Notes under the pieces: model-generated | Database searches by the model: none | Told to the model about the DNA's origin: nothing | Seen by the model: only the letters and a program-made list of their open reading frames with translations | Made by a program: the position numbers and the translations under genes | Shown: one piece after another, positions 1 through 64,000 of the stretch | How the letters are laid out: every line of letters starts with the position of its first letter | Numbering within the stretch: position 1 is the first letter of the stretch | NCBI RefSeq assembly: GCF_001956695.1 | Contig: NZ_CP019070.1 | Coordinates: 2,108,001-2,172,000 of the forward strand | From: Poseidonibacter parvus | Lineage (GTDB): Bacteria > Campylobacterota > Campylobacteria > Campylobacterales > Arcobacteraceae | Length of the DNA: 64,000 nucleotides | Reading direction: 5' to 3'

Positions 1-17
1 AATAAATAATTTTATTA

Positions 18-26
18 TGGTATAAT
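18..26 (+). promoter_or_regulatory. Candidate extended -10 promoter for rmlA operon
   Basis: TGGTATAAT matches an extended -10 (TGnTATAAT). It lies about 50 bases before the rmlA start, which has a clear AAGGAG ribosome site at 67-72. No convincing -35 box is visible, and the window edge hides whether the operon begins further upstream. Confidence 0.4.
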
Positions 27-77
27 ATTATTTATTTTAGAAATAAAAATATATATAAAACAATATAAGGAGCAAAA

Positions 78-968
78 ATGAAAGGAATAATACTAGCTGG
101 AGGAAGTGGAACAAGACTATACCCAATAACAAAAGGTGTTTCGAAACAACTAGTTCCAATCTATGATAAACCAATGGTATATTATCCCCTTTCAATTTTA
201 ATGCTTGCAGGTATTCAAGAAGTATTAATTATTTCAACTCCACATGATCTTCCAAGATTTGAAGAACTTCTAGGTGATGGTTCTGATATTGGTATGAAAT
301 TTGAATATATAGTTCAACCAAGTCCAGATGGATTAGCACAAGCTTTTACACTAGGTGAAAAATTCTTAGATGGGGATGATGCTTGTTTAGTTTTAGGTGA
401 TAATATCTTCTATGGACATGGAATGACTAACCTTTTAGCTAACTCTATTAAAAATGCAAAAGAAGAAAATAAAGCAACAGTATTTGGATATAGAGTAAAT
501 GACCCTGAGAGATATGGTGTTGCTGGATTTGATGATGAAGGTAATGTAACTTCTATCGAAGAAAAACCACTTGAACCAAAATCAAACTACGCAGTTGTAG
601 GACTTTACTTCTACCCTTCTGATGTAGTGCAAAAAGCAAAACAAGTAAAACCTTCTGATCGTGGTGAATTAGAAATAACAACTTTAAATCAAGATTACCT
701 AAAAGAAGAAAGATTAAAAGTTGAACTAATGGGAAGAGGATACGCTTGGCTTGATACAGGAACTCATGAATCTATGCTAGAAGCTTCAAACTTTATTCAA
801 ACAATAGAACATAGACAAGGACTTAAAGTAGCTTGTTTAGAAGAAATAGCTTATGAGATGGGATATATAACTAAAGATAAACTTTTAGAACTAGCAGTTC
901 CTCTAAAAAAGAATAACTATGGTCAATACCTAATCAAAAGAGCAAAAGAAGGAATAGTAGCACGATGA
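78..968 (+). CDS. rmlA: Glucose-1-phosphate thymidylyltransferase
   Basis: This cytoplasmic enzyme makes dTDP-glucose from glucose-1-phosphate and dTTP, the first step of dTDP-L-rhamnose synthesis. The N-terminal nucleotide-binding signature [11 protein letters not shown] starts at residue 8, and [12 protein letters not shown] (about residues 105-116) and the GTHES stretch are typical of RmlA. The 296-residue length is normal for the family. AAGGAG sits 6 bases before the ATG. It heads a tightly overlapping rmlACDB set, the stop overlapping rmlC by 4 bases. This supplies rhamnose for the glycosyltransferases downstream. Confidence 0.97.
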
Positions 969-1549
969 ATTTTATAAGAACTAATATTCCAGATGTAATT
1001 ATTTGTGAGCCTGTTGTACATGGAGATCATAGAGGATATTTCGTAGAAACTTTTAGAGCAGATAAACTAGAAGAATTCTTAGGCTTTAAAATAAACTTCT
1101 GCCAAGATAATGAATCAAAATCAAGTAAAGGGGTCTTGCGAGGACTTCACTATCAACTGCCTCCTCATGCACAAACAAAACTTGTTCGTGTAATTTCTGG
1201 AAGTGTACTAGATATTGCAGTTGATATAAGACGTGACTCACCTACTTTTGGACAACATGTAGCTGTTGAACTCTCAAGTGATAATAAAAAGCAACTTCTA
1301 GTTCCAAGAGGCTTTGCTCATGGCTTTGTAGTGCTTGAAGATGATACAACATTTGCTTATAAAGTAGATAATTACTATTCTCCTGAGTGTGATAGAGGAA
1401 TAGCTTTTGATGATAAGGATTTAGATATCAATTGGAAACTAAATCATTCTGAATTAAAACTATCAGAAAAAGATACTAAGCAACCAAAACTATTTAGTAT
1501 TGAAGATGAAAATGAGATATTTAAATTTGGAGTTGATTACTATGTTTAA
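965..1549 (+). CDS. rmlC: dTDP-4-dehydrorhamnose 3,5-epimerase
   Basis: This is the third step of dTDP-L-rhamnose synthesis, epimerising dTDP-4-keto-6-deoxyglucose at C3 and C5. It is a cupin-fold protein of 194 residues, close to the family norm. GVLRGLHYQ (about residues 56-64) carries the catalytic His, and [15 protein letters not shown] and VPRGFAHGF are the family's conserved strands. The start ATG overlaps the rmlA stop by 4 bases and the 3' end overlaps rmlD by 8 bases, so translation is probably coupled. Confidence 0.96.
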
Positions 1550-2408
1550 TATCTTAGTAACAGGCTCAAACGGACAAGTTGGACGTGAACTAAGAGAGTT
1601 AGAAAAAGATTATGATTATAACTTCTTCTTTACAACAAGAGATGATTTAGATATCTCAAATAAAGAAGATATAAAAAACTTTTGTGAATCAAATAATATT
1701 AATACTATTATAAACTGTGCAGCTTATACAGCAGTGGATAAGGCTGAAGAAGATATTGAAAACGCAGATAAAATAAATCATAAAGCAGTTAAAAAACTAG
1801 CAAAGATATCAGCAGAATTAAATATAAAACTAATTCATATCTCAACAGACTATGTATTTGATGGTAAAAACTTCAAACCATATTGTGAAGAGTTTCAAAC
1901 AAATCCACAATCAGTTTACGGTAAAACAAAACTAGATGGTGAAAATCAAATGATTAAAATAAATCCTAAAAATTCTATTATTATTAGAACATCTTGGGTT
2001 TACTCAAGCTTTGGTAATAATTTTGTAAAAACAATGCTAAGACTAGGTAAAGAAAAGCAAGAACTTGGAGTTATATTTGATCAAGTAGGAACACCTACAT
2101 ATGCAAGAGATTTAGCTAAGGCTATTTTAGATATCTTGCCAGATATTAATAACTCTAAAGTAGATATATATAACTACTCAAATGAAGGAGTACTATCTTG
2201 GTATGACTTCGCAAAAGAGATTATGAAAATGGCAAAAATAACTTGTCAAATTAATCCAATAGAAACTTATCAATACCCAACACCAGCAGCAAGACCACAT
2301 TTTTCACTTTTAAATAAAGCAAAAATAAAAAATGAATTTAATATACAAGTTCCTTTTTGGAAAGATAGTTTAGATAAGTGTTTAAGAAAACTAGGAGAAA
2401 GATCATAA
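1542..2408 (+). CDS. rmlD: dTDP-4-dehydrorhamnose reductase
   Basis: This is the last step of dTDP-L-rhamnose synthesis, an NAD(P)H-dependent reduction. It is a short-chain dehydrogenase of the extended type: the Rossmann motif TGSNGQVG is at residues 7-14, STDYVFDG in the middle, and YGKTKLDGE carries the YxxxK catalytic pair. I chose the ATG at 1542 rather than the in-frame ATG at 1500, because the family begins directly with the Rossmann strand ([12 protein letters not shown]). It overlaps rmlC by 8 bases and its stop shares a base with the rmlB start (TAATG). Confidence 0.95.
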   Translation: MFNILVTGSNGQVGRELRELEKDYDYNFFFTTRDDLDISNKEDIKNFCESNNINTIINCAAYTAVDKAEEDIENADKINHKAVKKLAKISAELNIKLIHISTDYVFDGKNFKPYCEEFQTNPQSVYGKTKLDGENQMIKINPKNSIIIRTSWVYSSFGNNFVKTMLRLGKEKQELGVIFDQVGTPTYARDLAKAILDILPDINNSKVDIYNYSNEGVLSWYDFAKEIMKMAKITCQINPIETYQYPTPAARPHFSLLNKAKIKNEFNIQVPFWKDSLDKCLRKLGERS

Positions 2409-3445
2409 TGGATATAAAAAATAAAAAAAATATATTACTAACAGGAACAGCTGGATTTATAGGTTCAAACTTTGTACCATATTTCTTAGATAAATACAAA
2501 GAGTATAATCTAATAAATTTAGACCTTCTAACTTATGCAGGTGATATAAAAAACCTAAAAGAGTGTGAAGCTAATCCTAGATATAAATTTATTAAAGGTG
2601 ATATCTGTAATAGAGATCTAGTAGAATTTATTTTTACTGAATATGATATTCAAGGTGTAATTCACTTTGCAGCAGAATCACATGTAGATAACTCTATTAA
2701 AAATCCAGGAGTATTTGTAAATACAAATGTAAATGGTACTTTTACTCTTATTGATGTTGCATATAAATACTGGATGGATAAACCATTCCATTTTAAATCA
2801 GATTACCAAGACTGTAGATTTCATCATATCTCAACAGATGAAGTGTATGGAACGCTTAGCGATGATCCAAAAGATTTATTCCTTGAGTCTACTCCTTATG
2901 CTCCAAACTCTCCATATTCAGCTTCTAAAGCTTCAAGTGATATGATTATAAGAGCATATAATGAAACATATGGAATGAATACAGTAATCACAAACTGTTC
3001 AAATAACTATGGACCAAAACAACATGATGAAAAACTAATACCTACAATTATTAGAAAAGCTTTGAATAATGAAGCAATTCCAATTTATGGAGATGGAAAG
3101 AATATTAGAGATTGGTTATATGTACTAGATCATTGTAAGGGAATAGATATAGTTTATCATACAGGAAAGACAGCAAATACATATAATATTGGTGGAAGAA
3201 ATGAAAGAACAAACCTTCAAATAGTAGATGCAATCTGTACTATACTTGATACTAAGGTTCCTTCAAAAACTCTAAGTTCATATAAAGAACTAATTACCTT
3301 TGTAGAAGACAGAGCAGGACATGATAGAAGATATGCAATAGATGCTACAAAACTTGAAGATGAGCTTGGATGGAAAGCTGATGAGAACTTTGATAGTGGG
3401 ATTGTTTTAACTGTGGATTGGTATTTGGGGAAGTATGAAGTTTGA
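2408..3445 (+). CDS. rmlB: dTDP-glucose 4,6-dehydratase
   Basis: This converts dTDP-glucose to dTDP-4-keto-6-deoxyglucose, the second step of the rhamnose pathway, with bound NAD. The Rossmann motif GTAGFIGSN lies near residue 13, HISTDEVYG is the Thr/Asp/Glu active-site segment, YSASKASSD carries YxxxK, and RDWLYVLDHC is a family signature. The ATG at 2408 is preferred over one 30 bases upstream because it overlaps the rmlD stop and gives the usual N-terminus. It completes the four-gene rml set, here in the order A-C-D-B. Confidence 0.96.
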   Translation: MDIKNKKNILLTGTAGFIGSNFVPYFLDKYKEYNLINLDLLTYAGDIKNLKECEANPRYKFIKGDICNRDLVEFIFTEYDIQGVIHFAAESHVDNSIKNPGVFVNTNVNGTFTLIDVAYKYWMDKPFHFKSDYQDCRFHHISTDEVYGTLSDDPKDLFLESTPYAPNSPYSASKASSDMIIRAYNETYGMNTVITNCSNNYGPKQHDEKLIPTIIRKALNNEAIPIYGDGKNIRDWLYVLDHCKGIDIVYHTGKTANTYNIGGRNERTNLQIVDAICTILDTKVPSKTLSSYKELITFVEDRAGHDRRYAIDATKLEDELGWKADENFDSGIVLTVDWYLGKYEV

Positions 3446-4704
3446 TAACAAAATTTAAAAATATTGCTAAAAATAAAAAATCATTAATATTTTTAGATCA
3501 AATACTGGTTAGTGGTAGTAATTTTTTACTAGGTATTTTACTGGCTAGATTTTTAGGATTAGATATTTTTGGACAATTTTCATTATTGTGGCTAATTGTA
3601 TTATTTTTTAGTAGTATTCAATTGGCACTAATAATTTCACCACTTTTAACACATGCACCTAAAAAAAACAAATTAATAAAAGATTATTATTTAACTAATA
3701 TGTTATATATGCAATTTATTTTTTCTATAATTTGTGTATTAATATTAAGCATTTTATTTTATTTTTCAGAATTAATCACTAGTAAATATAATATCTCTGA
3801 ATTCAGATATTATATATTATGGATGGTTTTTTCTTTCTTATGTCAAGATTTCATAAGAAGATATTTTATCATTAAAATATCTTATTTTAGATTAATATTT
3901 ATTGATGTTATTGCATATATAGGACAACTAATAGGAATAAGTTCATTAATATTTTTTGAACAGCTTACTCTAATTAATACTTTTATATCAATATCACTTA
4001 CATTTACAATATCTTTTGCTGTAGGATATTTACAAATAAACTTTAAATCTTTAAAATCTACTCATATAAAGTTATTATTTTTAAAAAATTGGAAATTTTC
4101 TAAATGGTTAGTTTATTCATCTCTTCTCCAGTGGGGAAGTGGAAACTTTTATATTTTAGTAGCTGGTTCAATTTTAGGTCCATGGTCCGTAGGGGTTATT
4201 AAAGTAATGCAAAATACAATGGGTATATTTCATGTTATATTTATTGCCTTAGAAAATATCCTTCCAATTAGATTTGCAGAAATTTATAAAAATAACGGAT
4301 ATCAAAAAACAATATCTTTCTTTAAAATACAATTGCAGTATGGATTTTATATATTTTTAGTTTTAATATCAGTACTTTTTATTTATGGTGAAGAACTTAT
4401 ATTAGTAATTTATGGTGATGAATATGTATCTTACTCATATTTATTATTTGGTTTTATGATTATGTACATATTTATTTATATTGGAATGTTGCAACGTTAT
4501 ATTCTAAGAACCATTGAAAATACAAAGAAAATATTTATAAATTATATAATAACAACTATTTTTTCAGTTATAGCATCTTTTATACTTATAAAAACATTAG
4601 AAATAAACGGAGTCGTTATAGGAATGATACTTACTCAAATATTAACATCAATTATATTCTTTATTGAAATAAAAAAAATTAGTTTAAAGTCTGCAAATGA
4701 TTAA
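3442..4704 (+). CDS. Polysaccharide flippase (Wzx-like)
   Basis: This is a 420-residue, very hydrophobic protein with roughly twelve membrane segments and little soluble sequence, matching the MATE/MOP superfamily of lipid-linked oligosaccharide flippases. The N-terminal stretch VSGSNFLLGILLARFLG is characteristic of Wzx-type transporters. The likely job is to move undecaprenyl-linked repeat units across the inner membrane. The start is a TTG overlapping the rmlB stop by 4 bases, and the next gene overlaps its end by 8 bases. Flippase sequences diverge quickly, so substrate cannot be read from the sequence. Confidence 0.85.
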   Translation: MITKFKNIAKNKKSLIFLDQILVSGSNFLLGILLARFLGLDIFGQFSLLWLIVLFFSSIQLALIISPLLTHAPKKNKLIKDYYLTNMLYMQFIFSIICVLILSILFYFSELITSKYNISEFRYYILWMVFSFLCQDFIRRYFIIKISYFRLIFIDVIAYIGQLIGISSLIFFEQLTLINTFISISLTFTISFAVGYLQINFKSLKSTHIKLLFLKNWKFSKWLVYSSLLQWGSGNFYILVAGSILGPWSVGVIKVMQNTMGIFHVIFIALENILPIRFAEIYKNNGYQKTISFFKIQLQYGFYIFLVLISVLFIYGEELILVIYGDEYVSYSYLLFGFMIMYIFIYIGMLQRYILRTIENTKKIFINYIITTIFSVIASFILIKTLEINGVVIGMILTQILTSIIFFIEIKKISLKSAND

Positions 4705-5815
4705 AATAGTTCATATAGTCTTAGGAAAAGCTAATCCAAATAGAATGAACGGCGTAAATAAAGTTGTTCATAATTTGGCTAGTACTCAAGTAAGATTAGG
4801 ACATCAAGTTATTGTTATTGGATTAACAAATAGTTTTGATGAGGATCATACAATAAAAAGAAATTATTCTTTGAATTTATACACTAGAAAAAAATATTTC
4901 TTAGATAACAAACTGGTGGAAGATATAAAGAAATTTGATAAAAATACTATTTTTCATATTCATGGAGGTTTTATTATTGATTTTTATTCAATATCAAAAA
5001 TGTTATATAATCTAAATCATAGATATATTTTTACTTCTCACGGTGCATATAATAAAGAAGCAATGAATAAGAGATCATTAATAAAAAATATCTTTTTTAA
5101 CTTATTTGACAAAAAAATTCTAGAAAGAGCATGGAAAGTTCAATTTTTAGGTAAAAGTGAATATTTACATATAGATAACTTAACTACAAAAATAAATAAA
5201 GTATTAATTCCAAATGGACAAAATCTTGATGAACTGAAATTTGATTTTTATCAAATAAATTCAAAAAACAAACCTATATTTGGTTTTGTAGGAAGAATCG
5301 ATTCACACACAAAAGGCCTAGATCTATTATTAAAAGCTTTTAATATTTACAAAAAGGAAAAAGGGTCAGGAGAATTATGGATAGTAGGCGATGGTCCAGA
5401 TTTAAATGATTTAAAAAAAGTTTCTGAAATAAATAATTTAGCAAATTCTGTCGTATTTTATGGTTCAAAGTTTGGTAATGAAAAACTTAACTTACTTTCT
5501 AATATGGATGTATTTGTACATACTTCAAGATTTGAAGGTTTCCCAATGGCTGTACTAGAAGCAGCAGGATTAAGAAAACCATTATTAATCTCTAAAGAAA
5601 CTAATTTTGAAAATTATGTTGAAGAATTTAATTGTGGACTTATATTAAAAGAAAATAATTCTAATGAAATAAAAGATAAACTTCATCAATTCCAAAATAT
5701 CCTTTTAAGTGATGAATTACATATTATGGGAGAAAAATCATATCAAATGATTAAACAGCATTTTAGTTGGGAAAAAATAAATAATGAACTTATCGAAGAA
5801 AAAAAATGGAAATAG
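4697..5815 (+). CDS. Glycosyltransferase family 4
   Basis: This is a GT-B fold, retaining glycosyltransferase of 372 residues. The C-terminal domain shows FGFVGRIDSHTKGLDLL, where GT4 enzymes carry the donor-binding Arg/Lys, and EGFPMAVLEAAGL, which matches the E-x7-E nucleotide-sugar motif. The N-terminal half has HxxxGxxxVV-like acceptor-domain features and HGGFIIDFYS. It presumably adds one sugar to the lipid-linked repeat unit on the cytoplasmic face. It overlaps both neighbours. The transferred sugar is unknown. Confidence 0.88.
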   Translation: MIKIVHIVLGKANPNRMNGVNKVVHNLASTQVRLGHQVIVIGLTNSFDEDHTIKRNYSLNLYTRKKYFLDNKLVEDIKKFDKNTIFHIHGGFIIDFYSISKMLYNLNHRYIFTSHGAYNKEAMNKRSLIKNIFFNLFDKKILERAWKVQFLGKSEYLHIDNLTTKINKVLIPNGQNLDELKFDFYQINSKNKPIFGFVGRIDSHTKGLDLLLKAFNIYKKEKGSGELWIVGDGPDLNDLKKVSEINNLANSVVFYGSKFGNEKLNLLSNMDVFVHTSRFEGFPMAVLEAAGLRKPLLISKETNFENYVEEFNCGLILKENNSNEIKDKLHQFQNILLSDELHIMGEKSYQMIKQHFSWEKINNELIEEKKWK

Positions 5816-6918
5816 CTTTAATAACTAATGTGAAATTTTTCATATCCTTAGGAATATTGCTTTTTGCTTTTATTTATTTAATTCAAAAGAGATATTTTTA
5901 TTTTAATTTCAGAATATTAACGATTATGATACTATTTGGATTAATAGCTATTCATTCTTTACTATTTAGTTATAAACCAGATTATTCACTTGAATATTCA
6001 CTTAAAGCATTATATATTATTTTTTGTATTATCTTGGTAACATCACTATTCAAAAATGAAAAGCTTTTTTTATATCATAAATATATAATAGAAACATTAT
6101 CAATTATTTTAATATTCTCATCATTTTTTTTGTTAGTTTGGAAACCAGCATTCGCTTATAGACAGGGACACTTTCAAGGTATATTTGATAACCCAAACCA
6201 ATTAGCACTTTATATTAGTGTTATAATAATACCATATTTCTTAAATAAAATTTATCTCTTGAAAGATAGCTCAAAATTATCTAAGTTAATATTATTTGGT
6301 TCAATATTTATATTAGTATTGTCAGCTTCAAGAACTGGTGTAGCAGTTACAATCATTATATGGTTAATATTGTTAATAAAAAGTAAAAGAATATTTACTT
6401 TTAAAAAAATTGTAATTGCAATAATACTTAGTGTAATTATCTTTCTTTCATCCGATTTAATAATGGGGTTTGTTAAAAAAAATAATCAATCTGATTCAAG
6501 TTTATTATCAACTCGAACAATGCTTTATGATCTTAGATTTAAAGCAATTGAAGAAAAACCTTACTTAGGATGGGGTTATCATGTTAATGAATTTAGTTAT
6601 TTTGATAAGTATCATGATTTTCCTAAATTTGAAAAAGGCAATACCTATTTAGCACTAATTGAAGAATTTGGTTTCTTTTTTGCTTCCATAATTATAATTT
6701 TTTTTATGAGAACTTATTATTTAAGTTTAAAATTAACAGATAATATTTATTATGTTAGTTTAATATTAATGGCAGCGATTATTCACTCTAATGCTGAAAC
6801 TTGGATATTTATAATGCATGGTAACACCTCAATATTATTTTGGACAACATTAATAATAATATTCAGAGCAAGTACAGACATTAATTATTTTAAAGAACAA
6901 AGGCAAAAAATTGAGTAA
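5806..6918 (+). CDS. O-antigen polymerase/ligase-type membrane protein (Wzy-like)
   Basis: This is a 370-residue integral membrane protein with about ten hydrophobic segments. A mid-protein loop, FQGIFDNPNQLALYISV, is followed by LSASRTGVAV, the pattern of the Wzy_C/O-antigen ligase family (PF04932), where the loop Arg and Asn residues take part in glycan transfer. In this setting, with a Wzx-like flippase and Wza/Wzc-like export proteins in the same window, it more likely polymerises repeat units than ligates them to lipid A. The two roles cannot be separated from sequence alone. Confidence 0.78.
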   Translation: MEIALITNVKFFISLGILLFAFIYLIQKRYFYFNFRILTIMILFGLIAIHSLLFSYKPDYSLEYSLKALYIIFCIILVTSLFKNEKLFLYHKYIIETLSIILIFSSFFLLVWKPAFAYRQGHFQGIFDNPNQLALYISVIIIPYFLNKIYLLKDSSKLSKLILFGSIFILVLSASRTGVAVTIIIWLILLIKSKRIFTFKKIVIAIILSVIIFLSSDLIMGFVKKNNQSDSSLLSTRTMLYDLRFKAIEEKPYLGWGYHVNEFSYFDKYHDFPKFEKGNTYLALIEEFGFFFASIIIIFFMRTYYLSLKLTDNIYYVSLILMAAIIHSNAETWIFIMHGNTSILFWTTLIIIFRASTDINYFKEQRQKIE

Positions 6919-7912
6919 CAGAGTAACATTTATAAGAAAATTTTTTATTTTTATTAGAAATTTAGATTATGCTGTGCTTAAATATACAGAAAACAATTTA
7001 AATGAATTAAGTTTCACATCAGATATTGATATTGCTATTAAAAAAAGTAATTTGCCTAACATATTAAAATTTTTACAATCTACAGATATAATTGAAAAAT
7101 ATCATATTTTTAAAAATTCTTTTATGTACACTATAACTTTTTATTTTAAAGATAGAAGTTTTTTATCATTAGATTTAATTTATAAATTTATAAGAAAAGA
7201 TTTAGAATATATTAAACTTAATAAATTATTAGAATCGAAGGAAACTAATCATGAAAATATATCTATCCCAAATATTGAATATCAATTTTTATATATCTAC
7301 TTCTTCTATATTATAAACAAAAGTAACATAGGCGATAAATATAAATCATACTTATCAAACTTAAATACATATCAAAAAAATAAAATTTTAGGTTTTATGA
7401 AAACTAACTATGATATAGAATTTACAAATATAGAAGATTCATTTTTTTATAATCAATATATTCATGCTAAAATTATAACTAAACTTAATATCGAAAACAA
7501 TCTAACTGATAGATTATTAAATAATAGTAATTATTTTTTTGACTTATTTAAAAATAGAAAGAAATCTACTTTTATTAATTTATTTGCTAAAAATGATCTT
7601 CCAACTATTAAAGAGATAGAGAAATTTAAAGAAGTATTAATTAATAAGTATAGATTAAATGTATTGACAATTAATACAAACGAAAATATAGGAGTAAATA
7701 AACTATTAGTTATTCTTTATCACTTATTTAAAGGTTACACATTAATAATAATTGATTCTCAAAAAGAGAAAATATCATTGCCTAAATCTATAATAAAAGT
7801 AATCTCAAATTTATCTTTTAAAATAAATTTAGAGAATAGTCTTAAAGATAAACAAGAACTTTATAAACTATGTGAACAAACTTATTTGTCTAAAATTAAA
7901 GGTCATAAATGA
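6911..7912 (+). CDS. Nucleotidyltransferase-like protein of polysaccharide locus
   Basis: I do not recognise this 333-residue protein as a named family member. Near residues 34-43 it has LSFTSDIDIAI, which resembles the SDxD metal-binding motif of polymerase-beta-type nucleotidyltransferases. The rest is rich in Lys, Ile and Asn with no membrane segment. It starts with TTG inside the end of the polymerase gene, and its stop overlaps the next glycosyltransferase by 4 bases, so it belongs to the polysaccharide operon. With the phosphotransferase-like and kinase-like genes at 9147-10977 it may help modify the glycan. That is inference. Confidence 0.55.
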   Translation: MSNRVTFIRKFFIFIRNLDYAVLKYTENNLNELSFTSDIDIAIKKSNLPNILKFLQSTDIIEKYHIFKNSFMYTITFYFKDRSFLSLDLIYKFIRKDLEYIKLNKLLESKETNHENISIPNIEYQFLYIYFFYIINKSNIGDKYKSYLSNLNTYQKNKILGFMKTNYDIEFTNIEDSFFYNQYIHAKIITKLNIENNLTDRLLNNSNYFFDLFKNRKKSTFINLFAKNDLPTIKEIEKFKEVLINKYRLNVLTINTNENIGVNKLLVILYHLFKGYTLIIIDSQKEKISLPKSIIKVISNLSFKINLENSLKDKQELYKLCEQTYLSKIKGHK

Positions 7913-9147
7913 AAAAAATATTAGCTACAGTATATGATATAAATCCATATAAAGGTTCTGAATCAGGAACTGGTTGGAATTTAGTTCAACAAATAGGACG
8001 ATACAACAAAGTTATTGCCATTACAAGAAAAAATAATAAAGAGAATATTGAAAAATATATAAAAGAATTTAATATTGATGATACAAATCTTGAATTTCAT
8101 TATTTTGATTTACCTTATTGGATGAGATTTTGGAAAAAGGGAGCTAGAGGTTCATCTTTATACTTTTATTTATGGCAGATGCTTATGCCTATATTTATAA
8201 AAAAGAATAAAATAGTATATGATATATTACATAATCTAAATTTTCATACTGATGCTTTCCCCACTTTTTTATGGTTATTAAAAAAACCTTTAATCTGGGG
8301 TCCTATCAATCATCATGAATTAATACCTAGCGAATATATTAATAAAAACAGTAATTATTATTATAAAGATAGAATAAAGTGGATTATAAAAAAGATTAAC
8401 TGGAACATTGATCCATTTTTATTTTTATCTAAAAAGAAATCTGATTTAATTATATGTGGAAATAAAAGTGTTATCAAAAGATTGAATTTAGATACTAAAA
8501 AAACTATTATTATGTCACAGGTGGCATCAAGTGATAGTCAAAATATTTCTGATATAAATAAGTTATCTACAAAGTTTAATATAATCTCTGTTGGAAGATT
8601 CGTACCATTGAAAGGCTTTGATCTTACTGTTGATTGTTTTGAATTATTTTATAACAAGCTAAATAATTCTGATAGGGATAATGTAACCTTAACATTAGTT
8701 GGTGATGGTCCAATGAAAAAAGAATTGAAAAAGAAAATTGAAAAATTTAATTCTAAAGATAATATTTATTTAATTGAATGGGTTACAAAAGATGAATTAG
8801 AAACTTATTATGAGAATTCTGATTTATTTTTGTTTCCTTCATATGAAGGAGCAGGAATGGTTGTAGCAGAAGCACTTTCACATTCTTTACCTATTATCTG
8901 TTTTGACAATTATGGTCCAGGAGAGCTTACAAATGATGACTGTGCAATACAAATACCCTATACTAATTATGATCAATCAATATGTGACTTCTCAAATGCC
9001 TTGTTAAAAATCTATGAAAATAAAGATTTACAGGCTAGTATGTCTGAAAATGCAAGAAAGCTTTATTTGGAAAAGTATACTTGGGATTCAAAAGGTGATC
9101 AACTTAATGTAATTTATAATAAATTATCTAACAAAGGTTCAAAATAA
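7909..9147 (+). CDS. Glycosyltransferase family 4
   Basis: This is a GT-B fold glycosyltransferase of 412 residues. The N-terminus contains YKGSESGTGWN, a glycine-rich acceptor-domain loop. The C-terminal domain has SVGRFVPLKGFDL and EGAGMVVAEALSHSLP, the GT4 donor-binding Lys region and the E-x7-E motif. An AAAGG ribosome site lies before the ATG, which overlaps the preceding gene by 4 bases. It ends sharing a base with the next ATG. It probably adds a sugar to the repeat unit; which one is not visible. Confidence 0.88.
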   Translation: MKKILATVYDINPYKGSESGTGWNLVQQIGRYNKVIAITRKNNKENIEKYIKEFNIDDTNLEFHYFDLPYWMRFWKKGARGSSLYFYLWQMLMPIFIKKNKIVYDILHNLNFHTDAFPTFLWLLKKPLIWGPINHHELIPSEYINKNSNYYYKDRIKWIIKKINWNIDPFLFLSKKKSDLIICGNKSVIKRLNLDTKKTIIMSQVASSDSQNISDINKLSTKFNIISVGRFVPLKGFDLTVDCFELFYNKLNNSDRDNVTLTLVGDGPMKKELKKKIEKFNSKDNIYLIEWVTKDELETYYENSDLFLFPSYEGAGMVVAEALSHSLPIICFDNYGPGELTNDDCAIQIPYTNYDQSICDFSNALLKIYENKDLQASMSENARKLYLEKYTWDSKGDQLNVIYNKLSNKGSK

Positions 9148-10349
9148 TGTCTATTATAAATAATGAAGATACAAATATAATCGATTTATTGTTTATAAAT
9201 AAAAAAGATGGTGATAACCTATCATCATTTTTTTATATTTCTAATCCTGATGGAACTATAAGATGGATATATCCTATTAGTTTAAAAAGACCTACATTTT
9301 TAGCTTTTTATTCTACATCATCAATGAGAGCAAAACTAATAGCTTTGAGTATAAAAACATTTTTCTTATTCAAGTTAAATAAACTTTTAAAAGCAAAACC
9401 ATTAGAAATAAATATAGATAAAAAAAGTATTATTGGCAATATTTTAGAAAACTATCCTACATATAACTATTCTATTTTTACAGGAACTGTAGGTGTTAAT
9501 AGAAAAGCAATTTTAGAATTAAATAAAAACAATGAAACTGAATATTTTGTAAAAATTTCTCTTACAGAAAGTTCAAAAGAGTTGATACATAATGAAGCAG
9601 ATATTTTAGAATATATTAATTCATTTACTTTTGAAAATATAGAAATTCCAAAAATCATAGAAAAAAATGATGACTATATTATTATAGATAATATTAAGCA
9701 AAACTCATCGTACCAAACTAATTCTATTGATGATATACATATAAAAGCTTTAGATGATTTGTATTCAAGAACATTAACAGAAAAGAAACTAGAAGATATT
9801 GATTCAGTAAAAGAATCAAGTTTAATATTAAATAAGCTAGAAACAAGTGAGATAAATACAAAATTACCACATGAAAAAATAAAAGACATCTTGACAAATA
9901 TTGCTAATATAAAAAGTACTTTAACTAATGATATAAAAATAAACTTAGGTTTAGCTCATTGTGATTTTACACCATGGAATATGTATGTAACAAACAATAA
10001 ATTATCAGTATTTGATTGGGAACTTAGTAACAAAGATACCGTACTACTATATGACTTATTTCATTATATATTTCAAGCTGAAATACTTATAAATAAGCAA
10101 GGTTATTCTTCAATAATAAATACTATAAATACAGTATTTCAAAATGAACATTTGAAAGAAATTATAAAGAAATACAATATTGATATTAATTTAAATTATA
10201 TTCTATATTTAGAATATACAGTACTATATTATTTAGATAAATATAACTCTCAAGAAGAACTTCATAGTCAAGTTTTTTGGCTAATAGATATTTGGAATAA
10301 AGCATTAAAAGATATTGTAAAAAAAGAAGGAAAAGTAATACATGAATAA
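9147..10349 (+). CDS. APH-fold phosphotransferase-like protein
   Basis: This is a 400-residue protein whose C-terminal half matches the aminoglycoside phosphotransferase/choline kinase fold (APH, PF01636). LAHCDFTPWNM (about residues 269-279) gives the HxDxxxxN catalytic loop and SVFDWELS the metal-binding Asp. The N-terminal half lacks an obvious match. Such proteins occur in polysaccharide loci, where a role in phosphorylating a sugar or glycan end is plausible but unproven. Drug resistance is unlikely given the context. It overlaps the kinase-like gene downstream by 8 bases. Confidence 0.7.
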   Translation: MSIINNEDTNIIDLLFINKKDGDNLSSFFYISNPDGTIRWIYPISLKRPTFLAFYSTSSMRAKLIALSIKTFFLFKLNKLLKAKPLEINIDKKSIIGNILENYPTYNYSIFTGTVGVNRKAILELNKNNETEYFVKISLTESSKELIHNEADILEYINSFTFENIEIPKIIEKNDDYIIIDNIKQNSSYQTNSIDDIHIKALDDLYSRTLTEKKLEDIDSVKESSLILNKLETSEINTKLPHEKIKDILTNIANIKSTLTNDIKINLGLAHCDFTPWNMYVTNNKLSVFDWELSNKDTVLLYDLFHYIFQAEILINKQGYSSIINTINTVFQNEHLKEIIKKYNIDINLNYILYLEYTVLYYLDKYNSQEELHSQVFWLIDIWNKALKDIVKKEGKVIHE

Positions 10350-10977
10350 AAATATAAAGATTATTACATTTAGTGGAGTTGATGGTGCAGGTAAGACTAC
10401 AATATTAACAAAAGTTAAAGAGTTAATTGAAAATAAATATAATAAGAAAGTTGTTGTAGTTAGACATAGACCTTCAATTTTGCCAATATTAAGTGCCATA
10501 AAACATGGCAAAAAAGAAGCAGAAAAAAAGACAATGGAAGTATTACCACGAACAGGTGGAAATAAATCAAAATTATCATCTTTGGTTAGATTTTCTTATT
10601 ATCTTACAGATTATATTTTTGGTCAATTTGTATTATATTTTAAATATACAAGAAAAGATACGATTATAATATATGATAGATATTATTTTGATTTTATTAA
10701 CGATTCAAGAAGAACAAATATTGATTTGAATAGTAAATTTGTAAAATTCTTTTATAATTTTGTTTTTAAACCAAAGTTAAATATTTTTCTATATGCAAGT
10801 CCTGAAGTTATATTGTCTAGAAAGCAAGAGATGGATGAAAAGAGTATAGTAGAACTTACAGATAAATATAAAAACTTATTTGCTGAGTTTGATAATAAGT
10901 ATGACCAAGAATATTTAGCAATTGAAAATATTGATATTGAAGAGACTATGAATATTATTGAAAATCAGATTAAATAA
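10342..10977 (+). CDS. Thymidylate-kinase-like P-loop protein
   Basis: This is a 211-residue P-loop protein. SGVDGAGKTTI at about residues 11-21 is a Walker A of the thymidylate kinase type, and YDRYYFDF in the middle resembles the DRY segment of that family. The lid region differs from housekeeping Tmk, and position in a polysaccharide operon next to an APH-fold protein argues against it being the cell's thymidylate kinase. A small-molecule or sugar-phosphate kinase role is inferred. It is followed after 10 bases by the acyltransferase gene. Confidence 0.68.
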   Translation: MNKNIKIITFSGVDGAGKTTILTKVKELIENKYNKKVVVVRHRPSILPILSAIKHGKKEAEKKTMEVLPRTGGNKSKLSSLVRFSYYLTDYIFGQFVLYFKYTRKDTIIIYDRYYFDFINDSRRTNIDLNSKFVKFFYNFVFKPKLNIFLYASPEVILSRKQEMDEKSIVELTDKYKNLFAEFDNKYDQEYLAIENIDIEETMNIIENQIK

Positions 10978-10987
10978 AGGCTACGTT

Positions 10988-11683
10988 ATGTTAAAAAATT
11001 TGATAGAAAAATATGTACAAAGAACAAAGAACAAAAACTTTAACTTTGATGAATCAATAGATTCATCAATCCTTTTGTCATTTACTATAGATAAAATCAT
11101 ATCATTAATCAGAGGATTTAGATTTTTAGATTCAAGACATTTTTCTAAAAAGATTTTTTTAGGTAAAAATGTAAAAATATTTAATAAGAAAAATATTGAG
11201 CTTGGTAACAATGTGAATATTGGGGATTATGTAAAAATATATGCACTAGGGAAAAAGAAATTAACATTGAAAGACAATGTAAATATTGGCTCATTTTCAC
11301 AACTAGTTATTTCTGTATCATTTGATAATATTGGAGAATATATCGAAATTGGTAATAATGTAGGAATGGGAGAATTTGCATATATAGGTGGAGCAGGAGG
11401 AGTTAAAATTGGTGATAATACAATTATTGGTCAATATTTAAGTTTACATCCTGAAAATCACAATTACGAAGATAAAGGCATTTTAATTAGAGAACAAGGT
11501 GTTTCTAGAAAAGGAATCACTATTGGTGAAAATTGTTGGATTGGATCAAAGGTAACTATCTTAGATGGGGTTACTATTGGTAATGGATGTATTATTGCAG
11601 CAGGAAGTGTTGTAAATAAATCTTTTCCTGAAAATGTAATCATCGGTGGAGTTCCTGCAAAAGTATTAAAGGAAAGATGTTGA
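10988..11683 (+). CDS. Hexapeptide-repeat acyltransferase
   Basis: This is a left-handed beta-helix acyltransferase (LbH, CysE/NodL/WcaF type). Hexapeptide repeats such as IGDYVK, IGNNVG, IGDNTI, IGENCW and IGSKVT run through residues 80-215, and the end VIIGGVPAKVLKE is a family signature. It probably O-acetylates a sugar residue of the polysaccharide. I chose ATG 10988, preceded by an AAAGG site with 8-base spacing, over an in-frame ATG at 10958 that lies within the previous gene. Confidence 0.87.
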   Translation: MLKNLIEKYVQRTKNKNFNFDESIDSSILLSFTIDKIISLIRGFRFLDSRHFSKKIFLGKNVKIFNKKNIELGNNVNIGDYVKIYALGKKKLTLKDNVNIGSFSQLVISVSFDNIGEYIEIGNNVGMGEFAYIGGAGGVKIGDNTIIGQYLSLHPENHNYEDKGILIREQGVSRKGITIGENCWIGSKVTILDGVTIGNGCIIAAGSVVNKSFPENVIIGGVPAKVLKERC

Positions 11684-12759
11684 AAAAAATAGTATTTATT
11701 CATCTATTAAACGACTATAGCGGTAGCCCAAAAGTTCTATCACAAATAGTAAGAAATGAAGTTTTAAATAATAGCAATATTTACTTATACACATCAAAAG
11801 ATGATGGTTTTTTATCAAATATTACTAAAAATCATTTTAACTTTTTTTATAAAAGATCTAATAATAAATTTTTTACATTATGTACTTATATATTATCTCA
11901 GATGGATTTGTTTTTTAAAATATTAAAATACAAAAAAGAAGATATGATTTATATCAATACATTACTTCCTTTTGGAGCAGCGATGGCTGCTAGATTTAAA
12001 GGATGTGAAATTATATATCATATTCATGAAACATCTATAAAGCCTTCAGTATTAAAAAGATTTTTAAGATATGTTGTAAGTAAAACTGCTAGTAAGGTTA
12101 TATTTGTTTCGAATGATTTAAAATCTAAAGAAAGTTTTGAAAATATAAAAGATGAAGTAATACATAATGCTCTTGAACATAATTTTTTAGAAACAGCTTC
12201 ACACTATGAATATAAGTACTTACATCATGATAAGTTTATTGTAACTATGATTTGTTCATTAAAAGACTATAAAGGTATACCTGAGTTTATTAGTATTTGT
12301 AAAAAACTTGAAGAACAAAAAGATATATCTTTTAGATTGATTTTAAATGCAGATCAAATAGAAATAGATACTTATTTTAACTATGACTTACCTGATAATA
12401 TTGAAATATTTTCAAGACAAAAAGACTTGACTAAGTTTTATTCAAACTCTTCTTTAGTTTTAAACTTATCTAGAGTTGATCAGTGGGTTGAAACATTTGG
12501 TTTGACTATTGTAGAAGCATTAGCTTATGGTGTACCTATAATCTGTCCTCCAGTTGGCGGTCCTATTGAAATAGTAGAAAGTGATAAAGAAGGATATTTA
12601 ATATCATCATATGATATAGGTAAAATATCAAATAAAATATTAGAATTATCAAGAGATGAAGATACATGTCTACGTTTATCTGCAAATGGAAAAGAAAAAG
12701 TGAAAAGCTTTAGTGAAAAAGTATTTTTAGAAAAAATAGAAAAGGTGATATATGAATAA
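11677..12759 (+). CDS. Glycosyltransferase family 4
   Basis: This is a 360-residue GT-B fold glycosyltransferase. IHLLNDYSGSPKVL near the N-terminus matches the glycine/serine loop of the acceptor domain, and ETFGLTIVEALAYGVPIICPPVGG carries the GT4 donor motif (E-x7-E) followed by the usual G(G/S) turn. IYHIHETS in the middle is a common element of this family. A GGAAAG site precedes the ATG, which overlaps the acyltransferase by 7 bases. Sugar and linkage cannot be predicted. Confidence 0.88.
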   Translation: MLKKIVFIHLLNDYSGSPKVLSQIVRNEVLNNSNIYLYTSKDDGFLSNITKNHFNFFYKRSNNKFFTLCTYILSQMDLFFKILKYKKEDMIYINTLLPFGAAMAARFKGCEIIYHIHETSIKPSVLKRFLRYVVSKTASKVIFVSNDLKSKESFENIKDEVIHNALEHNFLETASHYEYKYLHHDKFIVTMICSLKDYKGIPEFISICKKLEEQKDISFRLILNADQIEIDTYFNYDLPDNIEIFSRQKDLTKFYSNSSLVLNLSRVDQWVETFGLTIVEALAYGVPIICPPVGGPIEIVESDKEGYLISSYDIGKISNKILELSRDEDTCLRLSANGKEKVKSFSEKVFLEKIEKVIYE

Positions 12760-13834
12760 AAAGAAATTATCAATTATTGGCACAGTAGGTATTCCTGCAA
12801 AATATGGTGGCTTTGAAACTTTGGCAGAATATTTGACAAAAGATTTAAACAAAGAGTATGATATAACTGTTTTTTGTTCTTCTAAATCATATCCAGAAAA
12901 ACTAGATTCTTACAACAATTGTAAGTTAGAATATATAAATCTTAATGCAAATGGAGCACAAAGTATTCCCTATGATATAGTATCTTTAATCAAATCACTT
13001 AAATTTGCTGATACTATTTTGATTCTAGGTGTATCAGGATGTATATTTTTACCTTTTTTAAGACTTTTTAATAAAAAGATTAGAATTGTCACAAATATTG
13101 ATGGTTTAGAATGGAAAAGAGATAAGTGGAATAAGTATACAAAATCTTTTTTAAAGTTCTCAGAAAAACTAGCTACAAAATACAGTGATGTTGTAGTTGC
13201 TGACAATAAAGTGATTCAAAATTATGTAAGAGATGAATATAAAGTTGAGAGTGAGTTAATCGCTTATGGAGCAGATCATGTAAATAAAGTCGAAATATCT
13301 ACTGAACTAAAAGAAAAATATACTTTCTTAAATGATAAATATGCATTTACAGTATGCAGAATAGAACCTGAGAATAATATTCATATAATTTTAGAAGCAG
13401 TATCAAAAAATGAAAATTTAACTTTTGTAATTATTGGAAATTGGGATGCAAGTGATTACGGGAAAGATTTAAAAGAAAAATATTCTTCATTTACTAATAT
13501 AAATATACTAGATCCTATTTATAATCAAACTATCCTAGATCAATTTAGATCAAACTGTTATGTGTATTTACATGGACATAGTGCAGGAGGCACAAATCCA
13601 TCATTAGTTGAGGCTATGTATTTAGGTCTTCCTATACTTGCTTTTGCAGTTGAGTATAACAAAGAAACAACACAACATAAGGCTTTGTATTTTAATTCTT
13701 CAATTGAATTAATAAAACTATTAAATAATATAAATGATACTAAATTAATTGATTTGTCAAAAGATATGAAAACTATTGCAGAAGAAAATTATAATTGGAA
13801 TTTAATATCTCAAAAATATAGCTCTTTATTTTAA
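12752..13834 (+). CDS. Glycosyltransferase with DUF1972-type N-terminus (probable rhamnosyltransferase)
   Basis: The N-terminal segment IIGTVGIPAKYGGFETLAEY is diagnostic of the DUF1972 subfamily of GT4 enzymes, many of which are annotated as rhamnosyltransferases. ILGVSGCIFLPFLR and NIDGLEWKRDKW are further conserved stretches, and HSAGGTNPSLVEAMYLGLP is the donor-binding motif. With a complete rml pathway at the start of the locus, transfer of L-rhamnose is a reasonable inference. Length is 360 residues. It overlaps the preceding glycosyltransferase by 8 bases. Confidence 0.88.
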   Translation: MNKKKLSIIGTVGIPAKYGGFETLAEYLTKDLNKEYDITVFCSSKSYPEKLDSYNNCKLEYINLNANGAQSIPYDIVSLIKSLKFADTILILGVSGCIFLPFLRLFNKKIRIVTNIDGLEWKRDKWNKYTKSFLKFSEKLATKYSDVVVADNKVIQNYVRDEYKVESELIAYGADHVNKVEISTELKEKYTFLNDKYAFTVCRIEPENNIHIILEAVSKNENLTFVIIGNWDASDYGKDLKEKYSSFTNINILDPIYNQTILDQFRSNCYVYLHGHSAGGTNPSLVEAMYLGLPILAFAVEYNKETTQHKALYFNSSIELIKLLNNINDTKLIDLSKDMKTIAEENYNWNLISQKYSSLF

Positions 13835-13847
13835 ATGAAAAAATAGA

Positions 13848-14531
13848 ATGTCTTATAAAATTTTAACTCTAGGTTTTTTCATTTGCATTTTTGTTTATCT
13901 ATTTACAAATCTTGGAAACTACTTAGACATATCAAAAGATCCAATTAAATCAGATATTATAGTATCTTTAGGTGGAGGAAAAAACTTACATAGATTCAAT
14001 AAATCTATTCAATTATATAAAGAGAATTATAGTAAACAAGGAATATTAATTATTACGGGTGGAACAAAGTATAGTCAACAAAATAATTTATCAGATAATA
14101 GAATTGCTCATATTAAGAATACAAATCAAAAAATTAATTATATTTTCAACCCTTATCTAAAAAATACTGCTGAAGAAATTCTCTTTATTAGAAACTATCT
14201 GAATGAAAACAATCTTAAATCAGCACTTTTAGTTACAGATTCACTTTATACAAGAAGAATATCAATATTAAGTAATTTATTAATACCAAAGTCAGATAAC
14301 CTTAGTATAAATACAGCAGTGACTGATTTAGAATGGTGGAATAAATCGTTATTCTATGAAAACAAGATTGCTTTATTGAGCGCATTTATGGAGTTTTTCA
14401 AAATTTCATACAACTATATTGCATATGGTGTATTTTATAAATTAGATTTATTATATTTACTTGAAGATATTGAAGAGCAATATGAATTAAAAAGAACTAT
14501 TCATGATTTTATAAACAAGTATAAAACATAA
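13848..14531 (+). CDS. YdcF/SanA-like DUF218 protein
   Basis: This is a 227-residue protein with one N-terminal membrane segment (about residues 4-22) and a DUF218 domain: SDIIVSLGGG, ILIITGGT, NTAEEILFIRNYL and ALLVTDSLYTRR are the family's conserved blocks. DUF218 proteins are envelope-associated and linked to polysaccharide or peptidoglycan metabolism, with no settled biochemical role. It is the last gene of the + strand locus. The ribosome site is weak, so coupling to the preceding gene 13 bases away is possible. Confidence 0.75.
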   Translation: MSYKILTLGFFICIFVYLFTNLGNYLDISKDPIKSDIIVSLGGGKNLHRFNKSIQLYKENYSKQGILIITGGTKYSQQNNLSDNRIAHIKNTNQKINYIFNPYLKNTAEEILFIRNYLNENNLKSALLVTDSLYTRRISILSNLLIPKSDNLSINTAVTDLEWWNKSLFYENKIALLSAFMEFFKISYNYIAYGVFYKLDLLYLLEDIEEQYELKRTIHDFINKYKT

Positions 14532-14561
14532 AAAAAGTATAAGATAATTATTTACTTTTTT
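14531..14561. terminator. AT-rich hairpin between convergent genes
   Basis: AAAAAAGTA pairs with TACTTTTTT across a 13-base loop, with T runs readable on both strands. It lies where the ydcF-like gene and the oppositely oriented nucleotidyltransferase gene converge, so it probably ends both transcripts. It overlaps the last codons of the latter. Confidence 0.5.
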
Positions 14562-15450
14562 TGAAAAACCTTGATAAGATATTGAATGGTCTTATTATAT
14601 AATATAACAATTCTGAATTATAATCTTTATTTAGACTTTGATAATCTAAGAACGAAGGTTTGAAAAGATAAAAAATATAAAATATTTTTTGTTTTACAGT
14701 ATCAAACATAATTAAATTAATAATCGAGAATTTATCTTCATCCATATTTTTCTTATTTTCAATTATTAGTTTTACTATTTTTTTATATTTATCATTATAT
14801 TTATTTTTTATATTTTCTGGTAATTTAGTATTAAGTAAATATCTAGATAAAAATAAAGAGGAATAAACTATTATTTTAGAATCACTTTTTTGAATTATAT
14901 TATCAATTAATTCCCAATCTAAATCATATTTGTTTATTAACTTATGAATATCTAGTATCCAAGATATTCTTGAAAAAAGATGCTTAGAACCATGTAGACA
15001 AAGGTAAACTAATAAGTATTCTTTAGAAAAACTATTTATTGAATTATTATTAATTAATATATTAGTAGTATTTTTAAAAAAGATATCACTATTTAAGTTA
15101 ATAGGGAAATCAGAAGAAAATAGTTTGTTATGAATTTCTATTGGAATATTATTATTTGGGTTAATAAAAGTATGATCAGAAAGTAATTTTTCAATCTTCT
15201 TTTTTCCAATTGAATACTCAAATTTTTCTTGATAATCAAACTTCTTTAAAATAGTTACTGTATTATCAAAATAATCTTCTTTTATTAATAAATCTATATC
15301 AACATATTGTCTAGAAATAACATCATCGTATACTAGCTGACATAAAGTAGGACCTTTGAAAGCTATTGCTTCTATATCATTTTCTTCTAATAGCTTCATT
15401 ACTTTGATAAGCTCACTTGTCATTAGCATGTTTTGTTTTGCTATGTCCAT
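14548..15450 (-). CDS. NTP_transf_5-type nucleotidyltransferase (5' end uncertain)
   Basis: This protein resembles the uncharacterised nucleotidyltransferase family PF14907. AIAFKGPTL gives the conserved KGP segment, and SRQYVDIDLLI gives the DxD metal-binding pair. Members occur beside HPr-kinase-like and PqqD-like genes in peptide-modification and polysaccharide loci, as here, where it would be the last gene of a - strand module. The first ATG at 15450 yields 300 residues, but the frame stays open for another 85 codons upstream with family-like sequence and no ATG, GTG or TTG. The annotated start is therefore probably too short, or the gene is damaged at its 5' end. Confidence 0.72.
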   Translation of the reverse strand: MDIAKQNMLMTSELIKVMKLLEENDIEAIAFKGPTLCQLVYDDVISRQYVDIDLLIKEDYFDNTVTILKKFDYQEKFEYSIGKKKIEKLLSDHTFINPNNNIPIEIHNKLFSSDFPINLNSDIFFKNTTNILINNNSINSFSKEYLLVYLCLHGSKHLFSRISWILDIHKLINKYDLDWELIDNIIQKSDSKIIVYSSLFLSRYLLNTKLPENIKNKYNDKYKKIVKLIIENKKNMDEDKFSIINLIMFDTVKQKIFYIFYLFKPSFLDYQSLNKDYNSELLYYIIRPFNILSRFFKKSK

Positions 15451-15705
15451 ATTTATGGTTTTTAGTTTTAGAGATAAATCTTTAGGTAAAATATCTTTGT
15501 GTTCTTTTAAAGTATGATAAACTAAGGGAAAGACTCCGTGAGTATAGCTAAGAGCAATAAAATCATCCCAGTTTTTTATAGTGCTGATTTTTTCTTTTAT
15601 TAGTTCTTGGTTTTTGTCTTCTTTGCAAGATTCTATTATAAGTATGATATCGTCTGATAAAGTTGTATTTAGATTTTTTATTTGAAAAGCCTTTTTTAAG
15701 TTATT
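15451..15705 (-). other. In-frame 5' extension of the nucleotidyltransferase, without a start codon
   Basis: Reading in frame upstream of the ATG at 15450 gives 85 further sense codons, ending at a TAA at 15706-15708. The translation includes NWDDFIALSYTHGVFPLVYH, matching the helical N-terminal region (W-x-x-x-x-x-x-A-x-x-H-G-V-x-P-L) common in NTP_transf_5 proteins. No standard start codon is in this frame. A TTG in another frame near 15717 would join it only with a one-base shift beside an A-run. It looks like a 5' truncation, a frameshift or a sequence error. Confidence 0.65.
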
Positions 15706-15804
15706 TTAAATGTTATCAAAATCTAATGTAAAAACAAATAAATCTCATATATTTTTAGATAAATGCATTATACGAAGGTATAAAATGATAAACATAATAC
15801 TATG
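15706..15804. other. Intergenic stretch with a possible - strand promoter
   Basis: No gene is visible here. On the - strand a TATAAT lies at about 15766-15771, in the right place to drive the nucleotidyltransferase frame, but no clear -35 box is seen. Short open frames are broken by stops. Confidence 0.35.
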
Positions 15805-15960
15805 AGGATGTTCAGGAATTGAATTAGAATTTAAAGATACTGGAGTAGATGAAAAGGATATGTAGTATCTTATTCAAACCCACAATACCAAATAGTGATC
15901 TGGCTAAACTTGATAAAGACAATAAAAAAGAACCGGTCAAAATTTTCGACTGCTTCAAAA
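15805..15960 (+). pseudogene. Remnant of GDP-mannose 4,6-dehydratase (gmd)
   Basis: Reading the + strand from 15815 gives GIELEFKDTGVDEK, and after a one-base shift near 15857 gives YVVSYSNPQYQI. This order matches the C-terminal part of GMD (GI-x-L-x-F/W-x-G-x-G-x-D-E-x-G, then an NPxYQ stretch). Further on, an EPVK stretch near 15930 may be the relic of the YFRPxE motif. Stops and shifts make it non-functional. GMD performs the first step of GDP-L-fucose synthesis. The match is by eye, but the conserved order supports it. Confidence 0.55.
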
Positions 15961-15984
15961 TATTTAATCACTAAAATACTCAAA

Positions 15985-16123
15985 GTGTAAAGAAGATATA
16001 AAGAACTAGACTTTAAACCAAAATGATGTAGAAAAATTCTTTGAAGATGAAAAACAAGAATATGTAATACTAGCAGCAAAAGTTAGAGGAATAGTAGCCA
16101 ATAATACATATAGAACTGATTTT
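15985..16123 (+). pseudogene. Remnant of GDP-L-fucose synthase (fcl/wcaG)
   Basis: From about 15991 the + strand reads YKELD, and after a shift near 16018 reads NDVEKFFEDEKQEYVILAA followed by KVRGIVANNTY. This matches the Fcl segment L-D-L-x-N-Q-x-x-V-x-x-F-F, then YVxLAAAKVGGIxANNxY. The rest of the gene is missing and the fragment stops at 16123, 12 bases from the PqqD-like gene. With the gmd remnant just upstream it records a deleted GDP-fucose pathway in the same orientation as the polysaccharide genes. Confidence 0.7.
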
Positions 16124-16135
16124 ACGGTCTCGCGA

Positions 16136-16411
16136 CTAATCACTTGTCTTTATAAGATTTCTCTCATTTAAAGATTTTACAAAATCTAAGATATCATTTT
16201 CTAGCTGTTTTTTTTCTACTTCCATAAACTCATTTAGTTCATCAAATATCTCTTGAAGTGTATTTTCTTCTAAAAGCATATCCCATATAACCTTTCCTAA
16301 TGAAGAAAAGTTAAAATATTCTTGTGTGTTTGTATCAAGAACTATTGTTTCGTCATCTACTTCTTGTGAAAAAAGTGTATCTGGTATAGTTACTTTAGTG
16401 TTTAAATTCAT
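16136..16411 (-). CDS. PqqD-family peptide-binding protein
   Basis: This is a small protein of 91 residues from the chosen start. VLDTNTQEYFNFSSLGKVIW followed by a helical tail fits the PqqD/RiPP-recognition-element fold (PF05402), whose members bind leader peptides and present them to modifying enzymes. I chose ATG 16411, which has an AGGAAG site 5 bases upstream, over an in-frame ATG at 16447 that lies deep in the kinase gene. It overlaps the kinase 3' end by 17 bases, so the two are co-translated. Its likely client is the small Tat-signal peptide at 17276-17485. Confidence 0.8.
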   Translation of the reverse strand: MNLNTKVTIPDTLFSQEVDDETIVLDTNTQEYFNFSSLGKVIWDMLLEENTLQEIFDELNEFMEVEKKQLENDILDFVKSLNERNLIKTSD

Positions 16412-17267
16412 TTGCTTCCTTTTTGATAAAGATACATATTTTATCATATACTTCTTCTAGTCTATCTAAATCCCAAGGTATTGAGATATTGTAAATATCT
16501 ACTTTATTTGCTATATTTGCAAGGGATTTAAATCGTGATTGTTTATGTACAGGAAGATCAATATCTGTAGCATATCGTAGTGCTTTAAACTTATCTATTC
16601 CTGATATTTTTTCTATGTTTATATCAGAGTTTTCATCTGATTTTATTAGGTTAAAAATACAATGAATTGGTTTGATTTCTTTTGCAAAATTTTCTACAAA
16701 TATACCTAAATCTTCCATCTTTCTATATGGTCTATGATAAGGATAAGAGGGAACTGCATATATTTTTTCTTCTTTTTCAAAAGTTGCAACTTTATCATCA
16801 GAAATCATAGTGTGACCTTTTTTTATGAAAAAATCTGTTAGTGTAGATTTTCCACCAAAAGAATCTGCTATAAAAAGTACTGATTTGTTTTCGATTTCTA
16901 CTGCACCTGCATGTAAAAAATAGTACTTATTTTCAAAGGTGAGTAAGATAGGTAAGAAAGTATGATATAACCAGTATTCTACTAATAAATCACTAGCTTT
17001 TTTTCTTCTTTTTATAATTATAGAATTTGTTCCTATTTTAAATAAAAAAGAAACTACGTCTTTTACATCAAAACTAAAGTATTGGTTTTTTACTATATTA
17101 TCAAAAGGCTTGTCACTTTTGATTTGTACTTCTCGGTATTGGTTATTGTAAAGAGTTAAGACATGAGATAAATCAACAGAGGGAAAATCTCCCTCTGTTA
17201 AAAGATAATAATTAGCATCAGCTAAAGTAGTAGGTTTATGGAGTAAAGAATAATTAAATAATTTCAT
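16395..17267 (-). CDS. HPr-kinase-like protein (HprK-related kinase)
   Basis: This is a 290-residue protein whose C-terminal half resembles the HPr kinase/phosphorylase catalytic fold. FIADSFGGKSTLTDF (about residues 132-146) is the P-loop and HTMISDDKVATF the following acidic segment. LHAGAVEIENKSVLF just before the P-loop is typical of HprK-related kinases found with PqqD-like proteins. True HprK of the PTS system is unlikely, since no HPr or PTS gene is nearby. In lasso-peptide clusters homologues phosphorylate a peptide Ser, so the adjacent small peptide is the obvious substrate candidate. It starts 8 bases after that peptide gene. Confidence 0.78.
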   Translation of the reverse strand: MKLFNYSLLHKPTTLADANYYLLTEGDFPSVDLSHVLTLYNNQYREVQIKSDKPFDNIVKNQYFSFDVKDVVSFLFKIGTNSIIIKRRKKASDLLVEYWLYHTFLPILLTFENKYYFLHAGAVEIENKSVLFIADSFGGKSTLTDFFIKKGHTMISDDKVATFEKEEKIYAVPSYPYHRPYRKMEDLGIFVENFAKEIKPIHCIFNLIKSDENSDINIEKISGIDKFKALRYATDIDLPVHKQSRFKSLANIANKVDIYNISIPWDLDRLEEVYDKICIFIKKEANEFKH

Positions 17268-17275
17268 TATCTAAT

Positions 17276-17485
17276 TTAGAAAGAACCTTTAAATCCACCT
17301 TCATCGTTGTTACCTGGGATAGTTGAAGGAGTAGTACTTGGTTCGTTACAGTTTGCTGAAATACAACTAGCTGCTGCTGATGTAGGGTTTGAAATTGCTC
17401 CAAGTGCTATTACAGTTGGTGCTACATATGCAGCTTTTTTTAAGAAAGCTCTTCTTGATTCGTTTGTTGTTTTTTTGCTCATCAT
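17276..17485 (-). CDS. Small Tat-signal peptide, candidate substrate of the kinase/PqqD module
   Basis: This encodes 69 residues. SRRAFLKK at residues 10-17 is a near-perfect twin-arginine motif, followed by a hydrophobic stretch (AYVAPTVIALGAI) and a small-residue region (SNPTSAAAS) suited to signal cleavage. The remaining tail of about 30 residues has two Cys (CISANC), a Ser/Thr/Pro-rich linker and ends NNDEGGFKGSF. Translation may begin at Met1 or at Met2 (17482); a GGAG site lies just upstream of both. It leads the kinase and PqqD-like genes. No known family is recognised beyond Tat-signal small proteins. Confidence 0.78.
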   Translation of the reverse strand: MMSKKTTNESRRAFLKKAAYVAPTVIALGAISNPTSAAASCISANCNEPSTTPSTIPGNNDEGGFKGSF

Positions 17486-17514
17486 AGTCTCCGTATGTTT
17501 GAATAATTAAATAG

Positions 17515-17523
17515 ATTATAACA
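17515..17523 (-). promoter_or_regulatory. Extended -10 promoter for the Tat-peptide operon
   Basis: On the - strand TGTTATAAT is an extended -10 (TGnTATAAT), about 30 bases before the peptide start, leaving a short leader with a GGAG ribosome site. The -35 region is weak. It diverges from the wza-like promoter. Confidence 0.55.
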
Positions 17524-17579
17524 TAACTTTTTAAATTATGATATTAAAATTAACTTAAATATAAGCTTTGAAGTTTAAG

Positions 17580-17609
17580 TTGACCTTTAATAAGGAAATG
17601 TGTTATTAT
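17580..17609 (+). promoter_or_regulatory. Sigma70-like promoter for the wza-wzc genes
   Basis: TTGACC at 17580-17585 and TATTAT at 17604-17609 are separated by 18 bases. The wza-like start follows 27 bases later, with an AAAGGG ribosome site. This suggests the export pair is transcribed independently of the biosynthesis genes. Confidence 0.6.
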
Positions 17610-17635
17610 AAGAAAATTTTGTTTAAAGGGAACAT

Positions 17636-18433
17636 ATGAAGAATTCTTTGTCAAGGGCATTACTTATATCAGGTCTATTAGTATTGTTTAGTGGTTGTAC
17701 ATTAAAAGATTATAAGCTTTTTCAAGTAGAAAAAAAAGAAGAAACTGTAATAACTAAAGTATCAAAAGAAGACTATGTAAAAGAAGTTGCATACGAAAGT
17801 AAAATTGCTGCAAATGATAGAGTATCTATTACTGTATATATACAGTCAGGTAAAGGCTCTCAACAAATGACTTCTATACTTACAAGCCAAAATACTAATA
17901 ATACTGAAGATGTAGATGACATTGGAATATTAGTAACACAAAAAGGAACAGTAAGACTTCCTTTGATAGGTAGTGTTAAGATATCTGGATTAACAGCTGA
18001 TGAAGCATCCGAAAAGCTTATAAGTTTATATAAACTTTATATAAGAAACCCTTATGTAACAACTGAAATAAAAAACCAAAGAGTTATAGTAATAGGTGAA
18101 GTTAAAAATCCTGGTGTTGTAGCTGTACAAAATGGTACAATGAACTTGATTGAAGCAATTGCTCAAAGAGGTGATTTAACTGATTATGCTTCTAGAAATA
18201 ATATCAAGATTATAAGAGGGGATTTAAGAAATCCAGATATTAGAAATATTGACCTTGCAAATTTAACTGCTTTAAATGACGGTAGTATGCTGTTAAAACC
18301 TAATGATATTATATATGTTCAGCCAACAGATTTAAAAGGTTATAATAGAGCCTTTAATGATATTGTTCCTTTCTGGAATATGCTATCAGCAATCCTAGAT
18401 CCATTTACACAAAGAAAAGAGTTAATACAATAA
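17636..18433 (+). CDS. Polysaccharide export lipoprotein (Wza-like)
   Basis: This is a 265-residue outer-membrane polysaccharide export protein. The N-terminal signal ends in the lipobox LFSGC (Cys21). NDRVSITVYIQSG begins the Poly_export domain and GTVRLPLIGSVKISGLTADEA is its conserved core. NQRVIVIGEVKNPG and AIAQRGDLTDYASRNNIKIIR form an SLBB domain. It is shorter than E. coli Wza and probably lacks the same C-terminal membrane helix. Its stop overlaps the kinase start by one base, giving a Wza-Wzc export pair. Confidence 0.92.
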   Translation: MKNSLSRALLISGLLVLFSGCTLKDYKLFQVEKKEETVITKVSKEDYVKEVAYESKIAANDRVSITVYIQSGKGSQQMTSILTSQNTNNTEDVDDIGILVTQKGTVRLPLIGSVKISGLTADEASEKLISLYKLYIRNPYVTTEIKNQRVIVIGEVKNPGVVAVQNGTMNLIEAIAQRGDLTDYASRNNIKIIRGDLRNPDIRNIDLANLTALNDGSMLLKPNDIIYVQPTDLKGYNRAFNDIVPFWNMLSAILDPFTQRKELIQ

Positions 18434-20784
18434 TGAGTAACATAATAAATGTTCAACAAAATGATGAAATAGACTTAAAACAAGTTTTTAAAATAATTAG
18501 CAGGTATAAATATATTATATTACTACTTGCTATTGTATTTACTATTGCTACTGCTGTTTTTGCATATACAAAGCCAAATATTTATGCTTCTTCTGCAACA
18601 ATAGAAATGCAAGAAGAACAAAGAGGATATAACAGTGCTGATGCTTTAAAACAAGCATTTACAGGTGGTGGAATAAATGTACAAAATCAAATCGAGATAT
18701 TAAAATCAAGATTTTTGGCAGAAAAAGCTCTTAAATCTTTAGATTTAAATACTAGATATTTTACAACTAAAAACTATAGAAAACATGAGTTTTATCAAAA
18801 TTCTCCTTTTGTAGTAGGGACTAAAGTTTTAGATAATATTATTTATGGAAAGAAGTTTATACTAACACCTATAAATGAAGATACTTTTAATCTTAAGATT
18901 CTTCCAACTTCAAAGTATTCAAAAAAAGGAATACTTGCTTTATTAGGTGTTTCACCTCTTAAAGAATATGATTTAATTTCTTATGATAAAAATCACAAAT
19001 ATGGTGAAGATATTAATACAGAATGGTTTGAAATAAAAATCAATCAAATATCTCAAATGGAAAATGAAACTTATTCTTTTCAGTTTATCCATCCTTCAAT
19101 TGCTGCTGATGTATTTTATAGTGGATTAAATGTATCACAAGTATCAGAATTAGCCTCAGTACTAAGAATATCTATACAAGATACAGTATCTACAAGAGCA
19201 AAAGACCTTTTAAATTCGTTATTTAAAGCATATTTAGATGAAGAAGTAAAAAGAAAAAGTGAAGTTGCTAATTTATCTTTAGCCTTTATCGATAAACAAT
19301 TAGAAGATATTAATCAAAGACTAAAAATATCTGAAAATAAACTAGAAGTTTATAAAGAATCAAATGATGTAATAAGCTTACCAGAAAAAGCAACTGCAAC
19401 TGCAAAAAATATTACAGAGTACGAAGCAAAACTTCAAGAGATAATCATTGAAGAGAATATTCTTAAAAATTTACAACAATATATTGTTTCGAATACTAAT
19501 CTTTCAGGATTAACTGTAGGATCTATTCAGTTTGCTGACCCTGCTCTTGCTGCTTTGATTACAAAGCTACATGAACTTTCAACACAAAAGGAATCTGTAC
19601 TAATTGACTATACAGAACTACACCCTGATGTTGAGAAGCTTAGTAAAACTATTGCGTCACTTAGAAGATCAATTAAAGCCTCTTTAAAATCAAATTTAAG
19701 ACAACTTAATCAAAGAAAAAAATCTATGAATAGACTTATTTCTAAATATACAAAATCTTTAGAAACACTTCCTAAACAAGAAAGAGAACTTACAAGATTA
19801 TCTAGACATTTTAATGTAAATGAAAAAGTTTATTCATTTCTACTTGAAAAGAGAGCTGAAACTGCTATTTTAAAATCATCAACTATTTCTAATGGTAGAA
19901 TTTTAGATGAGGCATTAAACTACCCTCAACCTATCAAACCTAAAAGAATGTTGATTGTTTTAGTTGGTATGATTTTAGGAATTATTTTTGGTTTAGCATA
20001 TGCATTTATCAAAGAGTTTTTAAATGATACTATTAAAAATACAGAAGAAATAGAAAGACTATCTTCTATTCCTATTTATGGGGTTATTCCATTAAATAAA
20101 AATAAAAAGATTGCAAATATCTTTTTTGAAGCATTTAGGTCAATACGTACTAACTTACAGTTTTTACCACAACATGAAAAAAGTAGAGTTATTACTATTA
20201 CTTCATCTGTATCAGGAGAAGGTAAAACTAATACTGCCGCAAAACTTGCAGAAGTAATTGCTAAGAGTAATAAGAAAGTTATAATCTTGGATTTAGATTT
20301 AAGAAAAGCTAGTGTACATAATGAATTTAATATTCCTAATAATATTGGGTTTAGTAACTATTTAACTAAACAAAATACTCTTGAAGAAGTTATCAAAAAA
20401 ACTTCTGAAGAAAACATTGATATTATTACAACTGGAGTATTACCTCCTAATCCTTCTGAATTAATACTTATGGATGAGACAAAAGATACAATTGAGTTAT
20501 TAAAACAAACTTATGATTATGTTATTATAGATACTCCACCTGTTGGACTAGTAACTGATGCGTTGATTTTGATGAACTATACTGATATTACATTCTTTAT
20601 TGTTAGAGCTAATTATACTAGAAAAGAGTTTATTAAAAATCTTGATAGACTTAGCAAAGAGCACTCACACAATCACATTGGTATGATATTAAACGGTGTT
20701 GAGATTGGTGATAAGTATGGATATGGTTATGGTGTTAGTTATGGATATGGTTATGGAAATGACAAATACTACAAAGGTAGATAA
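18433..20784 (+). CDS. Tyrosine-protein kinase / chain-length regulator (Wzc-like)
   Basis: This is a 783-residue inner-membrane BY-kinase. A Wzz domain starts near residue 10, with membrane segments near residues 27-47 and 506-526 flanking a long periplasmic region with coiled coils. The cytoplasmic kinase domain has SGEGKT (Walker A, about 594-599), IILDLDLRKA (Walker A') and YDYVIIDTPP (Walker B). The C-terminus holds eight Tyr within 24 residues in GYGYG-type repeats, the autophosphorylation cluster. It should control polymer length and export with the Wza-like protein. The adjacent PHP-type phosphatase is its likely antagonist. Confidence 0.95.
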   Translation: MSNIINVQQNDEIDLKQVFKIISRYKYIILLLAIVFTIATAVFAYTKPNIYASSATIEMQEEQRGYNSADALKQAFTGGGINVQNQIEILKSRFLAEKALKSLDLNTRYFTTKNYRKHEFYQNSPFVVGTKVLDNIIYGKKFILTPINEDTFNLKILPTSKYSKKGILALLGVSPLKEYDLISYDKNHKYGEDINTEWFEIKINQISQMENETYSFQFIHPSIAADVFYSGLNVSQVSELASVLRISIQDTVSTRAKDLLNSLFKAYLDEEVKRKSEVANLSLAFIDKQLEDINQRLKISENKLEVYKESNDVISLPEKATATAKNITEYEAKLQEIIIEENILKNLQQYIVSNTNLSGLTVGSIQFADPALAALITKLHELSTQKESVLIDYTELHPDVEKLSKTIASLRRSIKASLKSNLRQLNQRKKSMNRLISKYTKSLETLPKQERELTRLSRHFNVNEKVYSFLLEKRAETAILKSSTISNGRILDEALNYPQPIKPKRMLIVLVGMILGIIFGLAYAFIKEFLNDTIKNTEEIERLSSIPIYGVIPLNKNKKIANIFFEAFRSIRTNLQFLPQHEKSRVITITSSVSGEGKTNTAAKLAEVIAKSNKKVIILDLDLRKASVHNEFNIPNNIGFSNYLTKQNTLEEVIKKTSEENIDIITTGVLPPNPSELILMDETKDTIELLKQTYDYVIIDTPPVGLVTDALILMNYTDITFFIVRANYTRKEFIKNLDRLSKEHSHNHIGMILNGVEIGDKYGYGYGVSYGYGYGNDKYYKGR

Positions 20785-20791
20785 ATAAGAT

Positions 20792-20828
20792 TAAGAATCA
20801 AATAAAGTTATTCTTTATTTGGTTCTTA
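20792..20828. terminator. Hairpin between convergent wzc-like and phosphatase genes
   Basis: TAAGAATCAAATAAAG pairs with CTTTATTTGGTTCTTA around a 5-base loop, a 16-base stem with one mismatch or wobble. It overlaps the last codons of the phosphatase gene and follows the kinase stop by 7 bases. It lacks a strong T run, so termination may be partial. Confidence 0.55.
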
Positions 20829-21538
20829 TCAAATACCTCTTTTAATTTACTCGTTTGAGTAAACTCTTTCAAAGAATCAAAATACTTCATTGCATGAATA
20901 TCGCTTCCTACAAAATCTACTAAATGATTATCCACTAAATATTGAGCAGCTTTTTTAGGTTTTTTACCATAGAAGCTGTTTAAGGAATTTAAATTTATTT
21001 GAAATAATAAGCCTAAGTCTTTTAAACTATTGTATCTACTTAAATCTGAAGAGTAATAAGTATATCTTTCGGGATGAGCTAGAACTGGTTTATAACCTGC
21101 AGATAAAAGCTCAAATATCACTTGTTCTATTCCAAAAGGTTTTGTGGTATATGAAAACTCAAATAAAACATAATTATCACCAAATGTTAATAAATCTTTT
21201 GCTCTTATTAAATCAATAAAATGTTCGTCATAGTAATACTCTGCTGCCATTTCAAATATGATATCAATATTTTGTTTACGTAATTCTTCTTTTACTTGAT
21301 TGTAACCTAGTGTAATAGTTTCTTTTGTATTTGGAAATCGGTGGCTCATTATATGAGGTGTAGTGATAATCTTTTTATATCCTAGGGATTGCATTTCTTT
21401 TATAATTGAAATACTTTCATCAAGAGTTTTAACACCATCGTCAATAGATGGTATTAAGTGAGAGTGAATATCTGTTGTATAACATTCCCAAAGGTGATGT
21501 TTTTTATTTTTTATTTTTGAAAATAATTTTGAAAACAT
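20798..21538 (-). CDS. PHP-family tyrosine-protein phosphatase (CpsB/YwqE-like)
   Basis: This is a 246-residue metal-dependent phosphatase of the polymerase-and-histidinol-phosphatase fold. DIHSHLIPSIDDG gives the HxH metal site, ITTPHIM, LAHPERYTYY and GSDIHAM the other metal-binding loops. Family members (CpsB, YwqE) dephosphorylate bacterial tyrosine kinases of capsule systems. It faces the Wzc-like kinase gene, so it probably resets that kinase, in place of the low-molecular-weight Wzb of enterobacteria. An AAAGGA site precedes the ATG. It lies downstream of the adhesin gene on the same strand, 41 bases away. Confidence 0.9.
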   Translation of the reverse strand: MFSKLFSKIKNKKHHLWECYTTDIHSHLIPSIDDGVKTLDESISIIKEMQSLGYKKIITTPHIMSHRFPNTKETITLGYNQVKEELRKQNIDIIFEMAAEYYYDEHFIDLIRAKDLLTFGDNYVLFEFSYTTKPFGIEQVIFELLSAGYKPVLAHPERYTYYSSDLSRYNSLKDLGLLFQINLNSLNSFYGKKPKKAAQYLVDNHLVDFVGSDIHAMKYFDSLKEFTQTSKLKEVFDKNQIKNNFI

Positions 21539-21552
21539 TTTTTTTCCTTTTG

Positions 21553-21581
21553 AAGTATTAGACTTTTAAAGTCTAATACTT
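21553..21581 (-). terminator. Strong hairpin at the end of the giant adhesin gene
   Basis: AAGTATTAGACTT and its exact complement form a 13-base stem with a 3-base loop, touching the adhesin stop codon. No T run follows on the - strand, and the phosphatase ribosome site comes right after it. It may act as a partial terminator or 3'-end stabiliser rather than a full stop. Confidence 0.5.
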
Positions 21582-24500
21582 ATGGTACTTCTACAGTTAT
21601 TGTATCTTCTATTAGAAGTTTTAAAGATTGATCATCTTTACTTGAATAATAAACATTGAAACCATCTTCTTGGTATGGAACTCCATCATTCATCATAGCT
21701 TGAGACCAATTTTGAGAAGGATCTAGTTCGATACTATCTACATCATCTCCAAATATTTTAAGTGTATTATCTTCATCTGTTAATGATATAAACTCATCAA
21801 GTGTAAAGTTACTTAAGATATGTGCAGCATCATTTGCACCTGTGTCAATATTTTCAATATTATAAACTGATACATTTTCTAACAATGATGCTAAATCTAA
21901 GCTTGAACCTTCACCACTTAAATCTAATGTATCTTCACCATCGTTTGCATCTATATATCTTGTAGGTGAATCATCATTTAAAACAATGATATCATCTTCT
22001 TCTGATAAAACTTCTGTATTATCTCCAATTACAGTAGTAAAATCTTCTCTACCTTCATTATAGCTTTCAACTTTTGTGATTACATTTACTTCACTTTCTA
22101 GGTTTGTTATTGTAATTTCATTATTAAATGATTCAACTATATTATTTGAATCAATATCATTACTATCAATTGTAAAATAGTAATCAGCTGGTGCATCATC
22201 TAAATAAACTGGATATTCATAGTTCTCATTATTTTCAACTTCTGCTAATAATGTTTGAATTGATTCTACAGAAATAGAATCTCCATAGTACCAAACTCCC
22301 TGTTCTTGTGAAACTCCAGGAACTTCAATTTCTGTTTTATAAATTTGTTCATTTTCTTCTTTATATACTATTGTTCCTTCGTTAGTAATTTCTACAATTA
22401 AATAATCTTGTCCATTAATTATCTCAGTACGCCACCCTCCGTCTGTAATACTTAAACTAAATGTATTGTAAATAGTTCCATTAGAATTTAACTTATATGC
22501 ATTATTTTCTGTATAAATAGATGTAAAGTCTTCTGGGTTAAGTAATTTTGATTCGAAATCTATTAAATTATTAGATTCAAATCTTTCAGTCCACCAATCA
22601 TCAATATTATCTATAGTTGGTACCTCAAGTGTTTTAAATGTAACATCAACTTGATATAAACCATATAAACTTACATCTATACCATTTATATTTGTAACTT
22701 GTCTTGCCTCACCAAAAATTAATTCGTCTTTACCCCATGTTCCTTGAGCTTCTAAAGTCCCGTTGTTATCGCTATCAGTTAAAATTATGTTTTCAATAGC
22801 AGGTTCTTCATCTGCTTCATATTGAGTATCTACTAATGTACCATTGTCAAAATCAAGTTTTTCAACATACATCTCACCCTCTTCAAAACCAAAATCATAA
22901 AGTGTTTGAGTACTAGTAAGTGTTGGTGCTATAAAAGAGTTATCTTCATCTCCTGATGTTAATACAACTCCATCATATGTAATATTTACATTATCAGGTT
23001 GTGTTGCAGCTTTTGCTTCAATTACATTGCCTGCAAATTCTAAAGTAGAATCTGCTGTTGCACCATCTACAAAAATATTTATAGTTCTTATATAATTTGT
23101 TTCATTAATATTAGAATCTAATGTAAAAGTTCTACTGCCATCCATAGTAAATTCTGAAAGTTCTGAATCGATATATAAAGAATTATCATTGTTATTACCA
23201 GAATCAATAGGTGTAGCTACAGTTTTTTCTATATTAGTAATCATAGTATCACTTGAAATAGTAAGTTTATATGGTCCACTATCAGTATCATTTTCATTGA
23301 AACCATTTATAATATCTTCTTCAGATAAAGGATATGTACCAACAACTAATGTATAATCACCAGAAGCTAAATTATCTATTGAAAGTAAAGAATCTAAGCT
23401 TGAAGTTGAGCCATCTTCTCTACTGATATCTGAGAAAGAATCATCATTAGAATCAATTAATGATTCAGAATTAAATACACCTGTATTATTATATAAATAT
23501 ATATATGAATCTATTGGTTCTTGTACATTATTACCATTTATATCAATATATGAAGTAACTTCATCTTCTAAAACAACTTCGTCTTCCAAATTAATTTCAT
23601 CGTCATAATCACTTTCTTCAGTTAAAATATTAAATAATATCCGCCCTCCATTATGTGTGAAATTAATATAATCTATACTATTACCATTTATCTCTCTATA
23701 TGATGTAATTTCTCCATTTACTTCAGTAGAATATGCAAAAGATGGATTAATAATAACTTCATCCGTAACCCCACCAATTGTTACATTTACTGTTTGTTCT
23801 TCACTATATGCTATTCCATCATATGCTCTTACTTTAAACGTTGCATCTATTGAGTCTGTTGTATTTAATGCATCTATTTCTTCACTATAGATTATTAAAT
23901 CCCCTACTTCTGCTCCACTTGGCATTGAGCCTATATTTGTTGTTGTTACTTGGAATACTCCGTTTGTATTTGTACTTGTGATATCTATTCCATCTTGTGC
24001 AAACGTTGAGCTATCTGTTGTTAATGACATCCCTACTATTTCATCATCTACATCTGTTATATCTAATGTATCTAACACTGTTTGTAATTTTATTAATTGG
24101 TAGTAACTATTATTTGTTGAGTTATCTGAGAAGTCTATTTCATTTAATGTTAACAATGAGCTTTCTGCTGTTATTTCTGGTGCATCATTTGTTCCATCTA
24201 TTGTTACATTTACTATTTGTTCTTCACTATATGCTATTCCATCATATGCTCTTACTTTAAACGTTGCATCTATTGAGTCTGTTGTATTTAATGCATCTAT
24301 TTCTTCACTATAGATTATTAAATCCCCTACTTCTGCTCCACTTGGCATTGATCCTATATTTGTTGTTGTTACTTGGAATACTCCGTTTGTATTTGTACTT
24401 GTGATATCTATTCCATCTTGTGCAAACGTTGAGCTATCTGTTGTTAATGACATCCCTACTATTTCATCATCTACATCTGTTATATCTAATGTATCTAACA

Positions 24501-27500
24501 CTGTTTGTAATTTTATTAATTGGTAGTAACTATTATTTGTTGAGTTATCTGAGAAGTCTATTTCATTTAATGTTAACAATGAGCTTTCTGCTGTTATTTC
24601 TGGTGCATCATTTGTTCCATCTATTGTTACATTTACTATTTGTTCTTCACTATATGCTATTCCATCATATGCTCTTACTTTAAACGTTGCATCTATTGAG
24701 TCTGTTGTATTTAATGCATCTATTTCTTCACTATAGATTATTAAATCCCCTACTTCTGCTCCACTTGGCATTGAGCCTATATTTGTTGTTGTTACTTGGA
24801 ATACTCCGTTTGTATTTGTACTTGTGATATCTATTCCATCTTGTGCAAACGTTGAGCTATCTGTTGTTAATGACATCCCTACTATTTCATCATCTACATC
24901 TGTTATATCTAATGTATCTAACACTGTTTGTAATTTTATTAATTGGTAGTAACTATTATTTGTTGAGTTATCTGAGAAGTCTATTTCATTTAATGTTAAC
25001 AATGAGCTTTCTGCTGTTATTTCTGGTGCATCATTTGTTCCATCTATTGTTACATTTACTGTTTGTTCTTCACTATATGCTATTCCATCATATGCTCTTA
25101 CTTTAAACGTTGCATCTATTGAGTCTGTTGTATTTAATGCATCTATTTCTTCACTATAGATTATTAAATCCCCTACTTCTGCTCCACTTGGCATTGATCC
25201 TATATTTGTTGTTGTTACTTGGAATACTCCGTTTGTATTTGTACTTGTGATATCTATTCCATCTTGTGTAAATGTTGAGCTATCTGTTGTTAATGATATC
25301 CCTACTATTTCATCATCTACATCTGTTATATCTAATGTATCTAACACTGTTTGTAATTTTATTAATTGGTAGTAACTATTATTTGTTGAGTTATCTGAGA
25401 AGTCTATTTCATTTAATGTTAACAATGAGCTTTCTGCTGTTATTTCTGGTGCATCATTTGTTCCATCTATTGTTACATTTACTGTTTCTATATTTGTTTC
25501 TGAACTATTTGTACTATAATCAAAAGTAAATTTTATAGATTGATCTTCTTGCATACTATTGAATAATGGACTTGATATTGTATAGTTTCCATCTGTTTGT
25601 ACATCTATAAATAATAAATTCTCTTCTTCTAGTTTATCTACATATGATTGTGTTACTTCACCTTCAACTGTTATTTCACCTGTTGCTACATCTACTGTTA
25701 CTTCTTCAAAACTATTTAGATATGTTACTAACGTTGACACACTTGGTGCTGCTAATATTCCAGCTGCTACATTTTGAAGTGTTGCATATTCTGATATTAC
25801 TGTTGCTATTAATGGGTTTGAGATAGCTTGTGTAAATTCTGCTTTTAAGAATGCTAATGATTCTGCTGTATCTGCGTTTACTGCTGCGACGATTGCACTT
25901 TGTGTTGTTGTTAATTTTATTATTAAATTACCTAAGTATTCAAAATTTGGTATTTCATCTTGTCCACTTGGTACTGTTAATATTCCTTGGTAAACATAAT
26001 CTGTTATAGGATTATCTATTAAGTCATTTTCATTAATAACATTTGAATTTTCTAATAATGAAGATAATAAAGAGAAAGATGTAAATGAAGGTGTAGATGT
26101 AGATTCAAGTCCTGTTTCTCCATCTATTAATAAGCTAATTGTTTTTATACTTGATTCATTTACTCCATCATTTGCTATATAATCAAATTTTAATTCTGCA
26201 CTTTGATTATCATCCATACTATTGAATAATGGACTTGATATTGTATAGTTTCCATCTGTTTGTACATCTATAAATAATAAGTTCTCTTCTTCTAATTTAT
26301 TTACATATGATTGTGGTACTTCACCTTCAACTGTTATTTCACCTGTTGTTACATCTACTGTTACTTCTTCAAAACTATTTAGATATGTTACTAACGTTGA
26401 CACACTTGGTGCTGCTAATATTCCAGCTGCTACATTTTGAAGTGTTGCATATTCTGATATTACTGTTGCTATTAATGGGTTTGAGATAGCTTGTGTAAAT
26501 TCTGCTTTTAAGAATGCTAATGATTCTGCTGTATCTGCGTTTACTGCTGCGACGATTGCACTTTGTGTTGTTGTTAATTTTATTATTAAATTACCTACAT
26601 ATTCAAAGTTTACTGTATCATTTAAATCTGCATCTATTCCTGTTAATAATCCTGAGTAATTATAGTTTGGTACTAATAATGAATCATTTAAATCATTTTC
26701 GTTTACAACATTTGTTACATCTTCTATTATTGGTGCATCATTAGCTCCTGTAACTGTTAAACTTACTGTTTTTATATTTGATTCATTTACTCCATCATTT
26801 GCTATATAATCAAATTTTAATTCTGCACTTTGATTATCATCCATACTATTAAATAATGGACTTGATATTGTATAGTTTCCATCTGTTTGTACATCTATAA
26901 ATAATAAGTTCTCTTCTTCTAGTTTATTTACATATGATTGTGGTACTTCACCTTCAACTGTTATTTCACCTGTTGTTACATCTACTGTTACTTCTTCAAA
27001 ACTATTTAGATATGTTACTAACGTTGACACACTTGGTGCTGCTAATATTCCAGCTGCTACATTTTGAAGTGTTGCATATTCTGATATTACTGTTGCTATT
27101 AATGGGTTTGAGATAGCTTGTGTAAATTCTGCTTTTAAGAATGCTAATGATTCTGCTGTATCTGCGTTTACTGCTGCGACGATTGCACTTTGTGTTGTTG
27201 TTAATTTTATTATTAAATTACCTACATATTCAAAGTTTACTGTATCATTTAAATCTGCATCTATTCCTGTTAATAATCCTGAGTAATTATAGTTTGGTAC
27301 TAATAATGAATCATTTAAATCATTTTCGTTTACAACATTTGTTACATCTTCTATTATTGGTGCATCATTAGCTCCTGTAACTGTTAAACTTACTGTTTTT
27401 ATATTTGATTCATTTACTCCATCATTTGCTATATAATCAAATTTTAATTCTGCACTTTGATTATCATCCATACTATTAAATAATGGACTTGATATTGTAT

Positions 27501-30500
27501 AGTTTCCATCTGTTTGTACATCTATAAATAATAAGTTCTCTTCTTCTAGTTTATTTACATATGATTGTGGTACTTCACCTTCAACTGTTATTTCACCTGT
27601 TGTTACATCTACTGTTACTTCTTCAAAACTATTTAGATATGTTACTAACGTTGACACACTTGGTGCTGCTAATATTCCAGCTGCTACATTTTGAAGTGTT
27701 GCATATTCTGATATTACTGTTGCTATTAATGGGTTTGAGATAGCTTGTGTAAATTCTGCTTTTAAGAATGCTAATGATTCTGCTGTATCTGCGTTTACTG
27801 CTGCGACGATTGCACTTTGTGTTGTTGTTAATTTTATTATTAAATTACCTAAGTATTCAAAGTTTATTGTATCACTTTGAATATCTGTTCCTGTTAATAA
27901 TCCTGCGTAAGTAAAGTCTTCGACAAGAGCATTATCTATTAAATCATTCTCATTTACTAGATTTGTTACATTTTCTATAATTGGTGCTGTTTGTGATTCT
28001 TGTGCCTGAGTAACTGATCCTACTGTAGCTTCATTTACTCTCATTTGGAATACTTCTCCTGTTGAATTACTAACAGCTGTAGTTGTATTACCACTTAAAA
28101 TACCAGCTTCTAACTCATTTTCTGTTTCTTCTGCAGCTATTTGTTTTTTTGCTAAATTTTCAAATGCTTCTACTACATTTATTGTATCAGTTGTTGAATT
28201 TATTATTGCAGTATTTGTATTTACAATTATTGTCAGTATATCAGTTTTAATACTATCACTTATAGTTGTATTTGATGTAGTTAATGCATTTGTTATTAAT
28301 GTATCTATACTTGAACTACTTGTAAAATCAAGATTACCTAATATTATCATTTTTGCTATTTCTTGAGAAATAATATCAGAAGCATCTCTTTCATTAGTTC
28401 CATCTAATGCTACGGCTAATTGTCCTATTGTATTATTAATTGTTACATTTAGTGTTTGAAAAGATACATTATTATTTACAATTGTTGAATCTTCAGAACT
28501 TATTGCTGTTGCTATTGGATCTGCTTGTAAGTCTACACTTGAATCAATATTAAGATTATTATAAATTAATGTTTTTGCTTCAGTTAAAGTTTTACCTTCA
28601 TTCATTAAATCTACTAATAAACTTGTTATTGGGTTTAGTACTGTTGATCCCTCAGGTGCTTTATATATACCTTCAAAAGCTAAACCTGTTGAAATATCTG
28701 TTCCACCATAACCTATAACTGTTCCACTTAAATCGCCACCAACTAGAGTGAAATTTCCTATCTCATCTGTAAGAGTATGTGTTTCAGTACCACTTATAGT
28801 TTTATCTCCATCTAAATCACTTAATACTGTCATCCCTGTAATATAACCATCAATACTAGTACCTGATAGCGTATCCGTAACCCCACCAATTGTTACATTT
28901 ACTATTTGTTCTTCACTATATGCTATTCCATCATATGCTCTTACTTTAAACGTTGCATCTATTGAGTCTGTTGTATTTAATGCATCTATTTCTTCACTAT
29001 AGATTATTAAATCCCCTACTTCTGCTCCACTTGGCATTGATCCTATATTTGTTGTTGTTACTTGGAATACTCCGTTTGTATTTGTACTTGTGATATCTAT
29101 TCCATCTTGTGCAAACGTTGAGCTATCTGTTGTTAATGACATCCCTACTATTTCATCATCTACATCTGTTATATCTAATGTATCTAACACTGTTTGTAAT
29201 TTTATTAATTGGTAGTAACTATTATTTGTTGAGTTATCTGAGAAGTCTATTTCATTTAATGTTAACAATGAGCTTTCTGCTGTTATTTCTGGTGCATCAT
29301 TTGTTCCATCTATTGTTACATTTACTATTTGTTCTTCACTATATGCTATTCCATCATATGCTCTTACTTTAAACGTTGCATCTATTGAGTCTGTTGTATT
29401 TAATGCATCTATTTCTTCACTATAGATTATTAAATCCCCTACTTCTGCTCCTACTGGCATTGATCCTATATTTGTTGTTGTTACTTGGAATACTCCGTTT
29501 GTATTTGTACTTGTGATATCTATTCCATCTTGTGCAAACGTTGAGCTATCTGTTGTTAATGACATCCCTACTATTTCATCATCTACATCTGTTATATCTA
29601 ATGTATCTAACACTGTTTGTAATTTTATTAATTGGTAGTAACTATTATTTGTTGAGTTATCTGAGAAGTCTATTTCATTTAATGTTAACAATGAGCTTTC
29701 TGCTGTTATTTCTGGTGCATCATTTGTTCCATCTATTGTTACATTTACTATTTGTTCTTCACTATATGCTATTCCATCATATGCTCTTACTTTAAACGTT
29801 GCATCTATTGAGTCTGTTGTATTTAATGCATCTATTTCTTCACTATAGATTATTAAATCCCCTACTTCTGCTCCTACTGGCATTGATCCTATATTTGTTG
29901 TTGTTACTTGGAATACTCCGTTTGTATTTGTACTTGTGATATCTATTCCATCTTGTGCAAACGTTGAGCTATCTGTTGTTAATGACATCCCTACTATTTC
30001 ATCATCTACATCTGTTATATCTAATGTATCTAACACTGTTTGTAATTTTATTAATTGGTAGTAACTATTATTTGTTGAGTTATCTGAGAAGTCTATTTCA
30101 TTTAATGTTAACAATGAGCTTTCTGCTGTTATTTCTGGTGCATCATTTGTTCCATCTATTGTTACATTTACTGTTTGTTCTTCACTATATGCTATTCCAT
30201 CATATGCTCTTACTTTAAACGTTGCATCTATTGAGTCTGTTGTATTTAATGCATCTATTTCTTCACTATAGATTATTAAATCCCCTACTTCTGCTCCTAC
30301 TGGCATTGATCCTATATTTGTTGTTGTTACTTGGAATACTCCGTTTGTATTTGTACTTGTGATATCTATTCCATCTTGTGCAAACGTTGAGCTATCTGTT
30401 GTTAATGACATCCCTACTATTTCATCATCTACATCTGTTATATCTAATGTATCTAACACTGTTTGTAATTTTATTAATTGGTAGTAACTATTATTTGTTG

Positions 30501-32136
30501 AGTTATCTGAGAAGTCTATTTCATTTAATGTTAACAATGAGCTTTCTGCTGTTATTTCTGGTGCATCATTTGTTCCATCTATTGTTACATTTACTGTTTG
30601 TTCTTCACTATATGCTATTCCATCATATGCTCTTACTTTAAACGTTGCATCTATTGAGTCTGTTGTATTTAATGCATCTATTTCTTCACTATAGATTATT
30701 AAATCCCCTACTTCTGCTCCTACTGGCATTGATCCTATATTTGTTGTTGTTACTTGGAATACTCCGTTTGTATTTGTACTTGTGATATCTATTCCATCTT
30801 GTGCAAACGTTGAGCTATCTGTTGTTAATGACATCCCTACTATTTCATCATCTACATCTGTTATATCTAATGTATCTAACACTGTTTGTAATTTTATTAA
30901 TTGGTAGTAACTATTATTTGTTGAGTTATCTGAGAAGTCTATTTCATTTAATGTTAACAATGAGCTTTCTGCTGTTATTTCTGGTGCATCATTTGTTCCA
31001 TCTATTGTTAATGTAATTTTTTTTGCAATTGATGTTGCATTTGCTTCACCTGAATCATCAATTACTTGTACATCAAATGTTACTGTAGCACTATCACCTG
31101 CACCTAGTTTATCAATTCCTGCACCACTTAATGTATAAGCTCCTACATTTGTCATTGAAACAGTAACTGTTCCAATCCCAACTGAATTTATATCAGTAAC
31201 TGTTGTACTTACATTTGTAAGTGCCACAAATGAAAGTGTGTCATTTATATCTACATCAGCTGCGATTACATCTGTTAATGAAATTGTCCCTGTTAATATA
31301 TCTTCTGCTACATTTGTTACTTCTGTATAATCAGAAATAATTGGTGTGTCATTTATTGAATTAACAGTTACATTAAAACTTTGGATTGTACTAGTACGTC
31401 CATCACTTACTTCTAGTGTTACTACTGCATTTCCATTAAAATCTTGATTTGGAGTAAAAACAATATCACCATTAGCATCAATAATAACAGTACCATTTGT
31501 AGCACTTACAGTAGGTATTAAAGTATCATTATCTAAATCACTTGAGTTATATGCAATTGTAATACTGTTATCTTCATCTGTTGTTTGTGCAGAAATTAAT
31601 TCAATTATAGGAGCACTATTTTGAATAATAATATTGTTTCCAGCAGGAGCCGCAGCAACAACTCCTCTTGGTAAAGTTTCATTATCAATTACAGCATTTT
31701 GTGTATTATTTTGATCTGCAAGATTATCATCCTCTTGTGCTGGAGTAGCACCACTATCTGAATTAGCATTAGTCTCTTGACCTGGACCAGCAGCGGATTC
31801 TTGTAATGCACTAGCTAAATCTGTAATACTAGCAAGTGCATTTTCTTTTCCATCTGGTAGTATTTCAATTAGTTCAACCAAAGTAAAGCCATTATTTTGA
31901 GCAAGTAGTTCAGCCATATCTTTTAATATTAATTCTAAAATATTACCTTCAATATCAGTAAATACAATTTTTAAATCATTCTCTTCTAAGCTTGAAATAT
32001 ATTTAATTCCCGCTGGAATTTTTATTTGAACTGTATTATTTAATACTAAATTCTCCAATGTTAATGATTTTTTACCATTTAATGAAACTATTTTTGATAA
32101 ATCTATTTCTTGACCGTACTTTTCAATTGAAACCAT
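21580..32136 (-). CDS. Giant type I-secreted repeat adhesin (LapA/BapA-like)
   Basis: This is a 3518-residue surface adhesin without a Sec signal. Residues 1-100 resemble the retention module of LapA-type adhesins, and a candidate LapG-like cleavage motif SAAG lies at 114-117 in a Gly/Ala/Asn-rich linker. Cadherin/VCBS-like domains follow, with NDAP and NVTIDG strand ends. Then come five 141-residue repeats (about residues 375-1082), a unique region, four roughly 209-residue repeats (1382-2203), four more 141-residue repeats (2217-2786) and a PPC-like domain. The last 120 residues (LDLSGEGSSLDLASLL, TDEDNTLKIFGDD) fit a type I secretion C-terminal target. Asp-rich loops suggest calcium binding. 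An AAGGA site precedes the ATG. No secretion system or LapD/LapG gene is in the window. Confidence 0.9.
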   Translation of the reverse strand: MVSIEKYGQEIDLSKIVSLNGKKSLTLENLVLNNTVQIKIPAGIKYISSLEENDLKIVFTDIEGNILELILKDMAELLAQNNGFTLVELIEILPDGKENALASITDLASALQESAAGPGQETNANSDSGATPAQEDDNLADQNNTQNAVIDNETLPRGVVAAAPAGNNIIIQNSAPIIELISAQTTDEDNSITIAYNSSDLDNDTLIPTVSATNGTVIIDANGDIVFTPNQDFNGNAVVTLEVSDGRTSTIQSFNVTVNSINDTPIISDYTEVTNVAEDILTGTISLTDVIAADVDINDTLSFVALTNVSTTVTDINSVGIGTVTVSMTNVGAYTLSGAGIDKLGAGDSATVTFDVQVIDDSGEANATSIAKKITLTIDGTNDAPEITAESSLLTLNEIDFSDNSTNNSYYQLIKLQTVLDTLDITDVDDEIVGMSLTTDSSTFAQDGIDITSTNTNGVFQVTTTNIGSMPVGAEVGDLIIYSEEIDALNTTDSIDATFKVRAYDGIAYSEEQTVNVTIDGTNDAPEITAESSLLTLNEIDFSDNSTNNSYYQLIKLQTVLDTLDITDVDDEIVGMSLTTDSSTFAQDGIDITSTNTNGVFQVTTTNIGSMPVGAEVGDLIIYSEEIDALNTTDSIDATFKVRAYDGIAYSEEQTVNVTIDGTNDAPEITAESSLLTLNEIDFSDNSTNNSYYQLIKLQTVLDTLDITDVDDEIVGMSLTTDSSTFAQDGIDITSTNTNGVFQVTTTNIGSMPVGAEVGDLIIYSEEIDALNTTDSIDATFKVRAYDGIAYSEEQIVNVTIDGTNDAPEITAESSLLTLNEIDFSDNSTNNSYYQLIKLQTVLDTLDITDVDDEIVGMSLTTDSSTFAQDGIDITSTNTNGVFQVTTTNIGSMPVGAEVGDLIIYSEEIDALNTTDSIDATFKVRAYDGIAYSEEQIVNVTIDGTNDAPEITAESSLLTLNEIDFSDNSTNNSYYQLIKLQTVLDTLDITDVDDEIVGMSLTTDSSTFAQDGIDITSTNTNGVFQVTTTNIGSMPSGAEVGDLIIYSEEIDALNTTDSIDATFKVRAYDGIAYSEEQIVNVTIGGVTDTLSGTSIDGYITGMTVLSDLDGDKTISGTETHTLTDEIGNFTLVGGDLSGTVIGYGGTDISTGLAFEGIYKAPEGSTVLNPITSLLVDLMNEGKTLTEAKTLIYNNLNIDSSVDLQADPIATAISSEDSTIVNNNVSFQTLNVTINNTIGQLAVALDGTNERDASDIISQEIAKMIILGNLDFTSSSSIDTLITNALTTSNTTISDSIKTDILTIIVNTNTAIINSTTDTINVVEAFENLAKKQIAAEETENELEAGILSGNTTTAVSNSTGEVFQMRVNEATVGSVTQAQESQTAPIIENVTNLVNENDLIDNALVEDFTYAGLLTGTDIQSDTINFEYLGNLIIKLTTTQSAIVAAVNADTAESLAFLKAEFTQAISNPLIATVISEYATLQNVAAGILAAPSVSTLVTYLNSFEEVTVDVTTGEITVEGEVPQSYVNKLEEENLLFIDVQTDGNYTISSPLFNSMDDNQSAELKFDYIANDGVNESNIKTVSLTVTGANDAPIIEDVTNVVNENDLNDSLLVPNYNYSGLLTGIDADLNDTVNFEYVGNLIIKLTTTQSAIVAAVNADTAESLAFLKAEFTQAISNPLIATVISEYATLQNVAAGILAAPSVSTLVTYLNSFEEVTVDVTTGEITVEGEVPQSYVNKLEEENLLFIDVQTDGNYTISSPLFNSMDDNQSAELKFDYIANDGVNESNIKTVSLTVTGANDAPIIEDVTNVVNENDLNDSLLVPNYNYSGLLTGIDADLNDTVNFEYVGNLIIKLTTTQSAIVAAVNADTAESLAFLKAEFTQAISNPLIATVISEYATLQNVAAGILAAPSVSTLVTYLNSFEEVTVDVTTGEITVEGEVPQSYVNKLEEENLLFIDVQTDGNYTISSPLFNSMDDNQSAELKFDYIANDGVNESSIKTISLLIDGETGLESTSTPSFTSFSLLSSLLENSNVINENDLIDNPITDYVYQGILTVPSGQDEIPNFEYLGNLIIKLTTTQSAIVAAVNADTAESLAFLKAEFTQAISNPLIATVISEYATLQNVAAGILAAPSVSTLVTYLNSFEEVTVDVATGEITVEGEVTQSYVDKLEEENLLFIDVQTDGNYTISSPLFNSMQEDQSIKFTFDYSTNSSETNIETVNVTIDGTNDAPEITAESSLLTLNEIDFSDNSTNNSYYQLIKLQTVLDTLDITDVDDEIVGISLTTDSSTFTQDGIDITSTNTNGVFQVTTTNIGSMPSGAEVGDLIIYSEEIDALNTTDSIDATFKVRAYDGIAYSEEQTVNVTIDGTNDAPEITAESSLLTLNEIDFSDNSTNNSYYQLIKLQTVLDTLDITDVDDEIVGMSLTTDSSTFAQDGIDITSTNTNGVFQVTTTNIGSMPSGAEVGDLIIYSEEIDALNTTDSIDATFKVRAYDGIAYSEEQIVNVTIDGTNDAPEITAESSLLTLNEIDFSDNSTNNSYYQLIKLQTVLDTLDITDVDDEIVGMSLTTDSSTFAQDGIDITSTNTNGVFQVTTTNIGSMPSGAEVGDLIIYSEEIDALNTTDSIDATFKVRAYDGIAYSEEQIVNVTIDGTNDAPEITAESSLLTLNEIDFSDNSTNNSYYQLIKLQTVLDTLDITDVDDEIVGMSLTTDSSTFAQDGIDITSTNTNGVFQVTTTNIGSMPSGAEVGDLIIYSEEIDALNTTDSIDATFKVRAYDGIAYSEEQTVNVTIGGVTDEVIINPSFAYSTEVNGEITSYREINGNSIDYINFTHNGGRILFNILTEESDYDDEINLEDEVVLEDEVTSYIDINGNNVQEPIDSYIYLYNNTGVFNSESLIDSNDDSFSDISREDGSTSSLDSLLSIDNLASGDYTLVVGTYPLSEEDIINGFNENDTDSGPYKLTISSDTMITNIEKTVATPIDSGNNNDNSLYIDSELSEFTMDGSRTFTLDSNINETNYIRTINIFVDGATADSTLEFAGNVIEAKAATQPDNVNITYDGVVLTSGDEDNSFIAPTLTSTQTLYDFGFEEGEMYVEKLDFDNGTLVDTQYEADEEPAIENIILTDSDNNGTLEAQGTWGKDELIFGEARQVTNINGIDVSLYGLYQVDVTFKTLEVPTIDNIDDWWTERFESNNLIDFESKLLNPEDFTSIYTENNAYKLNSNGTIYNTFSLSITDGGWRTEIINGQDYLIVEITNEGTIVYKEENEQIYKTEIEVPGVSQEQGVWYYGDSISVESIQTLLAEVENNENYEYPVYLDDAPADYYFTIDSNDIDSNNIVESFNNEITITNLESEVNVITKVESYNEGREDFTTVIGDNTEVLSEEDDIIVLNDDSPTRYIDANDGEDTLDLSGEGSSLDLASLLENVSVYNIENIDTGANDAAHILSNFTLDEFISLTDEDNTLKIFGDDVDSIELDPSQNWSQAMMNDGVPYQEDGFNVYYSSKDDQSLKLLIEDTITVEVP
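23779..25486 (-). repeat. Adhesin repeat block: four 423-base units
   Basis: Four tandem 423-base (141-residue) units, nearly identical at DNA level. Each begins around TIDGTNDAPEITAESS and contains LDITDVDDEIVG and SMPSGAEVG. All four units carry Ser in the SMPxGAEVG position. The N-terminal-most unit differs by a few bases (TQDG rather than AQDG). Confidence 0.92.
25527..27990 (-). repeat. Adhesin repeat block: four units of about 627 bases
   Basis: Four units of roughly 209 residues, spaced 627 bases (663 for the last). Each holds FEYLGNLIIKL or FEYVGNLIIKL, an Ala/Leu-rich helical-looking stretch (AAVNADTAESLAFLKAEF), VTVDVTTGEITVEGEV and YTISSPLFNSM. The two central units are almost identical over their whole length; the outer two differ at their edges. 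Confidence 0.9.
28890..31010 (-). repeat. Adhesin repeat block: five 423-base units
   Basis: Five tandem 423-base units of the same family as the block at 23779-25486. The first four from the protein N-terminus read SMPVGAEVG and the fifth SMPSGAEVG. The linker reads EEQTVNV in units 1-2 and EEQIVNV in units 3-5. Synonymous differences are very few. Confidence 0.92.
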
Positions 32137-32153
32137 TCTGTAATCCTTGAATT

Positions 32154-32240
32154 TAGCTATATTTATATTATATATAATAGCTAATAAGTAGTTACAAATT
32201 AGTTTCTTTTTAGCTATTTAATAATATTATATGATATAAT
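32154..32240. promoter_or_regulatory. Divergent control region between adhesin and response regulator
   Basis: Three copies of the palindrome TAGCTA lie at 32154-32159, 32178-32183 and 32211-32216, 24 and 33 bases apart. On the + strand TGATATAAT at 32232-32240 is an extended -10 for the regulator. On the - strand AT-rich TATATAATAT-like boxes lie before the adhesin start. The repeated hexamers are candidate operator sites. Confidence 0.45.
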
Positions 32241-32246
32241 TTAATT

Positions 32247-32939
32247 ATGAATCTTAGCTTGAAAAAATTATTAAAACAACTAACTATTTTGTATGTAAGT
32301 AAAAAAGACAGCAATTATAAAAAAATAAATACAACATTAGAAATATTTTTTGATAATATCATACGTTGTAATAATAAAGAAGATGCCCTATTTATTTATA
32401 AGGATACTTTCCCAAATATAATAATAGTAGATATTGACTTAGTTGATTCAAATGGAATTGAATTAATAAAAGATATTAGAAAGAAAAATAAGAATATCCC
32501 TATATTAATAATTACTAATAATATAGAAACCCACAATTTAATTGAAGCAATTAAACTTAATTTAATTGATTATTTACTAAAACCAATAGATGTAAGTAAG
32601 TTAATATTTTCTTTGAATAAAATTGCAAAAATAATTCTCAATAGTGGTGAAATAAGTACATTTATTAAAAAAGATATAAAATATAATTATTTAGAAAAAA
32701 CCATACTTCATAATAATAAAACAGAAGTACTAACAAAAACAGAAAGTAGACTTTTAGAATTGTTACTTACAAATAAAAATAAAATAGTATCAATAAAAGA
32801 AATAAAAAAAGTAATTTGGAGTGATAAAGAAGTTTCAGAATCTGCTTTTAAATCACTTTTAAATAGATTATCAAAAAAGATTGGGAAAGATACCATAAGC
32901 AATTCCTTTGGAATTGGTTATGGTCTTATAAATAAATAA
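32247..32939 (+). CDS. OmpR-family response regulator with atypical receiver domain
   Basis: This is a 230-residue regulator: receiver domain (about residues 12-125) plus a winged-helix Trans_reg_C domain (about 150-228; LTKTESRLLELLL, then the recognition region SAFKSLLNRLSKKIG and GIGYGL). The phospho-acceptor Asp62 (IIIVDIDL), Thr90 and Lys112 (LLKP) are present. The acidic pair that normally binds Mg2+ (as in VEDD) is replaced by VSKK at 17-20. No histidine kinase is adjacent. It diverges from the adhesin gene with 110 bases between, so it is the obvious candidate regulator of adhesin expression. The start has no ribosome site. Confidence 0.88.
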   Translation: MNLSLKKLLKQLTILYVSKKDSNYKKINTTLEIFFDNIIRCNNKEDALFIYKDTFPNIIIVDIDLVDSNGIELIKDIRKKNKNIPILIITNNIETHNLIEAIKLNLIDYLLKPIDVSKLIFSLNKIAKIILNSGEISTFIKKDIKYNYLEKTILHNNKTEVLTKTESRLLELLLTNKNKIVSIKEIKKVIWSDKEVSESAFKSLLNRLSKKIGKDTISNSFGIGYGLINK

Positions 32940-33635
32940 TTACTTATTTAACTTTTCAACTATTTTAATTAAATAGTTAGCAGAATTAACAGCACTTGAT
33001 TTTAAAAACTCATCAAAATCAAAACCTGCATCCATATCAGCACTATCAGAAATAGCACGTAATACAAAAAATGGAATATCTAAAGCATCACATACAACTG
33101 CAACACTTGCACCTTCCATTTCTAAAGCATCAGCTTTAAAAGTTGATTCAATAAAGTTTTTTCTTTCAGTTGAATGAACAAATTGATCACCTGTTGCAAT
33201 AGTACCAACTATTACTTTTAAATCATTCTCATTTGCAACTTGTGTTGCTACATCTCTTAATTCTTTTGATGTTTCAACAAAAACACTACCACCTGGTACA
33301 AAACCATTTGGATGTCCAAAAGCTGTAATATCTAAATCATGTTGGCATAATTTGTCTGCAATAATTAAATCACCAATTTGAAGTTTAGGATTAATAGCAC
33401 CTGCAACTCCAGAAAATAGTAAAGTATCACAGCCAAATTTTTCAATCATTGTTGTAGCTGTTAAGCTAGCAAAAACTTTTCCAATTTTTGAGTATGCAAT
33501 AACTATATCTAAGCCATTGTAATTTACTTCATAGTATTTATTATTTGCAAATTCTACAATATTTACATCTTTAAAGTGCGATAAAAGAGGTTCAATTTCC
33601 TCTTCCATTGCTCCCATAATTGCTAACTTAGTCAT
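32940..33635 (-). CDS. mtnN: 5'-methylthioadenosine/S-adenosylhomocysteine nucleosidase
   Basis: This hydrolyses methylthioadenosine, S-adenosylhomocysteine and, in this group, probably aminodeoxyfutalosine for menaquinone synthesis. IMGAMEEEIEPL at the N-terminus carries the catalytic Glu, LEMEGASVAVVC the substrate-binding Met-Glu, and LRAISDSADMDA the catalytic Asp. It has 231 residues, normal for the family. The start overlaps the fabD stop by 8 bases. The stop directly abuts the stop of the convergent response-regulator gene, with no terminator between. Confidence 0.95.
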   Translation of the reverse strand: MTKLAIMGAMEEEIEPLLSHFKDVNIVEFANNKYYEVNYNGLDIVIAYSKIGKVFASLTATTMIEKFGCDTLLFSGVAGAINPKLQIGDLIIADKLCQHDLDITAFGHPNGFVPGGSVFVETSKELRDVATQVANENDLKVIVGTIATGDQFVHSTERKNFIESTFKADALEMEGASVAVVCDALDIPFFVLRAISDSADMDAGFDFDEFLKSSAVNSANYLIKIVEKLNK

Positions 33636-34557
33636 TTAATGCCTCAATTGTTTTATCAAGTGATGCAAAATCACTTACATTTAATGTTGGAATTGCTTTA
33701 CAAATTTTTCTATTTAAACCTTTTAAAACAATACCATTTCCAAATTCAATAAAAGCATCAACATTTGCATGTGCTAAAATTGATTGCTTATATTTAACAG
33801 GTGAAGTAAGTTGAGATGATAATAACTCAATAGCTTCATCTTTTGTTGTATAACTTTCAGTTGTTACATTTGAAATAACAGGTGAGAACTCATCTTTTAA
33901 GTACTCTTCTAAGTATGGTTTTAAGTTCTCAACAGCTGCTGTTAAAAGCTCACAATGAGAAGCAACAGACATATCTAAAACAATTGCTCTTTTAGCACCT
34001 GCTTCTTTAAATGTATCTACAAGTGATTCTAAATCAGCTTTAAGCCCTGCAAGTACTAGTTGTCCATCCATATTATAGTTTGCTGGCCAAACTTGTTTTC
34101 CTGCATTTCTTTGCTCTTCACAAATATCTTCTACTTGCTTATCATCCATTCCAACAAGTGCCATCATTCCAGCACCTCCACCAGAACAAGCATCAACCAT
34201 AAATAACCCACGTCTATGAACTAATTCGATTGCATCTAAGTAATCAATTGCACCAGCTGCTACTAGTGCTGAAAATTCACCTAAAGAGTGTCCTAAAACA
34301 AACTCAGGTTGTATTTCGTATTTTTCTTTGAATATTGCATTTGCAATTGAAGAAACTAATAAAATTGCAGGTTGTGTAAATTCAGTTTTACCTAAGTTGT
34401 CATTTTCTGTAAATAATAATTCTTCAAAATTAACTCCTAAACGCTCACTAGCTTTAGAAATCATTTCTTTTGCAATGTCACTATTTTCAAAAAAATCTTT
34501 TCCCATTCCAACAGTTTGAGAACCTTGTCCAGGAAAAATAAAAGCAACTTTTTTCAT
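33628..34557 (-). CDS. fabD: Malonyl-CoA:ACP transacylase
   Basis: This loads malonyl groups from CoA onto acyl carrier protein for fatty-acid synthesis in the cytoplasm. FIFPGQGSQTVGMG opens the protein, GHSLGEFSAL holds the catalytic Ser (about residue 91), VASHCELL the catalytic His, and MSSQLTSPV-like sequence near the C-terminus fits the family. It has 309 residues, as usual. It overlaps mtnN by 8 bases, so the two are co-transcribed, and a hairpin separates it from slyD upstream. Confidence 0.96.
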   Translation of the reverse strand: MKKVAFIFPGQGSQTVGMGKDFFENSDIAKEMISKASERLGVNFEELLFTENDNLGKTEFTQPAILLVSSIANAIFKEKYEIQPEFVLGHSLGEFSALVAAGAIDYLDAIELVHRRGLFMVDACSGGGAGMMALVGMDDKQVEDICEEQRNAGKQVWPANYNMDGQLVLAGLKADLESLVDTFKEAGAKRAIVLDMSVASHCELLTAAVENLKPYLEEYLKDEFSPVISNVTTESYTTKDEAIELLSSQLTSPVKYKQSILAHANVDAFIEFGNGIVLKGLNRKICKAIPTLNVSDFASLDKTIEALND

Positions 34558-34652
34558 TGTAATACCTTCTTATAATTAAATTTTATATTTTTATTATGTA
34601 GTTTATTTTAAAACTATTCGTTAAAGTTAAAAGCGAACCCTAAAAAATAGTT

Positions 34653-34683
34653 TTGCCCAAGTGTATAAGATACACTTGGGCAA
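34653..34683 (-). terminator. Rho-independent terminator after slyD
   Basis: A perfect 13-base stem (TTGCCCAAGTGTA and its complement) with a 5-base loop lies 53 bases after the slyD stop. On the - strand it is followed by AACTATTTTTT, a reasonable T run. It separates the slyD transcript from fabD. Confidence 0.75.
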
Positions 34684-34735
34684 GATTGTAATATAATTTT
34701 TTGTTTATCTAAACATTTTGCTAACCTAGCAACTA

Positions 34736-35275
34736 TTAATTACAACCACATCCACCAGACTGAGGTGCAGCTTCAGAAGAACCACCACCACAACATCCGC
34801 CACCACTCATAGCAGCCATTCCACCTACAACACCAGTTTGAACTTCTTCTTCACTTGCGTCTCTTAATGAAAGAATTGTAACTGAGAACATTAAAGATCT
34901 TCCAGCCATTGGGTGATTGTAATCAATTGTAACTTCTTGATCATTGAATGATTTTACTAGAACTTGAACAGTTTCACCTTGCTCACCAGTTCCGTATAAA
35001 GACATACCTTCAGCTAATTCAATACCAGCAAATTGCTCAGTTGGTAAAGTTTGAATTGCTTCATCGTTGTATTCTCCATAACCATCTTTTGGCTCAACTA
35101 AAACGTCTGCAGATTCATTTGCAGCCATAGTTTCAACTTTTGCTTCTAAACCTGGAATGATTTGACCTTTTCCAGTAATAAATTCTAAAGGCGCAGCACC
35201 AAGGTTAGAGTCTAATTGCTCACCTGTTTTTGCGTCTTTTAAATTATATTCAATACCGATAACTTTATTTGACAT
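34736..35275 (-). CDS. slyD: FKBP-type peptidyl-prolyl isomerase, SlyD-like
   Basis: This is a 179-residue isomerase and chaperone. The FKBP domain (GAAPLEFITGKGQIIPGLE) is interrupted by the insert-in-flap chaperone domain (VEPKDGYGEYNDEAIQTLP), the SlyD layout. The tail is Cys/Gly-rich (GGGCCGGGSS, GGCGCN) rather than His-rich, and would still bind metal ions, as SlyD does for nickel delivery. It acts in the cytoplasm and has no signal peptide. It lies 21 bases after cpoB and may be transcribed with the tol-pal operon. Confidence 0.92.
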   Translation of the reverse strand: MSNKVIGIEYNLKDAKTGEQLDSNLGAAPLEFITGKGQIIPGLEAKVETMAANESADVLVEPKDGYGEYNDEAIQTLPTEQFAGIELAEGMSLYGTGEQGETVQVLVKSFNDQEVTIDYNHPMAGRSLMFSVTILSLRDASEEEVQTGVVGGMAAMSGGGCCGGGSSEAAPQSGGCGCN

Positions 35276-35296
35276 AAATTTTCCTTTATAATTTTT

Positions 35297-36301
35297 TTAT
35301 AATTTTGATAAATTTTTCTTTGCTACTTTAGACTCAGATGAACTTGGATAAAGATCTATTAAAGTACTATAAAAGCTTTTTGCATTTTCTTTATCGTTTG
35401 TTTTCTCAAATGAGATAGCACTGTGCAATAATAATGTAGGCATATAAGCTGCTTGATCATAAAGAATCGCAGATTTTTTAAAATGACTTATTGCAAGATC
35501 ATATTTCTTTCTTACATACCACATTTCAGCAAGGTAATAATTACCTTCTGCTGGTTTATAATTTAACTCTACAAGCTGTTCAAATTTTGGAATAGCTTTT
35601 GTAAAGTTTCTATTTTTGTAATCTTCTTTTGCACTAGCAGATAAATTTCTTCTATCTGTTGCAGTTAATTTTTTATTTTTTTTTTCAACCTTAGCTACAG
35701 TTACTGGAGTTGAAGATACTTTAGAAGAACTTGTAGATTTAACACCTACAGCTTTTTTTAAAGCTTCAAATTCAGCTCTTGTAACAAACTGATTCATATT
35801 AGTTTTTAATTCATTTTCAGAAACATACTGAGAATTAATTTTGTTAACTAATTTAGAAAGTTTAGAAACTGCTCGTTTTAAAGTAGAAATACTTTTTTTA
35901 ACTTCTTTATCAGTCTCTTCTTTCATATTTAGAAGTTGTTCTGAAACATTTTTAATTTCTTCAGTATCTGCACTATTTTTAGAAGCTACATCAGAAGACA
36001 TATCAACTTTTTGCATCAATTGATTCATTTTTAAAACTGTTGAATTTAACTTTGAAGAATCACCTTCATAAATAGATTCTAAACCTTCTATTCTTTTATT
36101 TAAAGAATCAATTAACAATTTTACATCACTTACTTTTGAAGTTAGAGAATTTAAATTTTTTTGATTCTTTAAAATGTGTTTTTCAGAAGAGTTTAATCCA
36201 TAAGGATTTTTAGCATTTAAATCACCTGCACCAAAAACTGAAACCTCTTGGGCTACAGCTAAAGTGCTTGTGATTAAAAAAGATAAAATATATTTATTCA
36301 T
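35297..36301 (-). CDS. cpoB: Tol-Pal system protein CpoB/YbgF-like
   Basis: This is a 334-residue periplasmic protein. A signal peptide covers about residues 1-17 (ILSFLITSTLAVA). A predicted coiled-coil region follows (residues 40-175, heptad-like Leu/Lys/Ser), and the C-terminal 120 residues hold TPR repeats (AEGNYYLAEMWYVRKKYDLAISHFKKS, FYSTLIDLYPSS). In E. coli CpoB coordinates outer-membrane constriction with peptidoglycan synthesis. The position directly after pal (5 bases) is the usual one. The coiled coil is longer than in the E. coli protein. Confidence 0.88.
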   Translation of the reverse strand: MNKYILSFLITSTLAVAQEVSVFGAGDLNAKNPYGLNSSEKHILKNQKNLNSLTSKVSDVKLLIDSLNKRIEGLESIYEGDSSKLNSTVLKMNQLMQKVDMSSDVASKNSADTEEIKNVSEQLLNMKEETDKEVKKSISTLKRAVSKLSKLVNKINSQYVSENELKTNMNQFVTRAEFEALKKAVGVKSTSSSKVSSTPVTVAKVEKKNKKLTATDRRNLSASAKEDYKNRNFTKAIPKFEQLVELNYKPAEGNYYLAEMWYVRKKYDLAISHFKKSAILYDQAAYMPTLLLHSAISFEKTNDKENAKSFYSTLIDLYPSSSESKVAKKNLSKL

Positions 36302-36306
36302 AAGAA

Positions 36307-36873
36307 CTATTTACTAAGAGCGTGTTCAACTCTTCTGTTTTTTTGCCAACAAGCAGTAGTCTTAGAAGTACAAGTTGGATTACTTTCACCTAATGTAACT
36401 AAAGAAACATTTGCAGCAACACCATTGTTTACTAATACGTCTTTAACAACTTTTGCTCTTTTTAAACCTAAAGCATAGTTATACTCATCAGTTCCCCACT
36501 CATCAGTATTACCTGTAACTTTAATAGTTGAAGTAGGATTAACTGCTGATAATTTATTTGCATTTGACATTACTACATCTTTCATTGAAGATGTTAAGTC
36601 ATATTTATTAAATCCAAAGTATACATTTTCAATTAATACTTTTTTACCATTAATAATGTAATAAACACCATTATCAGCTTCACCAGCCATTGAGAAAGAA
36701 CCGTCAGTAATTTCATTGATAGTTGTATCTGGAATTGTGTTTAACGCTGATTCTGAATTATCAACAACTTGCTTTGGCGTATTGTCAACAGTCATGTCAA
36801 CATTTTTTTCACTACAACCTGTTGTAAATAAAACAGATGCTACTAGAAAAGAGTAAATACTAATTTTTTTCAT
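36307..36873 (-). CDS. pal: Peptidoglycan-associated lipoprotein
   Basis: This is a 188-residue outer-membrane lipoprotein. The lipobox LFTTGC ends the signal (Cys20). The OmpA-like domain is in the C-terminal half: VYFGFNKYDLTSSMKDVV, IKVTGNTDEWGTDEYNYALGLKRA and the terminal KNRRVEHALSK contain the Asp and Arg residues that bind diaminopimelate. It anchors the outer membrane to peptidoglycan and cycles with TolB. The order tolQ-tolR-tolA-tolB-pal-cpoB is intact here. Confidence 0.95.
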   Translation of the reverse strand: MKKISIYSFLVASVLFTTGCSEKNVDMTVDNTPKQVVDNSESALNTIPDTTINEITDGSFSMAGEADNGVYYIINGKKVLIENVYFGFNKYDLTSSMKDVVMSNANKLSAVNPTSTIKVTGNTDEWGTDEYNYALGLKRAKVVKDVLVNNGVAANVSLVTLGESNPTCTSKTTACWQKNRRVEHALSK

Positions 36874-36925
36874 AAATTTATCCTTAAATTAAAAATTACC
36901 TTGATTTTACAAAATCAAAACTTAA

Positions 36926-38197
36926 TTACCAATCAATTGATTGAATTCTACCATTTTTAGATGGAAATAAATAAGACTTATTGAAATTTAATCTAATAAT
37001 TCCTATTGAACTTACACCATTATAGTTTTTTATAAATAAAAGTGATTCACCATCTGGTGAAAACTTTGGAAATTGGTTTGTTCCACTTGAAGTTAATCTT
37101 TTTAAATCATCAGATTTTGTTGACATTAAATATAAATTAAAAGCTCTTGTTCCTAATTCATTATTTTTATCTTTACTTGCATAAACAATATTATCTTTAA
37201 ATGCAGTTGCTGAAGAGTTGTTTTTACTATGGTAAACTAATTTTTCAACACCACGAGAATTAATACTTTTTGCAAAGATATTTGGACTTCCAAGTCTATC
37301 TGAAACAAATACAATTCTACTATCATCTTCTATATATTGTCCACCAACATCAATACCACTGTAAGTTGTAACTCTAGTTTTAGATCCAGTATTTACATTA
37401 TAAGAATAAATATCAGGTTGTCCTGATGGAGATGCTGTTATTAATACTTTTGATGCATCATTACTAACATCTGAAGCTGCAATCATACCATCTGAATTCA
37501 TGATAACTTTCTTTTCTCTTGTAAAAATATTTAGTTTTACAAGTGTAGGTTTTGCATAATTATAAGATGTATAATAAATACTTTTTTGATCAGAACTTGC
37601 CCATTTTGGGAAAATATTTAATCCACCTTGAACAATAGTTTTTCTATAAGTTAAAGTATAATCACCAATCATAATATTAGCTTTTCCAGCACCTTGATAT
37701 ACAGAGTAAATTACAAATTTATCCATCCATTTAATACTTGGAGCCTTGAAGTGATCATTAATAGATATTGCTGTTCTATGTGCTAAAAATGGATACCTAT
37801 TCTCTCTTGAAGTTGTAAAACTTTTTTCTAAAATCATAGCTTGTGCATTTATATCATACAGTTTTGTAAGAAGTGAATATCCACCTGAAACATTTTTAAC
37901 AGCTGATAAGTTTAAATATAAATCAACACCTTGAGTTGATAATGTATTTATATCAGGTAGTTCTTCATATTTAATAATATTTTGAATATTTAAAACTTCA
38001 AAATGTCCACTTATTTCTAAATCTTTAGAAAGTAAATCTTTTATTTTTGAAAGTGTAGATATTTCTACAGTGTCACTTGCAACTGATATTAAAATTTTTG
38101 GTAGTGTGTTTGCATTTTTTACAATTTCAAGTTTTGCATCTACTGCTGCAAAAGCTGTGCTTATTATTAGTAGTGTTATTAGTAATATTTTTTTCAT
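36926..38197 (-). CDS. tolB: Tol-Pal system periplasmic protein TolB
   Basis: This is a 423-residue periplasmic protein with an N-terminal signal (ILLITLLIISTAFA). An N-terminal TolB_N domain is followed by a six-bladed beta-propeller built from repeats such as ISPDG-like KFSPDGESLLF and SDRLGSPNIFA. It shuttles between Pal and TolA during cell-envelope constriction. The start lies 2 bases after the tolA-like stop, so they are co-translated. The length fits the family. Confidence 0.93.
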   Translation of the reverse strand: MKKILLITLLIISTAFAAVDAKLEIVKNANTLPKILISVASDTVEISTLSKIKDLLSKDLEISGHFEVLNIQNIIKYEELPDINTLSTQGVDLYLNLSAVKNVSGGYSLLTKLYDINAQAMILEKSFTTSRENRYPFLAHRTAISINDHFKAPSIKWMDKFVIYSVYQGAGKANIMIGDYTLTYRKTIVQGGLNIFPKWASSDQKSIYYTSYNYAKPTLVKLNIFTREKKVIMNSDGMIAASDVSNDASKVLITASPSGQPDIYSYNVNTGSKTRVTTYSGIDVGGQYIEDDSRIVFVSDRLGSPNIFAKSINSRGVEKLVYHSKNNSSATAFKDNIVYASKDKNNELGTRAFNLYLMSTKSDDLKRLTSSGTNQFPKFSPDGESLLFIKNYNGVSSIGIIRLNFNKSYLFPSKNGRIQSIDW

Positions 38198-38199
38198 AT

Positions 38200-38937
38200 T
38201 TATCCTTTTGATTTAAAGTCAACATTTATTTGAACTTTTTTACCTCTTTTAGGTTTTGGGTACATTATACTTTTTTGTTCTTCTAAAAAAGCTTTTAAAG
38301 AAATATCAAAATCACTATTTCCTGAATATTTTGAAAATCTATAATCAAAGCTTCCATTTGGACTTATAATTACAAGAACAGTAGCTGTTAAATTATCTTG
38401 TCTAATTAGTGGAACCCAAGCATCAAGTAAAGCAGAAACTTGTGAAAAGTATTCATTGCTTTCTTTACTTTTACTTTTGCTTGAACTTCTAACATTTGTT
38501 GTAGTTTTTTTATCATTCAACAATTTATCAAGTTTTACATTTGATGATTTTTTTTGTTTTTCAAATTTTGATTTAAATCTTTTTGGGTCAATAGATTTTA
38601 CAACTTTATTTACTTCTTTTTTTGCAACTGTTTTGCTTTTTGTTTTTACATTTGCAAATAATGATTTTAAATCAGGTTTTTTCTCAGCAGCTTTAGATGC
38701 AGCTTTTTCAACTACAACTTCTTCTTTTTTTTCTATTTTTTTATCTTCTTTTTTTTCTATTCTTTTTTTATCACTTTTTTCAACTATTACATCAAGTTCT
38801 AAAACTGTTGCTGTTGTTTTTGTAGTATATTTTTTTACTGGTGGTTTTGTAACATAGTAAACTACTAAAGCACAAATAAAAATGTAAAAAGAAAAAGATA
38901 TTATTCCTGAAATTAAAAAAGAGGATTTATTTTGCAT
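38200..38937 (-). CDS. tolA: TolA-like/TonB C-terminal energy-transducing protein
   Basis: This is a 245-residue protein with one N-terminal membrane helix (about residues 10-28), a Lys/Glu/Asp-rich middle (repeated KKIEKKEE and KSK segments, residues 50-150) and a TolA/TonB-type C-terminal domain (TVLVIISPNGSFDYRFSKYSGN). It bridges the TolQR motor to TolB/Pal. It is shorter than E. coli TolA. The assignment to TolA rather than TonB follows from its place between tolR and tolB. Confidence 0.85.
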   Translation of the reverse strand: MQNKSSFLISGIISFSFYIFICALVVYYVTKPPVKKYTTKTTATVLELDVIVEKSDKKRIEKKEDKKIEKKEEVVVEKAASKAAEKKPDLKSLFANVKTKSKTVAKKEVNKVVKSIDPKRFKSKFEKQKKSSNVKLDKLLNDKKTTTNVRSSSKSKSKESNEYFSQVSALLDAWVPLIRQDNLTATVLVIISPNGSFDYRFSKYSGNSDFDISLKAFLEEQKSIMYPKPKRGKKVQINVDFKSKG

Positions 38938-38940
38938 AAA

Positions 38941-39330
38941 TTAACCATCTGTTACTAAAGCAACTTTAAAAAATCCAGACTCTTTTACTGATTTTAAAAC
39001 AAATATAATATCATCATATTTTAATGTTTTATCAGCTCGTATATGCACTGGTGTATTTTTATCTTTACCATTAACAAATAATAAAAAACTATCTGGGAAA
39101 TTGTTAATTTCATATTTCTTTTTATTAATAAAAACAATTCTATCTTTATTAATTAAAATATCAATTTTTTTGAAATCTGAAACTTGTTTTGATTTGCTTC
39201 CACTTGGAAGATTTATAGGTTCTTCAAACTCTATTACTGGTGCAGTTACCATTAATATTGCTAAAAGTACTAACATAATATCAACTAAAGGAGTAATATT
39301 TAAATCTGGTTTTTGATTAAAATCATACAT
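38941..39330 (-). CDS. tolR: TolR/ExbD-family motor protein
   Basis: This is a 129-residue protein with one N-terminal membrane helix. NITPLVDIMLVLLAILMV carries the conserved Asp that conducts protons in the TolQR/ExbBD motor. The remainder is a small periplasmic domain (PVHIRADKTLKYDDI). Spacing to tolQ is 5 bases and to tolA 3 bases. Sequence alone cannot separate TolR from ExbD; the neighbours favour TolR. Confidence 0.9.
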   Translation of the reverse strand: MYDFNQKPDLNITPLVDIMLVLLAILMVTAPVIEFEEPINLPSGSKSKQVSDFKKIDILINKDRIVFINKKKYEINNFPDSFLLFVNGKDKNTPVHIRADKTLKYDDIIFVLKSVKESGFFKVALVTDG

Positions 39331-39335
39331 TTTAA

Positions 39336-39896
39336 TTACCCTTTAGCAATTAATATTTGAGATTGAGCCTTGATATAAGTATTTAACTCATAAACTTTTC
39401 TAACTAAAATTTGGTGAAAAGTATATGCAAAAATTGCTACAAAAATACCTGCAGCTGTTGCAACTAATGCTTCACTAATTGCTGGTGCAATCACTGAAAA
39501 AGCAACTTTAGAATGAGTTGAAAATTTTGCAAAAGATTCTAGTATTCCTACAACTGTTCCAAATAAACCAATAAATGGTGATGTAGATGAGATAATAGCT
39601 AACCAAGAAATTCCTGAACTGGCTTCTTTAATAATATTAATTTCGCAAGCATAAAGTAATTCTTTTGAGTTTGTACTATTTGCACATTTATTAAGTGCAG
39701 ATAATGGTGAAAATGTAGCTTCTCTTGAAGTTAAAGATTCTAATGATTTTTCTTCATTTCTAATTAAAGCAACTATAGAAAAATATCTATATAAGAAAAT
39801 CCATATCGTAATGATTAAGTAGATTGACAATAGCGCTAAAACTATATAAGTTATAGCACTACTATTCGTCAAATAATTTAGTATTGTATCAGTCAT
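39336..39896 (-). CDS. tolQ: TolQ/ExbB-family motor protein
   Basis: This is a 186-residue inner-membrane protein with three membrane segments: one near residues 15-37, and two in the C-terminal half around SPFIGLFGTVVGILESF and ISEALVATAAGIFVAIFAY, which form the proton channel with TolR. It is the first gene of the tol-pal set and starts 6 bases after the atpC stop, so it may be read through from the ATP synthase operon. Length is slightly shorter than E. coli TolQ. Confidence 0.92.
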   Translation of the reverse strand: MTDTILNYLTNSSAITYIVLALLSIYLIITIWIFLYRYFSIVALIRNEEKSLESLTSREATFSPLSALNKCANSTNSKELLYACEINIIKEASSGISWLAIISSTSPFIGLFGTVVGILESFAKFSTHSKVAFSVIAPAISEALVATAAGIFVAIFAYTFHQILVRKVYELNTYIKAQSQILIAKG

Positions 39897-39902
39897 AAGC
39901 TA

Positions 39903-40280
39903 TTATGCGAATGAGTTAATTCTTGCTTCAACTGAGGCAACAGAGACTTTAGAATCTTTAACAGAGTTAACTAAATCTTTTGCAGCTTCAATATTTTTAG
40001 CAATTTCAGAATCTTGTCCAGCTGTAAGTGCAATTGCACCATCAGCTAAAACGTCAACTGACTTTTCATCAACTTTAACATGTCCCCAATTTATGGCAAC
40101 AGCTTCAGTAGAATCAGCTTTTTCAATAATAATTACGCCAACTGTTAGAGAAGAAACTAACGATGAGTGTCCAGGTAAAACTCCGAACTCTCCCTCTTTT
40201 CCAGGAAGAGTTACGGTTTTTACATCATCGTTAAAGATTTCTCCATTAGGTGTAACTATTGATAATTTAATTGTATCCAT
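39903..40280 (-). CDS. atpC: ATP synthase epsilon subunit
   Basis: This is the 125-residue epsilon subunit of the F1 sector. The beta-sandwich domain is visible in IVTPNGEIFNDDVKTVTLPGKEGEFGVLPGHSSLVS. The C-terminal helical part is short (VKDSKVSVASVEARINSF). It couples central-stalk rotation to catalysis and can inhibit ATP hydrolysis. It is the last gene of the atp set, 19 bases after atpD, and is followed by tolQ. Confidence 0.95.
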   Translation of the reverse strand: MDTIKLSIVTPNGEIFNDDVKTVTLPGKEGEFGVLPGHSSLVSSLTVGVIIIEKADSTEAVAINWGHVKVDEKSVDVLADGAIALTAGQDSEIAKNIEAAKDLVNSVKDSKVSVASVEARINSFA

Positions 40281-40299
40281 GTTATGCCTTAATGGTTAA

Positions 40300-41712
<1,413 letters not shown>

Positions 41713-42597
41713 TTATTTTAATGATTCTACACCAGAGATAATTTCGATTAACTCTGTTGTAATTGCAGCTTGTCTAGCTTTGTTATATTCTACTGTTAAA
41801 GAATCAACTTTCTCTTTTGCATTTTTAGTTGCAGCTTCCATTGCTTGCATTCTTGCAGAATGTTCAGCAGCTAAAGAGTCAATAAGAGCGTAATACATAT
41901 TGAAATCAATATATTTACCTGTTAATTCATTTAATACTTCTTCATCATCATCTGGTTCAATATTTAACATAGAACTTGCTTCACTTAAATCCGCATTTTC
42001 TAAGCTAATTGGTAACAATTCTCTAACTCTAATTTCTTGAGTTAGCATGTTTAAGAATCCATTATAAACAACTACTACTTTATCAGTAGTACCATTATTA
42101 AAGTCTTCTACAACATCATTAATAAAATCTGCTGCTCTATCGTACTCAGGAGCTGAAGATAAATCTGAAACTGATTGATGTAAATCTACACCTTGGAAGT
42201 TAAAGTAATCAACACCTTTTCTTCCAGCAGCTCTTAATCTAACTGTTGTTCCTTTTGCACTATATTCATCCATCATTTTACTAACAGTCTTAATTGTTGC
42301 CATATTAAAACCACCACAAAGTCCTTTGTCAGCAGTTACAAAAACAATATCCACTGTTTTTGGATTATCGTTGGCGATAAATGCTTTACCGATGTTTCCG
42401 TCGTCTTGAACTTTGCTAACTCTAGTAGCGATATCAGAAAGAACATCATTTATCTTACCTGCATAACTTTTCGCTTGATCAGACAGTTGTCTAGTTCGAG
42501 TAAGTTTTGCAGAAGATACAAGCTTCATAGCTTTAGTTGTCTTCTGAGTGTTTTTCACACTACCAATTTGTAATTTAATCTCTTTTAAGTTAGCCAT
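41713..42597 (-). CDS. atpG: ATP synthase gamma subunit
   Basis: This is the 294-residue rotor shaft of F1. The N-terminal helix contains IKLQIGSVKNTQKTTKAMKL, the family signature, and the C-terminal helix MQAMEAATKNAKEKV continues to EIISGVESL. VFVTADKGLCGGFN is the Rossmann-like middle strand. It lies between atpA and atpD in the canonical order, with gaps of 10 and 18 bases. Confidence 0.97.
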   Translation of the reverse strand: MANLKEIKLQIGSVKNTQKTTKAMKLVSSAKLTRTRQLSDQAKSYAGKINDVLSDIATRVSKVQDDGNIGKAFIANDNPKTVDIVFVTADKGLCGGFNMATIKTVSKMMDEYSAKGTTVRLRAAGRKGVDYFNFQGVDLHQSVSDLSSAPEYDRAADFINDVVEDFNNGTTDKVVVVYNGFLNMLTQEIRVRELLPISLENADLSEASSMLNIEPDDDEEVLNELTGKYIDFNMYYALIDSLAAEHSARMQAMEAATKNAKEKVDSLTVEYNKARQAAITTELIEIISGVESLK

Positions 42598-42607
42598 TAA
42601 CTAATCC

Positions 42608-44125
42608 TTAGTTTGCACTAAATACAGTTTTAAATTCTTCTAATGCAGCTTTTAATTCTGCTTCAGTTTCATCGTCTAATTTTTTCTTAGATTTAATTGC
42701 ATCTAAAATATTAGTATATTTTTGTTCAAAGAATGCATGTAATTCAGCTTCGAATCTAACAACGTCACCAACAGCAACATCATTTAAATAACCTTTTACA
42801 CCAGCATAAAGAATAACAATTTGTTTTTGAATTACTAAAGGAGCACTAACACCTTGCTTTAATACTTCAACCATTCTTTGACCAAGCTCAAGCTCTTTTC
42901 TTGTAGCTTCATCAAGATCTGATGCAAACTGTGCGAATGCTTCAAGCTCTCTAAATTGTGCTAAAGATAATTTTAAAGTACCAGCAACTTGCTTAGTAGC
43001 TTTAATTTGTGCAGCTCCACCAACTCTAGATACTGATAAACCAACATTAATTGCAGGTCTAATTCCTGAGTTAAACAGGTTAGTTTCTAAGAAGATTTGT
43101 CCATCAGTAATTGAAATTACGTTTGTTGGAATATATGCAGCAACATCCCCTGCTTGTGTTTCAATGATTGGTAATGCAGTCATAGACCCAGCACCATTTT
43201 CATCTGACATTTTAGCAGCTCTCTCAAGTAATCTTGAGTGTAGGTAGAATACATCCCCTGGGAATGCTTCTCGACCTGGAGGTCTTCTTAATAATAATGA
43301 CATTTCTCTATATGCAACGGCATGTTTAGTTAAATCATCATATACGATTAACGCATGTTGACCATTATCTCTAAAGTACTCACCAATTGTAACACCTGTA
43401 TATGGTGCTAAGAATTGTAATGCAGAAGAATCAGCAGCGCCAGCATTTACAATAGTAGTATATTCCATTGCTCCAGCTTCTTCTAATGTTCTAACAACTG
43501 TTGCAACAGTTGATGCTTTTTGTCCGATTGCTACATAAATACATTGAACATTCTCACCTTTTTGGTTAAGAATAGTATCAATAGCAACTGTAGTTTTACC
43601 AGTTTGTCTATCACCAATAATAAGTTCTCTTTGCCCTCTTCCGATTGGAACAAGTGCATCAATTGCTTTAATACCAGTTTGTAATGGTTCATGAACTGAT
43701 TTTCTAGCCATGATTCCTGGTGCTTTTTCTTCAACTAATTTAGTATCAGTTGCTTCAATAGCACCTTTACCATCAATTGGTTCACCAAGAGCATTAACAA
43801 CTCTACCAGCCATTGCAGGACCTACAGGAGTAGATAATAAAGAACCAAGTCTTTTACAAGAACTTCCTTCTCTTAAACCATTACCTTTTCCAAGAACAAC
43901 AACACCAACAGAAGATTCTTCTAAGTTTAATGTAAGACCTTTGTCTCCATTTTCAAACTCAACAATCTCTCCAGCCATAACATTTTTTAGACCGTAAACT
44001 TGAGCAACACCATCTGCATAAGAGATGATTTTACCAGTTTCATTTACATCTACGTTTAATTCAAAGTTATCAATTCTTTCTTTTATGATCGAACTGATTT
44101 CATCAGCTTGAATTTTTGTACCCAT
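42608..44125 (-). CDS. atpA: ATP synthase alpha subunit
   Basis: This is the 505-residue non-catalytic nucleotide-binding subunit of F1. The P-loop is [16 protein letters not shown] (about residues 169-184); the Walker B strand is [30 protein letters not shown] and the signature [14 protein letters not shown] follows. Length is typical. It is encoded 22 bases after atpH and 10 bases before atpG. Confidence 0.98.
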
Positions 44126-44147
44126 TCAATTTCTCCTTTGTTAAGTT

Positions 44148-44678
44148 CTAAACTGCTTGTAGAATATGATCAATCATTTGCGTTTTTAATCTTTCTTTAG
44201 AGAAAGAAATTTCAACACCTAATCCATCAATATCTACTTTGATACCATCATAATCACAAACATTTTGTGATAACGATAATTTAACATCAAATTTTTTACT
44301 AAATTGTTTTTCAATTGAAGAAACGTAATCTTTCGATAATTCTTCGTTTGTGTAAACAACTCCAACATAAGTATTATTCATTTTTGCAATTTGAACATTA
44401 AGTTCTGATGCGATAAATGGTAATATTTCTAGTCTTCTTTTTTCACCAAGTAAGTTGATGAAGTTTGTTAAAGTTTGATCAGCTTTTTTCACTAATGAAA
44501 TTACTAATTCAACTTTTTTACTATCATTAACTTCAGGTGAAGAAATAATTGAGTTAAATTTTTCATTAGAAAATGCTGAAGAAATACTATTAAGATTATT
44601 ACTAATTACAGCAATACTCTTAGCATCTCTTCCGTCAACTAATGCTTTAACATATTTTTTTGCTACTAAATCATTCAT
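44148..44678 (-). CDS. atpH: ATP synthase delta subunit
   Basis: This is the 176-residue delta (OSCP-like) subunit that ties F1 to the peripheral stalk. The N-terminal AKKYVKALVDG and the segment KADQTLTNFINLLGEKRRLEILPFI are typical, and the C-terminal domain ends with GLGVEISFSKERLKTQMIDHI. It begins one base after the atpF stop. Confidence 0.93.
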   Translation of the reverse strand: MNDLVAKKYVKALVDGRDAKSIAVISNNLNSISSAFSNEKFNSIISSPEVNDSKKVELVISLVKKADQTLTNFINLLGEKRRLEILPFIASELNVQIAKMNNTYVGVVYTNEELSKDYVSSIEKQFSKKFDVKLSLSQNVCDYDGIKVDIDGLGVEISFSKERLKTQMIDHILQAV

Positions 44679-44679
44679 A

Positions 44680-45195
44680 TTAAGCTACCTTCTTTAAAAC
44701 AATATTTACTAACTCATCTTGAGATAATTTAATATTGTCAGATTTTAATAACTCTTCAAGAACTTCTGCAACAACTTCTCTTTTCGCTTTTGATGTTTCA
44801 ACTTTAATCATTTCTTCAAGATTTCTCTCTAAGTTAGTGATATCAGAATTAACAGCTGCAGATACTTTTTCTTTTACAGAATCAATATCAGCTTTAGCGT
44901 TTTCTACAATTTCAGCTGCAAGTTTATTTGCATCTTCTAATTGTTTTTTAGCCGCATTTACTTTATCTTCAGAAGCTTTTAAAGTATCTTGTACTTTGTC
45001 AAGTTCTGCTTGAATAGATAAAGATCTATCGGCGAAAAATGCTTTAACTTTATCGGCAAGTAAATACCATAAAATTCCAGCAAATATAATAAAGTTAACG
45101 GTTCTTTGAACAATATCTGTTTCTACCGCACCTTCGCTACTTGCAAATAATGCAAGAGGAGCTAAAGCTAATCCAAGTAATACAATTCTTTTCAT
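44680..45195 (-). CDS. atpF: ATP synthase b subunit
   Basis: This is the 171-residue b subunit of Fo. Unlike E. coli b, it opens with a signal-like hydrophobic segment (IVLLGLALAPLALFASSEGA) before the true membrane anchor (TVNFIIFAGILWYLLADKVKAFF), a layout common in Campylobacterota. The rest is a long Lys/Glu/Ala-rich coiled coil that dimerises, here probably with the b' subunit encoded 15 bases upstream. Fo subunits a and c are not in the window. Confidence 0.93.
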   Translation of the reverse strand: MKRIVLLGLALAPLALFASSEGAVETDIVQRTVNFIIFAGILWYLLADKVKAFFADRSLSIQAELDKVQDTLKASEDKVNAAKKQLEDANKLAAEIVENAKADIDSVKEKVSAAVNSDITNLERNLEEMIKVETSKAKREVVAEVLEELLKSDNIKLSQDELVNIVLKKVA

Positions 45196-45210
45196 ATATC
45201 CATTTCCCTT

Positions 45211-45633
45211 TTAAATTGAGCTAAGCTTAGCTTTTAGGCTCTCATTAAATTGAGGCATTGTAGATACTAAAGAATCTCTTAGAGCTTTAGTTTCATCTTG
45301 TAAGTTTTTAGCAAATTCTTCAGATTTTGCTTCTAAATTAGATTTAGCACTCGCAAGTTTTGCATCAGCACTCTCTTTGGCTTCCTTATAGGCTTGTTCC
45401 CTAATAGCAGTTGCTTCTTTTTTTGCTTGGGCAATCGCATTGTTTGCTTCTGCAATCATTCCATCAACGTTCGCACCGTTTGATTTTGCATCTTCTAAAT
45501 CTTTAGAAATAGAAGCTGATCTATCATCCATGTGCTTAAGTAATGGCTTGAATAAACAGCTGTTTAGTCTAGCAAGAACTAATAGAAAGATAACACCAGA
45601 GCTAAGCAATAATACAGGACTTATGTCTAACAT
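45211..45633 (-). CDS. atpF': ATP synthase b' subunit
   Basis: This is a 140-residue b-type subunit with one N-terminal membrane segment (PVLLLSSGVIFLLVLARLNSCLF), then PLLKHMDDRSASISKDLEDAK and an Ala/Lys/Glu-rich coiled coil. A second b-type gene before atpF is typical of this phylum. A strong GGAGG ribosome site precedes the ATG. On the - strand a TATAAT at 45703-45708 is a candidate promoter for the whole atp set. Confidence 0.92.
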   Translation of the reverse strand: MLDISPVLLLSSGVIFLLVLARLNSCLFKPLLKHMDDRSASISKDLEDAKSNGANVDGMIAEANNAIAQAKKEATAIREQAYKEAKESADAKLASAKSNLEAKSEEFAKNLQDETKALRDSLVSTMPQFNESLKAKLSSI

Positions 45634-45702
45634 TCATTCCTCCATATTTTTTACAGTTTAGTTTAACTAAAACTCATATATTTTAGCAAAGTTAACTATA
45701 AA

Positions 45703-45708
45703 ATTATA
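45703..45708 (-). promoter_or_regulatory. Candidate -10 box for the ATP synthase operon
   Basis: TATAAT on the - strand lies 70 bases before the atpF' start, in the 116-base gap after parB. The -35 region shows no good match, as is common in Campylobacterota, where -35 boxes are weak. Confidence 0.4.
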
Positions 45709-45749
45709 TTAAAAGAAAAAATTAGATTGATAATTTTTAGATTTTGTTA

Positions 45750-46607
45750 CTATTGTAACTTAAAGTAAGAAGAAATTTTTTCTATATCTTCTTGTGAGTT
45801 GATTTCAATTTTAAAATAATTCTTCTCAGCCTTGACTTTTAGGTCACTTGACTGTAGTTGTGTTAGTAAGTTTGATAAAGGTTTGAAATCAAAATCTGAA
45901 GACTTTTTACTTGTTTTAACTTTAGGATTAATCTTTTCTTTTAAGTCTTTTACAAGCTTTTCAGTTTCTCTAACTGACAGTTTTTGTCCAATTATTGAAT
46001 CACATACCATTTTTTGTTCATTGTCACTCAAACCTAACATAATTTTAGCATGACCTGCTGAAATTTTATTACTTGCAAGTGATTGTTGAACATAAGAGCT
46101 TAATTGTAATAATCTTAGAGTATTTGTAATTGATGTTCTACTTTTAAACACTTTTTTTGATAATTCTTCGTGTGTAAGATTATGTTCGTTAATTAATTGT
46201 GCATATGAATATGCTAATTCAATTATATTTAAGTCATCTCTTTGAATATTTTCAATTAAAGCTAATTCTCTTAATTTTAAAGTATCAATATCTAAAACAA
46301 TAGATTTTACTGTTTGTAAGTTAGCTAATTTATGTGCTCTTAATCTTCTTTCACCAGAAATTAGAGTAAAAGTATCATCTTCATTTTGTATTACACTTAT
46401 AGGTTGTAATAATCCATGCTCAACAATTGAAGAGCTTAATTCTTGTAGTTTTTCTTCATCAAAGATTTTTCTAGGTTGATTTGGATTAGCTTGTATTAAA
46501 GAAAGGTCTAAATCTACAACTTTTGAATTATAATCATCTGTATTATTGCTTTCGTAAGCTGATTCAACTTCACCTAATAATTCTCCTAATCCTCTACCTA
46601 ATGCCAT
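45750..46607 (-). CDS. parB: Chromosome-partitioning protein ParB
   Basis: This is a 285-residue DNA-binding CTPase clamp. The ParB/Srx domain holds IQANPNQPRKIFDEEKLQELSSSI, the CTP-binding SGERRLRAHKLA and LIENIQRDDLN. The helix-turn-helix is in LTHEELSKKVFKSRTSITNTLRLLQLS. A C-terminal dimerisation domain ends the protein. It loads at parS sites and works with ParA to segregate origins. It follows parA by 35 bases. Confidence 0.96.
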   Translation of the reverse strand: MALGRGLGELLGEVESAYESNNTDDYNSKVVDLDLSLIQANPNQPRKIFDEEKLQELSSSIVEHGLLQPISVIQNEDDTFTLISGERRLRAHKLANLQTVKSIVLDIDTLKLRELALIENIQRDDLNIIELAYSYAQLINEHNLTHEELSKKVFKSRTSITNTLRLLQLSSYVQQSLASNKISAGHAKIMLGLSDNEQKMVCDSIIGQKLSVRETEKLVKDLKEKINPKVKTSKKSSDFDFKPLSNLLTQLQSSDLKVKAEKNYFKIEINSQEDIEKISSYFKLQ

Positions 46608-46642
46608 AAGTTTTCCTAGTTATAATATATATTTTGTGTAAA

Positions 46643-47419
46643 TTATGCAGTAATTGCACGTGCAAGATTTGTATATGCTTTAGTACCACTAGCACTTGCG
46701 TCATATAACATAATTGGTTTTCCAAAACTTGGACTTTCTGCAAGTTTAATATTTCTTGGAATTACTACATAAGAACTTTCATCAATTTTGAATAATTTAT
46801 TTTCAAAATGTTGTGCTAAATCTGCAAATACTTGCTTTGACAAGTTATTTTGAGATGAGTACATTGTAGGAAGAAAACCTCTAATTAAAAGGCCTTTATT
46901 AATTGTTTGTTTTACTAATTTAATAGTACTTAATAATTGTGCTAAACCTTCAAGTGCAAAGAATTCACATTGAATTGGTATTAGTACTGAATTTGAAGCA
47001 CTTAATGTATTAATAGTAATAGGACCTAGTGCTGGTGGTGAATCAATAATAATGTAATCAAAATCTTTTTTTATTGGGTCGATTTTTCTTTTTAAAACTA
47101 ATTCTCGCTCTTTAGTATTTTTGTAAAACTCTTTTTCAATTCCAACTAATCCAATATTTGAAGGAGCAACTTTTAAGTTTTCAATTTCTGAATCTAAAAT
47201 AATTTCATTTAACTCTTTAGTTCCTAACATTACATGATAGATATTGTATTCATAAGTATCTCTATGGAAACCTAAAGATGTTGTAGCATTAGCTTGTGGG
47301 TCAGCATCAATTAATAATACTCTTTTACCTTCTATTGCTAATGCAGCACTTAAATTAACAGCAGTAGTAGTTTTCCCTACTCCGCCTTTTTGATTAGCTA
47401 TTGCTATTATCTCTGTCAT
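46643..47419 (-). CDS. parA: Chromosome-partitioning ATPase ParA/Soj
   Basis: This is a 258-residue deviant-Walker ATPase. KGGVGKTTTAVNLSAAL at residues 10-26 is the P-loop with the signature Lys, LLIDADPQANAT the A' segment and YIIIDSPPALGP the Walker B. It binds DNA non-specifically as an ATP dimer and is released by ParB. Its first four bases overlap the birA stop. A perfect 12-base palindrome containing CACGTG lies in its 3' end (46654-46665). Confidence 0.96.
   Translation of the reverse strand: MTEIIAIANQKGGVGKTTTAVNLSAALAIEGKRVLLIDADPQANATTSLGFHRDTYEYNIYHVMLGTKELNEIILDSEIENLKVAPSNIGLVGIEKEFYKNTKERELVLKRKIDPIKKDFDYIIIDSPPALGPITINTLSASNSVLIPIQCEFFALEGLAQLLSTIKLVKQTINKGLLIRGFLPTMYSSQNNLSKQVFADLAQHFENKLFKIDESSYVVIPRNIKLAESPSFGKPIMLYDASASGTKAYTNLARAITA
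46654..46665. promoter_or_regulatory. Palindrome with CACGTG core, possible parS-like site
   Basis: TTGCACGTGCAA is a perfect 12-base palindrome within parA. It shares the CACGTG core and flanking TT/AA with the common parS consensus, but differs at the bases next to the core, so a chance occurrence is quite possible. Confidence 0.25.
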
Positions 47420-48051
47420 CTTAAACTAAATACCTTTTTATTGTTAACTTGGATAGAACCATCATCATTTAATAAAGCGTTTTCAAGTGAAACTTTTTCA
47501 TCACCAACGCTAGCTTGGAACTTTCGACTATTTTGAAATTCTATCTTAAATTCACTAAAAATTTGCTTCCATGAATCTTTTAGTTTTAATTTATTAAAGT
47601 AACTTTTTAAAATATTATCGCTAGTTATAGAAATATCAAGTTTTCCAAATTCTTCATTTACATTTATTAAATTTAATCCTATTCCACAATAAATTAAATC
47701 ATTTGAAACTGTTGTAATTGTACCACCAATTTTTTTATCACTAATATAAAAGTCATTTGGCCATTTAAGCCAAACTTCTGAACCTATAGTTTTTAAAATG
47801 TCTTTTAAAATAAATGAAAAATATATTGAGGCACTTTGTATTGGTAAATCTTTTGGTAATTCATTTTTATTTAAAACAAAAGAGAAAAATAAATTTCCTT
47901 TTGTTCCTGTCCAAGAATTTCCACGACTTCCAATACCATTAGTCTGATAATCACTTGTTATACAAATAGCTTCGCTATATCCATTTGTTTTTATATAATC
48001 TTTTAAATATGTATGTGTTGAATCAACTTCGTCTAGTTTTATTATTTTCAT
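47416..48051 (-). CDS. birA: Biotin--[acetyl-CoA-carboxylase] ligase
   Basis: This attaches biotin to acetyl-CoA carboxylase. Only the catalytic domain is present: EVDSTHTYLKDY, GSRGNSWTGTKGNLFFSF (the biotinyl-AMP loop) and WLKWPNDFYI with the catalytic Lys. There is no N-terminal helix-turn-helix, so it does not act as a repressor, which is normal in this phylum. The ATG at 48051 (MKIIKLDEVDS) is favoured by family alignment; an in-frame ATG at 48066 would add five residues. Neither start has a clear ribosome site. Confidence 0.92.
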   Translation of the reverse strand: MKIIKLDEVDSTHTYLKDYIKTNGYSEAICITSDYQTNGIGSRGNSWTGTKGNLFFSFVLNKNELPKDLPIQSASIYFSFILKDILKTIGSEVWLKWPNDFYISDKKIGGTITTVSNDLIYCGIGLNLINVNEEFGKLDISITSDNILKSYFNKLKLKDSWKQIFSEFKIEFQNSRKFQASVGDEKVSLENALLNDDGSIQVNNKKVFSLR

Positions 48052-48078
48052 AATCGAAGTATACATAATTACTTTACA

Positions 48079-48099
48079 AGATTATATTAAATATAATCT
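48079..48099. promoter_or_regulatory. Inverted repeat overlapping a promoter -10 box
   Basis: AGATTATATT and its exact complement, separated by one base, overlap a TATAAT at 48092-48097 upstream of the AEC-transporter gene. The symmetry and position suit an operator, but AT-rich symmetry can arise by chance. Confidence 0.35.
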
Positions 48100-48115
48100 T
48101 TTTAAAAAGGTCATT

Positions 48116-49009
48116 ATGTTAGATCCAGTTTTACCAATTGCTATATATCTTTTATTAGGATATTTATTCAAAATTATATATCATGATAATTCAAAACAAT
48201 TAATTGAATTTGTAATATATTTTTCACTTCCTGCAATTGTATTTTCCAAAATATATCCATTAACTTTAGATGCAAAAATATTTGGTCTTATTATTATGTT
48301 TATTGGATTTATACTTTTTAACTTAGCACTTGCATATTTCATTGGTAGAATGATGAAATTAAATAAACTTTTACTTGCTACGTTTATGATTATGGCTACT
48401 TTCGGAAATACATCTTTTATTGGTTTTTCTTATATTGATGCCTTTTATGGACAAGACTTTATTGTTTATGGATTAATTTATGATTTATTTGGTTCTTTTT
48501 TACTTTTAGTTTCTTTGGGTATGTTTATAATTACTTGGGGAAGTGGAAGAAAAAACGATACAAAATCTATATTTAAAAGTGTATTTTTATTTCCACCAAG
48601 TTTAATGTTTTTTATTACAATACTTGCTAAAAACTTTGAAGTTCCAAATTTTATGCTTTTAACAAGCCAAACATTAGGAGCAACTTTAGTTCCAATTGCT
48701 ATGATTGCAATTGGTATGAAACTTGAACTTAAACATATTTTTGTCAAATTTCATATAGTTTCAATGGCTATGATTTTAAAAATGGTGATTGTTCCAATTA
48801 TTATACTAATTGGGTTTCAGATTTTTTATGGTATTAATGAAACTTGGGTTAAAGTTACAATAATTGAAGTTGCAATGCCACCAATGACTATGGCAACTGT
48901 TTTAGCAATTAAAGGTGGATTAGATGAGAAAGTTGCAATTAACTCCTTAGTACTTGGAGTTTTATTAAGTTTATTTACAATTACAGCATATACAACTTAT
49001 TTAGGCTAA
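48116..49009 (+). CDS. AEC-family transporter (auxin efflux carrier type)
   Basis: This is a 297-residue membrane protein with about ten hydrophobic segments arranged in two halves, typical of the AEC family (PF03547). The early LLGYLFKIIYHDN, the ATFGNTSFIGFSYIDAFYG segment and the late MPPMTMATVLAIKGGLDEKVA are characteristic. Members move small organic acids or similar solutes; the substrate is not evident. An AAAAAGG ribosome site precedes the ATG. It stands alone between birA and a convergent histidine kinase gene. Confidence 0.85.
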   Translation: MLDPVLPIAIYLLLGYLFKIIYHDNSKQLIEFVIYFSLPAIVFSKIYPLTLDAKIFGLIIMFIGFILFNLALAYFIGRMMKLNKLLLATFMIMATFGNTSFIGFSYIDAFYGQDFIVYGLIYDLFGSFLLLVSLGMFIITWGSGRKNDTKSIFKSVFLFPPSLMFFITILAKNFEVPNFMLLTSQTLGATLVPIAMIAIGMKLELKHIFVKFHIVSMAMILKMVIVPIIILIGFQIFYGINETWVKVTIIEVAMPPMTMATVLAIKGGLDEKVAINSLVLGVLLSLFTITAYTTYLG

Positions 49010-49018
49010 TTTAGCCTG
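49004..49018. terminator. Short hairpin between convergent genes
   Basis: AGGCTAA and TTAGCCT form a 7-base stem with a one-base centre over the stops of the transporter and histidine kinase genes. It is small and without a T run, so any terminator role is weak. Confidence 0.3.
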
Positions 49019-50387
49019 GTAAGTTTATTGTAAAAAATGCTCCAAAATAATGTTTATCTCTATAAACAAACTCTTTATTTTTTACACATAAAGAACCTTT
49101 CATATGTTTTTCAATAATGAGTTTTGTTAAATATAATCCAACTCCAGAAGCTTCTTTCTTTTTATTTGAAGAATAATGCTCTTCAAAAATACTCTTTTTG
49201 AAAGAAGAATCTACACCTCTTCCATTATCTTTTATATGTAAAGTGATTTGATTATTCTCTTCTTCAAATAAATCTATAAATATATATCTTTGCTCTGACA
49301 TTGGAACTTTTGTTATTAAAGTATCTTTAGCATTTGTTAACAAGTTTAAAATACATTGTGTAAATTCATTCTTTAAACCATAAATATATAAACTACTATC
49401 TAAATTCATTACAACATTGATATCATTAATTGTTATTTCAGTTTCTGCTATTTCAATACTTTTTTTAATCGAATCTGCTATGTTAAAATTTTCATCCATT
49501 GTATCTACGTTATAAAAGTCTCTAAAATCGTCTATAGTTTTGGATAATACTTTTGTTGTATCAACAATTTGTCTTAGTTGAGTAATATCCCTTTTAATAT
49601 CAGGTTCACCAACTTCTAAATTAATTGAAACTCCACTTGCCAGTGTTGAAATAGTAGAAAGTGGTTGTCTCCATTGATGTGCAATATTACCAATCATCTC
49701 ACCCATTGAAGCCATTTTTGATTGATGAAAAATAATTGCAGATTTATTTTGATTTTCAATGATTTTTTCTTCAATTCTTCTTTCTAGTTCTTCATTTGAT
49801 TGCTCTAGTTTTTTATTTAGTTCTTGAAGTTTTAATACGTCATCTTGTGCTTTGGAAACTGACAAGGAAATAAAAGCACTAATAGTTGAAATCACTTCTT
49901 TATCTTTAACAGTAAAAATAGAATATCTATCATTTTCTTTTTTATTTAATAGTTGAACCACACCAATAACTTTTTGATTAATAGGGTGTATTAAGGGAAC
50001 TGAAATAGTAGAATGAGTTTTATAATTGAATTTTTTGTCAAACTCTTTTGCACCAATAAACTCATATTCAGGAGCATCGTAAACATCATCAATCATAATA
50101 ATTTTTTTTGTTAAAAATGAATCGACAGCTAAGTATTTGTCTTTTTCATCTAAAGAGAGTTTATATTCATTTGTAGAGTGATAGAATCTATAAATATTTT
50201 CATAAGACAAGGCATCATTTTGGAAAACATGAAACTTAAGATAGTTTTTATCTTTTATATAAATTGTTCCAGCTTCAGCTTGGAGTAATTCTCTAGTATA
50301 CTTAAGTATTTCGTGCAACAATACATCTAGATCACTTATATTAAACAAACTTATATCATATATATGTTTTAAATCATCACTAGCCAT
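49011..50387 (-). CDS. GAF-domain sensor histidine kinase
   Basis: This is a 458-residue cytoplasmic sensor kinase without membrane segments. A GAF domain spans about residues 15-175 (LLQAEAGTIYIKD, ISVPLIHPINQKVIGVVQLLN), followed by a coiled-coil linker (LEQSNEELERRIEEKI). The phospho-acceptor His is in NIAHQWRQPLST, the N box in LNLLTNAKDTL, G1 in KDNGRGVD and G2 in GVGLYLTKLIIEKH. No response regulator is adjacent, so its partner is unknown. The ligand of the GAF domain cannot be told. Confidence 0.92.
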   Translation of the reverse strand: MASDDLKHIYDISLFNISDLDVLLHEILKYTRELLQAEAGTIYIKDKNYLKFHVFQNDALSYENIYRFYHSTNEYKLSLDEKDKYLAVDSFLTKKIIMIDDVYDAPEYEFIGAKEFDKKFNYKTHSTISVPLIHPINQKVIGVVQLLNKKENDRYSIFTVKDKEVISTISAFISLSVSKAQDDVLKLQELNKKLEQSNEELERRIEEKIIENQNKSAIIFHQSKMASMGEMIGNIAHQWRQPLSTISTLASGVSINLEVGEPDIKRDITQLRQIVDTTKVLSKTIDDFRDFYNVDTMDENFNIADSIKKSIEIAETEITINDINVVMNLDSSLYIYGLKNEFTQCILNLLTNAKDTLITKVPMSEQRYIFIDLFEEENNQITLHIKDNGRGVDSSFKKSIFEEHYSSNKKKEASGVGLYLTKLIIEKHMKGSLCVKNKEFVYRDKHYFGAFFTINLPG

Positions 50388-50426
50388 AGTCCCAACTTTA
50401 ATAATTTTTAGTCATGATATCATAAG

Positions 50427-51347
50427 TTATTTTAAAGTATCACCTTTTTCTAATCTTTGCCCTCTTATATAAATAGATGAATCTAATACTTTCTTTGATG
50501 GGGCTTGTAGTGTTTTTATTTTTATACTTCCCTTTTTACATCCAATTAAAATAAAATTATCATCAATTTCTAAAATAGTTCCTTCTTTATTATTTGAAGT
50601 ATTTTCAATCAATTCAATATCTTTAAGTTTTAATCCAGAAGAGAGAAACACTCCTGGCCAATATGAATATGCTTTATATTTTAAAAATAAACTTTTTGCG
50701 GATTTAAAATCAACTAAACCATCATCTTTTTTTATTTTTTTACAAAAGCTTACTTCACTTTCATTTTGTTTTTTAGGATTTATATTTTCAAAATTATCTA
50801 AAGTTGTAATAGTTAATTTTGCAGCAATATCAGATAATGAATCAAAGGCTTGTGCAACTTCCATTGTAGGAGTGATTTTTAAATATTGCCAAGCTAAAAT
50901 ATCACCTGAATCTAAACCTTCTTCCATAAACATAGATGTAACACCTGTAAAATAATCATCATTTAAAAGTGATTCTTGAATTGGAGAGGCACCTCTATAT
51001 TTTGGAAGAAGAGATGCATGAAGATTAATACAAGGTGCAATATCTAAAATTTCTTTTGGTAATATTTGACCATAAGCTGCAACAATTATAAAATCAGGAT
51101 TTAATTTTTTAATATCAGATGCAGCTTCCTCATTTCCTCTTAGTTTCTCTGGTTGAAAAATTGGAAAATCTAAATCTTTATCAAGACAAAATTGTTTAAT
51201 ATGAGGTGCAGTTAGAACTTGTTTTCGTCCAACTGGTTTATCAGGTTGAGTAAAAAGACCTACTATTTCATAAGGGCTATTTAATAATTCTTCAAAAATT
51301 CTTGTCGCATAATCAGGAGTTCCCATAAAAAGTATTTTTTTACTCAT
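50427..51347 (-). CDS. fmt: Methionyl-tRNA formyltransferase
   Basis: This formylates initiator methionyl-tRNA with 10-formyltetrahydrofolate. ILFMGTPDYATRIFEELL opens the protein; INLHASLLPKYRGASPIQ holds the catalytic Asn/His and the folate loop; MFMEEGLDSGDIL the catalytic Asp. It has 306 residues with the C-terminal OB-like domain. It starts 15 bases after the proB stop and is part of the obgE-proB-fmt series. Confidence 0.96.
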   Translation of the reverse strand: MSKKILFMGTPDYATRIFEELLNSPYEIVGLFTQPDKPVGRKQVLTAPHIKQFCLDKDLDFPIFQPEKLRGNEEAASDIKKLNPDFIIVAAYGQILPKEILDIAPCINLHASLLPKYRGASPIQESLLNDDYFTGVTSMFMEEGLDSGDILAWQYLKITPTMEVAQAFDSLSDIAAKLTITTLDNFENINPKKQNESEVSFCKKIKKDDGLVDFKSAKSLFLKYKAYSYWPGVFLSSGLKLKDIELIENTSNNKEGTILEIDDNFILIGCKKGSIKIKTLQAPSKKVLDSSIYIRGQRLEKGDTLK

Positions 51348-51362
51348 AAGCTTACCTTTATT

Positions 51363-52133
51363 TTATTTATTTGATTGAAAGATTGTTCCACTTTTATGAT
51401 TATCATAAAGTAAGAAATCATATGCATTTTTTAAATCAAAACCAGATGTTAAGTACATTGGTTTATTTCGTTTCATTAAAAAACTTGCTGCTTTTAATTT
51501 TGTAACAATTCCACCTGTTGCAAATTCTGAATTAGGAGTATGTTTCATTTGAAGTTCTTCTTCATCAATTTCATTTACAAATTTTAACATTTTTGCATCA
51601 GGGTTCTCATGAGGATTTGAATTATAAAAACCATCAATATCACTTAATATTGCTAACATATCTGCATCAAAAAAGAAAGCTGCATGTGCTGCCATTTGGT
51701 CATTATCACCAAATAATAGCTCATCATTTGCAATTACATCATTTTCATTTATTATTGGAACTACATCATTTTGAAGTAATATTTCCATAACTTCTTTTGC
51801 ATTTTGCGAACGTTTTCTTGAGTCAAAATCTTCTGCAACTAAAAGTATTTGAGCACAAGTCATATTATATTCTGCAAATCTTTTTTTATAATACTTCATT
51901 AATAATGGTTGCCCAATTGCAGCAAGAGCTTGCCTATTTGAAATGTTTGTTCTATCTAAGTTTAATTTTGTATTTCCAGCAGCAACTGCTCCTGAAGATA
52001 CTAAAATTACTTGAAGGTTTTTTTCCTGTTTAAGCTTAGCTATAAAATCAACTAGATTATTTAGTCTATTAATAGCTAAATCAGTACCTTCTCTAAGTAC
52101 TGCACTACCAACTTTTATAACCAAACGTTTCAC
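51363..52133 (-). CDS. proB: Glutamate 5-kinase, without PUA domain
   Basis: This is the first step of proline synthesis, phosphorylating glutamate. It is an amino-acid-kinase fold of 256 residues: VIKVGSAVLREG at the N-terminus, VLVSSGAVAAG-like VILVSSGAVAAGNTKL, PIINENDVIANDELLFGDND and TGGIVTKLKAA. The C-terminal PUA domain of the E. coli enzyme is absent, the usual state in Campylobacterota. Its start codon overlaps the obgE stop by one base. Confidence 0.95.
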   Translation of the reverse strand: MKRLVIKVGSAVLREGTDLAINRLNNLVDFIAKLKQEKNLQVILVSSGAVAAGNTKLNLDRTNISNRQALAAIGQPLLMKYYKKRFAEYNMTCAQILLVAEDFDSRKRSQNAKEVMEILLQNDVVPIINENDVIANDELLFGDNDQMAAHAAFFFDADMLAILSDIDGFYNSNPHENPDAKMLKFVNEIDEEELQMKHTPNSEFATGGIVTKLKAASFLMKRNKPMYLTSGFDLKNAYDFLLYDNHKSGTIFQSNK

Positions 52134-53221
52134 TATTTTTGCTCCAATAAATTGTAAAGTGCAAAAGTAATAGATTTTGTATTTTTTCTAGTAACAGAAG
52201 AAATTGGTAATACAAAAAATGGTTTAGAATTATCAAATCTTGAATAAGTTAAATCTTGAACATAATATGGATACTCTTTTTCAAATCCAAATTCGTTAGA
52301 AGATGAACATTCTAATCCAATATCAGTAATAAATTGTTTAATATCAGCTTCTAAATCTTCACCATAATATCCATCAATTTTACTCAATGCAATTGCATAA
52401 TTTCTTCCAGCTAACTCACCAGAGAATTTTGAAACTTCTTCTTTTAAAACATTATATTGATCAATCATAGTTCTATAATTAGCAACATCAACCATAAATA
52501 GTAAAGTTTTTGTTCTTTCAATATGTTTTAAGAACTCTAGTCCTAAACCTCTACCATCTGCCGCTCCATCAATAATTCCTGGAATATCAGCCATAACAAA
52601 AGAGTTATAATCTCCAACTTCAACAACACCTAATTTTGGTGTTAAAGTTGTGAATTCATAATTTGCAATTTCTGGGTTTGCATTTGATGTAGTTGAAATT
52701 AATGTTGATTTTCCAACATTTGGATATCCAACAAGTCCAACATCTGCAATTAATTTTAACTCTAATCTAATATTTTTACTAAGACCTGGAAGACCTGGTT
52801 GAAAATATGTTGGTCTTTGGTTTCTTGAATTTTTAAAGTGAACATTTCCAAGTCCACCTTTTCCACCTTCAAGAATTTTTACTTTTTGGCCTTCTGTTAC
52901 TAAATCAAGTAAAATTTCACCTGAATCATCATCAATAACTTGAGTTCCTGGAGGTACAATTAATACAAGCTCATCCGCAGACTTTCCAGTCATTCTTGAT
53001 GCCATTCCTTGCTTTCCATTATCAGCTTTGAAAACTTTTCTACCTTTATAGTTAGATAATGTATCAGTATTAGAATCTACTAAAAAGTAAACATCTCCAC
53101 CTTTTCCACCATCTCCACCATCAGGACCACCTTTAACAACAAATTTTTCTCTTCTAAAAGATGAACAACCTTGTCCACCTTTTCCAGAATAAACTACAAA
53201 TCTAGCACTATCTATAAACAT
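52133..53221 (-). CDS. obgE: Obg-family GTPase
   Basis: This is a 362-residue ribosome-associated GTPase involved in 50S maturation and stress control. The glycine-rich Obg domain (residues 1-155, [24 protein letters not shown]) is followed by the G domain: GYPNVGKST (G1), [20 protein letters not shown] (G3) and LSKIDG (G4). The C-terminal part is short. The gene follows rplU-rpmA, as in most bacteria, but a terminator separates it from them. Confidence 0.96.
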
Positions 53222-53294
53222 TTTAACCTCACTTTTGTGAAAAATAAAAAATCAACTCTATATTAACTTTTTATTTTCCATTTTGTATAAATAA

Positions 53295-53330
53295 AAAAAG
53301 GGTGCTAGCAAATTTGCCAACACCCTTCTT
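53295..53330 (-). terminator. Rho-independent terminator after rpmA
   Basis: On the - strand AAGGGTGTTGGCAAA pairs with TTTGCTAGCACCCTT with two mismatches, and a run of seven T follows. It lies about 22 bases after the rpmA stop and before obgE, so ribosomal-protein and obgE transcription are at least partly uncoupled. Confidence 0.85.
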
Positions 53331-53352
53331 AAAAAACTAAATAAGTCCAGAA

Positions 53353-53607
53353 TTACGAAGCGTAAACTGAAACTTTTTTTCTTTTTTTATCTTTAACTTC
53401 AAATTTAACAACACCGTCAATTAAAGCATAAATTGTGTGATCTTTTCCGATACCAACATTTTGTCCAACATGGATCTTAGTACCTCTTTGTCTGATAATA
53501 ATATTACCAGATCTAACTACTTCACCACCATATTTCTTTACACCAAGTCTTTTACCAGCTGAATCTCTATTATTCTGTGTACTACCTTGACCTTTCTTAT
53601 GTGCCAT
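53353..53607 (-). CDS. rpmA: 50S ribosomal protein L27
   Basis: This is an 84-residue ribosomal protein. The N-terminus [20 protein letters not shown] is the family signature and reaches the peptidyl-transferase centre. [19 protein letters not shown] is the conserved core. It begins with Met-Ala-His, so it does not need the N-terminal cleavage seen in Firmicutes. It follows rplU by 26 bases with a GGAGA ribosome site. Confidence 0.98.
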
Positions 53608-53633
53608 AGTTTATCTCCTTAACTGTGTTGTGC

Positions 53634-53951
53634 TTATGCAGCGATTTTAGTAATTCTAATTTTAGTGAAGCTTTTTCTAAAACCTCTTTTTAACTTAGAA
53701 TCTTTTCTTCTTCTTTTTTTGTAAATGATAACTTTTTTGTCTCTATTTACACCTGTACCATCTAATACTACTTCTGCTTGAACAGTTGCTTTTGATACAG
53801 CATCACCTGTAACTAATTCACCATTATTTACAGCTAATACATCAGTAATCTCTAATGTTTCTTTTGCAGCTTTACCAGTATAATCAATGTCTAAGATATC
53901 ACCCTCAGAAACTTTATACTGTTTTCCACCACATTTGATAATTGCGTACAT
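53634..53951 (-). CDS. rplU: 50S ribosomal protein L21
   Basis: This is a 105-residue ribosomal protein of the large subunit. [18 protein letters not shown] is the typical N-terminus; [19 protein letters not shown] is the basic rRNA-binding loop. It starts the rplU-rpmA pair. The length fits the family. Confidence 0.98.
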
Positions 53952-54068
53952 TTTTATTCCTCTAAATTAACTTCTCTTGTGTTAACTTCATTTTATTAAT
54001 GCTAACTTTATTTTGAACGGGAATATTATCTAAAGTTAGTTTAAACTTTCTTTAAGACAATAAGTTTT

Positions 54069-54452
54069 TTATCTATAATCTGATGCAGTTGCAATACAAT
54101 CAACCATAATCATTGCACCAATTGGCAATCCATTAGTTGATATAGTGCTTCTAGCAGGCTTGTGTTCACCAAATGCTTCTGCAAATAAAACATTTACAAC
54201 ACCGAAGTCTTCAATATTTTCTAAGTATACAGATACTTTAATAACTTGTTCCATTCCACTTTCAGCATCTTCTAATAATGTTCTTAAGTTTGATAATACT
54301 TGTCTTGTTTGAACTTTAATATCTCTTTCAACCATAGTACCATCAAGAGTAATAGGAACCTGTGCAGATGTATAAACTAAACCATTTATTTTCACAGCAG
54401 GCGAATATGGACCAATTGCTGCTGGTAAATTATCACTTTGTATTAATTTCAT
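54069..54452 (-). CDS. ridA: RidA-family enamine/imine deaminase
   Basis: This is a 127-residue trimer-forming protein that hydrolyses reactive 2-aminoacrylate released by PLP enzymes. AAIGPYSPAVKINGLVYTSAQ, GMEQVIKVSVYL and KPARSTI, with the catalytic Arg, match RidA. A Cys (VDCIA) sits near the C-terminus. It stands alone between rplU and dnaG on the same strand. A GAGG-type ribosome site precedes the ATG. Confidence 0.95.
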   Translation of the reverse strand: MKLIQSDNLPAAIGPYSPAVKINGLVYTSAQVPITLDGTMVERDIKVQTRQVLSNLRTLLEDAESGMEQVIKVSVYLENIEDFGVVNVLFAEAFGEHKPARSTISTNGLPIGAMIMVDCIATASDYR

Positions 54453-54542
54453 TTTTTTTCCTCTTTATAATCTATAAAACTTTTTTTGTATTCTACAAGA
54501 AATAATCTAGAATAAAAATTAAACATTAAAATTAATTTCCAA

Positions 54543-57323
54543 TTATAAATTATAGCTAACTAGTTTTCCGCTTTTTAACTGTCTTAAGGCATCTTGTATT
54601 TTTCTAAGATTTAAACTTTTCTCTTTTAAAGACAGCTTGTCATTAAATTTTGTTGATGTTAATTTATTTGTATAAAATTTATAAAGTAAAGTTAATAACT
54701 CTTTATTTAATCTCTCATCATCATAATTTTCTAGTTTCTCATTTAAAGTAATTGAATTTAATGAAATATTTGTAATATCATTTAATAATAGTTCAAATTC
54801 ATATTTGTGTGCTTCAAACATAGATGAGTCAACTATGTCTAAAACTGAATCTAATCTTGAAGGCTTTTCTAAAATTGATTTGATTATACATAGTTCAGCT
54901 ATATCTATTTTTGATAAATTAGATTCTTCTGGTCTTTTTTGTATATCAGCACTTACTTTTACTAAGTTTTCACGTATATTTAATTTTTGAGCAATATATC
55001 TTTTATATTCATCTTGATAAATTACTCCTAAAGATTTTAAATAATCATTTGCTTCAATTAATGCTTTTTGTTTTTGGGCTGGGTTATTTATTTCATATTT
55101 TGAAATAATATAATCAATTGCATAAGGAATAAAAGACATTGGACTTGCGAATATCTTATTTAGCTCTTCAGTTTTTCCATCTTTTACCATATCAGCAGGA
55201 TCAATGCCTTCACCAAAAATAACAACTCCACCTTCAAATTCACTCTGAGATAACATAACAGAAGCTTTAAAAGCAGCAGCAAGACCTGCTTTATCTCCAT
55301 CATAGGCTAAAATAATCTTAGGTTCACCTCTTCTTATAAGTGGCAAGTGATCTTTTGTAAGTGCAGTTCCTAATGTTGCAACTGCTGTATTAAATCCTGC
55401 TTGATGTAGCATTATTACATCTAAATAACCCTCACAAACAATTAATTGATTTTTTTTATAAATATGCTCTTTTGCTAAATGATATCCATATAGTAGTCTT
55501 GATTTATTAAATACTTTTGTTTGCGGTGAGTTTACATATTTTGCATTATGTCCTGTAATTGTTCGTCCACCAAAACCAACCATTTTCCCATTTATTCCAT
55601 AAATTGGAAAAGTAATTCTTTCAATAAACCTCGAGTATAAACCATTAGTTCCTGTATCAATTACACCTAAATCTATTGCATCACTTAAGTTATAGTGATT
55701 TGATTTTAGAAAATTAATTGTATCACCTGAACTTGGTGCATAACCAATTTCAAATTTTTCAACTGAAAATTCTGAAATTCCCCTACTTGCAATATACTCT
55801 TTTGTAGTATTATTATTTACATAAAGTCTTTGATAAAATTTATTAACATCTTCTAATATTCTTATATCTTGTTTTTTAGTATTTACATTATCGTATTCTA
55901 AAGTAACATTATTCATAGATGCTAGTTTTTCAATAGCTTCTGGATATGAAAGTTTTTCATATTCCATCATAAATTTTATAGAATCACCACCAACTCCACA
56001 ATTACCTACAATGAAATTTTTTGTTAAAAAAGTATGACTTTTATCTTCTACAGTAATATCATATACCAATTCTTCATCTTCTGATTCTTTAATACTTTTT
56101 ACTCTCATAAAAAGATACTTAACATCATTAATATTCTCAAAAAAAGCTTTTAAGGACTCTCTTTTATGAAAAAGAATTGTATAAGATTTCTTATGATTAA
56201 CATTTTTTTTATCTTTGTATTTTTTTTCTTTATAAATAGAAGGAATAAGTTCTAAACTTATTGCTAAATCAAATAAAAGATAAGATAATTTTTTACTTAT
56301 TGTTTTATAAGTTCTTCTAGAATAACAACCATCTCCATCCATCAATCCTTCAAAAAGTGAACTCTTAAATGATTTTTTTAAGTAGTTAAAATAATATGGA
56401 TACTCTTTATTTTGAGCACCACTTGCAAAAAGCTTTTTAAAAATATATTCTAAATTAGTACTTGAGCAAGTAACTTCTAAAGAATTTTTTCTATTTTTTG
56501 GATAAAATAAAGAGGCTTCTTTTTTAAAAGATTTCTTTAATGTTTCAATTATTTTCTCAGCATAATTAATTTCTTTAGAATGTAATGAAAATTTAATTCC
56601 CCCTCGATATGTACTTCCTTCTGCTATGTACATACCAAATAACCACATTAAATCCTTTGTGATTTTTACTTTTTTTATAATATCTACAGAAGGACCCAAT
56701 TTATTCTTTTCCCAAAATTCAGAGAAATCAAAAGTTTTGTTTGTAATTACTTCCCTATCAATTGGATATAAGAAATAATCTCCTTTTTTAACTTCTTTTG
56801 CAAATAAGACTTGAGTCTTGATATTAATTTCTTTTTTATGTTTTCTTCTTTTTATATTTCCATAAAATTTAAGAGGTCTATTTTTTTCAACTCGAATATA
56901 AGGCAAATTCTTTTTTACATCATCTTGAGTTAAAACGACCATATCATGATTTTGAGTAAAATATGACCATTCATCAAACAAATCAGTTTTAAATTTCAAC
57001 ATTCCATATTGAGGTTTATGAGATAAGGTTTCAATTACTTTTGTTTCTTTTCCATTAGAAGCAAATACATAATCTCCAATTTGAATATCTTGAATTTCTT
57101 TTATACCATCTTTTGTTCTAATTTCTTCAGTTGGAGCTAAACACCCAAAACAATGATATATTTGTTTTGCAGGACTTACTACAAAAGAAGGAGTTGATTC
57201 TCCATGAAAAGGACAACAAGCTTTAAAGTTAGCACCTGATTTTTTAACTTCTAAAAACTGTGAAATTACATCAACAATATCAAGGTTGTTTTTTAAATTT
57301 TCAATCGACTCTTTTTTAATCAT
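54543..57323 (-). CDS. dnaG: DNA primase DnaG containing an intein
   Basis: This makes RNA primers at the replication fork. The frame encodes 926 residues, about 380 more than usual, because residues 61-441 are an intein; the spliced product would be 545 residues. The zinc-binding domain has Cys37, His40, Cys58 and, after splicing, Cys442 (CPFH ... HCFG/CGVGGD). The TOPRIM core includes VCEGYLDVIM with the catalytic Glu (about residue 631 before splicing) and AYDGDKAGLAAA. A short C-terminal helicase-interaction region follows. The ATG has no ribosome site and lies 5 bases after an extended -10 on the - strand, so the mRNA may be leaderless. Confidence 0.95.
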   Translation of the reverse strand: MIKKESIENLKNNLDIVDVISQFLEVKKSGANFKACCPFHGESTPSFVVSPAKQIYHCFGCLAPTEEIRTKDGIKEIQDIQIGDYVFASNGKETKVIETLSHKPQYGMLKFKTDLFDEWSYFTQNHDMVVLTQDDVKKNLPYIRVEKNRPLKFYGNIKRRKHKKEINIKTQVLFAKEVKKGDYFLYPIDREVITNKTFDFSEFWEKNKLGPSVDIIKKVKITKDLMWLFGMYIAEGSTYRGGIKFSLHSKEINYAEKIIETLKKSFKKEASLFYPKNRKNSLEVTCSSTNLEYIFKKLFASGAQNKEYPYYFNYLKKSFKSSLFEGLMDGDGCYSRRTYKTISKKLSYLLFDLAISLELIPSIYKEKKYKDKKNVNHKKSYTILFHKRESLKAFFENINDVKYLFMRVKSIKESEDEELVYDITVEDKSHTFLTKNFIVGNCGVGGDSIKFMMEYEKLSYPEAIEKLASMNNVTLEYDNVNTKKQDIRILEDVNKFYQRLYVNNNTTKEYIASRGISEFSVEKFEIGYAPSSGDTINFLKSNHYNLSDAIDLGVIDTGTNGLYSRFIERITFPIYGINGKMVGFGGRTITGHNAKYVNSPQTKVFNKSRLLYGYHLAKEHIYKKNQLIVCEGYLDVIMLHQAGFNTAVATLGTALTKDHLPLIRRGEPKIILAYDGDKAGLAAAFKASVMLSQSEFEGGVVIFGEGIDPADMVKDGKTEELNKIFASPMSFIPYAIDYIISKYEINNPAQKQKALIEANDYLKSLGVIYQDEYKRYIAQKLNIRENLVKVSADIQKRPEESNLSKIDIAELCIIKSILEKPSRLDSVLDIVDSSMFEAHKYEFELLLNDITNISLNSITLNEKLENYDDERLNKELLTLLYKFYTNKLTSTKFNDKLSLKEKSLNLRKIQDALRQLKSGKLVSYNL
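56001..57143 (-). other. Intein with LAGLIDADG homing-endonuclease domain inside DnaG
   Basis: This is 381 residues (Cys61-Asn441 of the precursor). Block A begins CLAPTEEI; block B is FTQNHDMV (Thr123, His126); block F is VYDITVEDKSHTF; block G ends NFIVGN, followed by Cys442 as the +1 nucleophile. The penultimate residue is Gly instead of the common His. Two endonuclease motifs lie in the middle: LFGMYIAEG (Glu235) and FEGLMDGDG (Asp331), both keeping an acidic residue at the catalytic position. Removing the intein joins HCFG to CGVGGD and restores an ordinary primase sequence. Base composition is similar to the host gene. Confidence 0.94.
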
Positions 57324-57325
57324 TT

Positions 57326-57337
57326 GCGATTATAGCA
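57326..57337 (-). promoter_or_regulatory. Extended -10 adjoining the dnaG start
   Basis: On the - strand TGCTATAAT (TGnTATAAT; hexamer 57329-57334) ends 5 bases before the dnaG ATG. A transcript from it would begin at or next to the start codon. No ribosome site lies between. Confidence 0.5.
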
Positions 57338-57405
57338 CTTTATTTTTTTATATGAACTTTTATGATAATATTATTGTCTATTTCAAGATATAAACAAGGC
57401 CAAAA

Positions 57406-58455
57406 GTGGATAATATAGTTTTAGAGTATAGAGACCCGTTGTTTAGTATTATAATACTTGTAGCACTTGTATTTGTGATATCTTTTATCGCTTATTCTTA
57501 TGGAATATATAGAGAAAGACTTGCACGAAAAGATTATAGAAAATTATCACGTAGGTTTGAACTTGGGAAACTAAAAGAAGACGACTATGTTCATTTATAT
57601 AAAACATATAATCTACCTTTTGATTCAATACTTTTATTAGCCTCATCTTTTTTACATAAAGGTGATTATAATAAAGCAATAAATGTATACTTAACACTAC
57701 TTGAACATGTAAGTGATAGAGTAAAAAAAGAAGAGTTATTAGAACTTTTAGGAACTACTTATTTTAAAGGTGGTTTTTTACAAAGATCAAAAGATGTATT
57801 TATGAGAATACTTAAATTCTCACCTAGAAACAAACAAGCTTTAACATATTTATTGATAATTCATGAAAAACTTAAAGACTTTAAAAAAGCTAAAGAAATA
57901 ACAACTTGTCTAGAAGAATTAAATAAAAACGTTAGCAAAGATCAAACTTATCTAGATGCACTTATTATATTAAACGATCCAATTTATTCTTATGAGAAAA
58001 GAACCCAACTTCTAAATGAGATTTATAAAAAAGATAAAAGTATTCAAAGATTGTTTGTACAGTTTTTATTACAATTTAATAAAGACTTTTTTTGGGAAAA
58101 TGTAGAAAAATTCGATGCCAAATCGTTTATTGATTTAATGTGGTATTTAAATTTTGACGATATTCATTTTGAGAAAGTTGCTTCAAATGAATTTTTGCTT
58201 GAATTATATAATGCAAAAGGCTACTTAGATAATTTAAAACATAGTGAAGACTTTGTTTTTAATATTTTAATATTACTTCATAAATATTCAAAAGAGGTAA
58301 ATGCAACTTTAGATTTTGAATTTATTTGTTCATCTTGTAAACATTCACATCCAATTTATGACAATAGATGTCCACATTGTCATAGTATATTAACATTTAA
58401 TGTTAGTCATACACTAAGTAAATCTTTAGACCAAGCTACACAATCTTTACAATAA
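57406..58455 (+). CDS. LapB-like TPR protein with C-terminal zinc ribbon
   Basis: This is a 349-residue protein with one N-terminal membrane helix (PLFSIIILVALVFVISFIAYSYG), several TPR-like helical repeats (FLHKGDYNKAINVYLTLLEH, YFKGGFLQRSKDVFMRIL) and a C-terminal CxxC pair (CSSCKHSH ... CPHC). The same layout is found in E. coli LapB/YciM, which controls LpxC turnover in lipopolysaccharide synthesis, so a similar role is inferred. The start is GTG with an AAGG site 6 bases upstream. It diverges from dnaG. Confidence 0.78.
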   Translation: MDNIVLEYRDPLFSIIILVALVFVISFIAYSYGIYRERLARKDYRKLSRRFELGKLKEDDYVHLYKTYNLPFDSILLLASSFLHKGDYNKAINVYLTLLEHVSDRVKKEELLELLGTTYFKGGFLQRSKDVFMRILKFSPRNKQALTYLLIIHEKLKDFKKAKEITTCLEELNKNVSKDQTYLDALIILNDPIYSYEKRTQLLNEIYKKDKSIQRLFVQFLLQFNKDFFWENVEKFDAKSFIDLMWYLNFDDIHFEKVASNEFLLELYNAKGYLDNLKHSEDFVFNILILLHKYSKEVNATLDFEFICSSCKHSHPIYDNRCPHCHSILTFNVSHTLSKSLDQATQSLQ

Positions 58456-58473
58456 TAAAAGATGTGATATAAT
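58446..58473 (+). promoter_or_regulatory. Sigma70-like promoter for rnc
   Basis: TTTACA (58446-58451) and TATAAT (58468-58473) are 16 bases apart, with TGA just before the -10. The rnc ATG follows 58 bases later with an AAGGAAAG ribosome site. The -35 overlaps the end of the LapB-like gene. Confidence 0.6.
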
Positions 58474-58531
58474 CTCGTGCATTAATTATAAATAATTATA
58501 TTAATGTAAAAATTTTAAGGAAAGTAAGATA

Positions 58532-59209
58532 ATGAGTGATTATTCAAAGTTAGAAAAGTGTTTGGATTATCAGTTTAAAGATAAAAACCTGATAATCGAA
58601 GCACTTACACATAAAAGTTTTAAAAAACCATATAATAATGAAAGATTAGAATTTTTAGGAGATGCAGTTTTAAACCTAATAGTAGGAGAATTTTTATTTT
58701 TAAAATTTCCAAAATCTAATGAAGGTGAACTATCAAAGATAAGAGCATCATTAGTAAATGAAACTGGCTTTACTAGATTAGCAAATGATATTAAATTAGG
58801 TGATTTTATTTTTATATCAAGTGCAGAAGAGAGAAACAAAGGAAGAACAAAAGCTTCTATTCTTTCAGATGCTTTTGAAGCAATAATGGGTGCTATTTAT
58901 TTAGAATCAGGATTAGAGGCTTTAAAGCCAATTATTCTAAAACTTCTAGATGAATCATATGACAAAATTAATCTAGATGTTTTATTCTCTGATTATAAAA
59001 CTGCTCTTCAAGAAATTACACAAGCTAGATTTGGTTCAATTCCTGAGTATAAAATTGAAGCTTCATTTGGTCCTGACCATAAAAAAGAGTTTGAAGTATC
59101 AATTTGGATTGATGATAAAACTTATGGAAAAGCAAAAGGTAAAAGTAAAAAATTAGCTCAACAAGCAGTTGCAAAAATTGCAATTGATATTTTAAAAGGT
59201 AGCGAATAA
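58532..59209 (+). CDS. rnc: Ribonuclease III
   Basis: This is a 225-residue double-strand-specific endoribonuclease for rRNA and mRNA processing. The signature [20 protein letters not shown] holds catalytic Glu and Asp residues, and [14 protein letters not shown] the second metal-binding Asp/Glu. The C-terminal double-stranded-RNA-binding domain contains [20 protein letters not shown] and [16 protein letters not shown]. Its stop overlaps the aroC ATG by one base. Confidence 0.97.
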
Positions 59210-60285
59210 TGAATACATTTGGACATAGATTTAGATTTTCAACTTTTGGTGAAAGTCATGGAAAAGCTCTTGGATGTATTGTAGATGGAGTTCCTGCTGG
59301 AATAAAAATTGATGAAGAGTTTATTCAAAATGAAATGGATAGAAGAAAACCTGGAAAAAACAAATACGCAACTGCTAGAAAAGAAGGCGATAAAGTAGAA
59401 ATACTTTCAGGTGTATTTGAAGGAATTACAACAGGTACTTCAATTTCAATGGTAATTTTTAATGAAAACCAAAAATCTAAAGACTATACTAATGTAAAAG
59501 ATCTATTTAGACCAGGTCATGCAGATTTTACTTACTTTAATAAATATGGAACAAGAGATTATAGAGGTGGTGGACGTTCAAGTGCTAGAGAAACTGCTGC
59601 TAGAGTAGCAGCTGGAGCAATTGCAAAATTAATGCTAAAAGAGCTTGAGATTGAAGTTCAAAGTGGTATTTGTGCAATTGATGGAGTTGAAGCTAGTGAA
59701 TATGACTTTTCAAGTGTAAGTGACTCTGAAATATTTGCCCTAGATAAAAATGTTGAGCAAGCACAAAAAGATGCAATACTAGCTGCAAAAAATAAGCATA
59801 ACTCTGTTGGTGGTGTTGCTCTTGTAAATGTTAAAAATGCTCCAATAGGTTTAGGTGAACCATTATATTTTAAACTTGATTCACAAATTGCAAATGCGAT
59901 GATGAGTATAAACGCAGTAAAAGCTGTTGAAATTGGAGATGGAACACTAAGCTCAAAAGTTAAAGGTTATGATAATAATGACCAAATAAGAAAAGATGGC
60001 TTTAAAACAAATCATAGTGGTGGAATTCTTGGTGGAATTTCAAATGGCGATGATATTAATGTGAAAGTTTATTTTAAATCAACTCCATCTATTTTTATTA
60101 AACAAGAAACAGTTGATATTCATAACGATGAAGTTGATTGCGAACTAAAAGGAAGACACGATCCTTGTGTTGCAGTTCGTGGTTCTGTTGTTGCTGAGTC
60201 TATGATGGCTTTAGTATTAGCTGATATGGCATTACTTAATATGTCATCTAAAATAGAAAATGTAAAAAAAGTTTACTCAAAATAA
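59209..60285 (+). CDS. aroC: Chorismate synthase
   Basis: This is the last step of the shikimate pathway, forming chorismate from EPSP with reduced [23 protein letters not shown] at the N-terminus, [30 protein letters not shown] and the [10 protein letters not shown] signature near the C-terminus are all present. It has 358 residues. Translation is coupled to rnc (TAATG). Confidence 0.97.
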
Positions 60286-60307
60286 AAGAGTAAACTTTTA
60301 CTCTTTT
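60284..60307. terminator. Hairpin between convergent aroC and htpX
   Basis: AAAAGAGTAAA and TTTACTCTTTT form an 11-base inverted repeat with a 2-base centre directly after the aroC stop. A/T ends on both sides make it a likely bidirectional terminator. Confidence 0.6.
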
Positions 60308-60322
60308 AAATTTACTTATTTT

Positions 60323-61168
60323 TTAAAGTTCACTTTTTAATTCTTCAAGTCTTGCAATTCTATCTTCAGTTGTAGGATGAGTTCTAAACAATCCTCCAAA
60401 CGTAGACTTTAAACCTGAAAATGGATTTATTATAAACATATGTGCTGTTTGTTCAGTTGCATTATGAACTTGATGACCATTTCTAGCATAATTTTCTAAT
60501 TTTGATAATGCAGATTGCAAGCCACTTGCATCACCTGTCATTCTAGCAGCTCCCTCATCAGCCATAAACTCACGACTACGACTTACTGTCATTTGAATAA
60601 TTGAAGCTGCAAGAGGTAATAATAGTGCCATTAATATCATCATTATAGGATTTGAATTTTGTCTATTACTTCCAAACATTGCACCAAATTGCATCATATT
60701 TGCTATCATTGCTATTGCACCTGCAAAAACAGCCGCAATAGTTCCCACTAAAATATCATAATGCTTTATATGAGATAATTCATGTGCTATTACGCCTTCA
60801 AGCTCTTTTTCATTTAACATTTCATATAAACCCATTGTAACTGCAACTGCTGCATTTTCATGATTTCTTCCAGTTGCGAATGCATTTGGAGTATGATCTG
60901 GAATTAAATATACTTTTGGCATTGGTAATCCAGCTTTTTGTACAAGTTTTTGAGTAATTTGATAAACAGGATGTCTTTTATCTTCAAGAGGTGTTGCATC
61001 ATAATGCTTTAATACTTGTTGGTCTGAATAATAATATGCATAAAAGTTCATACCACCTGCTATTAAAAATGCGATTAACATACCAGTTGTTCCTCCAAAA
61101 GAAAAACCAATAAACACAAATAAAACTGTTAAAGAAGTTAATAAAAATACTGTTTTTGCTTGTTCCAT
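60323..61168 (-). CDS. htpX: Membrane zinc metalloprotease HtpX
   Basis: This is a 281-residue inner-membrane protease of quality control. Two N-terminal membrane segments ([39 protein letters not shown]) precede the zinc motif [10 protein letters not shown] (HExxH). Two further hydrophobic segments follow, then the third zinc ligand region [12 protein letters not shown]. The C-terminal [17 protein letters not shown] is a family signature. It is expected to remove damaged membrane proteins, together with FtsH. Confidence 0.95.
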
Positions 61169-61224
61169 AATATTCCTTTCATAATTTTAGTAATTATATA
61201 AAAAAATAGTTAATAAATATTAAA

Positions 61225-62139
61225 CTAAATTCTATTTAAAATTGATTCTTCTTTATATAAAACTTTTGCACTTGGTGTTTGTTTTGAAGTACTTTCTAAA
61301 TGAACATCTTGGTCATCAAAGAAAATATCAGCACCAAAAGCTTTTACTACTTCATATTTATCAACTCCTCCTAGGAAAAATGCTTCATCAAGTCTTACAT
61401 TCCAATGTGAAAGTGTTCTAATTACTCTTTCATGTGCAGGTGAATTTCTTGCAGTTATTAGTGCTGTTCTAATTGGTGTTTGCTCTTCTTGATATTTAGC
61501 TTGAATATTTGATATTACTCTTAATAGCTGAGCAAAAGGCCCATCTTGCATTGCATTTGATACATTTGCTTTTTCATGTTCTAAAAAGGCTTCTAAACCT
61601 TGAGTTTTATATATAACTTCTGATTCTTCTGAAAATAAAACTGCATCGCCATCAAAGGCAATTTTTACTTGGTTTGAAAATTCATTATTTTTATTTTCAT
61701 ATGGTAAAATTCTAGCAGATGCTATTCCTTCATTAATTGCATTTTGAACATCATGTTCATTTGCTGATAAAAATAAATCTACTTTAAAAGGTTTTAAATA
61801 TTTTGCAATATCGTTTCCTCCTGTCCAAGCTGAACGTTGAATATCTAGTTTGTATTTTTCTATTGATTTGGTAATTCGTAATGAAGTTGCTGAATTATTT
61901 CTAGACATGATAATAACTTCAACTTGTTTATCATCAGGAAAATCTTCATTTATTTTTAATAGATTTTTTACTAGTCTAAAACCTGTACCTTCATCTATTT
62001 GTTTATCTTCATTTTCAATTTGATATTTATAATAATCATCTAAACCTTTTTCTTCAAATATTTTATTTTCATCTTCTAAATTAAATAATGCTCTTGAAGA
62101 AATTGCAATTACTAATTTTTTGTTTAAATCATATCCCAC
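61225..62139 (-). CDS. Cytosolic 5'-nucleotidase (cN-I/PF06189 family)
   Basis: This protein resembles the 5'-nucleotidase family PF06189. VIAISSRALFNLEDEN opens it; VEVIIMSRNNSATSLRI, IKYL-like segment RSAWTGGNDIAKYLKPFKVDLFLS, KIAFDGDAVLFSEE (DxD-type acidic loop) and EAFFLGGVDKYEV follow. It would hydrolyse nucleoside monophosphates in the cytoplasm. I place the start at GTG 62139, which has an AAGG site 9 bases upstream. An upstream in-frame TTG (62172) lies within what looks like the -10 box (TATAAT) and is less likely. Length from GTG is 304 residues. Confidence 0.85.
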   Translation of the reverse strand: MGYDLNKKLVIAISSRALFNLEDENKIFEEKGLDDYYKYQIENEDKQIDEGTGFRLVKNLLKINEDFPDDKQVEVIIMSRNNSATSLRITKSIEKYKLDIQRSAWTGGNDIAKYLKPFKVDLFLSANEHDVQNAINEGIASARILPYENKNNEFSNQVKIAFDGDAVLFSEESEVIYKTQGLEAFLEHEKANVSNAMQDGPFAQLLRVISNIQAKYQEEQTPIRTALITARNSPAHERVIRTLSHWNVRLDEAFFLGGVDKYEVVKAFGADIFFDDQDVHLESTSKQTPSAKVLYKEESILNRI

Positions 62140-62455
62140 TTTAATTAACCTTAATTTTTTTCTATTATACAAATATTAAACTATAAAATAAATTTTTTCT
62201 ATAAAATACAAAAGAAAAATTCAAAATATTGATATTTTATATGTTTAATGACATAATAATTATTTAATTTTTAAGAGCCCTATTTAAAAGCAATAAAAAT
62301 ATTATTTGTAAATAATAAAATAATATTGATATTTTTTAATAAAAACTTGTAAAAATTACACATTGATATTGATTATATACAATAAGGTTATAATTTTATA
62401 ATAAAAAAAGGATTTTTCTTTTAAAATCATAATTAATAAGAATAAAGAGTAATAA
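62140..62455. other. AT-rich intergenic region between divergent genes
   Basis: This holds the control regions of two divergent genes. On the - strand a TATAAT near 62163-62168 fits the 5'-nucleotidase gene. On the + strand a TATAAT at 62389-62394, with TTGAT-like sequence upstream at non-ideal spacing, fits the sixA gene. The middle is poly-A/T-rich with no open frame, RNA gene or repeat that I can recognise. Confidence 0.45.
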
Positions 62456-62938
62456 ATGAAAAAACTATATATTGTAAGACACACTAATAAAGCTAATGAA
62501 AAACCTGGTCAAGATGATTATGATAGAGAATTAAGTCAAAAAGGTATTGAAGAAGCTAGAAAAATAGCTCAAAAGTTTGTAGATAAAAATGTTACTACTG
62601 ATTTAATTGTATCAAGTCCTGCACACAGAACTAAGCAAACAGCTGAAATATTTGCAGAAGTGCTAAATTATGATAAATCAATAATGTATAATGAAGTTTT
62701 ATATATGGCATTTGTAAATGAACTTCTTGAGACAATATCATACACATTTGATACAGTTGAAAATATGATATTAATTGGACACAACCCATCTTTAACTGCG
62801 CTTGCAATTACTCTTGTAGATTTTAAAGAGAAATTTGAAATAGGTGGAATTATGGAAATTGAGTTTGATTGCAATTCATGGATTGATATATCAAAAGAAA
62901 ATGCAAAATTGGTTTCTTATATATATCCTGAAGAATAA
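62456..62938 (+). CDS. sixA: Phosphohistidine phosphatase SixA-like
   Basis: This is a 160-residue histidine-phosphatase-superfamily protein. IVRHTNKAN near the N-terminus holds the catalytic RH pair, LIVSSPAHRTKQTAEIF the second Arg, and ILIGHNPSLT the second catalytic His. SixA dephosphorylates phosphohistidine on HPt domains or PTS proteins in other bacteria; the target here is unknown. Weak AAAGAG ribosome site before the ATG. Confidence 0.88.
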   Translation: MKKLYIVRHTNKANEKPGQDDYDRELSQKGIEEARKIAQKFVDKNVTTDLIVSSPAHRTKQTAEIFAEVLNYDKSIMYNEVLYMAFVNELLETISYTFDTVENMILIGHNPSLTALAITLVDFKEKFEIGGIMEIEFDCNSWIDISKENAKLVSYIYPEE

Positions 62939-62944
62939 AACAAA

Positions 62945-62970
62945 AGATAAAAGTAAATTTACTTTTATCT
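62945..62970. terminator. Bidirectional terminator between sixA and mnmE
   Basis: AGATAAAAGTAAA is followed immediately by its exact complement, a perfect 26-base palindrome in the 45-base gap between the convergent genes. It should fold to an 11-base stem with a small loop on either strand. Confidence 0.65.
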
Positions 62971-62983
62971 CAAATCTTTAAAA

Positions 62984-64000
62984 CTATTTACCTAAACAAA
63001 ACTCTCCAAACATTACATCTAACATTTGGTCATTTTCATATGGTCTTGTAATATTTGATATATTTTCTAAAGCTTCTGTTATATGATGAGCAAAGAATTC
63101 TAACTCACCACTATCAAGTGGCATAATAGATTGCTCTATATGAGATAGCGTTAATTCAACTGATGATACTTGTCTTTTTGAAACAAGAGTCATTTCATCA
63201 CTATGTGTATTTGAATCTAATATTGTTTCAATATTTTTTATAAGTGGATTTATATCTTGTTTTGTAGATAATTCAATAAAATCACTTATTAAAGATTTAT
63301 CAAAGCTATTTTCTAAATCAGATTTATTTAAAACTTTTATGATCTCTTTTTCTTTATTTGAAGATATTAAATCTATAATTTTTTCATCTTCACTATCACA
63401 AGTTTTACTATTATCAAATAATGCAATTACAATATCAGCTTCATTAATCGCTTCAATTGATTTTTCAATTCCTATTTTTTCAATAACATCACTTGCATCT
63501 CTAATTCCTGCAGTATCAACTATTTTAATTATATGAGTACCAATTTTTACAGACTCTTCAATAGTATCCCGTGTAGTTCCTGCAATATCTGAGATAATCG
63601 CTCTATCATAGTTTAGAAGCTTGTTAAGTAGCGATGACTTTCCAACATTAGGTTTTCCAATGATTGCCACTTTAAAGCCTTCTATCATTCCCTCACGTCT
63701 TTTACTAGCATCAAGAGTATTTGATAGTTTTACAATAATTTTATCCATTTTATTTTTGATTTGCTCAAAAATATCTGATGGTAAATCATCTTCAGCATAA
63801 TCAATTGAAACTTCTGTATAAGCTAGCATAAATAGTAAATCTTCTCTAATATCATTTACAAAAGATGTTAGTTCACCTTTTAATTGTCTTGCTAATAATT
63901 TAACTGCATCTACGCTTCTAGCTTCAATAATTTTAGAAATTGCTTCAGCTTTTGATAAATCTATTTTATTATTTAAAAAAGCTCTTTTTGAAAACTCACC
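62984..64000 (-). CDS. mnmE: tRNA modification GTPase MnmE (5' end beyond window)
   Basis: This is the C-terminal 338 or so residues of MnmE, which with MnmG modifies wobble uridines of tRNA. The frame stays open to the right edge, reading GEFSKRAFLNNKIDLSKAEA, a conserved part of the N-terminal/helical region. The G domain has GKPNVGKSSLL (G1), GTTRDTIEE (G2), DTAGIRDA (G3) and LNKSDL (G4). The C-terminus FGEFCLGK matches the conserved FCIGK end. The start is outside the window. Confidence 0.96.
   Translation of the reverse strand, partial: GEFSKRAFLNNKIDLSKAEAISKIIEARSVDAVKLLARQLKGELTSFVNDIREDLLFMLAYTEVSIDYAEDDLPSDIFEQIKNKMDKIIVKLSNTLDASKRREGMIEGFKVAIIGKPNVGKSSLLNKLLNYDRAIISDIAGTTRDTIEESVKIGTHIIKIVDTAGIRDASDVIEKIGIEKSIEAINEADIVIALFDNSKTCDSEDEKIIDLISSNKEKEIIKVLNKSDLENSFDKSLISDFIELSTKQDINPLIKNIETILDSNTHSDEMTLVSKRQVSSVELTLSHIEQSIMPLDSGELEFFAHHITEALENISNITRPYENDQMLDVMFGEFCLGK

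Follow-up and report, generated by a model that had tools for sequence, protein, structure and literature searches.

In LapA from Pseudomonas fluorescens, FrhA and CraA from Vibrio cholerae, and DvhA from Desulfovibrio vulgaris, an N-terminal module, a helix, and an AAG site are combined with a repeat rod, the type I secretion system (T1SS) has a C39-like domain without Cys, and LapG and LapD are encoded in the genome (PMC6890996, PMC13090378). The LapG sites have the sequence [T/A/P]AAG and follow a β-rich retention domain and a helix (PMC13090378). The Periscope Proteins SasG, Rib, Sgo_0707, and CdrA consist of tandem, near-identical folded domains, the number of which is expected to vary by intragenic recombination (PMC8201768). 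The ice-binding adhesin MpAFP and AhLap (split-domain RTX) have β-sandwich repeats, NDAP-type linkers, and domains budding from split Ig-like domains (PMC4083281, PMC12077191). In the literature searched, no Lap system was found described in Arcobacter-family bacteria. The giant adhesin described here resembles these three groups in the features named, and also the VCBS-repeat proteins (TIGR01965), since the scores of its A units exceed the curated cut-off. The kind of protein is already known, and the adhesin is a further example with one unusual element, a helical insert homogenized in four copies. By analogy, its way of working would be that of a LapA-type adhesin and of a Periscope Protein (PMC8201768).

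The window, a stretch of 64,000 nucleotides, contains the adhesin gene and the neighbors listed in Table 1. An earlier note on this DNA had placed a 10.5-kb gene at 21580–32136, and the ORF has exactly these coordinates, lies on the minus strand, and encodes 3518 residues with zero cysteines. Repeats cover 60% of the gene, in agreement with the claim of more than half. Exact repeats reach 929 nt in the gene but no more than 19 nt in codon-shuffled controls. The two repeat families, A and B, are not interleaved as had been stated. Five A units are followed by the 294-residue unique spacer, four B units, and four further A units, giving a sandwich. This arrangement, seen in one strain, of two separate blocks of one unit flanking a second family differs from the Periscope Proteins, as does the proposed orientation with an N-terminal anchor and a C-terminal tip (PMC8201768).

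Table 1. Features of the adhesin locus, numbered by position in the window
Feature	Position	Strand	Basis or remark
Giant adhesin gene	21580..32136	(-)	uninterrupted ORF, 3518 aa, no Cys
N-terminal module, aa 1-114, proposed periplasmic retention module	31795..32136	(-)	kept in 4 relatives, 45-72% identity
AAG, aa 115-117 in SAAG, candidate LapG cleavage site	31786..31794	(-)	invariant in five homologs
Cadherin_5/Big_9 domain, aa 173-258	31363..31620	(-)	Pfam PF17892, PF17963
First A block, five 141-aa VCBS-type units A1-A5, aa 382-1086	28879..30993	(-)	NCBIfam TIGR01965
Unique spacer, aa 1087-1380, 294 aa	27997..28878	(-)	no family match; 65% identity to G009, ~35% to G006 and G010
B1, VCBS-like shell with helical insert	27370..27996	(-)	sequence comparison
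Insert core of B1, 120 aa	27505..27864	(-)	dS 0.01-0.05 among four cores
B2, 627 nt, clean duplicate of B3	26743..27369	(-)	sequence comparison
Insert core of B2	26878..27237	(-)	helices at residues 60-123 in AF2 model
B3	26116..26742	(-)	sequence comparison
Insert core of B3	26251..26610	(-)	codon alignment
B4, divergent shell, same insert	25459..26118	(-)	sequence comparison
Insert core of B4	25588..25947	(-)	codon alignment
Second A block, four units A6-A9, aa 2227-2790	23767..25458	(-)	unit boundaries
Conserved distal region, aa 2791-3350, candidate binding tip	22087..23766	(-)	within 542-aa stretch 64% identical to G006
C-terminal ~170 aa, proposed T1SS signal region	21580..22092	(-)	common to giant proteins across family
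Divergent OmpR-type response regulator, candidate adhesin regulator	32247..32939	(+)	Pfam
CpsB/CapC-type phosphatase, downstream of adhesin	20798..21538	(-)	Pfam, conserved neighborhood
Wzc-like polysaccharide co-polymerase/kinase	18433..20784	(+)	family matches, conserved neighborhood
Wza-like polysaccharide export protein	17636..18433	(+)	Pfam, conserved neighborhood

With the whole adhesin as the query, the VCBS repeat model TIGR01965 (NCBIfam) gives 149.5 bits against a cut-off of 15.5, and a cadherin-like domain is also matched in Pfam. The Pfam hits to DUF7073, pYEATS, DUF5608, and MetallophosN, which have zero passing stretches, are apparent noise summed over the repeats. A PDB sequence search with the whole adhesin gave no match at E 0.01. 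Unlike in VCBS-repeat proteins, one A unit by itself barely exceeds the TIGR01965 cut-off (17.0 bits), without any Pfam match, and a B unit alone matches no family in Pfam or NCBIfam. The adhesin also differs from LapA, FrhA, CraA, and DvhA in lacking canonical RTX nonapeptides; a motif scan for GGxGxD gave zero matches in it and zero in its four homologs. It is therefore not assigned to the RTX family, of which this motif is the defining one. An autotransporter was rejected, since the C-terminus has no match to a barrel domain.

The nine A units of 423 nt were located in register by repeat finders. They are 98–100% identical over a 300-nt window, with a mean pairwise nucleotide identity of 98.7% (n = 9), and only 14 of the 423 columns vary. 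When synonymous codons are permuted with the protein kept the same, the identity is about 84% (maximum, 84.9%). The mean dS among the units is 0.024. Both the unit count and the near-identity at silent sites are thus as the earlier note had them. Elsewhere in the genome (2.87 Mb, single contig), only scraps of about 30 bp resemble A units. A5 and A9, the last units of their blocks, carry the same altered edge, TIGGV, and an S-for-V variant is common to A6–A9 and A5. This pattern is the trace that block copying and local homogenization would be expected to leave. The A units presumably adopt a VCBS-type fold, judging from the family match.

The description of the B group as four units of roughly 627 bases fits B2 and B3, which form the only clean 627-nt duplication, but not B1 and B4, whose left halves have diverged. 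Except between B2 and B3, the left halves are 38–62% identical at the amino acid level, with a dS of ~0.36–0.46. Common to all four units is a core of ~360 nt (~120 residues) starting with NFEY(L/V)GN, for which codon alignments give 97–100% amino acid identity and a dS of 0.01–0.05; B1 and B4 share this core plus part of the right side with B2 and B3. The dS falls from about 0.4 to the core value at the insert edge. The low-dS core lies in diverged VCBS shells, and the insert has therefore been copied or homogenized on its own.

In the AF2 model of a B unit (five sequences), a strand is followed by five helices at residues 60–123 and by further strands. The pLDDT values are mostly 63–85 in the helix block, with an overall mean of 55. 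The model hints at a largely helical insert projecting from a split VCBS-like shell. Since Foldseek searches with this model and that of the N-terminal module gave nothing in the PDB at E ≤ 0.001, the folds described here are those of the AF2 models only. It is plausible that the insert has a binding role, because in RTX adhesins split domains are known to house ligand-binding domains (PMC12077191). Unlike in MpAFP and AhLap, the insert is predicted to be mainly helical and occurs in four near-identical copies, and the adhesin shows no RTX motif; helical inserts in VCBS shells also set the adhesin apart from LapA, FrhA, CraA, and DvhA. A bolder reading, which we consider possible but doubtful, is a separately mobile "cassette within a domain". 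In a single adhesin, a ~120-residue, largely helical, probably ligand-binding insert would have been gene-converted into several VCBS shells that are not identical, and binding module and rod would then evolve at different tempos. Just as tentatively, orthologous shells in related species would carry inserts of other sequence and length. If this reading is true, the adhesin locus is a diversifying one. The homogenized helical insert offers a way of testing how a giant adhesin comes to contain several copies of a binding module.

We compared homologs from the same genus, G006 (4079 residues) and G009 (split), and from other genera, G010 (5144 residues) and G045 (2125 residues). The orthologs at the same locus range from 2125 to 5144 residues and also differ in array content. 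G010 has 24 cadherin units of 88 residues there, in blocks of two types, 97–100% identical within a type (95% for the last unit), and the G006 and G045 orthologs contain no exact 60-mer repeats. In G009, the gene lies in two pieces on separate contigs. One stops 47 residues into the first A unit, and the other starts 25 residues before the end of an A unit. The latter continues with the spacer (65% identity), one VCBS whose insert is a different one and looks helical, the C-terminus, and the T1SS, without a second A block or extra B units. The draft assembly thus broke exactly inside the A array, a real example of the short-read collapse risk that the earlier note had raised. Its other claim, that such arrays change length by recombination, holds over evolutionary time, as relatives have different arrays at the same locus and the unit edges show block copying; this is a comparison between species, with one genome per species. 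Because of the array turnover at one orthologous site and the broken draft, adhesin sizes and counts in draft genomes of the family should not be trusted.

The N-terminal module is common to the adhesin and its four homologs and, together with AAG, is among the best-conserved parts of the protein. The five N-termini compared all have A115, A116, and G117. The preceding residue is S in the adhesin, G009, and G045 and A in G006 and G010, so that the adhesin has SAAG in contrast to the [T/A/P]AAG of the known systems. A DP motif was not found in the adhesin. The module has no family match in Pfam or NCBIfam. Its AF2 model has strands to residue 104, a helix at residues 107–113, and then coil (mean pLDDT, 58), and this low-confidence layout appears to be the one described for retention domains.

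No T1SS was recognized in a scan of the genes neighboring the adhesin in the window. The genome (G000) has four LssB-type transporters, including a candidate one for the adhesin. This T1SS operon, at 2097–2102 kb of the genome contig (G000:C1), encodes an OEP, an ABC protein with a C39-like domain without Cys, and an HlyD, and has no giant adhesin directly beside it; it is classified by TIGR03375 (866.7 bits, cut-off 693.1). The gap between the T1SS and the adhesin is 27 kb in this genome (to the OMF), 22 kb in G010, 18 kb in G045, and 28 kb in G009. Linkage at 18–28 kb is therefore seen in all four assemblies where it can be read, and polysaccharide genes flank the adhesin on the T1SS side. 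In the g10 genomes, a homologous OMF is close to the adhesin C-terminus. The adhesin N-terminus occurs in 11 of 104 family genomes, all of which have an ortholog-grade OMF (a match above 400 bits; 15 of 104), against 4 of the 93 others (Fisher p 6e-12 in a test that ignores phylogeny). We infer, with good support from linkage and co-distribution, that this T1SS is paired with the adhesin.

LapG-type Peptidase_C93 homologs are found in nine of ten genomes of the genus (eight over the cut-off). The genome of the window encodes three Peptidase_C93 proteins and two LapD_MoxY_N+EAL proteins, with LapG–LapD pairs at 0.47 and 0.74 Mb, and a LapG-type sequence shows the C, H, and D expected for the triad. 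Both LapD genes are unlinked to the adhesin locus. In the separation of the T1SS by a polysaccharide cluster and of LapG and LapD from the locus, the adhesin differs from LapA, FrhA, CraA, and DvhA.

The VCBS and cadherin domains, the lack of Cys, the N-terminal module with AAG, the linked T1SS, and the genomic LapG and LapD indirectly support the term giant adhesin used in the earlier note. The protein is probably a LapA-like, type-I-secreted, retention-anchored, LapG-releasable biofilm adhesin of an Arcobacter-family bacterium. It would be exported C-terminus first by the distant T1SS (OMF-ABC-HlyD). By analogy with LapA, the N-terminal module would stay in the periplasm and plug the outer-membrane channel, with the VCBS/cadherin rod outside. 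When c-di-GMP falls, a LapG-type protease may cut between A115 and A116 to release the adhesin, as the genes and the site are present. The A blocks would serve as a spacer rod. Binding or cohesion might be the task of the four helical inserts projecting from split VCBS shells, and the tip may be formed by the conserved C-terminal region. The A units and the insert core are probably kept near-identical by recent intragenic recombination, which may also be why array content turns over between species and, probably, between strains.

Several observations speak against the LapA-like reading: the missing RTX nonapeptide and DP motif, the S before AAG, the unmatched N-terminal module, AF2 models with mean pLDDT of 55–58, the T1SS that is not adjacent, the three other LssB-type transporters, and the unlinked LapD genes. 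Some of them fit a secreted matrix protein, which the T1SS would release into the matrix made by the neighboring polysaccharide genes and which would cross-link that matrix, with an N-terminal module that is no plug. The constant linkage to the polysaccharide cluster, the absence of RTX motifs, and the lack of a structural match for the module are in its favor. However, the module and AAG are strongly conserved and LapG and LapD are present, as fits an anchored, releasable protein, and we consider the matrix protein improbable.

The repeats themselves allow two other explanations. Exact repeats longer than short reads, and the break of the short-read relative inside the A array, might mean that unit counts are over- or under-expanded and that the 9 + 4 structure is partly an assembly artifact. 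The genome is nevertheless a single contig, the units can be told apart by marker substitutions that follow an ordered pattern, and the reading frame is intact throughout the adhesin, which leaves this explanation with little likelihood. As stalk domains of adhesins are commonly conserved, the repeats might also be of old origin and owe their similarity to protein-level selection without recent copying. This is contradicted by the near-identity at silent sites, that is, by the excess of A-unit identity over the codon-permuted value and by the drop in dS at the insert edge of the B units, and is very unlikely. Recent copying is the preferred reading.

The finding would tie a Lap-like, c-di-GMP-releasable adhesin to a conserved response regulator–adhesin–polysaccharide–T1SS locus in Arcobacter-family bacteria. 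In the distal region of the adhesin, residues of about 2868–2959 match the DVUA0089/FDP family (NCBIfam NF038127). The C-terminal ~170 residues are matched in 56 of the 104 family genomes. Of the C-terminal region in common with G006 (64% over 542 residues), the end also occurs in G010 and G045. Downstream of the gene, the CpsB-Wzc-Wza neighborhood is conserved in the relatives. Upstream, 110 bp separate the adhesin from the response regulator, which may control it. A promoter scan of this intergenic region gave fewer sites than shuffled sequences, and no promoter is claimed. The response regulator is found at the same divergent position in all four relatives, with 50–73% identity.

The genome of Poseidonibacter parvus encodes another giant adhesin. 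An AAAAGPGG site at about residue 157 of this 8295-aa protein makes it, judging from the sequence, a second candidate substrate of LapG, the protease that cuts at AAG-type sites. The protein has its own type I secretion system nearby. In the LapD-like receptor protein adjoining LapG, an insert of roughly 100 aa divides the periplasmic LapD_MoxY_N domain into two halves.

In the draft genome of the congeneric relative G009, the homolog of the window's own 3518-aa adhesin is spread across two contigs (CANNFB010000005 and C21), and the gap between them lies within the A array, built in the window's gene from 423-nt VCBS-type units. The homologs from G006, in the same genus, and from G010 and G045, in other genera (L074, L077, and L078), contain very long, repetitive, helical-looking inserts with motifs such as IVxAIETQIxDTTHTxELT, flanked by VCBS-like halves.

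The DnaG primase of the window carries an intein, with matches to splicing and LAGLIDADG/homing-endonuclease domains, inserted in the CHC2 zinc finger (YHCFG^C...GN^CGVGG). Among the 104 Arcobacteraceae genomes compared, the intein is found elsewhere only in G006, whose copy is 92% identical to that of the window, and is absent from the remaining genomes.

Locations of the adhesin, LapD-like, and DnaG features
Feature	Location	Strand
Giant adhesin, 8295 aa (L080/L081)	G000:C1:2646.8-2671.7 kb	
LapD-like protein	L089:4802-7012	(-)
G009 adhesin pieces	L111:1-2327 and end of L076	
DnaG primase gene, 926 aa	window 54543-57323	(-)
DnaG intein, 381 aa	window 56001-57143	(-)
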